Shown: positions 1-64,000 of the stretch, piece by piece
Layout: every line of letters begins with the position of its first letter
Numbering within the stretch: the stretch's first letter is position 1
Source: Xanthostigma xanthostigma
Lineage: Eukaryota > Arthropoda > Insecta > Raphidioptera > Raphidiidae
Direction of reading: 5' to 3'
DNA length: 64,000 bases
NCBI GenBank assembly: GCA_963575645.1
Contig: OY754469.1
Span: forward strand, 19,796,001 to 19,860,000
Notes under the pieces: model-generated
Database searches by the model: none
Told to the model about the DNA's origin: nothing
The model's input: only the letters and a program-made list of their open reading frames with translations
Position numbers and translations under genes: made by a program

Positions 1-1931
1 ATATTTTACTGGAACACGTATTTAACACTCGCACTCTCATTTCGTATAGTGCTCCGCCTCATTCTAGAGTAGGAATTCAAGGTCAATCGAGAAAGAGTTA
101 CTGCATGCAGATATTTTTGATGATATGTTCAACTTCTTATTACTACTGGTTTTGTTCCACGTTCTTATAATGATGATAATGTGTAAATAAAACCGAAACT
201 TTTTAATTGTAAACTTTTAACGAAATTCCAACAGTTTATAAGGTAACTGCCGAATTAGCCATTTTCAAAATTTTGGCCTGTCCATCTGTCTATTCCAGAT
301 TAACTAAAAGTTACTGAACTGAACTATTTGTGATCGAACTTGTCTTGAAATATTTCTTAAAATCTCGGGGAACCTCTACTTTTCTGTCACAAAGGTCCAT
401 GTAATATAGAAAGAGTTATTGTTCAATCCAAGTGTAGGTATATCACGGCCGGTGTTGTTCCAAATCTTCTTGGTTTTCGGGTTTGTAGTACAGGTGGCCT
501 TTTGATATTTCTATATGACGTTTCGTCTACATTGCTACAACATGCTATATCCATTATCAAAGGCAATGTGGCAGCGGGCGTAGTGTCCTTCTACGCAGCT
601 TACAGGTAGGTGTGTCAACGACTGCTGTTCTTTCTTCTTTTTGCTCAGCGTGTTAGTGTTCTCTGCTCGGTCGTAGTTCGCTCTTCTGTGATTGGGCTCT
701 CCGCTCAGTGGTTTTGTGTGCCTCAGATTTTGATAATGCCTGCCGCAGTGTTGTAGACGAAACGGCCTACAAGCTCGGAAACCAAGAAGATTTATTGTTC
801 TGCTATTACCACGAGTGAATAACTTACAGAAAGTTTGTATAATGACAAGAAATTTTCACAATCACAGTCTTCAACTGATAATTAATAGACCCTGATTGGT
901 AAACGCTTGTTCTCAGGCATTGCTATTATGAAAAATATTTATTCGCAGTAGAAAAGTTTGGACTTACATCTAGCAATGCTTTCATTAAGTACAAGGGGCT
1001 ATTCAAGTATTGAGTAAGCAGAATTTTAGTAAATTTTGACCCCCTCCCCCTGTAAATAAGCAAAATAAGCTAAGCAATGACCTTCCCTCCTTGGTGATTA
1101 CGTAATACTTGAATACCCCCCCCCCTCAAAAAAAACATTACATGAACCTAGAACGACTCTTTCTGTTTCAAATGCGTTTGTTTTGAAATAGTAAATATTT
1201 TTATTTTTGAGATATTGGCTGTGAAATAATGATCCGATATTGAATTGCTCACGCTACCTGAGCGGTGACATAAAACGGGCTCAGGGTTCACAAAAAACAC
1301 ACCTACATGTGCACTACAAATCTCACATGCATATAAAAATACACGTGCACATCCATTATAAAATACAAAGCGTGCGCGATGGCTATTTTTGTACTTCTCT
1401 TGTAATGTTCGCATGTGTAAGTGGAATAGAAGCGGCCATAAAGAATTTGAATTAGCATATATTTTGATATTTCTGTACGTGGATGGGTGAAGTCTTACCA
1501 CTGCACCCACTTCGGTGTCACTGCGATTTATTGGGATAATAAATAATTATTATTCATCGTTAGCGTGTAATCTGGATGATAAATATACAATCTTATAAGC
1601 TTTATTGTACTTATAAAGCACAGGATACCATTATTTAAGATCCAATGACTTTTAGGAGAGGAAAAAGAATTTGAAAAAGAAAAGCCACTCTAAATATTAC
1701 GATTAAAATATTTTATCACAATATACTGACTTTATCATCTGTGATTATCATCTATTTTTTTAGTTCGTGGAATTTTTCAAGAAATTAATTTTCTGCCTTC
1801 TCCAGATAAATAGCGACTTATAGGTATCAAATTTAAATTAATTGCAACTATTGAAAAATTTCAAAAACTACACTAAACACTGTTGGAAATTTTCTGTTCC
1901 GTCGTTGTTTGTTGTCTTCAGTCTATCTGTA
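1..1931. other. no recognisable gene
   Basis: AT-rich DNA with short homopolymers (a C run and A run near 1117-1136). I see no coding similarity, RNA gene or clear repeat boundary. The 120-aa minus-strand reading at 1148-1510 has low-complexity composition and no family resemblance. Confidence 0.5.
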
Positions 1932-2280
1932 TTAATATATAAAGCTGAAGGAGTTTGTTTGTTTGTTTGGTTAAACGCGCTAATCTCAGGAACTACTGAT
2001 TTGAATTGAAAAAAAAATTTTTGTTGGATAGTCCATTTATCGAGGAAGGCTATAGGCTATATAATATCACGCTACGATCAATAGAAGCGGAGCTTCAATG
2101 AAAAATGTTGCAAAATATGACTCAAAATTTGTCCGTCCGACGAAAACTTTTGAACGGTAACTTCGATCATCATGTTTGGACACAACATTCATCTCGGTAA
2201 ACTAAGATGAACGTGCGTACTCATGTCCCTTCCTCCATTCGTTAATTTGCACCCGGGTGAAACGGGGCGGGACCGCTAGT
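1932..2280 (+). repeat. dispersed insect repeat ending gaccgctagt
   Basis: It opens with gctgaaggagtttgtttg and has the wording (cgcgctaatctcaggaacta, ctatataatatcacgctacg) of a very common insect interspersed repeat. It ends at cacccgggtgaaacgg...gaccgctagt followed by aaataaataa. The end resembles other tails in this window (8120-8190, 33651, 39393). Recognition is from general familiarity; the family name is not certain. Confidence 0.6.
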
Positions 2281-4010
2281 AAATAAATAAACGAAGACTG
2301 ACTATTACCAATTATTATTTACCGTGAAAAAAGACTGCTCTGCTAAGAAAAAAGGTCACGTATATAATTTTTTTTAATTTTTGGTAAGTGTCTCAAATCA
2401 TTAATCAGAATAACGTGTTGCATCAATGCGCTAACCAGAAATTTGTATCTAAGTTTAAGTTTAGGCTAAAAACGTTTTCACATTCTGAGGTTCTGACGTA
2501 TCTGCAAAAATGCATAGTTTCTGAGTTAAAATATCGTATCTGATGAAAACGTTAAACTGAGGTACCTATATGAGAAAAAACTTAATATTTTGCAGATATG
2601 ACCATTTCATTTAGAATGGCAAAAGAGGTGTCACAGCAATCTAGTCTCCTGGTATTTGTCATGTTTCAAACATCCGATTCAATTTAAAAACCAACGCAGG
2701 AGTACTTTTTCAATCCCTAACGGGACTGAAGAACAGAAATGAAATGATCTGGCTCTTTTCAAATTTTCAATGGCCTAACACATAAAGCATTCAATACATA
2801 TGTTTGTTTCTGCGGAATAAAGTACTATTACGAATTTGTAAGTATTCTGCAAAAAAAAGTAATTTATATTTCATCTGTTCAAAACCATATAATTTCATCA
2901 TTTTGTTAAAGGTTTTTGAAGAATTAAAAACAATCAAACATTTAAGATTTAAAATTTGTTTTTGTTTTGTAAAGATATTTGTGGGAATAAATTTATTATT
3001 ATTATTATTTTGAAAAAATGTTTTGTAGTGATTTGTTCCTCAATGTATCCTGCATAACTAGGCTTACCATATACATTCAAATTTTGTCCAGAAAGTCCGG
3101 GTTTTGAGACTTTTGTCCGGACTTGAAAAATCACCTATTTGCTAATTAATTATTCCTGGTTTCGATCAGTATATTTTTAAAAACAAAAATAAATCTGACC
3201 CTGATAATAGTAGATATTATTTTCAGAATTCAAATAATACAAAATAAACAAATTTGATTTCTTGTAGCTTCGTTTCAATATTTGAAAAATTAAAAGGTAA
3301 CTTAAAAATAATTGAAAAACACAAAAAATGTTTAAAAAATATAAGAACTAGAAAGACCACATACATAATATTCGATGAAACGACTTCACATTAACCCCTA
3401 GGTGGAAACGCTGCTACAATTTAATTAGCTACAGCTAGACAATTTGTAATTTCCTTTTCGAACATTGCTTTTTAATTAAACTTTTTCCCAACCGAGCATA
3501 ACTTATGTATTCAAAATCTTATTACGTTAACCTAAGTGACAAGTAATTTTCTTTTATTTATGAAACACTCGTAAAACATTGCCGGTTATATTTTCTGTTT
3601 ATATACATATTCATGCACAGGTTGTAGTTGTTTACCTTGGAAATACATAAAACTTACATAATTAGAAAAACTTATTTCAACAGGTATTCTGAAATTTGGA
3701 AAGAGAAGGAATAGACTTTAATTACTAAGTTTTACAGCGCTAAACAATTATTTCGTAAATTCGTATTTATTTGGGCAAACAATAAATAAGTAGGTAAAGC
3801 TATGTACACATCATCATGTGAACGAATCTCTAATAACCATCGTAAAATTCAGTTTTCAATAGAACTTGGGTCTGAAAGTGTCCAAAGTTACAAGCTTATC
3901 AAAAACGGCTGTTTTGTGGCAATTAACGAACAACGTGCAATATGTATAGGCACCCGTGGAGATAAGCAATTGGGGACTTATGTCTGCAATTGTCCGCGTT
4001 ATGTTGTCTT
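2281..4010. other. no gene seen; possible hAT-end remnant near 3056
   Basis: Mostly featureless AT-rich sequence. At 3056-3125 the words taggcttaccatat and gtccggacttgaaaaatc resemble the TAGGGTTGCCAT hAT end seen at 16817, but no partner end was found. Confidence 0.35.
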
Positions 4011-4595
4011 CTAATGCAACGGCAATTGTTGAATCATTTTGGGATTATTTTCACTCCAAATGCGGCAATTCTGTTTATTGACGTAACCGTTTAACCAAAA
4101 ATGAGCTTCGTCGCTGAACAAAATTTTGCGGTTAAATTCTGGATCAAGTTGCAATTGACTAAGAGACCATTCAGCGAACGTACGACGCAAACGATGATCT
4201 TGCGGCTTGCCGCTTAAGTTCTTGGGTAATCTGGATCTTGTAAGGCACCAGACCAAGATCTTTAGTCAAAATTGTCCACGTAGTCGAATAGCAAAGCCCA
4301 ACTTCTTGCGAACGTCTACGAATTGACAAATTTGGGTCGTCATCAACACTGGCAGCTACAGCGGCGATATTTTCTTGGGAACGCACAGATTTTTATCTGG
4401 TTTTTGTTTTAATATCGAGTAATGTAAATTGCGTTCAAAATTTGTCTATAATTCGGCGAATACATCGTTCGGTTGGGCGATTATGGGCACCATAGAATTC
4501 ACGAAGTGCTCTATAAGTTTGGCGCACAGAACACTGCAGTTTTAATAATAAATTTGGACAATTTGCAAGCGTTGCTCTGGTGTTATTCTTTCCAT
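4011..4595 (-). pseudogene. mariner/Tc1-superfamily transposase fragment (decayed)
   Basis: This is the N-terminal half of an IS630/Tc1/mariner-type transposase, the enzyme that cuts and pastes such elements at TA dinucleotides. It starts at an ATG at 4593-4595 (MERITPEQRLQIV, a helix-turn-helix start). It then breaks into several frames: the DNA-binding part lies in 4171-4386 and the start of the catalytic domain in 4011-4256. The first catalytic Asp is visible in FSDEAHFWLNGYVNKQNCR. The second Asp and the final acidic residue are missing, because similarity ends near 4011. Frame changes occur between the segments, around the PQDHRLRRTFAEW junction and upstream of 4386, so it cannot make protein. 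Family membership is secure; the subfamily is not assigned. Confidence 0.8.
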
Positions 4596-4715
4596 AATGA
4601 ATTGCCAGACTATACTGAATAATTCTGACACTGCAAGCGCGAAAAGTGACAGTTCATTTCACAGCCTTCTCGGATAGAAGTTCGGACACTCTTAAAAAAT
4701 CACCCTTTATATTAT
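4596..4715 (-). mobile_element. probable 5' end of the mariner-type element
   Basis: Upstream of the decayed transposase start, the minus strand reads AAGGGTGATTTTTTAAGAGT at about 4688-4708, flanked by TA-rich DNA. This is a plausible terminal repeat for such an element. The other end is missing with the truncated 3' side, so the TIR cannot be confirmed. Confidence 0.35.
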
Positions 4716-5350
4716 ATATAATGGGATTTTCAGACCCAAGTTGTATTGATAACTTTTTTCAGCATCAAATGACTGATTCATTCCCCCCAGTTAGAAAGAA
4801 GTTCATTGAAAGTCATTTTCCCATGTATTTGGTGCGAGGTCCTTTATCCGAAAATTTTATTAATTGATTTATACACTCGTTTATGTAAACTTGGCACCTT
4901 CTTAGACACATAACTTATTTTTTTTAGAAAAGTGTCACTTGTTCTTTCTATCGAACTTGGCCCATTTTTCACATTTATGTTTTTGATGTGATCAATTTTA
5001 CTCATTAGCAAATCAATTATAAGGTGGAATTTCTACCTTTTTCCGCACAAAATTTCACTGAACGAAATCAGTATTATACATTATGTATTCAGAAACATCC
5101 ATATTTATAAAATCTGGCATGGAATAAAAAAGCAATTTAAAAATTGCCAATTCAGTTATATTTTACGTTCGACAGTTTACGAGTAGATAGTACTTTAACA
5201 TCGACGTCATCTAAATAAACAAATTGCGTCAATTTCCTCTCTTGCTCGCTTATCGAAAAGGGCGCAATTTTCAACCAAAGACAGCGCTTCTTACTTATGT
5301 ATACAAATATACGTCATAGTACTACGTGGGTATATAAAAGTAATCTAAGG
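4716..5350. repeat. MITE fragment (4885-4996) in otherwise plain DNA
   Basis: aacttggcacctt ... cgaacttggcccatttttcacatttatgtttttgatg matches one half of the foldback MITEs at 8719-8975 and 60562-60812. The remainder shows nothing recognisable apart from the 8-bp hAT target duplication at 5343-5350. Confidence 0.5.
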
Positions 5351-7238
5351 CAGCAATTCTTAACCTATGGTTCATCAATCTTCAGGCAATCTCTCTTCTC
5401 AGGGGTCCGTCAATAATGTAATAGTATATTTTAGACACCTAGTTTGTAATGCATTATTTTATGATGAGTTGTGCTATTGTGTTAATAACGAGTTTTAACA
5501 ATCACACGAGTCATAAAAGTATTACAATCGAGTTACATACTACAACTTTCGCACGTACCTCCTATAAAATAGCTGATTTTCACATCATAATAAGTAAAGT
5601 TGTAATATTTTTGACTGTTCACGTTATCCATGTGATCTGTTCAGCGCCTACTTTGCTTCGCTCATACGAATTTAAATGACATTTGAGACGGTTTAAAATC
5701 GCACTGGTTTTGTTTTACTTTACGCACTAGTGCGAAAAAGGTCTTTTTACTACCTCAATTTTATAAGGGGTCGTGCAGAAAATATTATTTTAGTTTAGGA
5801 TATTCCATATTTATTACGTCATGTGCTTAAACTGAACAATGCGTTCCCAAATGAGGGAGCATCACAATTTCTATCCCCTCCTTCTTGTTAAAACCTTTTC
5901 AAATTTCATTGGGTTATAGCTTCGTTTTCAAAATAAATTATACAGTTATTTTATAATCGTTTGTATTTTCCATCTGAATATTTTTCATCATTTAGTATTT
6001 TAATTTTAACACTAAAATCTGTTCTGTTCATAGATGATTAATTATTTTTAATTTTATTTTATAATTTTAATTGTATTTTAACTTTAATTTTAAACATATT
6101 GACTTATTATATGCTGTAAGGCTAGTTGAATAAAAGATATTTTATTCTATTCTATAAGTCTTCGTAGAAGCGCAAAAAGCTCTAAAGGTGCAAAGTCACA
6201 AGTGGCAAAGTTTGTGCGCCACTGCATTAGGTACTTATTACACAAATAAACATTTTAATATTTCATCGGAAAAGCCTTCCGTAGAGAAAGAAAGCAGTTG
6301 TAATATCAATAAACAAAGTTCTTTGAAAGTTTTCTTTAAGAAATTGTGTTTACTTTACATTCGTTTAGAATTGCAGGAAGAATTTAATTGTAAAGACTTA
6401 AAAACACATTTCATTGTACGTTCCTACATCAGGGTATTTGATATGAAAATAAATCACTAAATTATACGTATATGATAATTTGACGAATAAGAAATCTGAA
6501 GTTATCGGTTTGTATTCACAAAAACACGAAGTTGATTTATTATTTTTATTTCAATTTTATAATTGCAATTTCTTGACATGTCTAAAAACGCCAACCGATA
6601 TGATTTGAAGTGTGACGTCAAACTTGTAGTAAACACACATATACCTATATAAACATACGACACACACACACACCCGCGAGTAAATACTAAGCATGCCTTG
6701 TATAAACGATACCGAGTCTTATTTGCACTCGTTTGTATAAGTACTACAAGAATGACGTCACGGTAGGTAAACATGGCGGCTCGTGTTTTCGTGCCAACTT
6801 ATACATTTAAAATTTTATCCTATAAAACGATTACGTACATTTAAGCGAAATTAAAATTCCTGTGCCTACTTCATACTTAGAGCTAATGGCCTTGCTGCCG
6901 AAGCCTCATAATATAAAAAAAAAAAATCCTGTGGACTAATAACTACGACATGAACATATTAACACAATAAAAAAATAAGAGTCAAATAGCCTGTTTCACT
7001 GATTGTACTTTCGAGGATTGTATTACTCTAAGTTTGATACTACACTAAAAGATTTATTGTCAGAAAGTTTGTAATTTTTTCTCTTCTATAAAAATAAAAA
7101 GTATTATAGGAATGAAGAAAGTCTTGTTATATGGGGCAAAAAAATAAATTTTGTGATTTCAACGAATTTTTTTTATCTGAGTTCGTCGTTTCTAACAGTG
7201 CACTCACAACGGAAAAATGTAAAGGTTAAGAGCCGCTG
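5351..7238. mobile_element. hAT-type DNA transposon, non-autonomous, about 1.9 kb
   Basis: The ends are inverted. The left end is CAGCAATTCTTAACCTATGG. The right end read inward is CAGCGGCTCTTAACCTTTAC. Both share CAGC and CTTAACCT, as in hAT termini. The flanks are atctaagg (5343-5350) and ttctaagg (7239-7246), an 8-bp target duplication with one mismatch, the hAT hallmark. No transposase is recognisable inside; the readings at 5449, 6188 and 6502 are AT-rich and unrelated to hAT proteins. The interior contains another dispersed repeat (6590-7005). Confidence 0.75.
6590..7005 (-). repeat. dispersed repeat, copy 1 (shared with 39305-39900)
   Basis: The reverse complement of this stretch aligns with 39305-39900. 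Shared words include ataagactcggtatcgttta, gacgtca near cttgtagta, tagtccacagga and ttgactcttattt. It lies inside the 5351-7238 hAT. The second copy is interrupted by a retroposon, so this copy serves as its empty site. Confidence 0.6.
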
Positions 7239-8478
7239 TTCTAAGGTGTACTTTGGATGATTATATATATTTCTGAAACGCTGCTTCGCTAAAATGCAAT
7301 TATGTAAATGTTTTCCCTATCGTACAAAGATTATTTTTTGTGTATTCACAATTTAAAGTTATTTACATTAGAAAAAGTATTTGCAATCAAACAATAAAGG
7401 CGAGCAACGGTCGTCAAATAAGTGCAAAATCTGGAAAAATATCGAAAATAGACTCGCCCCAATGAAAATACAAACAATAAAATAAAAATACAAGCAGATA
7501 AATGCACTCGAAAAACCATTGATTAAAGCTAATTGAAAATCAACACATGTGAATAAATTTCTATTAAAAGTGATGTAAGCGAAAATATATTTATGTTCTC
7601 AATTTATTAGGCAGTTTTTTTGGTTTTACTACGTTTGTTTGCAATATTAATGACGCATCTAGCTTATTAAGAAATTGAAAATAAAAGAATTTTCATTGAT
7701 GTAGCACTGTACAATAATAATATTATTATTTTGAAACCATGACCTGTCAAAAATAATAAAATAGTTGGCAAAACCAAACGCTCAGCACGGACCAGCAACA
7801 TTTAGTGCAGGTACATGTGCGGCAGACACCTTGCAGTTTTCAAGTATTTTTATCAATGAAAGTTAATTAATGAAAACCGCACACATCACTATAGACAGAA
7901 ATTGCAAGTTTCAATCCGAAAATTCGCAGAATTATTCCTGTCATAACATATAAATAAACACGTACGTTTCGTGCTTTTTCAAAAACAACTCATTCAGAGG
8001 GTGAAAAGAGGTAAATAGTCTAAAAATCAACATGGGTGTCATTTTCAAGGTTTGTCGGACATGTCCTCAATTTTGAAATTTATTAGGGAGGTCTACATCG
8101 AGAAAAGAGTAGCTATGCCAAATAATGGGAATGCATCCGCGTGTTCCGTCTCAATCACGAGCGAAGCCTCGGGTAACGGCTAGTTGTACATAAATGAACA
8201 CACTTTGATTGCTAGGATGCGGGTAACATTTCTACAAAAAAACCATCTTCCAAATTTTAGGTAGGTATTAAAAATGGAAATAAAAATAATAAAATCACAG
8301 CTTCAAAGGTTAATCTCGACAATTGACTTTTTAACAAAAGTACTTCTAGCTGTCACATATAATTACGGTTAAGAGGTACCTACTAGCAAATAGCGTCTAA
8401 CGCTGAACAGTGAACAGTTTAATATCAACACAAAAGTCCCTTCGCGTCTTTGACGTTGGTCGGTGAAGATTAAACACG
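7239..8478. repeat. mostly plain; dispersed-repeat fragment at 7765-7850
   Basis: 7790-7850 (tttagtgcaggtac.tgtgcggcagacac, ttgcagttttcaagta) matches the left part of the MITE at 62317-62773. 8125-8190 (gagcgaagcctcgggtaacggctagt) looks like a decayed retroposon tail. I see nothing else. Confidence 0.5.
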
Positions 8479-8512
8479 TATACATATAAAGCACGTTTGT
8501 CCCTTTCAGTTG
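8479..8512 (+). promoter_or_regulatory. possible arthropod core promoter (TATA plus Inr)
   Basis: A TATA-like run (tatacatataaa, 8479-8490) lies 29 bp before the A of TCAGT (A at 8508). TCAGT is an arthropod initiator, and the following 150 bp are richer in GC than their surroundings. The spacing is right, but both motifs are short and frequent in AT-rich DNA, and no coding exon follows. Weak inference only. Confidence 0.2.
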
Positions 8513-8718
8513 TCAGATGTAATTGTGGCAGAGTCACAAAGGACGCCTCTAATATCCGAGTCTAGGCTCGTGATTACATTGGTACCGTGCGCTTGGTGCG
8601 TGTTTTGCCGAAAGCAGAACCGCGGATTTGGGGGGAGCAGATTTACGGATTTCAAGGCAAAGGCGGAAAAGGTTCGCTAATATCGCAGTTGTCTTTTAAC
8701 AGCTGAATATTAGGATAA

Positions 8719-8975
8719 ATCCCATCAAAAACATAAATGTAAAAAAGGAAGCCAGTTCAATATACAATACAAAAAAAATTGAGATCTAAAAAGGTGCCAA
8801 GTTTTCATGTTTCAAGTTTTCGTGTTTTATATTATGATACCTAAACTTCATGTTTATATGTGCAGTGAAAACTTGCCAAGTGAAAACTTGGCACCTTTTT
8901 AGATCTTAATTATTTTTGTATTGAATATTGAACTTGGCTCCTTTTTTCACATAAAATTTATGTTTTTGATGGGAT
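8719..8975. mobile_element. foldback MITE, about 257 bp
   Basis: The arms are 8719-8807 and 8881-8975. Both begin ATCCCATCAAAAACAT when read inward and continue through gtgccaagttttca. They pair over nearly 90 bp with a 73-bp loop. Diverged relatives are at 4885-4996 and 60562-60812. There is no coding capacity. Superfamily unknown; no convincing target duplication. Confidence 0.7.
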
Positions 8976-9177
8976 ATCATTACTTTTTTCAAAGAAATTA
9001 TTATTATATTTACCATTCAAAGGTGATTTGTAAAATTAATCTTTTTCCTCGTAGGTACCTATATAGTTTTCTTTTTCGAAAGGCGCTAGGTGTTAATAAA
9101 AATCGATTCCTTGGAAAATATTTCAAATCTTAAAAGTTCACTGTTTTCTGATTTTTTCCTTTATATACACATAGTCC

Positions 9178-9612
9178 GGAGCCAGCAATCCTGAAAGCTC
9201 CGTGATTAAGGATAATACAATTTTTAATGAAAATTGAAAGTTTACACCTAGACAAATAAGATGCGGTTGGTCGGCGTGGATTTTATTAGCCGAAAATGTT
9301 TTAAAATAAATTATATATTGTTAAATGTCTTTAATGTTTCCCTGTCATCGCAGATTTTGATCTTTCCTAGGTAATTTTGTGCAAAATTTCGTACTTATTC
9401 AGAAAAAACCCGGCCGACCAATGTTTTTTAGCCGGTAAGGTCCTAGAGACCTATTAAAATGATGACGTGATAGGGGGTACAATTTCTCCATTATCACGGA
9501 ATCCTTTTTTTAATTGTACGTGTTTTAATGTCAATTTCAAAAATATTTTGGTATGCGTGCTTAGAAACAGCCGGAAGTATCGTGCATACCAGTTTTCAGG
9601 ATTGCTGGCTCC
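9178..9612. repeat. segment bounded by 19-bp perfect inverted repeats (MITE candidate)
   Basis: GGAGCCAGCAATCCTGAAA at 9178-9196 is perfectly inverted at 9594-9612. Inside it, cggttggtcggc (about 9263) and gccgaccaa (about 9412) form a second inverted pair. No target duplication is evident, so mobility is inference. Confidence 0.45.
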
Positions 9613-9974
9613 TCGCCTAACACAATTACTTAGCTGGACGCAAAATTTCATTAACTCAGTTGACTCAAACGTTCTGTCCAACGCTCGATCGAACCGCGTT
9701 CATAACATCGTGTACCGCCGTCTTTAACCCATCGACATTCATTGTAACCACACAAAGCGTGCTGGTACAGAGTTGAGCTCAACCGGCAGAGATTTCAACT
9801 TCCGGATATTAGCAGTTCCACTCGCTGACCCGGCTTCGGACGGTCGCGTTAGAGCTCTAGACATCATATCCGGGATTTTAGATATAACGTACTTTAATAG
9901 CAATAATCTCATTAGACATTACACGTACATTTTTCAGAACGGTCAGCCAAGTTATAGAAAAGCACTGTGCTATA

Positions 9975-10125
9975 TTTACACGAAACATTTCGAGCTCTCT
10001 TCGACCCACCTCTATCCTCGAGGTTAGTTATGTTACAGAACTGATTTTTTTTTCAGGTGAGTTAAGGTTACTATAAAGAAGTTGTATTCCAAATTTCATA
10101 CGTCTAGGTGAAATAGTAAGCGTTT
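9975..10125 (+). repeat. dispersed repeat (shared with 60263-60375)
   Basis: Both copies contain cacgaa.catttcgag, a tatc.tc word, gttacagaact and attccaaatttcat.cgtct.ggtgaaatag. The wording is that of a widespread insect retroposon tail. This copy has an insertion between gttacagaact and attccaaat. Confidence 0.5.
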
Positions 10126-11250
10126 ACAAAGAAAATGTTTAAGTTGAAAAAACAATTTTTCTATTTTTCATCTCATTTTTTTTTTGTTAAATAATTAAAC
10201 AAGATTTTCGATTATTATAAGAAATTTTTTAACAAGGGGCCTCAGAGTATTTTATAGTTTGAGGTTCCGGAGTGAGGAGTTAAAAATCCTGGCTAATAAA
10301 ATTTTTACCAAGAGTTTTATTAAATTATAATTGAAAACTGGAACGTACTGTAAAATAATAAAAAAGGATTTACCAGATTCAATAATGTCAAATATTACAC
10401 ATAAAAATGGAAAAGGTGTGCATTTCTTTTTTCCTTAATGCTATCATAAATTTTTATGCACATAATAAACACTGAAACATCTTTCCGAACTGGTGATAAA
10501 GACAAGTATAAGTTTTAAAATGTGTTACATACCTTCAAACTTTCATTCTTTAGCATTCAGCGACGAGCAATTTTAGATAAAAAAATATCATCGGACGATT
10601 TCGATTTTCTTTCGAAGACGTAAAAAATAACATTTTGCCAGCTCAATAAACACATCTTAATCGAAATAGCCCTGAATATTCTGCTTTAAAATACTATAAC
10701 TGTCTTTCTACTGACATGACGACATTGCCATTTCCTAAAGCAGGTGAGTTGATAAGGACCATTTTCCACCCACCACACATTCGAAAAAAAAGTTTCGCTT
10801 TCCGACTATTATTGAAAGTATATTTGTATATACGTCTTAAAGATGTGTATTTTTTTATTATAGGTATAAAATTTTCGCCATAAGTAAGAATTACAGAAAT
10901 GATTGCCTTATTATTATTAGCCTTCTTTGTACATTTTTGTCGTTTTTCTAATTTTTGAATTATTTTTTTTACGAAGCGTAAAAAAATAACTAATGTTTTC
11001 CCGCTAAGGTAACCTTGCAATTATATCTTTTATCAGCCTTTACTTCAACATTTGGTAATAAAGCTTTAGACTTAGTATTAATAATAAACCTAGTACCCAG
11101 AACCCCTACAAACGTGTGTGTCTGACTTGCGTTGCCAATCTGCTGTCAAATTTTAAACTTGAACGCCAGATTTGAAAACCGAATATTCGTATTCTAAAAA
11201 TTGACATTCGTTACATCACTACTTTGTACATCGAACTGCAGTACCAAAAG
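10126..11250. other. no recognisable feature
   Basis: AT-rich. The 108-aa minus-strand reading at 10694-11020 is lysine- and isoleucine-rich, without a recognisable motif. Confidence 0.4.
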
Positions 11251-11524
11251 TGATTCCATGTCTTTATCCCCGACGACATTATCCCCGCGTCATTATCCTC
11301 GAACGACAATATCCCCGACGACAATATTCCCGACGACAATATCCCCGACTTGAAAGAAATAACCCTATAGTAAAAAATAACCAAATCCTTAAACGTTTGA
11401 TTTTAATTTTTATTTTTTTTTTTCACTTTGAGACTGATTTTTTAAAAAATATATATTTAATTGACTGTCAATTAAATATACATTTTTTAGAAAACGCAGT
11501 TCTATTCAAACAATTAACTATCTA

Positions 11525-11760
11525 ATTCGCACACCCCGTTATCGTTCACCCCGGAATTGTTTTTTTTTTTTTAACTCAACATTTGCCCCTTCCCGTTTCA
11601 CTGCGAGACAATTCGCATACCCCTTTATCGTTCACCCCGGAATTACAATTCGCATACCCGTTTATCGTTTACCCCGGAATTGTTTATTTAAAAACTCCAC
11701 ATTTGTCCCTTCCCGTTTCACTGCGAGACAATTCGCATACCCCTTTATCAAAAAAGCGGT
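11525..11760 (-). repeat. minisatellite, units of about 90-100 bp (partly nested)
   Basis: Repeats of cgttcaccccggaattg, cttcccgtttcactgcgagaca and attcgcatacccctttatc. The same words in the opposite orientation are at 52855-53150, and a diverged relative is at 14850-15080. The 67-aa reading at 11583-11786 is a by-product of the repeat. Confidence 0.75.
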
Positions 11761-11844
11761 GGTTTTCAATCTTCATGAAAATGTGAGTTTTAAGTTGTAG
11801 GTAGTCTCAAAGTGAAAAAAAATAAAAAGTAACAACAAAACTCA

Positions 11845-11916
11845 TTCCGGTACCGGGAATCGAACCCGGGCCTCTTGGGTGAGAGCCAGGCACGCTACCA
11901 ATTACACCCTAATTGA
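11845..11916 (-). tRNA. tRNA-Glu(CTC)-like, probable pseudogene
   Basis: The minus strand shows an anticodon arm CCTGG-CTCTCAC-CCAAG with anticodon CTC (one mismatched stem pair). It has a perfect T arm, CCGGG-TTCGATT-CCCGG, and an intact B box, GGTTCGATTCC. The D-arm region reads GTGTAATTGGTAGC. The 3' acceptor strand TACCGGA should pair with TCCGGTA at the 5' end, but the 5' end reads about TCAATTA, so the acceptor stem does not form. A functional tRNA is therefore unlikely. A tRNA-derived relic, or the head of a SINE-like element, fits better. Confidence 0.6.
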
Positions 11917-12062
11917 GTATGTCAAGATAGCTTTGTAATTATATATTATTCATACGAATAATTGTAAAATCGGGGATATTGTCGTCGGGGATAATGTCGT
12001 TCGGGGATTAAAATCGGAGATATTGTCGTCGGGGATAATGTCGTTCGGGGATAGTGTCATGT

Positions 12063-14849
12063 CACCCCACAAGTGACACGTTGCAAAATTAATCGCTAAA
12101 AAAAATAATTTCCATTTACGCGCACTTATAGCACCTATATGGTGATCCATTACAGCTTTAAACATATACTAAAAATGTAGCTGAAAATATTAAATTAAAC
12201 GACCATTGTATTCAGTGGATGCAATCCTCCGTAACATAAAAAAGCACTTCCATTAAATATGAGAAACGGCTTTCGTTTCATCTGAAAGTCACTTATAAAA
12301 ATTGATCAGTCTTTCATGATCACTGGAGATTGAGTTGTCATAAAACAGATGCAATCGTTCGTCACCACATGAATGTGTTTTGCATAGTACCTACATTAAG
12401 TAAATGTACAAATAAGTAGGATATACATACATGAGCCTACTATAATATGTATAATAATGTGCAAACAGATTTGTTAAGCAAGCGTGTCGAACAACTCCAG
12501 CAGTGCAGAGAACTGTTACAGTCTGCTATAGTGACCAGGGTCACGACACTGTGGAGTGCTGAACACTGACCTTAAAACAAGAGATTTAAACTCGGAGTAA
12601 CCATTGCAATTACACCGACAATTGGCGTACAATAAACCGGTGGTCTCGTCCACGTCGAGATCACACTTCGCTAATCATGCAGGGATGGAATAAATACAGT
12701 CGACTCAAGTTTAGTCAGTCTGCGGTTCGAATGTGGTTCACCAAGCTTTGTAAGTGCGGCCCTATACACACTCATTATCAGACTATCTGGCAATCTATAT
12801 TTTAAAACATTACTCGGGAACAATCGGCCTGCCAGAAAGCTGACGCTGGTAACATTTACCCGTCCGTGATTCTCACCTTGTTGGCGTGTTGGGAGTAGTG
12901 TGTAGCAATAGGCACGATGACAGTATAAAAGAATCAATGAATAAATCACAGTTTTTTGGAGAAAAATATATGTTTAAAGGATTCTAAAAAATGGCCAATG
13001 ATAGTAACATCAGCATTGAGATTAATAAGATTTTTAATAAAATAAGAGTATATAATACTTCAATCGGCCATGTTGACTGAAACACTGGATGACGTCACGC
13101 CTTCTTAAATCAAAGATAATATAAACACCGTGTAGCTTAAAGTGTTGCGATCATTCACTTCTGCATCATTTAACTAATTGATTTGTTGTTTATTCGTTTT
13201 TTGTGATATTTTATAACGCTATGTCATAGGTTATTTTTGAGGTTAGTTAACTTGCTACTAAAGAAAACTGTATTATTTTTATTACTAAATACCTACTTCG
13301 GAGAAAATACTTAATATAAATCATATCATTAAGTAAATTTACGTACCTTTCTAAGAAATACCTCTGAACCACAACTCTATACCCATAAATACAACATCCA
13401 ATGTCAGCTGTCACTAAGACGTGACGTCACAAGCGTTTTCGCGATTACTTCAAAATAGAAAGATATTTGCGTTATTTAATTTATTGCTGAAATAATGTTT
13501 TCTTTTTTTCGGAAATAGTAGACGTGTAAACTGTACCTAGATTATAGAACCGGATTTCAAAATCTGTCATCGACTCATCATGCCTATTATAAGCCTGAGA
13601 AGTCCAAAAAGTTTGTCTCAACATCGAAATTCACACGAATAAACGTTTGGTAACACTTAGGTTTTGAGTGTTATTTTTTTATATTATATTTATCCTAAAC
13701 AGAAATATTGCTTAATCAATATTAATAAGGTAATTAAAACCATTATCTAAATAAATTAAAAAATAAAATCCCGGGAATGGATTATTAAAGTACAGTCATT
13801 TTTAATGAGCGTCAGACAACAGTAAAAACACACCAAAATAAAATTGTGGCCAACATTGAATGAAAATCCCTAGTAAAATGAGCAATGTCCTTTTGTGTCC
13901 CTAATTCAAGTAGTTTCGGAGCAAACACCAAAAAATAAAAACGTTCTAGTTGTCTTCTATAACTTGAAATAATATTTCTTATTCCGAACTTTACTCGATT
14001 TATTGTGCGCTTTGACGCTTCTGAAAGTATTTCTTTCACACAAATATAAAATAAGCAAACTTACCCGTCCCTAGATAAAATTTTATTAGGTTGTTAACAG
14101 ATATATTTGATTGATACGCACGAATAAGCGTATTTATATTATTTGGTAGTTAGATTTATCATCGATATTCTTCGATGATTCCCATAAACATGAATTAGAT
14201 TTAGTTCTGGCAATTTAAAAAAAAATTACAAATCAACAATACCATAAAGAATCAAACTTGCAATATCAAAAATTTTATTGTGCACTCTTGAAAAAAAAAA
14301 ACAATACTTTAATTAAATATTTTATCTTCGAACAACAAAATTATTTTTCCACACAAATATTTACAAAACATATTCTCACTTATAAAAATTAACAAGACAA
14401 TAGTCAACTTCTGAAACTGTCATTGTTGTATGATAAACTTCAATTGCGTGAGTAGTGAGTGGATAATAAATTATATTATTCGATGGATAAAAACAATATG
14501 GTGGAAGGAAAGGGACTGCATTGAACAAAATTAGAAATTCTAAAAACAATGGTGGAAGAAAAGGGACGACATAGAAAAAAAATGTTTAAAAATAATGGTG
14601 GAAGAAAATGGACGGCATGTTTTTCTAAAAATATGTATATAGATAACAAACAATTATAAAATTTCGTAATTGATTAAAAAATTGGTCACACAATCTAATT
14701 TTCACAGTAATTTAGATTTCCAAACAAATAATATCCTTGGTTAGAGTACGATAACTCGATGTATAAAATATTATTTTAAATAACATATAACAGTGTTATT
14801 AGTCGTTTTAAGTGCGGAAAATTAATTTACATAAATTAATTTTTTTTCG
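12063..14849. other. no gene; weak dispersed repeat at about 13040-13480
   Basis: 13060-13480 shares aatcggccatgttg, gatgacgtcac/gtgacgtcac and nearby words with 49285-49510. Both copies carry several TGACGTCA-type palindromes. Otherwise I see nothing; the readings at 12671 and 13812 have no recognisable motif. Confidence 0.4.
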
Positions 14850-15080
14850 CAGTGAAAAGGGGGAAGGTGTTAGGGGGAGTTCTTTAAAAAACAATTACGG
14901 GATCGTGTCGATGCGATGGTGTTTTTTTTTGCGCAATGAAAAAGGGAATGCGTCTGAGGGGAGTTCTTAAAACAATTACGGGGTCGTGTCGATGCGGTAG
15001 CGTTTTTTTAGCGCAGTAAAAAGAGGAGTACGTTTGGGGGGGGGGTTCTTTAAAAAACAATTACGGGGTCGTGTATAAAA
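14850..15080 (+). repeat. minisatellite, three units of about 80 bp
   Basis: Three units start at gcagtgaaaagggg (about 14851), gcgcaatgaaaaaggg (about 14930) and gcgcagtaaaaagagg (about 15009). Each continues through ggggagttctt, a run of A, caattacggg and tcgtgt. The word order parallels the minisatellites at 11525-11760 and 52855-53150, so they look like one diverged family. Confidence 0.7.
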
Positions 15081-16816
15081 AGTGCGAGTAATACAGTAAT
15101 TCTACACCAGTTGCTATGACATTTGTACGATATATGACAATGAAAGACGAAAAGTTGTTACGTATTTTTGAGGAAATTTGGGAATAATCCACAAAGTTTT
15201 TTTTTTGGTACGTCAAAATTTAGCGTTTTCTTTGACTTCACAGACTTCAAATCAAATATTACATATCCATCTTTCGCGACGCAACAGTTTTATAAAAGTA
15301 CAAATCGAATCGAAAATAGGTATATTTGCTTATTGAGATCAATTTTTCTAAAATTTCTATTTTCAGTTTCTGTTCAACAAAAGTTGACAATACGTCAACA
15401 AAACAACTCAAGCTTACCAATAAATAATATTATACGAAACAGTATGTATATAAAATAGTTGCACGATAATTACATAGGAGAAAACGTTTCTACTTTCTAG
15501 GATACTACAAAAATTCCAAAAATACATATGCATAAGTGTATTACCTATAAGAAATCGTCATAATTTACGTCAAAAAGAAAACTGCGTATGTAGCATTCTA
15601 GATAATGTTACGTTATCTATGATACATGTGGGACTCAACGGGTTGCAAGAGGCAATCCATTAGAGAGCTCACCGTGTGCTAGAAGTGTTCATTAACAATC
15701 TCTTGGGCGCCGTGTGATTACTTATCTCTTGCTTGATTATGCACTCGGAATCACGTTATGTTCGATACGTTAATATCACTGATAAGTGAACAAGGTTTTG
15801 CACAACCATCTTTAAAAAATATACAATTACCCCATCAAATATGTTAACACTGACCAATCAACTAATGCCTGTATTTCATTTTGGGGTTGTGTTGACTTTT
15901 TAACGTTTTGTACATATTCTCATGGTTTTTATTCAATTTGGACGAAATCTTACCACAACATTTAAGAAGTGCGTAAAAATACCTATATTATAATTTTAGA
16001 AGATACAAAAAAAAGTTTTAATTGAAAATAATGAATATTTACTATACGACCCGAATGCATGAGTTGCATTTTCCGAGTTAATATTTTCCTTCCGATCTTT
16101 TCTTTTTATATCATTCGTTTAGTTATTTAACTGGACGTTTTTAAAATTTTGGAAACATTCTAGAATGTCTCAGAAACTCGGGAATGATGATTATAAACTA
16201 ATATCCTACATATTGTAATTAGGTACATGTATAACAATATTATGCATTCCCGTAAGTATATGGACTCATATAGTTCGTGTCTCGAAATATCTATTAGGCC
16301 TAGGGATACCTAATTAGTACACAAAATATTGGTGATTGCAAAATAACATGTTAATTATTTTTTTTTAAATCACTCAAATCCAGAGATCTAGATAAATATT
16401 AACTTTCATTATTACAATGTACTTTAATTATTGATAAACTAATACAATGTACTTCAATTGTTGTTAGACTATAGTCGCGAGTTGAAGCGAACCGCTGCAG
16501 GTGTATTTATCTTCTAAGCGCTGTGCATTGGTTGAAATGAATGTATCAGCTCAATCAATTCCCCGCTGGGATTTCGAGGCCTAGCCGTACGACTACATTC
16601 TCCTCTCGATCCACTTATCCAATGTACGAATAGAAATATACCCCTACTGTGAACTTACCTAATACCACAAAATCTAATACACTAAAGCCGCGACCACACT
16701 ATGTGTCCAACATTGATCGGTTCCAACATTTGCCTCAACAACAACTGAATCTCGGCATTCAATTTTGGTTTCAATGTGCTGGGAATAGATTTCAAGGTGG
16801 GAGGGTCCCTTTGATA
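15081..16816. other. no recognisable feature
   Basis: AT-rich. The 96-aa reading at 15168-15458 has no family motif. 16690-16720 (aagccgcgaccacacta) resembles a MITE end, but no partner was found. Confidence 0.4.
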
Positions 16817-17298
16817 TAGGGTTGCCATCCGTTCGGATATCCCTGGATTTGTCCTCTTTTTAAGGGCGTCCGGGGAGCGTCCGGGCGGGGTTTTGTTTAC
16901 AGCTAGGATTTTAATTTAACCAGATAAATCTTTTTTTATCAAGAGACTATAGTAGAATTTTGTTTCTTTAATTTTTGGTTATTGAAATAAAGAAAGAAGA
17001 GTTATTGTTTGGTTTTTCTAATGTTTATAAGGCTCTATAATTTAATTACCAAAGAGAATAGAGATATAATTAAATGAAAGCTTGTAAAATTCCATATTAC
17101 TTTCATTTTGTACGTTAAGTTGCACCAAAGATGGTAAAAAAATCATCTATATACTATTTCTGTATTATTATGATATTATTTAATTTCATCAACAAAATAA
17201 GAATATTTCTTGGCAATTATGTACGGGTTTTGAGCTCAATTATTCGATTTTTTTGAGCTTCTTGTCCTTGTTTATTGACTTTACAGATGGCAACCCTA
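16817..17298. mobile_element. hAT MITE, 482 bp
   Basis: A perfect 13-bp terminal inverted repeat TAGGGTTGCCATC lies at both ends. The flanks are ctttgata (16809-16816) and ctttgatg (17299-17306), an 8-bp target duplication with one mismatch. The left end continues cgttcggatatccctgg. There is no transposase inside. Confidence 0.8.
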
Positions 17299-18198
17299 CT
17301 TTGATGCGGCACAAAACAATTACAACAGTCAAAACTACTTCCGAATTCCAATCTCAACGTTGGACGTTTCACAAATACACCTTGTGTCAAACCGTCAGGC
17401 GTCCGTTCGATGTGATTTTTGACACACAGTATGCCAGCTTCTTAATTAAACGGTTTGATGTTGGTTTTTGTTAACTGATCAATAGGCCTGTTCCAGTTGA
17501 AAAGTCTAAAACTAATTACAAACTACACGAAGCCAGCACGGATATTATGAGTAGGTAAAGAAACAGGATGCATCGGACAGCTTGTGATTAGTTTTCGAGG
17601 TTTTTGAATGATTCTGGAACAAACATATTATGTTATTAATGCATCATATTACTGAGCGCTGTTTATGAAATGCATTTTAATTAAATTAATAGTTGAGAAA
17701 CTATTGTAAATAAAATGTTATTCCCTGGAATTCTATTTCGTCGTTCGAAAATAAAAAGGATCGTTTCTACTGGCCAGTCTCAGACATATAAAGTCAGCGT
17801 TCAGGTGACCCCATTTAAAGATTTGTTTTATAAATACAGGGTGTTACAAGAAACTGCTGTAAATTACGTAAGAAGATTCAACATCTGAAAAAGACATGAA
17901 AAGTTCTTATGATTCGCCTATTACATATCGTTGTTGAGATATACAGAACGTTGAAATACCAAGTATTTGCTTCATTATTTCGCGATATATTAAATTCATT
18001 CGCCCAAAATTTTCATAGGTAGTTTGGAAGGCCATTCTGAGTTAAAATTAGGTGTGACTAGATCATTTTACCATTCCAACCCACAAATGGGGAAAGTAGG
18101 TACTAGTTTAGGTCAAAAATCACTTTTCAAAATTTTACAATATCATTCTTTTCGTTCTGAGGTCCCCCGAAGTCAAAAAAACATATTTTTGGAAAAAC
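17299..18198. other. no clear feature; possible mariner-type end at 17834
   Basis: tacagggtgttacaag at about 17836 is the kind of word found at ends of insect mariner-like elements, but no second end or transposase is seen. Confidence 0.3.
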
Positions 18199-18385
18199 TC
18201 TGTGCGTCTGTTTGCCTGTGAGCTCGATACAGGTCAAACGGATAAGTGGATTGAAACCAAATTTTGGGAGGATGTTTGGTATGCAAATATGAAGAGCCCT
18301 ATTGATTTTGGAAAAAATCGGCGCATGCGCACAAGAGATATATGTTATAACGTTGTTTTTTATATAATAACGGTATACTTTTCAT
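18199..18385 (+). repeat. dispersed repeat, partial copy (family of 49741-50560)
   Basis: ggattgaaaccaaattttgg, gaggatgtttg.tatgcaaat, atgaag and atcggcgcatgcg match 50408-50490 in the same orientation, continuing to gttgtttt.tataataa. A third, inverted copy is at 20805-21235. Confidence 0.7.
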
Positions 18386-18559
18386 AACGGTTTATTATTC
18401 TTTTTATTTTTTCAAAAAAGTTACTTTAAAATTTTTTTCTAAACTTTAAAGCTTTAGAAATATTTTGAAAATAAAAAAAAAATCAGCTGTTCTTTTGTTT
18501 TATAGATCTGTCACAAATAAACTAGTTCGGCATGCTTTGATTAATTTTTACATGGCGTG

Positions 18560-18740
18560 GAACAAATTACGTAGGTAACCATGGCAACGAATAGCAAATA
18601 TATTGAATAGTAGCCATTACCCGCGTCACCTCACGCGATATCAAATTTTCTTTTCTTTAATAATTATACTATATCAAATGTCAAAATTTTGTAGTTGGAA
18701 TAGTCTCGTCGCCCGATTGGCTGGAATTTTTTATATACTT
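18560..18740 (-). repeat. dispersed repeat (shared with 40800-40955)
   Basis: The reverse complement matches 40800-40955: ttccagccaattgggcga, ttgacatttgat, gatatcgcg, ggtgacgcgggtaatggcta, gctattcgttgcca.ggtta. The superfamily is not identified. Confidence 0.65.
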
Positions 18741-19033
18741 TGTTATGTAATGAATATTTGAGGCCATTTGTTACACCGTGACTTCGTGTAACACCAATTG
18801 ACTAACACTGATTTATTAAAAAATCTACCGGATTAACAAGTCTGTGGGTGTCGAACGATGTCTCGGAATTAATTTATGAGATATGACAAACACTTGTTTG
18901 TTGTGTGCATTCAATTGCACCGGATTATTTTTATAATAGTATTATTATGTCGTACATTGTATTCAAATTAGAGAACAGACTACATAATATTGACAACGCA
19001 GTCCTAAGATGGTTAAATGAAAATTATACTTAT

Positions 19034-19276
19034 TTAAGAGGCTCACAAATAAAAAATAAAGAAAAGTTTCTTCTTACCACAACAGTTTTATTAGCGGATG
19101 TACATTTCGGGAGCTATGCCATGCTAAACTCAGTTTAGCGTTTTGTTGAAGATGAGAGCATAGCTCCCGAAATGTATATACGCTAATAAAGCTGTTGTGG
19201 TAAGGAGTAACTTTTCTTTATTTTTTATTTTTGTTTCAACCACAGTGCTCTTAATATTTCTATTAAGAGGCTCACA
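19034..19276 (+). mobile_element. short Penelope/retrozyme-like insertion with 14-bp target duplication
   Basis: ttaagaggctcaca at 19034-19047 is repeated at 19263-19276, so 19048-19262 is an insertion. It contains two head-to-head partial copies of one sequence. The plus arm is gcatagctcccgaaatgta, then cgctaataaagc and tgttgtggtaag. The inverted arm is at about 19049-19119. A second family member is at 34871-35023. The wording ctgaagatg-stem-cgaaa is typical of Penelope-like terminal repeats and animal retrozymes. Retroposition is inferred from the long target duplication. Confidence 0.6.
19135..19186 (+). ncRNA. degenerate hammerhead-like fold
   Basis: Stem I is TTAGCG (19135-19140) with CGCTAA (19181-19186). 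The core reads TTGAAGA where CTGANGA is expected, so the first core base is changed. Stem II is GAGAG with CTCCC (one mismatch), followed by GAAA. Stem III region is ATGTATAT, then the cleavage base A. It is a probably inactive relative of the better copy at 34932-34983, with a compensatory change in stem I. Confidence 0.4.
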
Positions 19277-20804
19277 CTTTAAAGATAAACTGCCAGATAT
19301 TTTATGTCTACTCTACGTGTGAAAATATGTATATTACTTTCTATAAAATAGCTGTTTTTCAGGCGTGTGTAGAAGTTGTAAGAAATGACCCATTTAACAG
19401 TAGTGCGCAAAGTAAAATTCAATGCTAAACCATTAGTAACTATAGTACCTAAATTATTCTGTCAGAAATTTGCTTCTCAAATTTTTTGAAAATAAACAGA
19501 AAATGAAGTGAAAAACAGCTATTTTATACAGGACAGTTAAAAAAATACAGTAGTATATTATTCCACTCGTTATAACATAATGTCAGTTGTGACTTACTCG
19601 TCGATAATAAAATTCATTACGTTCTTGGTAAATAAATTACTATGAATCGAAAAAGTCGATTTTACAATTTTTATTAAGGTTTGACCACCTTGACGCTCGG
19701 AAAATTAGGTGTAAAAAAACTTTTTTTGGGGGCAGCCGTTGAATATATAGGTATAAAGTGGTTCTTTTTTGAGAAATAAATAATTGTAACAATTTTTTTA
19801 AATAAATAAAATAAAAAAAGTAAAAATGTATGATAAAAAGAGCCTATTAAAAGATTCATGAACATTGATTTTCTATTGACCCATTACGAATTCCTTAACG
19901 GGGCTTACACGCTTTTTTCGGCCCAGAGCCTCGCATGTTCCAAAGACAACCCTGATCCTGAAAAGGCTGCAACGTTATTAGATATATTTAGTACGAAGCC
20001 AAGTTCAAATTTTATAATTGGTAAAATATATTAAATTTACCAATTGTAAATTTTGAAATAATAACTTTCTTAATAAAAATGATAAATCACAATCAACTGT
20101 ACTTAATTTCTCGAATATTTAATATTAACCAATTCAGAAGTACCTAACATTTATTGTTAAAAATAGTATTATTTCCACATCCGCATCTGCAGATGTGGAC
20201 GTTAAAAAATTCGCGTCCGCTTTTGCAGATGTCAGTAAAAGTCACATCTGTAACATTCCCGGTTCAGCGACTTCAAACCAACCAATTTCATACCGGAAGT
20301 GCACTTTCTATCAGTAACGAATGAGAGGGTTACTAAATTGCGTGTAATTGTCAATTTACGATACCAGCAGCATCGCCAAATTTAGTTCAAATACTTCAGC
20401 CACTATTAACAAAGATAGCGGATGTTACTTCTTGAAACCGGGACACTTTTTTCCACGATTTACTCTGTTCGTACAGAAAAGAACATATTGTACTTACTTC
20501 TTTATTGTCGCGATAAATGAATGCATTCACACCAAAGACGTAAAATATATAAATGGATCTAGCATTCCCTATATTAATTAATATAATGTTGTGAGGACAA
20601 CATCCAACATGAGAGAGAAGCGCTCGTATTTTTCTATATACCGATAACATATAGGTCTACAGTTTTGAAGGATACAAAAACGACAATTAATGGAGTTTAT
20701 AAATCTTATATTGTTGATAAAAAATTGGTTGTCTGTAAAGTCGGTTTACGGATGATAGTTTTACGTGATAACGTATTCCGTAATACATAACCTAAACCTC
20801 CCAA
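19277..20804. other. no recognisable gene
   Basis: AT-rich sequence. 20170-20240 has imperfect repeats of catctgcagatg/gtccgc. The readings at 19674, 20348 and 20396 lack motifs. Confidence 0.4.
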
Positions 20805-21235
20805 AATTTGGTTTCAATCCGCTTATCCTTGGTGTCGGAATGATAAGAAATGTCAAAAGTGACGTTTGCAACTGTCAAAGTATTATGTTCTAATAATAAT
20901 TAGTTATTCCAATACTTAACTTAGAAGGCGTTGCATTTCACAAAATACTAATGTCAAAAAATTGAATTAAACATTAGAAATGCAGCCGTTTTCATGTTAA
21001 GACAAAACATACGTTATTTTCTAATTTCCATGTACGGCAAACAAAGACGACCGACCGCGTCGCGCCATGCATTAGACAACATTGCATTTATACAGCTATT
21101 TTTCTATATAAATTTGTATAAAAAACTGTTTAGGCAAATTCTGTTATACGAAATCTATGTAAAATGTTCTCCTCTTTCGTTTAAGACTGGTTTCAAACCG
21201 ATCTGATTTAAATTGAGCGAGAAATTAGCAAAAAG
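20805..21235 (-). repeat. dispersed repeat, inverted copy (family of 49741-50560)
   Basis: The reverse complement matches 49970-50440: gcgttgcattt, gtcaaaagtgacgtttgca, the ggtgtcgg/ccgacacc block, aaatttggtttcaatccgct, ttcgtttaagactggtttc and aaccgatctgatttaaattg. The middle segments differ by insertions and deletions. Confidence 0.7.
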
Positions 21236-22561
21236 CACGCACAGGGTCAGGCGGAACGTTACGCGTTAGGAACGTTACACTTTTTCGTGCATGCAGCCGG
21301 TGTTTTATCAATTTATAAGATTGGTGATTCATCAATTTATAAGACGTTATCACGTCAAAAATATATTTTAGATTTGTTTAATCAAATTTAACTGATAAAA
21401 ATTTTGTCAAAAACATATTCTATGCCTACGGTAAAATGTCGTATTTACTTGCCGATGAAATGCCAAATTGAGATAATTATTTCCTGATTTCTTACATAAG
21501 AAGGAATATGTCTTTACATGTCAATAACTACGACTTTTCAATAGTTGGCCTTCAAAGGAGTGTGGCCTTCCATGGTCCACCCACCTTACATAGCTTTATT
21601 TGAACATCTTTAAATATGCTTAAAAATCGTGAAAAATTCGAAATTCACCAAAAACGCTTCATTTATTCACAGCAAAATCTCAAAAAATGCGACTTTCAAA
21701 GAAAATATTAAAATAATATTCATGTGGTCTCTATGGTAATTTCGCTGCTATAGATTGCCAAATCGTCACGTTATATCAAATGTCGGCTCAGAGAAAAAGG
21801 AAAGTAATAAAGTGTAAAGTGCAAATTTAAAATTTTATTTTTTAATTATTATTGATAACATCAACTACAACTGACTTGAATGTGTCTTTTCTATTAATCT
21901 ATATTTTATCAATTACATCATTCAATTATCAGTTGCAGCAGTTTGATAAAACACTGATATATAGATTTGTTTTCACCGAGTTCGTTTCGAATATGTTTAG
22001 TTGCGAGCAGCAAAAAATGTACATCCCTTACTATTATTTTGCTGAGTTTCACACAAACGGGACATGTCGCATTAAAATGTCCACTTGGAATTATCAAAAG
22101 ATATTCCAAATACTGGTGACCAATCAGACCACAGATGACAGAATCTCCTATCTTATTTTATAACTAGTACAATTTTGGTAGCTGATCTACGATTTGATTT
22201 GTGCAATAATTAATAAAATTATACTGTTTGTAAGACACGATTAGATTCGGAGAACTAGTTTGGAAATTTGGAAAACTATGCAAGAGCAGATCTGCTCGTG
22301 GGTTAATTTAATCATTTATAATTCAACCATTATTTATTGCGTACTATCATTGCCAATTCAGACGTATACCCTAGTCCGGAATATTATATCCAAGCGTTCA
22401 TTACACATATTATCGGTGACATTAAGGTAAAACTATTTATGGCACTTTTTCGACTAAATTTAATTCATTTAATTCTTCAGTAGGTACTCTATTTTTCGCT
22501 GATATGAATGTTTTACATCCACAAAAATTCTACATTTAGTTCACTCAAAGAAGCAAAAATA
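21236..22561. other. no recognisable gene
   Basis: AT-rich. The 103-aa reading at 21852-22163 and its antisense partner have no recognisable domain. The left flank of the long-TIR transposon ends in TA at 22560-22561. Confidence 0.4.
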
Positions 22562-22815
22562 GGGGAAATAATTCGTGTAAAAGCGATTTTTGGCATAGTT
22601 GTAGGGGATGGTGTCTGAAGCAACATACTCAAAGTACTGATGGATGGGGGTGGAGCTAAGGGGTGGGGGGTGGCGTTAAGGTCCCCTTTTAAAGTTTTTC
22701 TTACATATCTCGTAAACGGTGGCTCATAATAAAAAAATTTTTTTACTCAAGCAATCTACATAAAATTCTCTACAAAAAAGGTCCTGTACACTTTTTCGCT
22801 GGGATCAATATTTAA
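22562..22815 (+). repeat. left 254-bp terminal inverted repeat
   Basis: Runs from GGGGAAATAATTCG to gggatcaatatttaa. It pairs with 24957-25210 in reverse complement over its full length without gaps. It contains ggtggggggtggcgttaagg and a symmetrical aaaaaaattttttt block. Confidence 0.9.
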
Positions 22816-22886
22816 TGAGACGTGAAGGAAAGAAGATGGTCAATAATAAAATAAAGATACAGTTCTTTGAGTAGGTATGGCATGTA

Positions 22887-24143
22887 TTAAAAAAAATTCC
22901 TATTATCTTCTAAATCTAACATAATATCATCATCAACATCATCGTCGACGGTGTTTTTGATTGGGGCTCCGTTAGTGCATGAGACGGAGCATACCCCGCA
23001 AACACTGGAGCGGGCAATTCCTGCTTTCCGGCAGCCGCATCGCACCCCACACCCAGTCCTACATCGGCAAAATATGCTGATGAGTATGGAGTCAGGTGCC
23101 ACAGGATCGTTTGTTGTCACCGACTTTAGGATGCCATCGTCTCCTCTGGCTCAGCCCCATTGAGTAGGTGGTAGGGGCTTGCTGAGCCATTGTTGTATCT
23201 GTAAAAGATGTAATACGATCAACGTAAGTATTTAGCTCAAATATATATTTAATATATATTTGACAACGTCTGTGGTTAATGATACCTGTAGGTACACTCT
23301 CAACGAGTGCTGCTTCGAAGCTTCTCTGGTAGGAGGAAGAGTGGCCTGATCTGATTTCGGATTCATTGATGCTCTCAAAAAAGCTGAGTATCGTAATTTA
23401 TTTAGATTTTGTTCGTGGTTAGACGCTTTGTAAATTGCCAGAAACAGTTTCTCGCCGGCCTGTTCAATACTCTCAGGTGATGTTGAAGGCTCATTAAAAA
23501 TGTCTGAGATTTTTTGGGTCAGGTCTGGTTTATCCGTGAACAGCTTAGCAATTCCCACTTTGCTCTTTCCATGGATTGCAGTGGTGGTGTCGCATCCGGA
23601 GAAGCTGTGGAGAAGGAGAATTGTCTTGGCAAGTGGAAACTGTTGAAGTTGTCGCACTGGAAACAATTTGGTTTCCACCTTTCCACGCCCTGGTTTCATA
23701 AAGAACACGTTAATATTTGGTGGAGCCAATCCCATGAGGAGGACTATCAAGTCGACATTTTCCCCAACTATTACAACAGTTGGATGAATGGCAGCCTTAT
23801 CCAACCCGCATCTGACAATAGTACCATCAGCATCTCCTGTTGCAACAGTTGTTTCAATCCCTGCTGCTGTCATTTTCTCGATGAGGAACTGAATCAGCCT
23901 CGTTTTATTTTTTTCGTTGGCGAGTAAATGCTCCTGTTTAACAGTGATGATCGTATTTTCGTTACAGTTAATATCAACCGACGTTTTAGTCAGACCTCGT
24001 CGCTTCTGCTCTGCTCGTTTAGTGCTGTTGACATCACTGTAACCATCAAAAACCACCATACAGTTTGGACCGTAATGTTTCTGGACGTAGGTAATGTATT
24101 GATGGCAAATCGTAGAAACGTTGGAGGACGGTTTCCATTTCAT
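22887..24143 (-). pseudogene. FEN1/PIN-like nuclease-fold protein with Cys-rich C-terminus, 3' part, nonsense-mutated
   Basis: Exon A (24143-23286) encodes 286 residues; an 87-bp intron (23285-23199, GT...ACAG, phase 0) follows; exon B (23198-22887) ends at TAA. Visible motifs in exon A: VVFDGY (Asp33), GDADGTIV (Asp104, Asp106), VGENVDLIVLL (Glu128, Asp131), and SFSGCDTTTAIHGKSK (Asp185), the order of acidic motifs and the helical segment of FEN1/XPG/PIN-like nucleases. Exon B has a Cys-rich, CXC-like segment CRCRTGCGVRCGCRKAG...CGVC. In exon B an in-frame TGA (23153-23151) sits where this family, as I remember it, has Trp (after QWG). The usual VGED acid is Asn129. The N-terminal half is absent and no promoter is seen. 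ATG 24143 is probably internal; the same frame stays open upstream. This protein family is widespread but uncharacterised in animals; nuclease activity is inference. Confidence 0.75.
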
Positions 24144-24190
24144 ACTCCACGTGTGCGTCGTGATTGGTTGGCGGTGACCTTGCCGCCAGT

Positions 24191-24836
24191 GAGAGATGAT
24201 ACAAAATACTAGGAACAGTTATTTTGGGACGGGAACAGATCGGAACAGTTGTCAGTATAATAAAATACCTGTTCCGGGCTGTTCCAATGCTTCGACTGTT
24301 CTTCTGCATAAAATAAACATTCTCCGTTCCCGTTGTAAATTATTATTGTACCTACTTTGCAAACTGCAACGCTCTTCACCTACGCCTAGCGTACATTGCA
24401 CGTAAAGTCGATTTTAGTATCACACCATCACATTAACATGCGTCGCAAAGTTTCAGACAAAACTGGACGGCTTATTCATTTTATATTACATACGCGAATA
24501 ATATTGAACTGTGGTGAAATAATATTATTTGATTTTGTCATAGTATATGCATTCTGCAGAACAACTGTTACTTACATTCTGTAAAAGTATATTTGTAATA
24601 ATTAGGTACCTTAAATTATTAAACTTGAATAATAGAATTAATTCACGAAAAAATACAAATCATACACATTTCATAATTTGAAATTTTTATAAGTTGCATG
24701 TTACAAGCTATTCCGAGAATGTCAAGGTTCCAACGTTGGAACTGTTAAAAAGTAACAGGTTTTTGGAACTGTTCCGTAAGCGGAACAGGAACGGAACGGA
24801 ACTGTTATTAAAAAATAACAGATTGTACCACCTCTA
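24191..24836. mobile_element. hAT element, non-autonomous, 646 bp, perfect 8-bp target duplication
   Basis: ccgccagt occurs at 24183-24190 and again at 24837-24844. The ends are gagagatgatacaa and, inverted, tagaggtggtacaa, a hAT-type terminus. Subterminal ggaacagtt/aactgttcc words cluster at both ends, as transposase binding sites often do. There is no transposase. It splits the cargo of the long-TIR element just upstream of the surviving exon, so it arrived later. Confidence 0.85.
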
Positions 24837-24956
24837 CCGCCAGTCCCTTGCGCCCGACGACGCTACAGAAACGTGCCGTGTGCGCCAGCAGTTTGAACCA
24901 ATACGTAAAAATGCGAGAATTGAGCATATAATTAACTTTTCTTTTTTGATATCTCG

Positions 24957-25210
24957 TTAAATATTGATCCCAGCGAAAAAGTGTACAGGACCTTTTTTGT
25001 AGAGAATTTTATGTAGATTGCTTGAGTAAAAAAATTTTTTTGTTATGAGCCACCGTTTACGAGATATGTAAGAAAAACTTTAAAAGGGGACCTTAACGCC
25101 ACCCCCCACCCCTTAGCTCCACCCCCATCCATCAGTACTTTGAGTATGTTGCTTCAGACACCATCCCCTACAACTATGCCAAAAATCGCTTTTACACGAA
25201 TTATTTCCCC
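24957..25210 (-). repeat. right 254-bp terminal inverted repeat
   Basis: Reverse complement of 22562-22815 with about one substitution. It ends ...attatttcccc, then TA. Confidence 0.9.
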
Positions 25211-25967
25211 TATTTGGCAGTATTTGGTCTTCGTTGATTGAACTAATTAAAGCTGCATTTCAAAGCCGCCTTCAATGAGAAAAATAGTTGGCAAAACCAA
25301 AAGTGCACATTTCGCTGTTTTCCAAGGTTGAATATACGTAAGTAGGTACAGACCAACCGACAACTGAAGTTCGAGATTTTCAATTACAATTTTAGGATTA
25401 ATTATGAACTCGAATCAATCAAAAATTGGTCCGTTTAACAAAACAGAATCTCTCCTTTTTAGCTACAATTTAAATGGATTTCGTGCTTAATTAACCTAGA
25501 TATAACTTCTATTATGAACGAAATTCAGCTCTGACGCGCAAAGCGATAATAGAGCACATATCACTAGCAGCGTATGTGCAATGGACTCGGGGTTCCACAT
25601 TTATGCTCAGTTCCTGATATGACTTTCAGCTTTAAAAGTTGAAAACAATTAACATTCATAAATCTACAATAATATAGATAAAAATCGTATTATCGAAGGA
25701 AGATTAAAGATTCGTCTTAAAATACATTTAAACTTTGAATTTATGTGGACACAAAATAAAGTTAAAAATATTTGCTGAAGGCAGAAATCAAAAATATCCG
25801 AAATAATATTTACATATCAACATTATCGTGAATATGCAAATTCTCTTTTCCATATTTTTTTGATCTGAAGACACTATTTTACCACAAATTATTCGACTAA
25901 AAAAAGCAAAAATATTTTTTTTCATTGTTGGGAATTATAATAATCATAAAACCGTACTTGTTGTACC
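25211..25967. other. no recognisable feature
   Basis: AT-rich. 25275-25297 (aaaatagttggcaaaaccaa) repeats a word found at about 7759-7779. Confidence 0.4.
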
Positions 25968-26495
25968 TAGGGTTTCTGGTTTCTCGGCCTTTTATACAGG
26001 TATCTCGAGGCACGAGAATTCTCGACCAGGATTTCTCGAGTTTCTCGAGAAATTTTGAAATTTTTAATAAAACACGATGTTGTTTTCAAATGTTTGCTTT
26101 ATTATAAATTAGACTGATAGCTGAGATCAATTAAATCAAATGGTAAATTTTTAGTTACCATAAATTGCACTTGTTAATTAATAAATCATCAACAAACAAT
26201 AAATTAAACAAAATATACATATATTCGGCTGGTCTATATAAAAAGTAAAGAGTAGGTTAGTACTTAACTTTTTTATAATTATTGGGTCCTTACCAGTACC
26301 CAAATATATAACAGTCTTTAATTAAATAAAAAATAATTAAATCGACATCTAGACCAATCTAGACTCGTCACGTGTTAAATTCGTGTTTTTTTTAGTTACC
26401 TAGCGCACGGAATTGATTTCTCGAGTTCTCGAGGCGTTGAGTTTTTTCCCATCTCGACTAAAGACAAACTCGAGAATTCTCGAGCAGAAACCCTA
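25968..26495. mobile_element. hAT MITE, 528 bp
   Basis: The ends are TAGGGTTTCTGGTTTCTCG and, inverted, TAGGGTTTCTGCTCGAG. The flanks are gttgtacc (25960-25967) and gttgtgtc (26496-26503), 6 of 8 identical. Subterminal tctcgag/ctcgaga words are dense at both ends. No coding sequence. Confidence 0.7.
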
Positions 26496-26767
26496 GTTGT
26501 GTCTCTACAGTTTAGCTTATGGAAAAAATACTAAAAATTTGGAATAAGCGATTTTGTTTCTTGGTCATAGATTCGCATGTATACATGTGTGCACTGTGCA
26601 GTACAGTAAAGTTCTAAGAAAATTAAATTAAGATGTCTGCGTCTGGATTATTGGTTTAATAACAAACCGAGATTATACGAATGTATTCCGTTAGGTTATG
26701 TAGACAAGACCTGGGCCGTCTCAAAGCTAATAAGGGCCCGTATATTATACATTAAGGTTTTAGATCA

Positions 26768-27453
26768 CACTAAAACGACGGATTTAATGTTTTTGCCGCC
26801 CTAGGCACTTAAAAAATGCCGCCTTCTTTCACTCTATTCCGAAAATTCATTTTTCATGTCTCAAAACTATTTCTTTCTAAAAATGGTGCATATAATCATT
26901 AATTTAAACAAATTATACATATAATTATAATTTCTAAATTTTCATATTTTGTGTGGAAAAACATGATTTTTTGTAACACGACTTGTTACAGGCTGATATT
27001 TTTCGCCTCACTTTTCAAATTGCAAAATCATTCATTATATCGTCGGTCAAGAGACACGAAAACGTCTGCTTCTATATAGATAACAATGCAAGAGCGTTCA
27101 AGCTATTCTCGCTCATCGTGGACCTGAGGTAATTCTTAATTCGCTTCAAAACAGAAAATGACCGTTCAGCACTGCAATTCGAAATGGGAGCGCAAACCAG
27201 CATTCTATACGCAATGTCAACGTTGGTATACAAGGTTTCAAAATTATTCTCCCTCCTAAAAAAACAGTTTTCTGGGAACAGTCATGATTGTAGCACAAAG
27301 GATGCAAAAAAGGCGGCGAATAAAACAAAAAAAAATCAATGAACGGTCTATTTGTTTTTTTTTTTATCTTAGCGCGAAATTTGAAAAACATGGTTTCGAG
27401 TTGATCAAAAATTTGCCGCCCTAGGCCCGGGCTTATGCGTAAATCCGCCACTG
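26768..27453 (-). mobile_element. hAT element, internally deleted, about 690 bp
   Basis: On the minus strand it begins CAGTGGCGGATTTACGCATA and gggcctagggcggcaaa. The other end carries gcctagggcggcaaa again, near atccgtcgttttagtg. Between them is the transposase C-terminal domain (27072-27255). No convincing 8-bp target duplication, so it is old or its edges are slightly misplaced. Confidence 0.7.
27072..27255 (-). pseudogene. hAT transposase C-terminal dimerisation domain fragment
   Basis: An open frame of about 60 codons ending at TAG (27074-27072) contains ISNCSAERSFSVLKRIK and NYLRSTMSENSLNALALLSI. This is the hATC dimerisation region found at the end of hAT transposases. The N-terminal zinc finger and catalytic RNase H-like parts are deleted. 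The overlapping 101-aa reading at 27146-27451 is in another frame and is not the gene. Confidence 0.8.
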
Positions 27454-28194
27454 CGCTGAGACATAATATGGCTGAGGCACACGTTTTATTTCTTATAACC
27501 TAGATATACAATTAAATTAGAAAAAAAAATGCCCGCTTCAATCAGACCCTCAAGACTTCCCGACATCTAAATATAGTCCTGGATCTTCTAACTGGCAGCT
27601 TAATAGAAAATTATTACAACCTCTAAAGTTCAAATAAACCGCAGTAAAGAAATAATTTGTGGTAAGATAATAACTTCAACAGTAGATGATGATAAAAATC
27701 CAGTCACATAAAAAATTTACTTGGCAAATTCAGAAGTGATAATGATAATATTATGTTACATACAAAACAGTCTGTTGACTTTTTGCGTCTTTTTAATATG
27801 TTTAATAGCAATTACGTATATTTCTTGGGTAATCTGCTTTGGAGAATTTTTTAGTGTTGCGTACTTTACCTATAATTAGAATAATTGAATTATTGTTGTT
27901 CCAATGTTCTAAAGTCCACATTTGAATTTATTTACTTTAACTTATAACTAAACTAATTAAGATAAATGTTCATCTAAATAAACACATTGTTTTTAATGCA
28001 ACAATTTACATAACTGCCTAAAATGGGCTGTTAACCCTAGGAACAATTTTCAACTAATACATACTAAAAATGAAATATTTAAATAATGAATAACTTTATC
28101 TTAGATAAACTAAGAGTTAACTTTAACGAGAAATATCAACAATGTATTAAATGTAAAATATACAACTAATTGTATTTAATTATCAATTACTAAT
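27454..28194. other. no recognisable feature
   Basis: AT-rich DNA without repeats or coding similarity that I can see. Confidence 0.4.
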
Positions 28195-29268
28195 AGTCCA
28201 GGAGGCAGTGAATTTTTTTTGTACTTATTTTCCCAGTCGGTGAATATGAAATAGTTTGTTCGGATGGTGACACAAAACGACAATTTGTGAGTCTGGCTAA
28301 AATTTTCGGATGGGTTCACTAGTGTAACGATTTAAAACTTTTAGATTACATTGTGCGTAGTTTAGGGATAATAATTAGAATTGGGTATTTACTATACTTG
28401 TCTATTTGTTTTGTCACGGCGCGTGTCAATTTTGGTTTTGGCATGTTGAACAACGCCGTGAAATAAAGAAATTAAATATGTTTTTGTCTGAAAAAAGGCA
28501 GTAGGTTTTAAAAGGTTGAAATAGAATGTATTAAAATAAGCTGTGAAAAAGTGTTGAAATATTTCCTTTAAACCACATCAGGGAGAATCTGGAGTACTTG
28601 GTGATCTACCGATCCAAATTTCTTTTTGCATGTGTCGTTTAATTGATTATTTTTTACTTTGTCAATCCCAATCACATTAAGATATCAGAAATTTTCTGTG
28701 TGTACATTCTAAGATATCTTGTTCACAACAATTTTATAATAAAACATTCAAAATAAATATTTTAAATTGTTTATTAATTTTATTTAAAATTTATTTTAAA
28801 TTATATTACGAGACGATTACGTGAGCTTATCCGACAAAGTCCGAAGCTAATCGTATCACTAGATAAAAAAAAGACAAGTCCACTTATTTTCCCAGTCATA
28901 AATATTTGACATTAATTAAAATGAATCATTTTATTAATGGAAATAACAGTCTGGCACTTCCCAAGTGGAGGAAAGTTAGTCTGGTTGAAAATTTGCGGAT
29001 GCAAAAATTTGACCGATTTTTGAAATCCGTCACCCTTATTTTCCCATGCTTGAAATTTAACGTATCATTTGATCATAAACTATAATCAAAAGTAAGTCTG
29101 GCTGATTTACGAAATTGGCAAATGAGTCTGGCGGCATCTTGAAAATCGGGTTTGAAAATTTGTCACATGGCAAATAATACCATAATTTCATAGAAAATAC
29201 ACGTCTAGCTGTCATTTACAATCACTAAAGCCCTGCCAGTACCGAAAATCTTCACTGCCTTCTGGACT
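28195..29268. mobile_element. TIR element, about 1.07 kb, non-coding
   Basis: The left end is GTCCAGGAGGCAGTGAA, then gtacttattttcccagt. The right end is its inverse, ttcactgccttctggac, after gtaccgaaaatc. TA flanks both ends. The interior repeats agtctggc and ttattttccca words on both strands. A longer copy of the right half, disrupted by the gypsy element, is at 40961-48354. Superfamily not identified; no transposase. Confidence 0.65.
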
Positions 29269-29804
29269 ATAAGGCATTACTTGTTCTTTTTACAGTTTAA
29301 ACAATGTAATTATTACATAACCATTTTTCCACACGGCAATTCATAAAGATTTCGTGTCCAAATTAACAAGTAACCAAGCATTTCTGTACAATAATCTTCT
29401 AATTAACTAAAAGACTACAAAATTAAAATTACCCAAAGTGTGCTCATGAAACGTTTATTTTTCAAGTGGGTTTACATTTTAGTTAACATGAAGAACGGAA
29501 GAAACTATATTGCCAGCACAAAGCAGAAATAGGTCAACATGACTCTTGAAAAAATACGTCATTCATTAAGTCACCCACTCGAAATTATCGACAGAAGACA
29601 CATGGTATGTACAATGAGTCCCACTTCATTGCATATTTGACTTCGACATTCAGGAGTAAATGAAATATGCATTTTATGAACAATTTTTTCGAAACTTCAC
29701 TGGTATAAGTATAATTACATTTTCTAAGGACAGCAAGTATTTGACACAACTAACTAAATGAAGTGCTAGATTAATCCAATATAGGTTTAAGTTCAAATAA
29801 TTTT

Positions 29805-30102
29805 TGTTTCCAAATTATATTATTTTTGACTTATCTTCATTAACCAACAACTTATTTTTTTAGACCAATTTGAGAAGTAAATTAAAAAAGTTGTTATTTT
29901 TGCTTCTAGATACAGCAGAAACTATAAACAGAGGTAGTAGGTAGAATAAGTAGAGGCCCGAGAACAGATCCCTGCGGAACGCCAATATTTATTAGTTTCC
30001 CTTGTGATTATTCAGTTGCGATCTTGACTATTAATTTTCTATTTATCAATTAATTAATTTTAGAGCATTTCTCCGTACACCAATATTATATAATTTCTCC
30101 AT
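29805..30102 (-). pseudogene. jockey/CR1-type LINE reverse transcriptase fragment
   Basis: The minus strand from about 30102 reads MEKLYNIGVRRNALKLIN, then several stops. It continues INIGVPQGSVLGPLL at 29989-29947, the classic RT motif GVPQGSVLGP. Further on it reads KNKLLVNEDKSKII near 29865-29820, the W-x-x-x-N-K-L-x-x-N-x-x-K-S/T region of LINE RTs. The intervening YADD catalytic block is missing. Frames change and stops interrupt it. It is a short, old, 5'- and internally truncated LINE copy. Confidence 0.75.
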
Positions 30103-31915
30103 GTAGAACATTAAGCTAAGCTGATGACTTGGTACACCTCTTATCTCGTAGCCTAAAGGTCGGTCGGTGCAATTATAATTTCTCTTTTACACTTATACCA
30201 GTTTTACTCTGTAGTGTTTAGTGTAAAATATACAGTCCCTTTTTCTTTTTTTTATTCTACTATTTCTAGTGTTCCCTTTTTTTATTCCTATTAAATAGCA
30301 AAGTTATGAAGAAATGAATTAAAATTGATAAAATTTTAATTTTCTAAAATTCTGATTTAATTACTGAATTTGTCTAATTTTTGTTGATGGTGTTACAGAT
30401 TTGTTTAATTAAAACGTGTCAACTTACTTTCAGTCTCAAAATAGCGTACAAACGAAACTAAAGTTGAACACACTGTACAAGCAAACGATACCACCCATTA
30501 TGCAACAGCACACGTGAGCTATACTCGAGTAATAAACACTTGACAATAAAAAAAAAACACTGTGTTGTGTCAAAAGATTAATGTGATTTAAAATCTTATT
30601 TCAATAATAACCGTCAATTGCTAAGGTCAAGATGATGGGCGTTTAAATTAATAAATCATTTATAGATTAATATACAGGGTGTCAAGGCGTTGTAAATGTA
30701 AATTTCTAAAAAAAAAAACAATAATGCACTATCTGAGAAAAAAAAATAACTAAATTCTTCCCTTTACTCGCAACCTAAATTTTTTTAATGTTTTGGATGT
30801 CCGACTAGATTTCAGTAAAAGATTTAGCATCTGTTTGGGTTTGGACAATTAACTTATTCCATTCTTATAGCACTTATAGTTCAGATCCTTTATTAGCTAA
30901 AAGGATGTGAATGTGACAAACAAAATAGAAAGAACAGTAGAGTTCCAACCTTTAGGTACGGAACTCCAGAAATCGGCGAGATTAATAATATCGCCTTCAA
31001 GTGAAACGTACTTGAGAGTAGATAATTGATAATAAACATGAGCTTGATTAATGTGTCACTGTTATACTTATCAATGATGGAATGACGTATTCAATTTAAC
31101 TTAAAATGTAAACCATACAAATGAGTTCAGTAACAATAAAAACAACTGACTTCCGTGGTTCGTCAATAATATATGTTACTTGCATTTGTTAAAAGCAATA
31201 AACATAACAATACTTAATGACTAATGAGATCATACTGCTCGCTGAATATTTATAAATTATAACTAAAAAAGTTTGAAATGTGGTCACCAAGGGGGTAATT
31301 TTTCAAGGAAATTAACTATTCAACTACAGTATAAATACATAAAACGTCGACACCAAGTGTTTAGTGAAAATGCTTTTAAGTTTTAAAATAAATTGTTCAA
31401 AAAAAATTACGTTACTTTATCATGGCGTCACAAAATCAGTAAATTAACTAACCAGGAAGTAACGTAATGTTAAACAAAGTTCCTTTATTTCTGCAAACTT
31501 AACGCTATAATTATGATTTTATTAACGTTTTACTATTACAAAAACATGTGTTTTCAGTTTAGTAAAATTACAACCAGCGAATATCTGGACATGATGTAAG
31601 TAATTTTGAAACTAAACATAAATCTCTTAACACTAAAAGAAAATTAAATCTCGAACTAAAGTACCAACTATAGAAACTAATTAAAAATATACGATTATGT
31701 AAATTTAGGCAAAATAAGTTTTAATTGGTAACTAAAGAAATGTATGTGAGAAAGATGAAATACTGCAGTTAACACTTCCCATCAATACCGAATGAGTCAA
31801 ATATTTAAGTCTTCAATAATATTCTTATATACTATAAAATATACATTTGAAAAAACAGATCAGATGGCTAAGAATAATCAACACGTGTCGAAAAACAAAG
31901 TTTATAATAAAAAAA
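30103..31915. other. no recognisable gene
   Basis: AT-rich; atacagggtgtcaagg at 30672 could be a mariner-type end. No coding similarity. Confidence 0.35.
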
Positions 31916-32165
31916 AACCGTCAAGACTCAAGTGTGAGCTGAAGGATTCCACCCCAATCCGTTTTTCTTGAGAACTATGAGACAGAATTTTCGTTTAAGT
32001 TTTCCTGTATCAACTATGAGTCATCTAACTCGATATATATACATACCTATGTACTAAATTTCAATTTTTTTCGTCCCGTAAATTCGGAGAAAATAAGCTG
32101 TGACGGACAGACAGACAAACACAAGAATAATTTTATAAAGATTCTGTACGAAACCCTACAAAAAT
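31916..32165 (+). repeat. dispersed repeat, lepidopteran-type
   Basis: Contains gtgacggacagacagacaaa and ctgtacgaaaccctacaaaa. These are the words of a repeat very common in Lepidoptera; a related copy is at 38868-38948. Confidence 0.55.
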
Positions 32166-32309
32166 TATTTCATTAACTATATTATTTAATTTAAAAATAA
32201 AAAATTAAAGCCGGGGTTATCAAAACCTAACAATCATTTATATTTTTATAAACATTTTTTTCTCTTTCTTGATATGTAATCACTAGAGCAAAAATCTTGT
32301 CAAGTGTAT

Positions 32310-33015
32310 TTTGATCTAAATTAGTATACATTATTTCTCTTTATGGAGTTGGAATGGTAAAAACTACTGAGCCGATTTAAGTAAAAATCATATAGGAGTA
32401 CTTCGACATTAAAACCGGTTACACTTCGAAAGTCAAGGCAGAATAAATATTAAAAAAACACGTCGAATTTATAACCTTTTTTAAATCGGTTAAATAGGAT
32501 ATAAAATTAAAAATTTGTTTGCTACACAGTTGATTAATTATATTATTTGACTATTTTAGCTACCATCATTCATATTTTCGATTTATACTTTCGAAAAACT
32601 GAATACACAATCGGCACGGGACGATTTTCAAATCCAAGCTAGAGAGAAATATTCGAGAAAATAAATGAACCATGGCAACGCCATAATACCAACGGTGCAA
32701 CGCCACGTGTTAATGATCTGAACTGTTGTTCTCAAGCCCTATTTAATAACGTATTAACAGCTATCAAAGATTATATTATACAACGCACAACGCCCTTGTT
32801 TTCACACAATCAATCATGAGACTTGCCTACACTTTTTTTATCCAATGCCTTTTTTCTCTCCTGCCATAATTTAACTCTTGTGGCTTTAACTACAACATCC
32901 CTGTCAAAACTTTGGTCTCGCATAGATTAAAGATTACACACAACGAAAAAATTTATAAACGAACACCCTTATTTCGCAAAAAATCGACATATTATATCCT
33001 GTCTTCTTCCGCTAT
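32310..33015 (+). repeat. dispersed repeat at 32310-32470, then plain DNA
   Basis: 32370-32450 (gagccgatttaagtaaaaat, acttcgacatt, aagtcaaggc.gaat) matches 40685-40795. The rest to 33015 shows nothing. Confidence 0.45.
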
Positions 33016-33019
33016 ATTT

Positions 33020-33300
33020 TAAACTAGCCGCTACCCGCGGCTACGCCCGCGATTGAGATGGAAATCGACTTTTGACATGCATATCAGGGGTTGAGGTATT
33101 GCACATATTTTGACAAACAATTTTCTTATTTTTCGTAAAAAATTTTTATTTTTTTTTAATAAAAAGTATCCTATGTTACTTCTAATACCTTCAAGAGTGT
33201 ATGTGCAAAGTTTCATGATGATCGGTTAAGTAGTTTTTGCGTGAAAGCGTAACAAACAAACTTACATTCGCATTTATAATATTATAAATAAATAAATATA
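33020..33300 (+). repeat. non-LTR/SINE-like retroposon tail
   Basis: It starts actagccgctacccgcggct and ends with agtttcatgatgatcggtta, agtagtttttgcgtgaaagc and an AT-rich tail, ttataatattataaataaat. This is the common architecture of insect RTE/SINE 3' ends. Not coding. Confidence 0.6.
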
Positions 33301-33647
33301 AATATGATATGATTTTTGCTTTTACTAAAGCCGTTCTCACATCACATCGACTATGAAACTGGGTATTTAAGTACCTGCTAATCATACCGAGACAATTGTA
33401 TTATAACGGTGGCTAACCGTGGCTCGCGATTCTTTAAGATCTTAATTGTCGCTCAACTAGTAAAAAAAATATTTGGCCCACAGAAGATGATTTCGCTAGC
33501 GGCTAGATTATGTTAGGCCTTCTATTTTTCGGCCAGGTTCAAGCTTCGCAGCCTATGTAATATGATTCTACTCTAGTATAAGAACTTCTGCAGGAGGTTT
33601 TTATTTTATCATTAACGTTTTCAATAAAATTCAATTATATAAGATAA

Positions 33648-33920
33648 CTAGTGGTCCGTCCCGGTTTCACCCAGGTGCAATGATATAATTCTGCAAAATG
33701 TATTTCGTTTGCGGCCCGGCGTCAGAACTAATAGCTTTGAGCAAATTCTGTCAAATGTCGTTACATGTTACTAAAACAGTTTTTTTTTTTGAGAAACACC
33801 GTAATTTTGTACAAAATATTTAATAAAAACTATCCTATAGCCGCATAGCGCAAGTAGTACCAAGCAAGACACACTTACAACATTTCATTAAAATCGGTTC
33901 AGTGGTTAAATAGGTATACT
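33648..33920 (+). repeat. retroposon tail, copy 1 (family of 39393-39740)
   Basis: Shared words with 39393-39740: actag.ggtccgtcccggttt, ttcgtttgcggcccggcgtc, aatagctttgagcaaattct, gtacaaaatatt, aactatcctatag and tttcattaaaatcggt. Confidence 0.7.
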
Positions 33921-34531
33921 ATTTACTTGAAAACATTCTCATTTATTTGTTTCGGAAAATCTTCCTACAACCAATTGCAAGATTTTTCGGTACGTTATTT
34001 TCCACTCTCCTTCTAGCCATTATTTATAATTTTACAATTTTCTTATAATGAATACAAAACAATCTTTCCGCCATGTCTTTTATACAATTCTAATCAAAAT
34101 TTTCTTGATGCACATCAATTAATCCCACCCACGACGAGATGTTAATTTTAGAATCAATTTCAATATAAAAAAAAACTGACAAAACATAAAAATAAGAAGA
34201 AGAGTAGCCACCACTTCAGTCTGGTCATTTGTTAGGAAAAAAACTAGGAGAAAAAGATAAGAGTGCAACGGTATTTACAATATGTAGTGGGTGTGGTATT
34301 GGACGCTGAGCGAGTAGTCTTGAAGGTTACATTCTAGACACAGCTGCAACTGCAGCACAAAACCATAATGTAACTAAATGCTATGATAACTGAATATGAC
34401 CATGACATAAAGAATATGAGAGACACTTGTAACAAATATAATGGCCAAGTAATCAATGTCAATTACTCGTAGGTATAAGTCAAATAAATTTTGCAATAAA
34501 TACAATTTCAACGTACTTTGTTTATCTATTA
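33921..34531. other. no recognisable feature
   Basis: AT-rich, up to the target duplication atctatta (34524-34531) of the next hAT. Confidence 0.4.
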
Positions 34532-34651
34532 CAGTGATTCCCAAATGGGTCGACGACAACTCTCAAGGGGTCCATGTCAGGGGGAAAAAAATTGGGGGTC
34601 CATGAAATGAAAATGGGGGTGAACGATAGTGAATCTCCTAACAAAAAAAGA

Positions 34652-34759
34652 AACAAACTGGCCATCGTTAACCGAGGAGATTTAAGATTAAATGTAACTA
34701 AATTGATGCCAAATGTTGAAAATTTATTATTAAAGCATCAGGTTCATCCCTCAAACTAA
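34652..34759 (+). pseudogene. hAT (ZBED-type) transposase C-terminal tail
   Basis: The frame NKLAIVNRGDLRLNVTKL followed by PNVENLLLKHQVHPSN and a stop matches the extreme C-terminus of ZBED5/FAM200-like hAT transposases, which typically end D-L-R-L-...-Q-x-H-P-S. Everything upstream of the tail is deleted. The proximity to the left end, rather than the middle, shows a large internal deletion. Confidence 0.6.
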
Positions 34760-34870
34760 AAGCATTTATTTTTTGCTTAGTTATTTTATGTAACAGAAAT
34801 TAAATTTTAATTTGGTTCGTTTTAATTTGAATCTAATTAATAAATGTATAAAACTAAACATTTCACACTA

Positions 34871-35023
34871 ACAAAAATATTAGGAGCACTGTGGTTTGAA
34901 TCTAATAAAAAATAGAGAATAGTTACCAGTTTTAGTGTATTGCTGAAGATGAGAGCATAGCTCTCGAAATGTACATCCACTAATAAACTTGTTGTGGTAA
35001 GAAGTAACTATTCTCTATTTTTT
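34871..35023 (+). mobile_element. short Penelope/retrozyme-like insertion with 11-bp target duplication
   Basis: atttcacacta lies at 34860-34870 and 35024-35034, bracketing 153 bp. The insert reads gagcactgtggtttgaatct, an aataaaaaatagagaatagt block, the hammerhead-like fold (34932-34983), cttgttgtggtaagaagtaa and an inverted attctctattttttattt. It is related to 19048-19262. No coding capacity, so if it moved by reverse transcription it used another element's enzyme. Confidence 0.65.
34932..34983 (+). ncRNA. candidate type I hammerhead ribozyme
   Basis: In order: stem I 5' TTAGTG (34932-34937), linker TATTG, core CTGAAGA (34943-34949), stem II GAGAG-CATAG-CTCTC (34951-34965), then GAAA (34966-34969). 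The palindrome ATGTACAT (34969-34976) serves as stem III. C at 34977 is the expected cleavage base, and stem I 3' is CACTAA (34978-34983). All conserved core residues of CUGANGA...GAAA...UH are present. Stem III has no loop, so it would work as a dimer, as reported for Penelope-type and retrozyme hammerheads. The stem I change relative to 19135-19186 (TG:CA to CG:CG) is compensatory. Confidence 0.6.
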
Positions 35024-35226
35024 ATTTCACACTACATTTCACTATCGTTATAAATTTAAATCGTTCAAAGTGAGTAGCACTAATATTATACCGGTTGTCA
35101 AAAATACATTTGAAATTAATGAATTTGCAAAAAATCAATATCAGATAAGCAGGGGGTCTACCCGAAACCGAAAAACATGGCAAGTGGTCTACGAGACAAA
35201 AAAGTTTGGGAACCTCTGATCTATTA

Positions 35227-35697
35227 TAACTAGGTACCAAAATTTATTATAGTAGATTGTACCTATATCTAATTGCATAATGGGGTTTATTATTTACGAG
35301 AGTGACATTATGTGAAAACGAGTTACACGAATCAAAATATCGTCCGAGATATATACTATATTTTTTTCATGTACCCTCTATAAAATAGTTAGTTTTCACT
35401 TTATTTCAGACATTTTTGACAGTTCAATTATGTAACAAAGTTCATTTTATTAGGCGGTTTATGAAAATTACTGTTCCGACCATGGAACTAATAAATTCTA
35501 TCGTTCCCACCTATACTGTTGTTTCGCATATACTTCCGATTATAGGCTTAAATAGTATCTGAAAATTTATGTTGAATTCTTTACGTTCTAGTGTTAAATG
35601 GATCATTTTACGACCGCTACACTCGCATGAAAATCAATTATTTTATAGTAGTGCAATCAAATAAGCTAAAAAAAGGGAACAACCTCGGAATACAACT
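35227..35697. other. no recognisable feature
   Basis: AT-rich sequence between the hAT and the foldback element. Confidence 0.4.
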
Positions 35698-35772
35698 GAA
35701 TAAGCTGAATGTTTGTAGAAACCTTTATTTTGGCATTCTAAAGTCTCATAAGGTCACGTGTGAGCGTCCTTA

Positions 35773-36423
35773 AGCTATGTACCGATTTCGCGCGGCAGCC
35801 TCGCGCAGCGTCCTCGCGAGGCTTCCTCACAGGAAATTTTTTTGGGCGGAATGAGGCAAGCTCGCGAAGCAAAGCGAGCCGTCAGTCAGTGTGAGGCGTT
35901 CGAATGGCACCGTCACGTACATAAAATTTTAGCAGATAGGAAGAAACGACGACAAAAGTCGCGTTGGTGGATGAAAAAATCGACTGCAGTATAGGAATAG
36001 ACTATTGGAAGATATGGTATTTGAAGTAGTTGAAGAAACCGTCAAACATTTTACGCGCATGTCATTGGTCGACTTCGAATACTTAAATACATTAATAAAT
36101 CCTAAAGTGGAAAAAATGGATACACATGCGAGACAAGCGATTACTGTTAGGGAAAGATTAGCCCTTACATTAAATAAATCTATTATAAATCTATTAAAAG
36201 TATACACTTTTCGTTGTCCAAACACACAACAAAAACTGGTACAAACAGAGCGAGTATTTAGTCGCGAGGCACCTTTGAAATGGACCAAAAACCGACTGCC
36301 GGTGGCTCACTCTGAGGCTGCCTCAAGTCGAGGCAGATTTAGGTGCGAGGCAGGTATACATTTCGCGAAGCATGCTTCGCGAGGCCGCCGCGCGAGGCTG
36401 CCGCGCGAAATCGGTACATAGCT
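35773..36423 (+). mobile_element. PIF/Harbinger element, internally deleted, 651 bp
   Basis: Terminal inverted repeats AGCTATGTACCGATTTCGCG lie at both ends, followed by G+C-rich gcggcagcctcgcgc. The flanks are TTA (35770-35772 and 36424-36426), the Harbinger target. The other arm of the foldback, at about 36913-36921, preserves the uninterrupted site gtccttagatattc. A transposase N-terminal fragment remains inside. Confidence 0.85.
36005..36175 (+). pseudogene. Harbinger transposase N-terminal fragment
   Basis: The frame contains FTRMSLVDFEYLNTLINPKV and THARQAITVRERLALTLN, the conserved start of PIF/Harbinger (HARBI1-like) transposases (F-R-M-s-x-x-x-F-x-x-L-L ... E-R-L-A-x-T-L-R). After LALTLN the sequence no longer follows the family, and the reading runs on into the right terminal repeat. 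The DDE catalytic domain is deleted. Confidence 0.75.
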
Positions 36424-36989
36424 TTAAATATTCAGTCAAAGGTCGTGAAAATCAGTTTTTCGGAAATATCTCACTTCCTTTGCCTTAAATCGTATTTGCA
36501 TTTATTATAAAAGTTGTAGAGTATAAAGTTCTCTACAAATTTTAACCGTTTTTGAGATAGAGCGCGAAGAGTGTGGAGCGCTCAGCTATACATGCCAAGG
36601 TCAATCGCGAATCCCAGTACATAGTACGGTTTTTTAACTTAATTATTCGTTTAATATTCGTTAATTAACTATTTAATACATTAATTATATTTATATAGAC
36701 TGGGATTCGCGATTGACATTGCGCTATGGCATTTATGGCTATCTCGAAAACGGTTAAACGTTTTAAAAAATGGTTAAGACAAAATTTGCAAAGAATCTTA
36801 TGCCCTATAACTTTTATAATAGTAAACGCAAATACGATTTGAGGCAAAGAAGCGAAATATTTCCAAAAAACGGATTTTCGCAACATTTGACCTTGAATAT
36901 CTAAGGACGCTCACACGTGACCTTATAAGACTTTTGTGACAACATTAAGAATGCCAAAATAAAAGTTTATACAAATATTCAGCTTATTC

Positions 36990-38867
36990 CGTGAGACCCT
37001 ATAGTGACTGGACTAGAGGGGGTGTGCCAACATTGAAATTGTATGCCATAATAATTGATAATGCGCTAAATATACCGTAATAGTGATTAGTGGATAGATG
37101 TTAGTATGGTAATTGATAAAGCAAGCGCCTTAACATGACATCCGGTATACATTTGGTGCAACAACGGCGTCTCACAAAATCGTCAATCCAGTTAGTAGTA
37201 TAGAGATCAGTGGTTTAAAGTCTCGGATTATCTAATTTATAAATAACAAATTGTCTGTCTCAACCTACTCAATCAACAATGATATTTAAATTATCAGCCA
37301 TAAAAATAAATTAATGTAAACAGACGCCGACCAATGAGCAATTTTACATTTATATTTACTTATGACATAATCGTCACTTCTGTAGGACAACTTGTCATTT
37401 AGCTAAACAAGTTATATTTTGACCTTGCGTCGCATTGAACTCTCCTACTACATGTCATCATGGTAAACACAGAAAACGCTCCGATCTCGACTGTAAATGC
37501 TTTAAATCTGTGGATTTGACATCGTCCGCAGATGTTCAAGTATACGCGCTACAATAATTACAAGAACGTAATAGAAATCGTACTACTACAATTTTTGCAT
37601 CCGCGCTTCTGGACAGGATGACATCATCGCGGTTACGATGACGTCATTGTCACGCTGTAGTCATTAAATATAAAAGAGAACGAAATTATAAAATTAATCT
37701 TTGTACAGTTTGCTCGCGAGGCTGTTTTAGGGTCACGATTTAAACTTTAAGGAACATACAAAAAATATAAATTTACGAGATAAAAGGTATGCCTTGTCCA
37801 CATTAATATTTGTGTTGTATTTAACATAAATTAATTGGTGTGTTAACAAACTGAATGTAGATCTGTGCTTTACTTTTAAGTTACGCACAGAATCCATTTA
37901 CTACATTATCGGTTTTTATTCAAAGGATTTTTTGACAAATATAGTCATCACGGGAACGTATCCGAATGTGTAGTATTGATTTAATTTATGGAATTTAAAA
38001 ATTAAAATACAAAAAAAATTAACATCGTGTAGCGTAACTACACATAGGTATTGAGTATCTCCGGATAAATGCATAGCTTGCACTGTTCACATATGTACAT
38101 TAAGGTGTTTTTTTTTTATTTTTTCCGGTTCCATTGGCTAATGTTTTAGTATTGAACCTAAAAAAACTCTCCCAAAATTTCAGCTTCTTAGATCAAACCT
38201 GTGAACGACGCAAACCGGGTTTGTCTCCCATTTAACCCGGGTTTTAACCCACTTTGTTAATTAACATGGGAAAAACAAATTTAATTCTCTACAAAATGCT
38301 GCTATCAAAAATTTACAAAAATTCTACCAGCTAAGCATGTTTGAGTAAAAACATCGTTCTTCACATGTTAATTAAATAGTAGTCTGAACTGAACAGTGAA
38401 ATCCAAATATTAGCAACAAAGTCACCGGTAGTGAAATATTGTTCATATCTATAATATCCACCGAGCTAAAGCCATGACCTATTTGTTAATGTGAGGTGGA
38501 TGAAGGTCACCGTTCATACATGTTGATGTCTCACTGCAGTACCGTAGGTAACACGTCGTAATGCGCATTGTTTGTCCCAATTTAATTTCCTCATGTAATG
38601 CAAAAAGGGTGGACCTTGCCGCTGTGCAGTTGACTCCAACCAACAGATTTGATGTTACAAAACTAATCCAGGTCGTAGGGTTTTGTAAGTGCGACATTTC
38701 TGATTCTCTCATTATTTTTTTAGGACCTTGAAACTATTTTTTTCTTATTTACAAATCTCTAACATTTCTAGAATCCAATTTTTTTTGGGCTCAACTATCT
38801 TCGAACTATTAATTTCATATTATTGAACTCTAATCTCTATTAACTAGCACGACTAAATACATTTTTC
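36990..38867. other. no gene; possible retroposon tail near 37160-37215
   Basis: ctcacaaaatcgtcaatcca and gtatagagatcagtgg (37170-37215) resemble a dispersed tail. 37620-37660 has clustered TGACRTCA-type palindromes. Nothing else is recognised. Confidence 0.35.
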
Positions 38868-38948
38868 GTTCCTGAGAAAAAGACAGACCGACAACGGAGT
38901 GATCCTATAAGGGTTCCTTTTTTCCTATTGATATACGGAACCCTAAAA
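38868..38948 (+). repeat. dispersed repeat tail, lepidopteran-type
   Basis: gacagaccgacaacggagtg, atcctataagggttcc and tacggaaccctaaaaa form the standard end of a repeat common in Lepidoptera. Confidence 0.65.
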
Positions 38949-39304
38949 ATGACGTGATAATTGAAATTTGAACATTAATTATATCTTACCAAACGTGACA
39001 TCAAAACAAAACACGGTATTTACCTGAAACAAAAGAAAATTAAAAGTTAAACAATACTCCTTTATTCATACTAATTACTAATATGTAAAATTGTAACGGG
39101 ACTTTTTTTCATTTCATTTTTCTATGGATTTTGTGGATGTGTATCTGTTATCAGGTTTTCTGACTTGAACTACCTATACATAAAGTGTTTGTTACTCAAG
39201 AAAGCTCGGGTTAAGATAGTATTCTCGCCAAAACCGAAATAAACGCGAGCGAAACTGAGAACAAAACAGACGTTCACGTAATCCCCATCACTTCCACGTT
39301 ATAA
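38949..39304. other. no recognisable feature
   Basis: AT-rich, nothing seen. Confidence 0.4.
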
Positions 39305-39905
39305 TAGGCTACTTGACTCTTATTTTTAAATTGTCCAAAAATGTTCATAGCGTAGTATTAGTCCACAGGAATTTTTATTTCGCTTAAATATACTAGCGGC
39401 CGTCTCGGTTCACCCGGGTGCGATAGATATATTATAGTTCTGCAAAAATGTACTTCGTTTGCGGCCCGGCGTCTAAACTAACAACTTTGAGCAAATTCTA
39501 TCAGATATCGCTACTTGGTACTAAAACAGTTTTTTGTTTGCTTCTGAACTAATAGCTTTGAGTAAATTCTATTAGATATCGCTACATGGTACTAAATCAG
39601 TTTTATTTTCACAAAACACCGTAATTCTGTACAAAATATTGTAAAAACTATCCTATAGCGCAAAGTTGGACCAAGCAACACACATTTATAAAATTTCATT
39701 AAAATCGGTCTAGCATGGTTTCGGAGATAAGTCAAAATTATGTGTGATACTGATAAGTATAAGTTGACGCGAAAACATAAGCTGCCATGCTTACCTACTA
39801 TGACATCATTCTTGTAGTATACAAATAAGACTCGGTATCGTTTACACAGACTCATTTAGTATTTACTATAAGTTTGACGTCACACTCCAAACTAGCATAG
39901 CGGAC
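39305..39905 (+). repeat. dispersed repeat, copy 2 (interrupted)
   Basis: Matches the reverse complement of 6590-7005 on either side of a retroposon insertion. The left part is ttgactcttattt...tagtccacagg...tttcgcttaaat; the right part is gtataagttg.cgcgaaaaca...ataagactcggtatcgttta...gacgtcac. Confidence 0.65.
39391..39740 (+). repeat. retroposon tail, copy 2, with internal duplication
   Basis: Same family as 33648-33920, inserted after cgcttaaat of the surrounding repeat. A segment of about 68 bp (aactttgagcaaattctatc ... ggtactaaa.cag) occurs twice in a row, at about 39480-39532 and 39548-39601; the 33.6-kb copy has it once. Confidence 0.7.
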
Positions 39906-40609
39906 ACCGTTTTCTGATATCAAAAAAATTCATTTCTAGAAATTAGAATTGAAATAATAAATCAGCCACATGCGCCGTTTTATAAGACTGAAGCCCGTTC
40001 CAGAAACGCAGCATAGTGACCAGGCAGGAGCGCGCATAGTATAAAATGTTCAACATATTAGCCTGACCAAGATCGACTTCAGTTCCCTGGACAAACACGT
40101 GAATCCCATGTTTAAAGTTTTAATAGTTATTTTTAGTGAGCGATGATGCCATATACCTGCCATCGTCTCTATTGTATTATGTGTACTCTGTACAATGTAC
40201 AAAAAAATATAGAAACACAGCTGGACACAACTTTTAAATGTATGCCATAAAATATCAACATTAATTGACTTAATTCTGCCATAAAAATGCACGGCCATAT
40301 AGGAAAAAAAACAGGATATTACGTTGCTTTTAATAGATTCGACATACGGTTGATATGAATTCATATTTATAAAATTACTTTTTTGAATTCGTGAAAAAAA
40401 AAATCTATAGTGATATAAAAAAGATTCGATATGCAAATTTTATTCTAGTAAATATCTGCGTAGGTATGAGAATATGCCAATAAAATATCTTTTATATACA
40501 AGCATAATATCCTTCAATTCCAAACTTCTTGCATAGAATAAATAAGTGCCATAAATTAAGTCATTGATAATTTATTATTTTTGTATATACATATATTTTT
40601 TTCTTTTTA

Positions 40610-40955
40610 GTGGCTTAGGAACACGTAGTTTTCGCGTTATTAACTGACATCTTTCGTGATATTTTACTACCGAACTAAAAAAACGCTGAACTGATTTAAG
40701 TAAAAATGATATATAAAAAACCACCTCGACATCCTTCTGAAAACAACCGAGTCGAAATCATTTAACCCGTCGAGAAGTCAAGGCTGAATGTACATAAAAA
40801 ATTCCAGCCAATTGGGCGATGGGACCATTCCAACATGTTCAACAATGTTGACATTTGATTATAATAAAGAAAATAAAATTTTTGATATCGCGTAAGGTGA
40901 CGCGGGTAATGGCTAGTATTCAATATGATATTTGCTATTCGTTGCCACGGTTACC
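40610..40955 (+). repeat. two dispersed repeats side by side
   Basis: 40685-40795 matches 32370-32450 (ctgatttaagtaaaaat, agaagtcaaggctgaat). 40800-40955 is the inverse of 18560-18740. Confidence 0.55.
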
Positions 40956-41542
40956 TATTTTGACCGATTTTTGAAATCCGCAACCCTTGTTTTCCCATGC
41001 TTGAAATTTAACGTATCATTTGATATTATCATAAACTATAATCAAAAGTAAGTCTGGCTGATTTACGAAATTGGCAAATGAGTCTGGCGGCATCTTGAAA
41101 ATCGTAAAAATTACAAAATTTTTGCTCTTATTTTCCCGGATTTGAAAATTTGTGTCATGATAAATAATACTATAATTTTATAGAAAATACACGTCTGGCT
41201 GTCATTTACAATCACGAAAGTCCCGCCAGACTTACGAGTCAGATAGTTAAATGAGCGCGCCTGACGAGCGTTGAACGAGTCTGGAAAGGCTTTCGGGGTG
41301 TTCCACATTAGCCAGACTATATTTGCAGCTGTAATTATAATATCATCTGACAAATTTTTAACTGCGAAAATAAGGGCAATGGGTGTTGATTATTTTTTTC
41401 CAATTTTTTACCTGCCAGACATATTACCCAGACCTCACTATATCTCTCACTAATAGAACTATTTTTATCACTGGAAAAAAGTGCAATATATTTGTACTTT
41501 CCGCCTCAACCCATCGGACCCCCCCCCCCCCCACCTACATAT

Positions 41543-42527
41543 TATAGCCCGGCAGTGGAAGGATTTCTGGTAACGTAGGTCCATTCCTACCTGTGAATAA
41601 ATAAAAGGAAAAAGACGGACAGATTTCTCAAAACGGTGGATTGTTTGGGCTATACCGGTGTTATTTTGGGCCCATAGTGATCAGAGAGGGTACAGCTCCA
41701 CTTCTTCTACTGTTCTGAGAAACTTGTGCAGAAATGTAACAAAGAAAAGAATATGCAGTTGGTCGATAACAATTATATTTCATAATCACTTCAAAAAAAA
41801 CGTGTCGGTGATAAGGTACAAAGAAATCTGATTTACCAGTACATTCTTAATATTAACAATATCATTTGATCATGATTGACAATTAGGAACTGGGGGTAGA
41901 ACCCTGACGAGGTGATCACTTAATTATCTAGGGAAGTACATTTAATAAAGTTGCTTAAATTAAAAAAAAAATAATAAAACGAGAAAGAGGAAAAGAAAAC
42001 TAGGCGTGAGCGTCATACCTTTTTCTGAAGAGTACTTACTTACACTTGAACAATACTTATTCTAGGAATACTTTACATAATTCGTGAGTGACTACGGGTA
42101 TTTAGGCGCTTCATAGTAGTACAATGAAGTCTAAATTCGGTTTTGAGAAGAAGCTTGAAGATGATTCTGTGGTTTATTCCATGAGCGTCCTTTTCATGCG
42201 ACCACACCGAATTCCGGAAAACAACTTAATGTTTGTTTATTTTTCCGTAACTAATCAATATTGATTTTAATTATTTCAAACCTAACAACTATTGTTTGTC
42301 ACTTTTTCACTTTTGAAAATCACAGATACCGCGTATTTAGAGTCAGACGACTGGATCACACGATAGACACACTTATGTTTATAAGTCCAAGCCACGCGAT
42401 CCAAATCGTACCGCGCATGCTAATACCCGCGAATTTAGTGATTTGATTTCCTTATTTATTTATTTTATTATAATAATTTTTATGCTAATATTAAAAAATT
42501 GTCGCGGTGCTATGGCACCACGTGACA
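41543..42527 (-). repeat. 3' LTR, 985 bp
   Basis: Matches 47271-48255 at a constant offset of 5728 with no difference that I noticed. Begins TGTCACGTGGTGCCATAGCA and ends GCCGGGCTATA in element orientation. The 61-aa reading on the other strand is incidental. A poly-C run (41519-41532) lies just outside. Confidence 0.95.
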
Positions 42528-42543
42528 GGCTCCCCCTCTTTAG
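42528..42543 (-). other. polypurine tract
   Basis: Element-strand CTAAAGAGGGGGAGCC directly abuts the 3' LTR. It is the expected primer for plus-strand DNA synthesis. Confidence 0.8.
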
Positions 42544-43067
42544 TGATTAGGAGGTACTCCGCTATACTACTAACTGTACATACAACAAGAAATTCACAAC
42601 AATGAATTTATCTTTGTTGTAACTAAGTCAACAATCACTTGACAATCTACCATATCCCATACTATGGCAGTTGAAGTGTGCTCTTCATAAATAAGCTCTA
42701 ATTAAATTTAACTAATCTAAATTGATCTAACGAGATGAAACAACCACCGATAATACGGAAATTATGGGGTCGTAACCTGACTGGCTGAAGGAGACAGCGT
42801 AAACGTTAGACGAAATTGGGCCTTAGGAAAGCGCCGGAATGTAAACAAGGACAAGCTTATAATCTAAAACAAAGGACGAGAATAACGAAATAACACAGGG
42901 AGAATTCTTTATTTAGGAAAATAAAGCATAACTCAGGTACGAAAAATAACTTAAACTTTTATTGTTAGTAATAACCTAACCTAACAACACTTGACGTTTG
43001 ACAGATGTCAGCTGTCTGACATTGAACTTGAAATTAAACTAGAGGGCAATGACCTCGGGTGAATTTT
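42544..43067 (-). other. non-coding 3' leader of the gypsy element (no env)
   Basis: About 520 bp between the pol stop and the purine tract. No frame of useful length and no membrane-protein features, so no envelope gene. Confidence 0.6.
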
Positions 43068-46000
43068 TCAATTGTTAACAGACGGAATTTTCTTCAGATG
43101 TTCAATATGAGATTTAAACATCTTTTTGGAGGATGGATCTTGAAGGATGCAGCTAACAGGACTCGTAAATTCTAAAATTACACGGGGATTACTGTAACGA
43201 GGACAAAGTTTGAGGTGAAAATTCGGTTTCATTTTGTTATAATGTAACCTTTGTACAACAAAATCGCCGACTTGCAACTTCGACTGCAACGAACGGTTTT
43301 TATTGAAATATTTCGCTTGTAGATCATGTGATTTTGACAGAGCTAGGCGAACTTGATTTTCGGAAGGCAAGGCGTCTTGTTCCCACACAGATGACAAATT
43401 CCATTGTAAATCGAGTGGAAATTTGATTTCTCTTGACAAAAATATCTTACAAGGTAAATTTTTAATACTTTCATGATATGAAGAATTATTGGCGAAGGTT
43501 ATGTGATTTAATAACAAGTCCCAACTGAGATGATCGTCAAATTTTTGTTGAAGTAAAATTGACAGAGCAGCTCTAACGTTTCGTATTACTCTTTCTACAG
43601 CATTGGACGAAGGATGATAAGGCGAACTGTGAATGACACGTGAACCCCAGGAAGTACAGAATTCATTAAACTTGTTTGACGTAAACGAAGTCGCGTTATC
43701 GGAAACTATTTTAGTCGGTGGACCATACGTGGTAAAGACTTGATGCAGACATTTTATTATCGACGTGGAACTGGAATCAGGAATCGCGTAAGTTATTAAC
43801 CACTTGCTGTAACTATCCAGAATTAGAAGAACATATTTATTCCCGGAATGTGATTTGACAAGCGGTCCCATGAGATCAATGTAAATTTTATCCCACACAG
43901 ATTGTGGAGGATTAGACGACATAACTACTTTATCAGGATGTTGATCTGATTTATGCGTTGCACAGAGCATACAATCTTTAATAAATTGACGAACCTCAAC
44001 AAACATGCGCGGCCACCAAAATCTTCGTGATATTGAACGATACGTCTTCGTGACTCCGGGATGACTGGCGATTTGTGAATTATGAAACTGTTCCAATATT
44101 TCTTTCTTGGAGGCGGACGGAACAACAATACGTCGACGACGGTTGCGGCCTACGAGTCGAACCAGGAAATTCTTGTGAATAGCGAAATTTTTCTGAGGTA
44201 AACCTTGATTAATTTGACTTTTAAGGCGGTTTAACTCAGGATCTTGATCTTGCAGGATATTAAGTTCGGTAAACGGATTTTTAATGTCCGTAATGGGATT
44301 GAGAAAATTTGATTGTATTGCATTTTTCTCAGAAGTTTCGGATTCAGCTACCAAACGGGATAAACAATCGGCAGTACAATTTACTTTACCGCGAATATGT
44401 TCGACTTTGAAACTGAAACGACTGATGCGAAGTAACCACCTACCTACACGACCTAAGTTGCGGGGGTGCTGAATTAACCATTTGAGACAGGAACTATCTG
44501 TCTGAAGAATAAAAGTTTGATGCGAGAGGTAAGATTTCATTTTTTCCATAGCCCAAATACATGCTAAAGCTTCTTGTTCGTACGTACTGTATTTCTTCTC
44601 GGCGGATGTCAAACGTCGGCTTGCGTACTGGATCGGGTGTAGACCATCTTCAAAGGATTGTAAAAGAACACAACCAACATGATTTTGACTGGCGTCGGTT
44701 TGCAGAATGAATTCGCGTTGAAAATCGGGAAAACGTAGAACTGGTGAACTTGACAGAGCTTCACGAAGTTTGCGAAAAGACTGAATATGCGTTTCCGTTA
44801 AATTATATTTGACATTTTTCTTCCGTAGATCATTGAGTGGCGACATTATCTGAGCGTATTCGGGGATAAACTTAGCGTAATAACCAACCATTCCAATAAA
44901 CGTTTGAAGCTGTTTCAAATTCTTCGGAATTGGCAAATTCTTTATCGCTTCTACTTTGTCGGGATCCATGGAAAGACCGTTGCTTGAGACACGATGACCC
45001 AGGAAGTTGAGTTCGCTTTGGGCGAATTTTATTTTATCCGGATTCACGGTAAGATTAGCTTCTTTTAGACGTCTTAACGTTTCTCGAACGTGTACCATAT
45101 GAGATTCCATATCGGGACTGTATATTAATAAGTCGTCGAAAAATACAATCACAAACTTGTATCTTAAATCGGCAAAAATGTCAAACATCAGACGGTTTAG
45201 AGCACTAGGTGAAATAGATAGCCCGAACGGAGCCTTATGAAATTTCCACTGGCCTTCAGGTGTGACGAACGAAGTTAGACTCTTTGATTTGTCAGATAAT
45301 TCAACTTGGTAAAAAGCGCTGTTTAAATCCAACGTGGTGAAAACTTTAGCGTTTTTTAAGCACTGGAAAATATGCTCAATCGACGGAACAGGAAAACTAT
45401 CCATGACAACCTTTTTGTTTAACTGGCGATAATCAATACAAAGTCTATAACCTCCACTTGATTTCTTGACAAGAAAAGCCGGTGAAGCGTAAGGGGATTT
45501 ACTAGGTGAAATAACGCCTTTATTCAAAAGATCACTAATATGTTCCCTCATTATTTTAGCTTGAGGTGGGGAAAGTGGATACGGGGCCTTTCGGACTGGA
45601 ATATCGTCAGACAAATGAATTGAATATTTGTAATTTTTAGCTTGACCTAGTTCTTCGGTAAGAACTTCTGGAAATTCTGCAAGCAAACTACTAAAGTTGG
45701 CCGCATTTGAATCTATACTGGTAACGTGATCCAGGGAGAAGGTTTTGGACGAAGCGGGTAACGGTACAAAGGGAATGACGTGAGAGGAATCGAATTTGAA
45801 AGAAAGATTATTCTCGGTACAATTAACGTTCGCACCCATTTTGCATAAAGAATCATAACCTATTATGACGGGATACGACAGAGCGTCGAGAACTAGGAAA
45901 TCAATCTTCCAGGTAAATTTACTAATAGTAATGACTACTGTTAACGTGAAATTAGATCTAGCGATAGTACTGTTGGCTACTTGGGCATAAGAAATCGAAT

Positions 46001-46337
46001 TTGTGATCGTACCTATTTTTAACGATGACAAATAATTAGCAAGTTCGGAATTGATGTAGTTCTTGGTAGAACCGGTATCAAGCAGTGCCGAAGCTCGAAT
46101 ATGTTGAAAGTAGAGATAAACTAGAGGGATCGTAGAGCTACTTGATTGACTTGGGGAATTATAGGAATAATTCGGGACGGGAGAAGTCAATCGAATAGAC
46201 GTATTTACAGGAGAGGACAAGTTAGCTGGAGGGGGGTGGTTTGAAAGGGGTGACTTATTAACTAATGTGGTTAACCGGGGAAAGACATTAATTTGTTCTA
46301 CATCTTTCGGTTTACTAAAAATTTTGACAACGCTATC
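43068..46337 (-). CDS. pol polyprotein (protease, RT, RNase H, integrase), Ty3/gypsy
   Basis: Makes the enzymes that copy element RNA to DNA and integrate it. Counting from the TTG at 46220: protease ALLDTGSTKNYI (Asp48), RT motifs TLDLNSAFYQV (Asp298) and VFFDDLLIYS (Asp362-363), RNase H with QTDASQNHVGC, a chromo-less integrase with an HHCC finger (H-x-H ... CMLCATHK), and a D,D,E core visible as YIDLMGP, SDNATSF and HPSSNAVERV. The frame is open back to the gag TGA at 46340-46338 and has no ATG before residue 128, past the protease. Expression as a gag fusion by TGA readthrough is therefore the simplest reading. FDD in place of the usual YxDD and the SISPSALNRLM motif place it in a divergent gypsy clade, which I do not name. 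Confidence 0.93.
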   Translation of the reverse strand, partial: DSVVKIFSKPKDVEQINVFPRLTTLVNKSPLSNHPPPANLSSPVNTSIRLTSPVPNYSYNSPSQSSSSTIPLVYLYFQHIRASALLDTGSTKNYINSELANYLSSLKIGTITNSISYAQVANSTIARSNFTLTVVITISKFTWKIDFLVLDALSYPVIIGYDSLCKMGANVNCTENNLSFKFDSSHVIPFVPLPASSKTFSLDHVTSIDSNAANFSSLLAEFPEVLTEELGQAKNYKYSIHLSDDIPVRKAPYPLSPPQAKIMREHISDLLNKGVISPSKSPYASPAFLVKKSSGGYRLCIDYRQLNKKVVMDSFPVPSIEHIFQCLKNAKVFTTLDLNSAFYQVELSDKSKSLTSFVTPEGQWKFHKAPFGLSISPSALNRLMFDIFADLRYKFVIVFFDDLLIYSPDMESHMVHVRETLRRLKEANLTVNPDKIKFAQSELNFLGHRVSSNGLSMDPDKVEAIKNLPIPKNLKQLQTFIGMVGYYAKFIPEYAQIMSPLNDLRKKNVKYNLTETHIQSFRKLREALSSSPVLRFPDFQREFILQTDASQNHVGCVLLQSFEDGLHPIQYASRRLTSAEKKYSTYEQEALACIWAMEKMKSYLSHQTFILQTDSSCLKWLIQHPRNLGRVGRWLLRISRFSFKVEHIRGKVNCTADCLSRLVAESETSEKNAIQSNFLNPITDIKNPFTELNILQDQDPELNRLKSQINQGLPQKNFAIHKNFLVRLVGRNRRRRIVVPSASKKEILEQFHNSQIASHPGVTKTYRSISRRFWWPRMFVEVRQFIKDCMLCATHKSDQHPDKVVMSSNPPQSVWDKIYIDLMGPLVKSHSGNKYVLLILDSYSKWLITYAIPDSSSTSIIKCLHQVFTTYGPPTKIVSDNATSFTSNKFNEFCTSWGSRVIHSSPYHPSSNAVERVIRNVRAALSILLQQKFDDHLSWDLLLNHITFANNSSYHESIKNLPCKIFLSREIKFPLDLQWNLSSVWEQDALPSENQVRLALSKSHDLQAKYFNKNRSLQSKLQVGDFVVQRLHYNKMKPNFHLKLCPRYSNPRVILEFTSPVSCILQDPSSKKMFKSHIEHLKKIPSVNN

Positions 46338-47201
46338 TCACCCTTGAGAGGGCAGGATAGCCTTAGGTTCAGAAGGAGAAGGACGTGGGGGACGAACCGG
46401 ACACTGGGCTATAAAGTGACCTGGTTGTTTACAATATCGGCAACAAGGGGAAAAATTAGGAGCGACAAGTCCGGTCGAATTGGGGTGAGTGTACGTTTTA
46501 CGTTGACGTTCAACTACTCTCAAATGTTTTATAAGCTGGTGAAGCTCAGCTAAACAAGTTGGGGTATCTCTGAATTGTAGATAATTAAATGTGAATTCGT
46601 TTTGGTTAAGCCAAATGCGCGCAATTATCTCCGATTCAGACAGGCTAGGACCCAATAATTCGACGTATTTCAAGACGTCTTCAGCATATTCGGGAAAATT
46701 CTCAGAGAGGTTCTGACGCCTACTGATATAGCGTTCTATTAGCATAGCCCGATCTATAGAAGTGGTGAAATGGTCTAGAATAAGATTTTTGAGCTGTGTC
46801 CATTCGAGTTCAGAATAGACATTAAGTCTCCACCACTGTCGGAGGGGTCCGTCAGTCTTAGTGCCTAAACTCTTTAACAAAATATGAAATGGAACTAAAG
46901 CGAATTGACTCACGTTCTCGATTTCTAACAGGAATTGTATCAAAATGTCAAGATCTGTACCTGTAGCGGTAGGTACGTTACGCAACAAGTCCCGGATATC
47001 GCCCATATTTGCATGCGAAGCGGTATGATTTGGAACGGAAATAAGAATTGGCTCGGACTTACTCGGTGAGTGCACTGGAGGATCGTCCATCGCCGGCGGA
47101 GAGTCTGGAAGTTCAGCGGTGGTCGGAGGCGGACCTGGAGATTTGCTTTGGCCGGGTGTCGGCGGAGACTTTGGGCTGCGGCAGGACTTATGGCGCGGCA
47201 T
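46338..47201 (-). CDS. gag polyprotein, Ty3/gypsy
   Basis: 287 residues starting at ATG 47201, 67 bp after the primer-binding site. The structural protein forms the particle that packages element RNA. Residues 1-50 are Pro/Ser-rich. A capsid-like gag domain follows (QWWRLNVYSELEW, then LILDHFTT and a helix-rich stretch to about 230). A single CCHC zinc knuckle, CRYCKQPGHFIAQC, is at about 254-267, with a Pro-rich tail. The frame ends at TGA (46340-46338); pol continues in the same frame with no further stop. The plus-strand readings over this region are shadows. Confidence 0.92.
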   Translation of the reverse strand: MPRHKSCRSPKSPPTPGQSKSPGPPPTTAELPDSPPAMDDPPVHSPSKSEPILISVPNHTASHANMGDIRDLLRNVPTATGTDLDILIQFLLEIENVSQFALVPFHILLKSLGTKTDGPLRQWWRLNVYSELEWTQLKNLILDHFTTSIDRAMLIERYISRRQNLSENFPEYAEDVLKYVELLGPSLSESEIIARIWLNQNEFTFNYLQFRDTPTCLAELHQLIKHLRVVERQRKTYTHPNSTGLVAPNFSPCCRYCKQPGHFIAQCPVRPPRPSPSEPKAILPSQG

Positions 47202-47248
47202 GGTCGACTGGAAGACGTGGAATCGGACAGGAACAGGACTCAGGAATT

Positions 47249-47268
47249 AACTACGCTCCTTGCTACCA
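47249..47268 (-). other. primer-binding site
   Basis: Element-strand TGGTAGCAAGGAGCGTAG begins two bases after the 5' LTR. TGG pairs with the tRNA CCA end. The first eight bases would fit the 3' end of an initiator-Met tRNA; the match beyond that is poor, so the tRNA is uncertain. Confidence 0.65.
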
Positions 47269-47270
47269 AT

Positions 47271-48255
47271 TATAGCCCGGCAGTGGAAGGATTTCTGGTA
47301 ACGTAGGTCCATTCCTACCTGTGAATAAATAAAAGGAAAAAGACGGACAGATTTCTCAAAACGGTGGATTGTTTGGGCTATACCGGTGTTATTTTGGGCC
47401 CATAGTGATCAGAGAGGGTACAGCTCCACTTCTTCTACTGTTCTGAGAAACTTGTGCAGAAATGTAACAAAGAAAAGAATATGCAGTTGGTCGATAACAA
47501 TTATATTTCATAATCACTTCAAAAAAAACGTGTCGGTGATAAGGTACAAAGAAATCTGATTTACCAGTACATTCTTAATATTAACAATATCATTTGATCA
47601 TGATTGACAATTAGGAACTGGGGGTAGAACCCTGACGAGGTGATCACTTAATTATCTAGGGAAGTACATTTAATAAAGTTGCTTAAATTAAAAAAAAAAT
47701 AATAAAACGAGAAAGAGGAAAAGAAAACTAGGCGTGAGCGTCATACCTTTTTCTGAAGAGTACTTACTTACACTTGAACAATACTTATTCTAGGAATACT
47801 TTACATAATTCGTGAGTGACTACGGGTATTTAGGCGCTTCATAGTAGTACAATGAAGTCTAAATTCGGTTTTGAGAAGAAGCTTGAAGATGATTCTGTGG
47901 TTTATTCCATGAGCGTCCTTTTCATGCGACCACACCGAATTCCGGAAAACAACTTAATGTTTGTTTATTTTTCCGTAACTAATCAATATTGATTTTAATT
48001 ATTTCAAACCTAACAACTATTGTTTGTCACTTTTTCACTTTTGAAAATCACAGATACCGCGTATTTAGAGTCAGACGACTGGATCACACGATAGACACAC
48101 TTATGTTTATAAGTCCAAGCCACGCGATCCAAATCGTACCGCGCATGCTAATACCCGCGAATTTAGTGATTTGATTTCCTTATTTATTTATTTTATTATA
48201 ATAATTTTTATGCTAATATTAAAAAATTGTCGCGGTGCTATGGCACCACGTGACA
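47271..48255 (-). repeat. 5' LTR, 985 bp
   Basis: Same length as 41543-42527 and apparently identical. It carries the element's promoter by analogy with other LTRs; no core motif was checked. Confidence 0.95.
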
Positions 48256-48354
48256 ATATATATGAATTTTGCTTAGAATAACAAACCGAATAATTCTATC
48301 GGTGTTTGCTGACTGGGAAAATAAGTACCGAAAATCGTCACTGCCTCCTGGACT

Positions 48355-49284
48355 AATACTGTAACGCTCGACCAGCACGTAAAATTCGCTTTTATTATAT
48401 GCTTTTTCACCGCAATATATGATTTATCCGAATTACTCCAGGATATCGAATAAAGATTTGAATGGATGCAGGATGGGATGTGATTTATTGTCCCTCGAAG
48501 CGGAGAAAACCGTACTGTTCTCGAATAACGCACGCACTGCATTATTATTTCCTCACGGTACGCTTTTAAGCGCTTAAATTGCCTAAAAATATGAATGAAT
48601 CACTCGCCCTGAGAAGGCTGTGAATTACGTTAACAATTTCCTCAAAATGTCTTGCATAGAAATTCGTTTCATGACTAATTAAAACGATTTATGAAGAAAA
48701 TAAAAAGTTTATCTGTACGTTGTTTGCCAGTCCATGTAAACACGTAGCTAAAACGGCTACCTACATCTGTTAAAAAATATTTCGGGATCTGTTTGTCAAG
48801 GGCGTTGATAAGGGGGGAGAGGGGTAAAGGGGCTAATAAGCCCCCCAAGGATCATAATAATAAAAAAATAAAACTGAAAATAATACGAATACCTGGCTAA
48901 AAATAAAATACGTCTTAAAAAAATTTGTTAAATTGGTTTGGAAATTAATATTTCCTTCGTGAGTATTCTTGTGTGATATATTAATCAAACTTAAAAAAAT
49001 ATAATTTTTTTGCTTTACCGCCCCCTCCAGAAAAAAAATATCTACTCCCTTGCTGTTTGTGTTTCATTTCAATTAAATTCTTAAGATTGAAAATGTAACG
49101 AACGTGTCCCGTATACTATAAAAACCGGCTGTAGAACATTAAGTAAAATAGGTCATATGCATGTATTTTTTTTATATTTTTAATAGATTATTTAGTCAAC
49201 CATAATACGGAAAAAAATTGATAATCATTTAAAAATGTAATATTATCACAAGAAAAAAAATATGAAATTTCACATTCAAAAATA
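48355..49284. other. no recognisable feature
   Basis: AT-rich. The 89-aa reading at 48273-48542 has no motif. Confidence 0.4.
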
Positions 49285-49740
49285 GAGAGTTTAAACAATC
49301 GGCCATGTTGGCGGGCTTATGTGACGTCACGATATATGATGCATGTCAACTTTGATGTCAAATTGTCAATGTTCTAGAAGTTTATTTGTTGTTTTCTCTA
49401 AATACTGACGTAATCTTACTGTGAGACGACCCAGTCGCCATGGAAACTGTTATTGATATATATTCTGACGTCACGCTGCATTTTGAAAATTCGAAAATAG
49501 CGCGTATTTTCTACGTTTCTATTTTATTATTTGTATTTTTTTCAGTGATTAGATTAATAAAATAACCATTACGATATGATCAGGAACTAAAATATATTTC
49601 AAAATAAAAAATTTAAACCAATTTGGAGTCTCATGCATATGACCTATTGACGTTAGAATGCTTGCTTCGTAACCTTAAATAATATTATTACTTTTTTAGT
49701 TTTACTTCTGTAGTGTATAGTGTAAAATGCAGTCTCCTTT
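49285..49740 (+). repeat. weak dispersed repeat with TGACGTCA palindromes
   Basis: Shares caatcggccatgttg and gtgacgtcac words with 13060-13480. Three TGACGT(C/A)-type sites lie in 49320-49480. The boundaries are unclear. Confidence 0.35.
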
Positions 49741-50560
49741 TTAGGCGCGAATAGCGTAAGCTAAAGCGCCTATATGTACTCGCTTTGTCTGTGAATCTGT
49801 GAATCTGTATGTCACGCTTTTTTGTGGATTGTGTACAGCTCAAACGCCTTAAACGATTTTAAAAAACTTTTTTTTGTTCGATTCGTCTCCGGGTAACTTA
49901 GATCCTAACGTCGCCCGATTTTTGAATTTTTGCTCCAGAGGGGAGCAATTTAGAAAAAACGAAGTTTTTCGCTTATAACTCGCTCAATTTAAATCAGATC
50001 GGTTCGAAACCTGTCTTAAACGAAAGAGGAGAAAATTTTACATAAATTTCGTACAACAGAATTTGCCCAATCAGTTTTTTTATACACATTTATATAGAAA
50101 TAAATTCAATCTGATATAACCGATGGCAAACATCTTTCGGTTATCTCTCTCTGTTGCACGGTTTAACATGGCAATTTAAAAATTACGTATGTTCTGTCTT
50201 CAAATAAAATTGGTCGATAATATTATTTATTACAATAATGAAATTAAAAGATAGCATTTGTTCAAAAACGGATGCCGTTTCGAATATTTGTAAAATGCAA
50301 CGCCTTCTGGGTTAACAATTTGAATAACTAATTATTAGAACAATACTGTGACAGATGCAAACGTCACTTTTGACATTTCTTACTATTCCGACACCACGGA
50401 CGAGCGGATTGAAACCAAATTTTGGGAGGATGTTTGATATGCAAATATGAAGTGGCCTATTGTTTTTTGGGAACATCGGCGCATGCGTAAAAGAATATAT
50501 CTCTTATAATGTTGTTTTATATAATAATAATTGGGGAATTATAAAACGGTCGAATAAAAA
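49741..50560 (+). repeat. dispersed repeat, longest copy
   Basis: Begins aggcgcgaatagcgtaagct. 49970-50440 is inverted at 20805-21235, and 50400-50530 is repeated directly at 18199-18385. No coding frame. The end near ttatataataataa is shared with the 18.2-kb copy. Confidence 0.65.
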
Positions 50561-50774
50561 AAAAAAACTTGGTGATGAGATACTGTTTTAATAACTTGAA
50601 TATTAAAATAACAGTTGTGTGACTAAATTAATAAGTGAGCGACTAAATTACTAAGTGAGCGACTGAATTACTAAGTGAGCGACAAGAATGCCTTCGGTAA
50701 TTTTGAAGCAAATATCTTCAACCGATTGAGATGAAAATTTGTATACACGTTAAGTTTGGATAACAATGCATGGT
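50561..50774 (+). repeat. short tandem repeat before the satellite
   Basis: aagtgagcgactaaattact repeats four times (50612-50682) with a period of about 22 bp. It is followed by cttcaaccgattgagatgaa, a typical insect-repeat lead-in to the satellite. Confidence 0.6.
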
Positions 50775-52850
50775 TAGCTATGTGACGTCACTCTAAATCC
50801 AATATGGCGAACTTCTAAATATGGCGGACTAATTTTATTATGCTTTCCTACAATATGGGTATCAAATGAAAGGGCTTGCTGAGAATAACTCGAAAAATAA
50901 AGTGACGTTACTCTAAATCCAATATGGCGGACTTCTAAAAATGGCGTACTAATTTTATTATGCTTTCCTACAATATGGGTATCAAATGAAAGGGCTTGCT
51001 GAGAATAACTCGAAAAATAAAGTGACGTCACTCTAAATCCAATATGGCGGACTTCTAAAAATGGCGTACTAATTTTATTATGCTTTCCTACAATATGGGT
51101 ATCAAATGAAAGGGCTTGCTGAGAATAACTCGAAAAATAAAGTGACGTTACTCTAAATCCAATATGGCAGACTTCTAATGATGGCGGACTAAGTTTTATA
51201 TGCTTTCCTACAATATGGGTATCAAATGAAAGGGCTTGCTGTAAATAACTCGAAACATAAAGTGACGTCACTCTAAATCCAATATGGCGGACTTCTAAAG
51301 ATGGCGGACTAATTTTATTATGCTTTCCTACAATATGGGTATCAAATGAAAGGGCTTGCTGTAAATAACTCGAAAAATAAAGTGACGTCACTGAAATCCA
51401 ATATGGCGGACTTCTAAAGATAGCGGACTAATATTATTATGCTTTCCTACAATATGGGTATCAAATGAAAGGGCTTGCTGAGAATAACTCGAAAAATAAA
51501 GTGACGTTACTCTAAATCCAATATGGCGGACTTCTAAAAATGGCGGACTAAGTTTTTTGTTTTCCTACAATATGGGTATCAAATGAAAGGGCTTGCTGAG
51601 AATAACTCGAAAAATAAAGTGACGTCACTCTAAAACCAATATGGCGAAATTCTAAAGATGGCGGACTAAGTTTTTTATGCTTTCCTACAATATGGGTATC
51701 AAATGAAAGGGCTTGCTGTAAATAACTCGAAAAATAAAGTGAGGTCACTCTAAATCCAATATGGCGGACTTCTAAAGATGGCGGACCAAGTTTATAATGC
51801 TTTCCTACAATATGGGTATCAAATGAAAGGGATTGCTGAGAATAACTCGAAAAATAAAGTGACGTTACTCTAAATCCAATATGGCGAACTTCTAAAAATG
51901 GCGGACTAAGTTTTTATGCTTTCCTACAATATGGGTATCAAATGAAAGGGCTTGCTGTAAATGATTCGAAAAATAAAGTGAGGTCACTCTAAATCCAATA
52001 TGGCGGACTTCTAAAGATGGCGGACCAAGTTTATTATGCTTTCCTACAATATGGGTATCAAATGAAAGGGCTTGCTGAGAATAACTCGAAAAATAAAGTG
52101 ACGTCACTCTAAATCCAATATGGCGGACTTCTAAAAATGGCGTACTAATTTTATTATGCTTTCCTACAATATGGGTATCAAATGAAAGGGCTTGCTGAGA
52201 ATAACTCGAAAAATAAAGTGACGTAACTCTGAATCCAACATGGCGTAGGTACTTCTAAAGATGGCGGACTAAGTTTTTTATGCTTTCCTACAATATGGGT
52301 ATCAAATGAAAGGGCTTGCTGTAAATAACTCGAAAAATAAAGTGAGGTCACTCTAAATCCAATATGGCGGACTTCTAAAGATGGCGGACTAATTTTATTA
52401 TGCTTTCCTACAATATGGGTATCAAATGAAAGGGCTTGCTGAGAATAACTCGAAAAATAAAGTGACGTTACTCTAAATCCAATATGGCGGACTTCTAAAA
52501 TGGCGGACTAATTTTATTTTGCTTTCCTACAATATGGGTATCAAATGAAAGGGCTTGCTGAAAATACCTCGAAAAATAAAGTGACGTCACTCTAAATCCA
52601 ATATGGCGGATTTCTAAAGATGGCGGACTAATTTTATTATGCTTTCCTACAATATGGGTATCAAATGAAAGGGCTTGCTGTAAATAACTCGAAAAATAAA
52701 GTGACGTCACTGAAATCCAATATGGCGGACTTCTAATAATGGCGGCTTAAGTTTTTTATGACAATATGGGTATCAAATGAAAGGGCTTGCTGAGAATAAC
52801 TCGAAAAATAAAGTGACGTTACTCTAAATTCAATATGGCGGACTAAGCTT
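50775..52850. repeat. 120-bp satellite, about 18 monomers
   Basis: Each unit contains gtgacgtcactctaaatcc, aatatggcggacttctaaa, atggcggactaa, tatgctttcctacaatatgg and gtatcaaatgaaagggcttg. The period is 120 bp, a multiple of 3, so stop-free minus-strand frames of 66-205 aa run through blocks of monomers; these are repeat artefacts. Units vary mainly at the gtgac(g/g)t(c/t/a)ac site (GACGTCAC, GACGTTAC, GAGGTCAC). Confidence 0.95.
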
Positions 52851-53160
52851 TTTTTGATAAAGGGGTATGCGAATTGTCTCGCAGTGAAACGCGATGGGGC
52901 AGAGGTGGAGTTTTAAAAAAAATAATTTCGGGGTTAACGATAAACGGGTATGCGAATTGTAATTCCGGGGTGAACGATAAAGGGGTATACGAATTGTCTC
53001 TCAGTGAAACGGGAAGGGGCAAATGTGGAGTTTTTAAAAAAACAATTCCGGGTTGAAAGATAAACGGGTATGCGAATTGTCTCGCAGTGAAACGGGAAGC
53101 GGCAAATGTGGAGTTTAAAAAAAAAAAATCGGGCTGAACGATAAATATACACCAATTTTC
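52851..53160 (+). repeat. minisatellite abutting the satellite
   Basis: gataaaggggtatgcgaatt, gtctcgcagtgaaacgggaa, ggggcaaatgtggagttttt and aacaattccgggttgaa repeat three times. Same family, opposite orientation, as 11525-11760. The 130-aa minus reading is an artefact. Confidence 0.8.
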
Positions 53161-56024
53161 AAACAAAACACCAGGGTATATGATGTAAAATTTCGCGCCT
53201 TGTAATTCTTGAATTACTTGGGCATATACTCCCACTGGTTTACCTATATTTTGTTTTAATAATATAACGTTAAAACTGGGAAGGGGCTAATTGCCAATAC
53301 GGCGGCTAGCTTTCTCAACGGCGATAAATACAGATTGAAAAAGCTCTATATATTTCATATGATGAAGTACTTTTTTCCTCACACATAGGTAAATTGCCAT
53401 TATTGAAGCTTTACCTTTTCAACTGTTCATATAAAAAAATACCACTATTTGAGTGTGTTAAATTCAATCAATAGAGAGTTTTATTTTTCACTTGCAGCTT
53501 TTGATCTCAAAGCTTCTTGTCAGAATATACATATATATTAGATGCGGTATCAAAGAGAGAGAGAGAAGAAGTGAAAGACAAACGTATGTGAGCTATTGAG
53601 CGGGAAGTTGACTGACTCCACGTCTCTAGGTGGCAACTACCAGGCAAGGTTATTACATAAAAAATCAATCAGAACCCAGGGGCTCAATTTTGAGAATATT
53701 TTACATTCTTATCGAGGAATCGATAAAAGTATTAAAGAGTTTCAATTTATTCTTTAAAATGATAATAAACTGAAACTATTAATTTATATTTCGTCCAGAG
53801 TTTAGATAACCCTGGCAGTTGAGTATGGTTAAGAAAACGTAAGAAGAAGATCCATTAATATTTCGGTTTAATGGAAGTTGTTGGTCAACGATGATAACTA
53901 AACCAAAAATAACTAAATTTGAACCAAGCTACCAAAAACTGAAAGCTTTAATCGTCTATATATAGATAGGTTTTAATTTTTAACAAAATAACAATTAAAT
54001 TAGTTGGAACAGACTGAAATCAATAGTGGTTGATAAATAGACAAAAACTAAATTGGGTTGTCCATTCGTTTAAACATGAACAAATGATTTACGAGTGAAA
54101 AAGTTGGTTTGCATTATTTATTACGAATGAGAAAAAATTTAGTCGTCGTTATCACATATTGATATGTGGGACGACCCCGCTGTCACAATATGCTAGATTT
54201 AAAAAATTGTAAGTATTACAGAGGGGTATAGGCCTCCTAAATTATTATATTGTCATTATTAATGGAATTCAATTAAGCAATAATAAAACGAGTAGATTTA
54301 AGTTGAAATTTCGTACCACCTTAAAATCTTCTTTATATGTATTGCCAACATTAAAAATTGTTTGCATAACATTGTGCTCGCCAATAATTTTACTGTGTTG
54401 ATGTCATCATCTCAAATCAAGATAGAAATCTACAAAATAAGGGTTGGTATATACGTTTAAACGCTCATGCATACTTTTCAATTAAATTAATTGTGAAAAA
54501 AAAACCTTCGTATTTTATAACACAACGTGAAATTATATATTTTTTTAACACTATAAATTATACAAATCTTTGATTAACGTCTGATTAGAACTCTTCAATA
54601 AATATATAATTTTATTTACTGAACTGTAAATTATATATTAAAAGTGTAACTACTGACGTTAAGTGACAATTCTAAACTGCGTCAATTTCATTTTTTCGTA
54701 AATCGATGACCGACATTGTTCAAATATGTTAATGTTTTACAACAGACTTAATTTATTTATGTGTTGTAATTATTAACCTTTTGTGAAGTGAGTAGCTGTA
54801 AAACATTAAAGTTAGTGGAATAAAACATTATTATTTTATTGAAACTTTTTTTGACGTTTACACTAACGCCTTCGGTCGGATTTCTGGGTGAACGAATTCA
54901 ACAAAAATACCAAGGAGTATAGGCAGTATGTATTTATTCTTTAACTAACTATTTTACCTGATAATTTGGTTGATGAAAGTAAATTTTGTTGTAACAAATC
55001 GATGAATATGAGAAGAGATAAGATAATATTTTTATTGTCAGAAGGTATAAAAGTAAATGTACAACTTTTTACAATATTTAATATGGCGTTCCTGTAACCT
55101 ACTACAATATTTTTTTTATTACTCATGCGGGAAAAGTGGTATCTTTACGCATGCTGTTACGGTTGAAAAGTGGCTATTTTCATTTGCGTGCGCTGACTTT
55201 ATTTGTTGCACTGAAATTATTGTTTGCCGCACGCAAATTCAGAGTTACCATAGTTACCAATACTGAATGTGACAGCAAAAAATGTGTATTTTAGTTGCAC
55301 AATATACTATTTTTATGTATTGGATACAGTCTATTAATTATTATACTCAAAAATACAATGAAACATTCAGAGAACGTGGTACAAAAATCTTACTTTTTTT
55401 ATATGTCTCAATCTGATACACGGATAATCTAATGTTGCGTCAACATCGCATATTTTATCGAGTGAACATCTCTACACAATCGCGTTGTCTATAGTTATCC
55501 GCATGTATATAAGACAGTCGGCCCGACCCTTCCGTCGTAGGTATATATACTGCAAAACTACACATAGACAGCAGAGGGTTAGCCGGGAGCGCTCGATGAT
55601 GTTTCTGACCTATATTACGAGACTTCGCCGCCACCCTGCTTTGCCTTGCCCTACCCTACTTCGCGTACATCCACACCGCAGTGTTCGCTAATACCCTAGT
55701 TTCTCGTGTTGCTTAGCGTCTTGTCCTCATCAACGCAAAACCCCTTTTATATTGCAAGAATTCCACAATGTTTTATTCCCGCCAGAAAAAGTGTCACTTT
55801 GTGCTACCAACTTCAGATATGTTAATTTGTACAAAAGGGTCCAAGTGTAGGTACTAGACACGTTTAATAAAAGTATACCGTTTGTCAAGCGATCAACCGT
55901 ATCCTTTGAAATTAAAGGACTAACGAATATGCGTAATCCAACATATACATAAAAGAAACAAATTATTCAGATAATTTCCAAATTTAAATGCAGGGTTCAA
56001 CAACTGGTATGACACATCTTATAT
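53161..56024. other. no recognisable gene
   Basis: AT-rich; a short GA microsatellite at 53554-53566. Readings at 54941, 55057 and 55485 have no motif. tatataagacagtcgg at 55506 is TATA-like but has no initiator at the right distance. Confidence 0.4.
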
Positions 56025-56164
56025 AATATATATGTTACCGGCCAAACCCGATTTCAGGACAAACTAGTTTGGCCTACTACTCATACTAGGACAAACTAGA
56101 ACTAGTTTGGCCTAGGCCAAACTAGTTTGTCCTGAAATCGGGTTTGGCCGGTAACATATATATT
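56025..56164. repeat. perfect 52-bp-arm palindrome (foldback)
   Basis: 56025-56076 and 56113-56164 are exact reverse complements, containing gttaccggccaaacccgatt and aggacaaactagtttggcc. The 36-bp loop again contains aggacaaactag and aactagtttggcc, so a second, shorter fold is possible. No flanking duplication is clear. Confidence 0.9.
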
Positions 56165-56774
56165 TAAAAGACAATCCGTTCTCTTTTGGTAATCCGCAAG
56201 CCATTCCTACTCAACCGATTAATCTTAGTATAGTTGGTCTTCACAAGTTCTACATAATACAAAAAAACACACAAACACAAATTAAAATAAAGCATATGTA
56301 AATACCTACGTTTCTCATATTACATTATTTTGATGATAAAAAATAATTACTCAAACAAATAAATACCAATTTTCTAGAAACCTGAAATACGGCACACGAA
56401 ATGACAAGGATTGATAATAAAACTGACAGCACAGATTATTGGTCGCAAAAGTCTATAAAATCGTCCATGTTATTTTATAGTTATTACGCGTACTTTCTTT
56501 TCTAACGTCTTTAACACCCTAGTGTCAGTTCTTTGCGGAATAAAAGTTTTCACATTTCTATATTCACAAATGAAATAAAAAGAAAATCGTTTAAAGTTGT
56601 GCTTGTAAGTAGGTTGAAGTTGTTTTCCTTGTTCCAACGAGTTTTTAGTGAAAAAGCTTTACACTTATTGTCGGAAGATGGTTTCTTTGCAAGAATAGCA
56701 ATTGTAAATAAATTTTATGTGTTTAAATATGTTTATTTCATAAGCAAACTTACAAAAATTATAGCATTAATAAT
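56165..56774. other. no recognisable feature
   Basis: AT-rich. The 96-aa reading at 56533-56823 runs by chance into the LINE. Confidence 0.4.
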
Positions 56775-57690
56775 CTGCACGCCCTTATTATGGAATTGTA
56801 TAGGGATGTACGATGCAGAGTAGCTCATAAAGGGAAATTATCAAAACATTTTGGCATCAATTCTGGAGTAAAACAAGGCTGATGCATACTTTCACCAATG
56901 CTATTTACGTTGGTAATTAATTATATAAAAGAAAAGGTTATTAGCACACCAAGAGGAATTAGGTGGACATTAAGTAGAAGGCTGGAAGACCTAGACTATG
57001 CAGATGATGTCTACCTTTTGGCAAATAATAGCGCGGATATGCAAGCAAAAATAGATCTCCTCGTCGAACAGGCAGAAGTCGCAGGTCTTCGTATCAATAT
57101 AGATAAGACAGTCCCTATTAAAATCGGTAAGGTGATTCGACAACAGTTGGTAATAAAAGATATACCTGTTAAAGAAGCGGAAGAATTTTGTTATCTGGGC
57201 AGTATAATTAGCAAGCATGATTTTTGAAAAAAACGAAGTTACGTATTTTTAACTCGAATGTAAAATCGGTCCTTCTATATGGATCTGAAACCTGGAAAGT
57301 GACGAAAGCCATAACAACTAAACTGCAAATCTTCATAAACAAATGTCTCAGAGCAATCCTCAAGGTGAAATGGTACGAACACGTCTCGAACAATGAACTT
57401 TGGAAATGTGCATGTCTTGAACAAATCTGTATAACTATAAAACGTAGGAAATGGAATTGGATAGGACACACGCTATGAAAGTCAGATGACGACATAGCGA
57501 AGAGAGCCTTGGATTGGAACCCACAGGGATACCAAAAAAGAGGGAGACCATAAATATCCTGGATAAGAACTGTTCGTGAATAAATTATGGAACAAGGAAC
57601 TACCTGGCTTCAAGTCAAAAATATGGCAAGATAGGACTAGATTCAAAATTTTCGTAGAGGCCCTATGCTCCACTTAGGAGTTAAAGGAAC
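56775..57690 (+). pseudogene. RTE-like LINE reverse transcriptase, 5'-truncated, frameshifted
   Basis: Encodes the second half of a non-LTR RT. In order: INNLHALIMELYRDVRCRV, then GVKQG followed by an in-frame TGA (56880-56882) and CILSPMLFTLVINYIKEKV. Next come the catalytic YADD in LDYADDVYLLANNSADMQ (about 56990-57045), INIDKTVPIKI and FCYLGSIISKHD. A frame change near 57225 leads to KTKLRIFNSNVKSVLLYGSE and LQIFINKCLRAILKVKW. A stop at 57476 precedes SDDDIAKRALDWNPQGYQK and a VEALCST end. The AT tail (ttattattattatt) follows at 57690-57706. The order fits RTE-type LINEs. The endonuclease half is missing; at least three lesions make it inactive. Confidence 0.85.
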
Positions 57691-57708
57691 TTATTATTAT
57701 TATTATAT

Positions 57709-58679
57709 AATCTTCACGCCATATCAGCAGATAAGTTTATCAAAAAGTATCCTATATGCTTTAAGTTCAATCGTTTTGGACTAATGATGGTACAGACATA
57801 CATAGAAAGATAAAAAAATTGAAAGCATGATTTACTGTCAAAAAATATCCAAAAACTCCGTAAAAAAGATGCAAACTATAAGACGGATCTGTAGTGAGAT
57901 TCTTGATCTTCATTTGACGTTTACCCGTACCTTTTAGCTTTAAAAAATAGCGTCAGGAGACAAATTCTACGAAGCTTTTCCTATGAGAGAATATGTGCAA
58001 TTCTAAGATCATAGTCAATTCATGTTTTCTTATGCTACTGCTCAGCGTTGGTATTGATAAGTTCTTCGAAAACAGTCTGTATATCATTTTATATTTTCAT
58101 CCTGGTTGTTTTGCTGTGCGACATACAAAGGTGTCGTATTCCTGTTATGTTCCTGAGTGCAAAGGAGTCGATCTAAGAACCATTTCACTCAACACAACAC
58201 ACTGCCTTTTGTATTGAAAACTCGGCGTACAACATAATGACACATTAACCTTTTGTTGTTAAAGGAAAGCAGCTATTGCACTCACCCGTAATATGTCTAC
58301 CTCACTCACACGAGCCTATTCTTCATTGCGTTATAATAGCATTACACAACTAACAAAAGAATATGTCTATTATTTTCATTTTCTCCTTTTATTCGTTTAA
58401 ACAGTTTCATGAACATATAAACTGAATGATATCGTTTTTCTGTTAATATTATCGTACCACAAAATTGTAACGTCATCTATCTACATTTTGACTTTCTTGT
58501 GGATTTTATTTTCGCGCATGATAACTGATACTCAAACAGAAAATCGTGTGTCCAGAATTTTTATTTTTTGCTTCTCTACCAGAAAAAATAGGATACTGCA
58601 TCAATATAAATTAATTTCTTAAATGCAGAATATATATTGGTTCTTTTGATATATTACTTGTTATTTATTTATTTATTCT
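57709..58679. other. no recognisable gene
   Basis: The 74-aa reading at 57993-58217 includes CYVPECKG, which is not enough to call a THAP or other zinc domain. Nothing else seen. Confidence 0.4.
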
Positions 58680-59290
58680 TTTAAGACTTCGGTTTCATGA
58701 CCCGTAATAGGTAGATAGTGAAGTTTGCACAAATTGTGTAATTCTATTACCGCTATAACAACAAAATTTATAATGAAAAACCAAGATGGTGAATTTCAAA
58801 ACGGCGGCCTTGTAAATTAGAAAAAAAATCTCCGATTAAGCCGATATTTAGCATGCGTGTTCAGTCCCATTATCAATATACGAAAATGTAATAAAAAAAG
58901 ATAGCGAATTTCAAAATGGTCGCCTTACAAATTAAAAAAAAATCTCCGATTTAAAGCTGATATTTGGCACACGCGTTCAGTCCTATTAAAATTACACAAA
59001 AATGAAAAATAAAACCAAAACGACAAATTTCAAAATAGCCGCCATGCTAATTTGAAAAAAACCTCCGATTAAGCTGATATTAAAAGCATGCTATTATAAC
59101 AGTCCTATTAACAATAGGTATACGAAAATAAGAAAGAAAAAAAGATGGCGAATTTCAAAATGGCCGCCATGTAAATTAAAAAAGAAATTCCGATTAAACT
59201 GATGTTGGTCATGCGTGTTATCTTGTAAGATGGTACGAAACCCTTTGTGTGCGAGTCCTACTCGATTTGACCGATTTTTATTTAATTAGA
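58680..59290 (+). repeat. tandem array of about four 110-bp units
   Basis: Units carry gatgg(t/c)gaatttcaaaa, (a/t)ggcc/gcgcc variants, aaaatctccgattaa.c and tgatatt..gcatgcgtgt. Units start near 58785, 58897, 59010 and 59143. The block ends with ggtacgaaaccctttgtgtg, a lepidopteran-type repeat end, and starts with accgctataacaacaaaa of the same type. Confidence 0.7.
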
Positions 59291-60262
59291 TCTATTCCTG
59301 CCGTTTCTTTCTTCACGCCACTTCAGGTTCAGAAAAGTATCTCGATAAAAGCGTATTTGGCGGGAAATAAGCTACAGTGGTACCTACTACAACCAAAGAT
59401 GAATAATTTTGCCGACACAGACATAATTTTAATTTATTTTATTGTGCCTACTTTTAAATTAGATTCTTGATGTAATTTCGAAATGTGTTCAAATGCTTGA
59501 AGATAAATGAATTATTTATTATGTCGAAAAATCTAATACTTAGTATTTATTTTGCAAACGATTTAAAATTAATCCTTTTAGCGGCAAAGTTGCGGTTTTC
59601 TTTAACACTGTTCTGTGCACACATAAATAGATATATTACGAAATAATGACTTTAACCACAGGTATGTTATTTGATCATTATTCATTATTACTTTATACTA
59701 AGTAATACGTAATTCATATCTAAATGAATAATTTTTCAAAGAAAACAATTCTCCTATATTTTATTAACTGTCATTCTGAATAGCACTGTAGTGACTTTCA
59801 AGTTTTTATTTTTACACGTTACATAACCAAGATCTATTTTATTTTCCACTTCATAGTAAAATCCAGAAGAATTAAATAAAAACTTCAGATTTTTCTTTCT
59901 GAGTCAGGTGCGTCACAATTACTAATTATTTTACTCTAAAGAGCCGATTGAACTATTTCGAATCGAGTCGAATAGTGCAGAGAGAAAAACTTTAAACGTA
60001 ATTTGCTCGACTAACCTTAATCGCAATAGATTTTACTTTTTAAGTCGAATCTATTTGGTAGATAGTACTTTTTTTCAAAATAACAAGTGAGCTTATATTT
60101 TAAGTACCTACATGCAAATGTTTTCACCCACTACTCGATTCGCTTCGAATAGGCTCGGGTAAATAACAGATCGACGTAGAAATAACCAAAGATAACAATT
60201 TATCGTATCATAGCGCACGGTATGCGCCGGCCAAGTTCTCGCAAAAAATTGTGCACGTTATA
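59291..60262. other. no recognisable feature
   Basis: AT-rich DNA, nothing seen. Confidence 0.4.
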
Positions 60263-60380
60263 TTCTCACGAACCATTTCGAGATTTTTTAGATCCTCCTG
60301 TATCTTCTAAGTGCGTTACGTTACAGAACTCCAGTATTCCAAATTTCATGCGTCTTGGTGAAATAGTTTCCAAGACACGA
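60263..60380 (+). repeat. dispersed repeat (shared with 9975-10125)
   Basis: tctcacgaaccatttcgaga, gttacgttacagaactcc and attccaaatttcatgcgtct. Same family as at 9975. Confidence 0.55.
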
Positions 60381-60561
60381 GCGTCGAAAAATCATGATTT
60401 TGGGCATTCAATGACTGATCGTTAGATAGTGCTGGGAGCATTGACCCAAATGCATCAACCAATCGTCCGAAGATTCTAGTCGGTGCTGGAATATACATGG
60501 TAACATGACGCGTGATATAATAAAGTATATAGTATATCACTATGATACAATGAAAATTATA

Positions 60562-60812
60562 AGTCCGTCAAAAACATAAATGTGTAAAAAGAGCCAAGTA
60601 CGATACAAAGAACAAGTGGATTTGCGAAGTTTTGCCGAAAAAAAGAAGTAAGATGTTTTCACTTGGCAAGTTTTTTGCTTTATAAATAAATGACTCATAA
60701 ACTTGCCAAATGAAAACGGCTTAAAGCACATTCTTCGTTGTCACTTTTCTTTCGGCAAAGCCAATTGTTCTCTGTATCGAACTTGGCCCTTTTATGTTTT
60801 TGGTTGGATTCC
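60562..60812. mobile_element. foldback MITE, diverged copy
   Basis: The arms gtcaaaaacataaatgtg...gagccaagtacgatacaaag and its inverse (ctgtatcgaacttggccct, tttatgtttttgg) match the family at 8719-8975; the middle differs. Confidence 0.6.
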
Positions 60813-61645
60813 CCTTTAAAATATCGCTTGTAGTACTCAGTGTACACTGACTTCGCTCAAAAATGCGAAATTTCTGACTTGCTTTAGTTTTCCCTCTTGT
60901 CTTTTCCGTAGTATAATCTGTTACACGGAAAGAAGTAGGCAGTGCAGGAATTTTTTAATAATACATACATAGCCTATATTTTTATAAATCGATTTATATA
61001 GGTCATCTGAATACCCGCAAAAAACAAACATGCCAGCTCTTCCTCTTTATAATATTAGTATATAGATTTATTAAATATAGTATAAGAAATTTTCACTATA
61101 TATCAGGGCATCTGAATTACATAAGAAAGTCATCATTACAAAACAGTGTTAAATACACGCCTTGCCTTAAAATATTAAAAGACATGAAAGGCACAAATTT
61201 AATTGTTCATTAATCAATAGCTGTCAATTATTTAGTTGTGCAGTTTTGCATGAATACAAATCAATAAAACACCATGAAAAGTAGTATTTGGCATCCGCAG
61301 TGCAATGATATTTGTTACAACAAATTATATCCATAGATGGTAACGGGTCGCATGAAAACAAATTTAACATTTAAACTTGACCCACATACAGAAAAACATT
61401 CTTGTATAATTTGATAATAATAAAAACTGTAATAGAGGAAAGTCGTCCAGAGATACACAAACTGTCAATACTATATTATAGTCTTTCTCACCAACAGATA
61501 TAGTTATCACGTGAACAGCACATGCTCTGTAGGGATGCACAATGTATATGTATCTATTCTGCTGTGTTGAGTTTCAAGCGACCAAACAGATGCTGATCAC
61601 GCAGTTGTATTGCTATATTGGGCCTATATAATACGACATGTCTAA
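60813..61645. other. no recognisable feature
   Basis: AT-rich. No gene seen. Confidence 0.4.
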
Positions 61646-62062
61646 AGGCCGCTGCACACGAGGCTGGTTTTGGCGCTAGAGTCGTTGCTGGAACTTGCGC
61701 TGGCTGGCGCGCTACCTACGAAGACGGAAATCACGTCACTGCGGGGTCGCGTGCGTCGTCACAAAATGAATTTCAAAACAGGAGCTATTTTTCGTGATTG
61801 TTTGCCTGCTTATTTGGAGTAAAAACCAAACAGGAAACAGTATCTACAAGCAAACATGGCGCCACAGTGTGTGTTCTGTTCAGAAACAATAAACTTTAAC
61901 TTTTGTTAACATTCAAACTGTCACTGCGAGCGCACCAAACCCATCTACAAAGCCAGCTTCAATACATGCATCGTGTAAAACCATCACTACACCCAGCGCC
62001 ACAGCTCGCTTGAAACCTAGCAAGGAATCTAGCAGCAAATCCAGCCTCGCGTGCAGTGATCT
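61646..62062. mobile_element. Harbinger-like MITE, 417 bp
   Basis: Imperfect terminal repeats of about 45 bp: aggccgctgcacacgaggct and, inverted, agatcactgcacgcgaggct, then gg.tttg.cgctaga. TAA flanks both sides (61643-61645, 62063-62065). The interior is G+C-richer than its surroundings and non-coding. Confidence 0.65.
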
Positions 62063-62316
62063 TAATTGGATTTCATGCGGTCTTTTCTTGATATATTTTT
62101 ATGGCTAAACTAGAGAAGGTGTGTCCAGAATATTTGCGTCTTTCGAATGTAGTTGAACCGATTTGATAGATTAATATATATTTAGCGGGTTACTCTCAGA
62201 TTACGACATAGTTCGCGTAAAAACTGAAATTAACGCGGGTGAAACCGCACATAAATACTGAACAGCTTGGTACAATTTTTGGAAATGTCCGTTTTTCACA
62301 GATTCTCTTTAAAGAC
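62063..62316. other. plain sequence
   Basis: Nothing recognised; a retroposon-like aacgcgggtgaaaccgcac at 62231. Confidence 0.3.
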
Positions 62317-62773
62317 CTATACCTGCACGGATCAGCACTTTTAGTGCAGGTACCGTGTGCGGCAGACATTTTACAGTTTTCAAGTAATGAGTAGGCAACA
62401 TGAACGTGGGTAGTTCGGTGGAGGAATCTTTTATTTTGACGATGTCGTGCGAAGAGGAGGAAGAGGAAAAAGCCAGGAAAACACGGACACAGGAAGGAAT
62501 ATAGTGAATTTCATCATTTATCTCCTGAATTATGGAGAGAGATCTACAAAAAATATTTTAAGATTTTTGAATGTCACAGCACAAATTCTACGAGCTGTTG
62601 GATATCATATCTCCTCACCTACAGTACCAAACCGCAAGATTAAGTTGGCTGACGGTCGTTGGTAGTTGCTGGTTCCAGGTGCTAGTATGATGTTCGCTAT
62701 ACTATTAAATAATAAGGGTACCTTCATGATCAGGTTTTTCTGATCCGTGCTGTACTGGTTCGTGCAGGTATAG
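62317..62773. mobile_element. MITE candidate, 457 bp
   Basis: Inverted ends ctatacctgcacg.a.cag (62317-62335 and 62755-62773). The left part matches the fragment at 7790-7850. No clear target duplication. The 72-aa readings inside have no motif. Confidence 0.5.
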
Positions 62774-64000
62774 TGTGCACGTTTCTCTAATAGTCTAATA
62801 TACTTTACTAAAACGCTCCTCAATTATTCACACCCTTTCTATTAAATTCATAGTTACAACCAATGAGCTGTATATATTATACACGTCGTTGGTTACGACA
62901 CGTTATTAAGGCACAGTTCTTAATTAAAAGACTGCTTTCCCCCAAAATACCAATCAAAAACTCATTAATTTTAATATAGAATAATGGCGCTATCATGTCG
63001 CGACATGAAAATTACAAAAAAAGAAGATGACATTTCGGAATTTTTTTACAAGATCAATTAGTAATTTTTGTGCACTTTTTTCTGCGATGTCCGTGCAGCG
63101 ATTATCAATAAACGAGAGTATGTTTACATAACAAAGACTATCGGTAATTATCTGCAGTTATATTTACTGTATCAACCCAATTAAACCTTTATAGATCCGA
63201 GCAATTAAATGTTATTATAGCGTTTTAGTTCAGTTGTTTATTAATTACCAATTACACACGATAACTTCAGTTTGTTCGTTGTAACGTTGAAACTCTACGC
63301 AGGATAGACAATTTAATACCTTTTATGGAGGCTACAAAACCGTTGATATATTGGGTAAAACAATAACAGGTCTCTGTTAACAAACAAGAATTATTGCTTG
63401 TTTTTCTTTTAATCATTTCAATACTTTTATTTTATTAGCTTTCTAAAACAAATACGAATGCAAGTCTTCGTCTAGTTAGGTTATAGTTTTTTTTTTTTTT
63501 TTTTTGTTAATACACGTCGTATCTAATAATTATTTTAAGAAAAAACTGAGTATCTGAAAAACTTTTTGATTTTTTTATATAAAAAAATGTGTGCTTATTT
63601 AAGCCCTAAAGAGACATGCTGTCACAAAATTTCATCAAAACTGAGTTATTTTTGCGAAAAAGAAAAATAAAAAAAAATCGCATTTTTCACGGAAACTTTG
63701 AGGTGATAGAAAAAAGTGACCCTCATGAAAGTTGTAGATTTTTTATGATCTACAACATTTTCTGCAGGACATTTTTCGATAGAACGTCAAGTTTCGCTGG
63801 AAAACGCAATAATATATTTTACACCTCCTTTCAACCTGCCAAAATTAACTCTGTACCGTCCCTAGCATTTTTTTTACGTTCACCATTTCCAATGATAAAA
63901 GTCCGATCTACAATATTAGTAAACACTCTAAATTTAATTTGCCTACAGTCTACACTATAAGTGAAAAAAAGTCTTTTAAGGTAATCGTTTATTAAGATTA
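62774..64000. other. no recognisable gene
   Basis: AT-rich, with poly-T at 63487-63505. The 114-aa reading at 63616-63960 has no recognisable domain. Confidence 0.4.

Follow-up and report, generated by a model that had tools for sequence, protein, structure and literature searches.

A probable Academ-like DNA transposon family in Xanthostigma xanthostigma, with a short derivative that retains part of a FEN1-like nuclease gene

The question raised by this locus is whether a long inverted repeat enclosing the 3′ part of a gene for a FEN1-like, Cys-rich protein marks a DNA transposon and, if so, whether the gene is the transposon's own and the transposon is of a described kind. Analysis of the 64,000-nucleotide stretch of DNA (the window) and of the genome around it showed that the transposon is real, well supported and probably of a known kind, with ends that had to be corrected. 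Very probably the element is young and non-autonomous, and arose by internal deletion from an Academ-like (AcademX-type) cut-and-paste transposon. This reading is based on common precise ends, terminal repeats of ~284 and ~294 bp, 3-bp duplications, many near-identical copies and a 5.6-kb relative with a 1449-residue open frame.

Boundaries and genomic copies of the element

The window contains a 264-nt ungapped inverted repeat (arms 22557-22820 and 24952-25215, two mismatches), and the 35 bases inward from its GGGG occur exactly twice in the 64 kb, relative to a mean of 0.00 in 100 shuffled sequences. An earlier note on this DNA had drawn ungapped repeats of 254 bp with about one mismatch, ending in GGGG with TA outside; the ungapped repeat was recovered, but neither its length as the full repeat nor its ends could be kept. 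The sequence beyond GGGG is the same, or nearly so, in the window and in each of the 20 other copies with both ends read, which places TA inside the terminal repeat and rules it out as the target duplication. Homology among the copies ends near 22537 and 25245, and the whole element by this comparison spans 22537-25245 (2709 bp, gene on the minus strand), flanked by an ATT duplication at 22534-22536 and 25246-25248 identified by comparison of the flanks. The left terminal inverted repeat (22537-22820, ~284 bp) lies at the 3′ end of the gene, and the right (24952-25245, ~294 bp) lies at its 5′ end and is longer by 10 bases, which are located some 17 to 31 bp inside the end. The termini read TAG(T/C)TCACTCAAAG...TTGATTGAACTA, with small variants in copies L044 and L048, and the precise ends common across copies are TAG(T/C)TCA...TGAACTA.

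Searching the genome (623 Mb, 28 contigs) with the repeat gave 40 scored matches out of 134 first-look candidates, each 98-100% identical, showing that the repeat is not limited to the window. By position these matches represent 32 elements; both ends were read for 21 of them (window included) and a single end for the remaining 11. Sixteen of the 20 fetched both-end copies match the window element end to end (2697-2746 bp), two (L033 and L039) match it with extra inserted sequence, and in the last two (L034 and L038) part of the element is duplicated in inverted orientation. All 11 one-end copies match the element's left end in DNA, and the 3′ part of the gene was detected by tblastn in 10 of them, the exception being L058, which has an internal duplication. 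Pairwise divergence is 0.1-2.1% among 19 copies (L034 and L038 left out), indicating that the family moved recently.

Flanking duplications of 3 bp, with varied 3-mers, are present in 19 of the 21 copies read at both ends, while L044 has a 4-bp duplication (TATA) and L039 has none; random pairing of flanks produced a mean of 2.0 and a maximum of 8 duplications per 21 (10,000 shuffles). When the joined flanks of the 21 copies were compared with the window and the fetched loci, an empty site was found for one, L044, whose own left flank contains a paralogous stretch identical at 98 of 111 columns across the joined junction and carrying a single TATA. This empty site, together with the common ends and short duplications, bears out the original proposal of a DNA transposon with long terminal repeats. 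L034 and L038, though inverted duplications, also retain both outer ends and 3-bp duplications (ACA and AAA, respectively).

The gene remnant and its full-length relatives

As first described, a 3′ gene part with VVFDGY, GDAD, VGENVD and GCDTT motifs and a Cys cluster lies between the repeats on the minus strand, where an open stretch of 328 codons carries the four motifs and a putative 87-bp intron separates it from a Cys-rich exon downstream. The exon 1 remnant (23286-24143, minus strand) corresponds to residues ~1063-1348 of the full-length protein and encodes a FEN1/XPG-like nuclease without its first Asp motif; the exon 2 remnant (22887-23198, minus strand), downstream of the intron, encodes the CXC-like Cys cluster and an acidic tail. 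The exon join is identical in database protein P0003, and the coding remnant as a whole corresponds to P0116 from residue ~1063 to its end at 1446; P0116 is a Parnassius mnemosyne form with 14 member sequences. An in-frame TGA within a WGW motif (23151-23153, minus strand) is found in the window copy alone, among 17 readable copies of the 21. The GEDVD of relatives reads GENVD in 20 of 21 derivative copies and GKNVD in the other. Residue 1063 of P0059, which lies past the first Asp motif, is where homology begins in all 21 both-end copies, and this common start indicates that a single deletion founded the derivative family. The window copy has no DDE part. Positions 24858-25245 still resemble the 5′ end of the full-length element described below (94%), and 24144-24857, in which no protein homology was found, takes the place of the missing 5′ UTR and of the first ~1062 codons. 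At 24212-24830, within the block shared end to end by 16 fetched copies, a stretch rich in GGAACAGTT looks inserted and is apparently another element.

A protein query against the genome gave 34 scored matches out of 518 candidates, 26 of which are the derivative (residues 1062-1359 or 1062-1364) and eight of which are other loci. One of the latter, the copy on C5, matches residues 1-1351 of 1367 at 85% identity in an open frame of 1449 residues. It lies in an element of 5631 bp (C5 19370590-19376220) with 265-bp repeats that are 99.2% identical, and its end regions are 93-94% identical to those of the derivative. The complete protein is thus encoded in a longer copy with matching repeats, confirming the suggestion that the FEN1-like gene is the transposon's own. 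The 87-bp intron (window 23199-23285) is absent from this full-length copy (read in L063), whose frame is uninterrupted there. The right end of C5 lacks the final 2-3 bp (L062 and L063), and its flanks carry a 68-bp exact direct duplication, one base of which may belong to the end, in place of a 3-bp one. Both features count against a simple story; the duplication round this end-trimmed copy points to insertion or repair of an unusual kind. C10 and C4 hold two diverged matches at 39% identity, with open frames of 1463 and 1521 residues. In the C10 element the repeats measure 449 bp (96.4%), the ends are TAGTACAGTCAATC and the duplication is GAG; in the C4 element the repeats measure ~1.05 kb (98%), the ends are TAGTGCAGGC and the duplication is CAT. 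A further relative, on C8, has a frame with one stop and repeats of ~815 bp, such that long inverted repeats flank all four of the loci with fetched flanks among the eight non-derivative matches.

Two other origins were considered for the window element. If a piece of a host FEN1-like gene had been captured by chance in an unrelated element of TA-targeting (Tc1/mariner-like) type, the TA adjoining the inverted repeat as first drawn and the presence of only a gene fragment in the window would fit; but TA belongs to the repeat, the duplication measures 3 bp, the full-length gene sits in a larger element bearing matching repeats, and two diverged relatives are likewise in inverted-repeat elements; no copy was seen to carry an unrelated known transposase in place of the gene. 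The 3-bp duplications and the full-length C5 element rule out a Tc1/mariner element with a captured gene, and capture in any such form is extremely improbable. Segmental or palindromic duplication in place of transposition is hardly credible either: two copies are inverted duplications and C5 has its 68-bp flank duplication, whereas 20 of the 21 copies, each in a different flanking context, share the same ends bordered by duplications of 3 or 4 bp, and the paralogous empty site of L044 fits transposition.

Protein architecture and placement among known transposons

The window fragment retrieved 56 proteins, one of them, from Cydia pomonella, with 92% identity across 60% of the query; a composite query retrieved 64, and residues 350-1060 of P0059 retrieved 236 at E <= 0.001 among 7990 scored candidates, with the best 120 listed. 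Full-length forms, many of 1350-1550 residues, are among the matches listed, from insects, from further contigs and from Dendronephthya gigantea, a soft coral. In the database, relatives bear the name 'Tesmin/TSO1-like CXC domain-containing' or are called uncharacterised; this large set of animal proteins gains a concrete identity as a transposase, and its multi-copy status, as the earlier note supposed, is explained by transposition. Relative P0111 has a predicted fold match to DDE transposases, the best being the P element, and D-D-E is conserved among relatives; a FEN1/XPG fold with its acidic active-site residues is also predicted for relatives. By these predictions the relatives fuse a P-element/hAT/RAG-like DDE core with a FEN1/EXO1/XPG-like nuclease, and the nuclease-like protein proposed at the outset does have such a C-terminal domain but is not a nuclease alone. 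Two proteins on a very distant branch (P0114 and P0115, 19-21% identical) have by eye a similar domain order, and P0114 has D, D and E at candidate DDE positions.

Pfam gave only matches below cut-off in the 10 proteins scanned, and the protein database's own table assigns PF20231 (DUF6589, unknown function) to P0163, P0187, P0194, P0204 and P0115. Sequence searches of solved structures gave no significant match (EXO1, E 0.19; a 5′-3′ exonuclease, 0.44), and P0057 matched unrelated chains only. Viral and prokaryote collections yielded no relative, either in viral contigs (two protein scans, one DNA-pattern scan) or in genome contigs (two scans), and phages gave no match. Among the matches listed, the element protein shares 10-15% identity with FEN1/EXO1/XPG nucleases; it differs from them in being fused to a transposase; it also has Asp-Ala-Asp at the position of two Glu in FEN1. 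Relative to the P element, hAT Hermes and Transib/RAG1, it has additional FEN1-like and CXC-like domains.

The AcademX nuclease is called XPG, and AcademX is reportedly a lineage of the Academ superfamily distinguished by Kojima. According to one account, AcademX encodes a nuclease and makes duplications of 3 or 4 bp, AcademH makes duplications of 9 or 10 bp, and these sizes are linked to the encoded nuclease and helicase, respectively (PMC10045372). Two others give 3-bp duplications for Academ, TA for Tc1/mariner and 7-8 bp for P (PMC5199201), and, for the Academ elements of a bivalve library, an average length of 5565 bp (PMC10294476), as compared to 5631 bp for C5. The present family has duplications of 3 or 4 bp (19 and 1 of 21 copies, respectively, as well as C10 and C4, with none at C5) and encodes a nuclease together with a transposase, which is of DDD/E type in the relatives by fold match and conserved D-D-E. 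The window copy differs from AcademX as a 2.7-kb derivative without the DDE part. Neither the 7-8 bp duplications of the P superfamily nor the TA of Tc1/mariner was found in the 21 copies, where the duplications, save one of 4 bp, are 3-mers of varied sequence. Membership of Academ (AcademX) is accordingly likely on the published descriptions. An undescribed superfamily, as the earlier note had suggested, here taken as one related to P/hAT-type DDE transposases, with a FEN1-like nuclease and outside Academ, is unlikely. It would accord with the P element as best fold match, with the Pfam result and the restriction of PF20231 to a few relatives, and with an Academ likeness drawn from descriptions and not from Academ sequences; against it, AcademX as described in the literature shares both traits, nuclease and 3- or 4-bp duplications (PMC10045372), and the element length agrees with that given for Academ (PMC10294476).

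Possible mobilisation, and other features of the window

For an Academ-like derivative, the full-length protein would be produced from another place in the genome, at present or in the recent past, and would bind the derivative's repeats and mobilise it in trans. The DDE core would join the 3′ ends to the target strands at points separated by 3 bp, and the gene fragment kept in the derivative would be a passenger sequence. Tentatively, the most plausible task of the FEN1-like domain may be to process, at the ends of the transposon, a flap or the other strand. A more elaborate scheme is improbable, in which a single chain carries both a P-like DDE core and a FEN1-like flap nuclease that cuts the second strand or a flap at excision, and the derivative lineage succeeds while retaining only a defective part of the nuclease, perhaps acting on its parent as a dominant-negative regulator. 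With its open full-length frames and many derivatives, this genome makes the role of the FEN1-like domain in DDE transposition testable.

Elsewhere in the window, 43068-47246 on the minus strand resembles an LTR retrotransposon and is nearly uninterrupted, with a gag of 302 codons containing a CCHC motif and a pol of 1089 codons, and with protease, RT, RNase H and integrase motifs recognised in pol by eye. Also by eye, a short minus-strand frame at 27072-27281 resembles the C-terminal part of a hAT transposase, and a 217-codon open frame at 50774-51427 (minus strand) consists of repeated units of roughly 40 residues.
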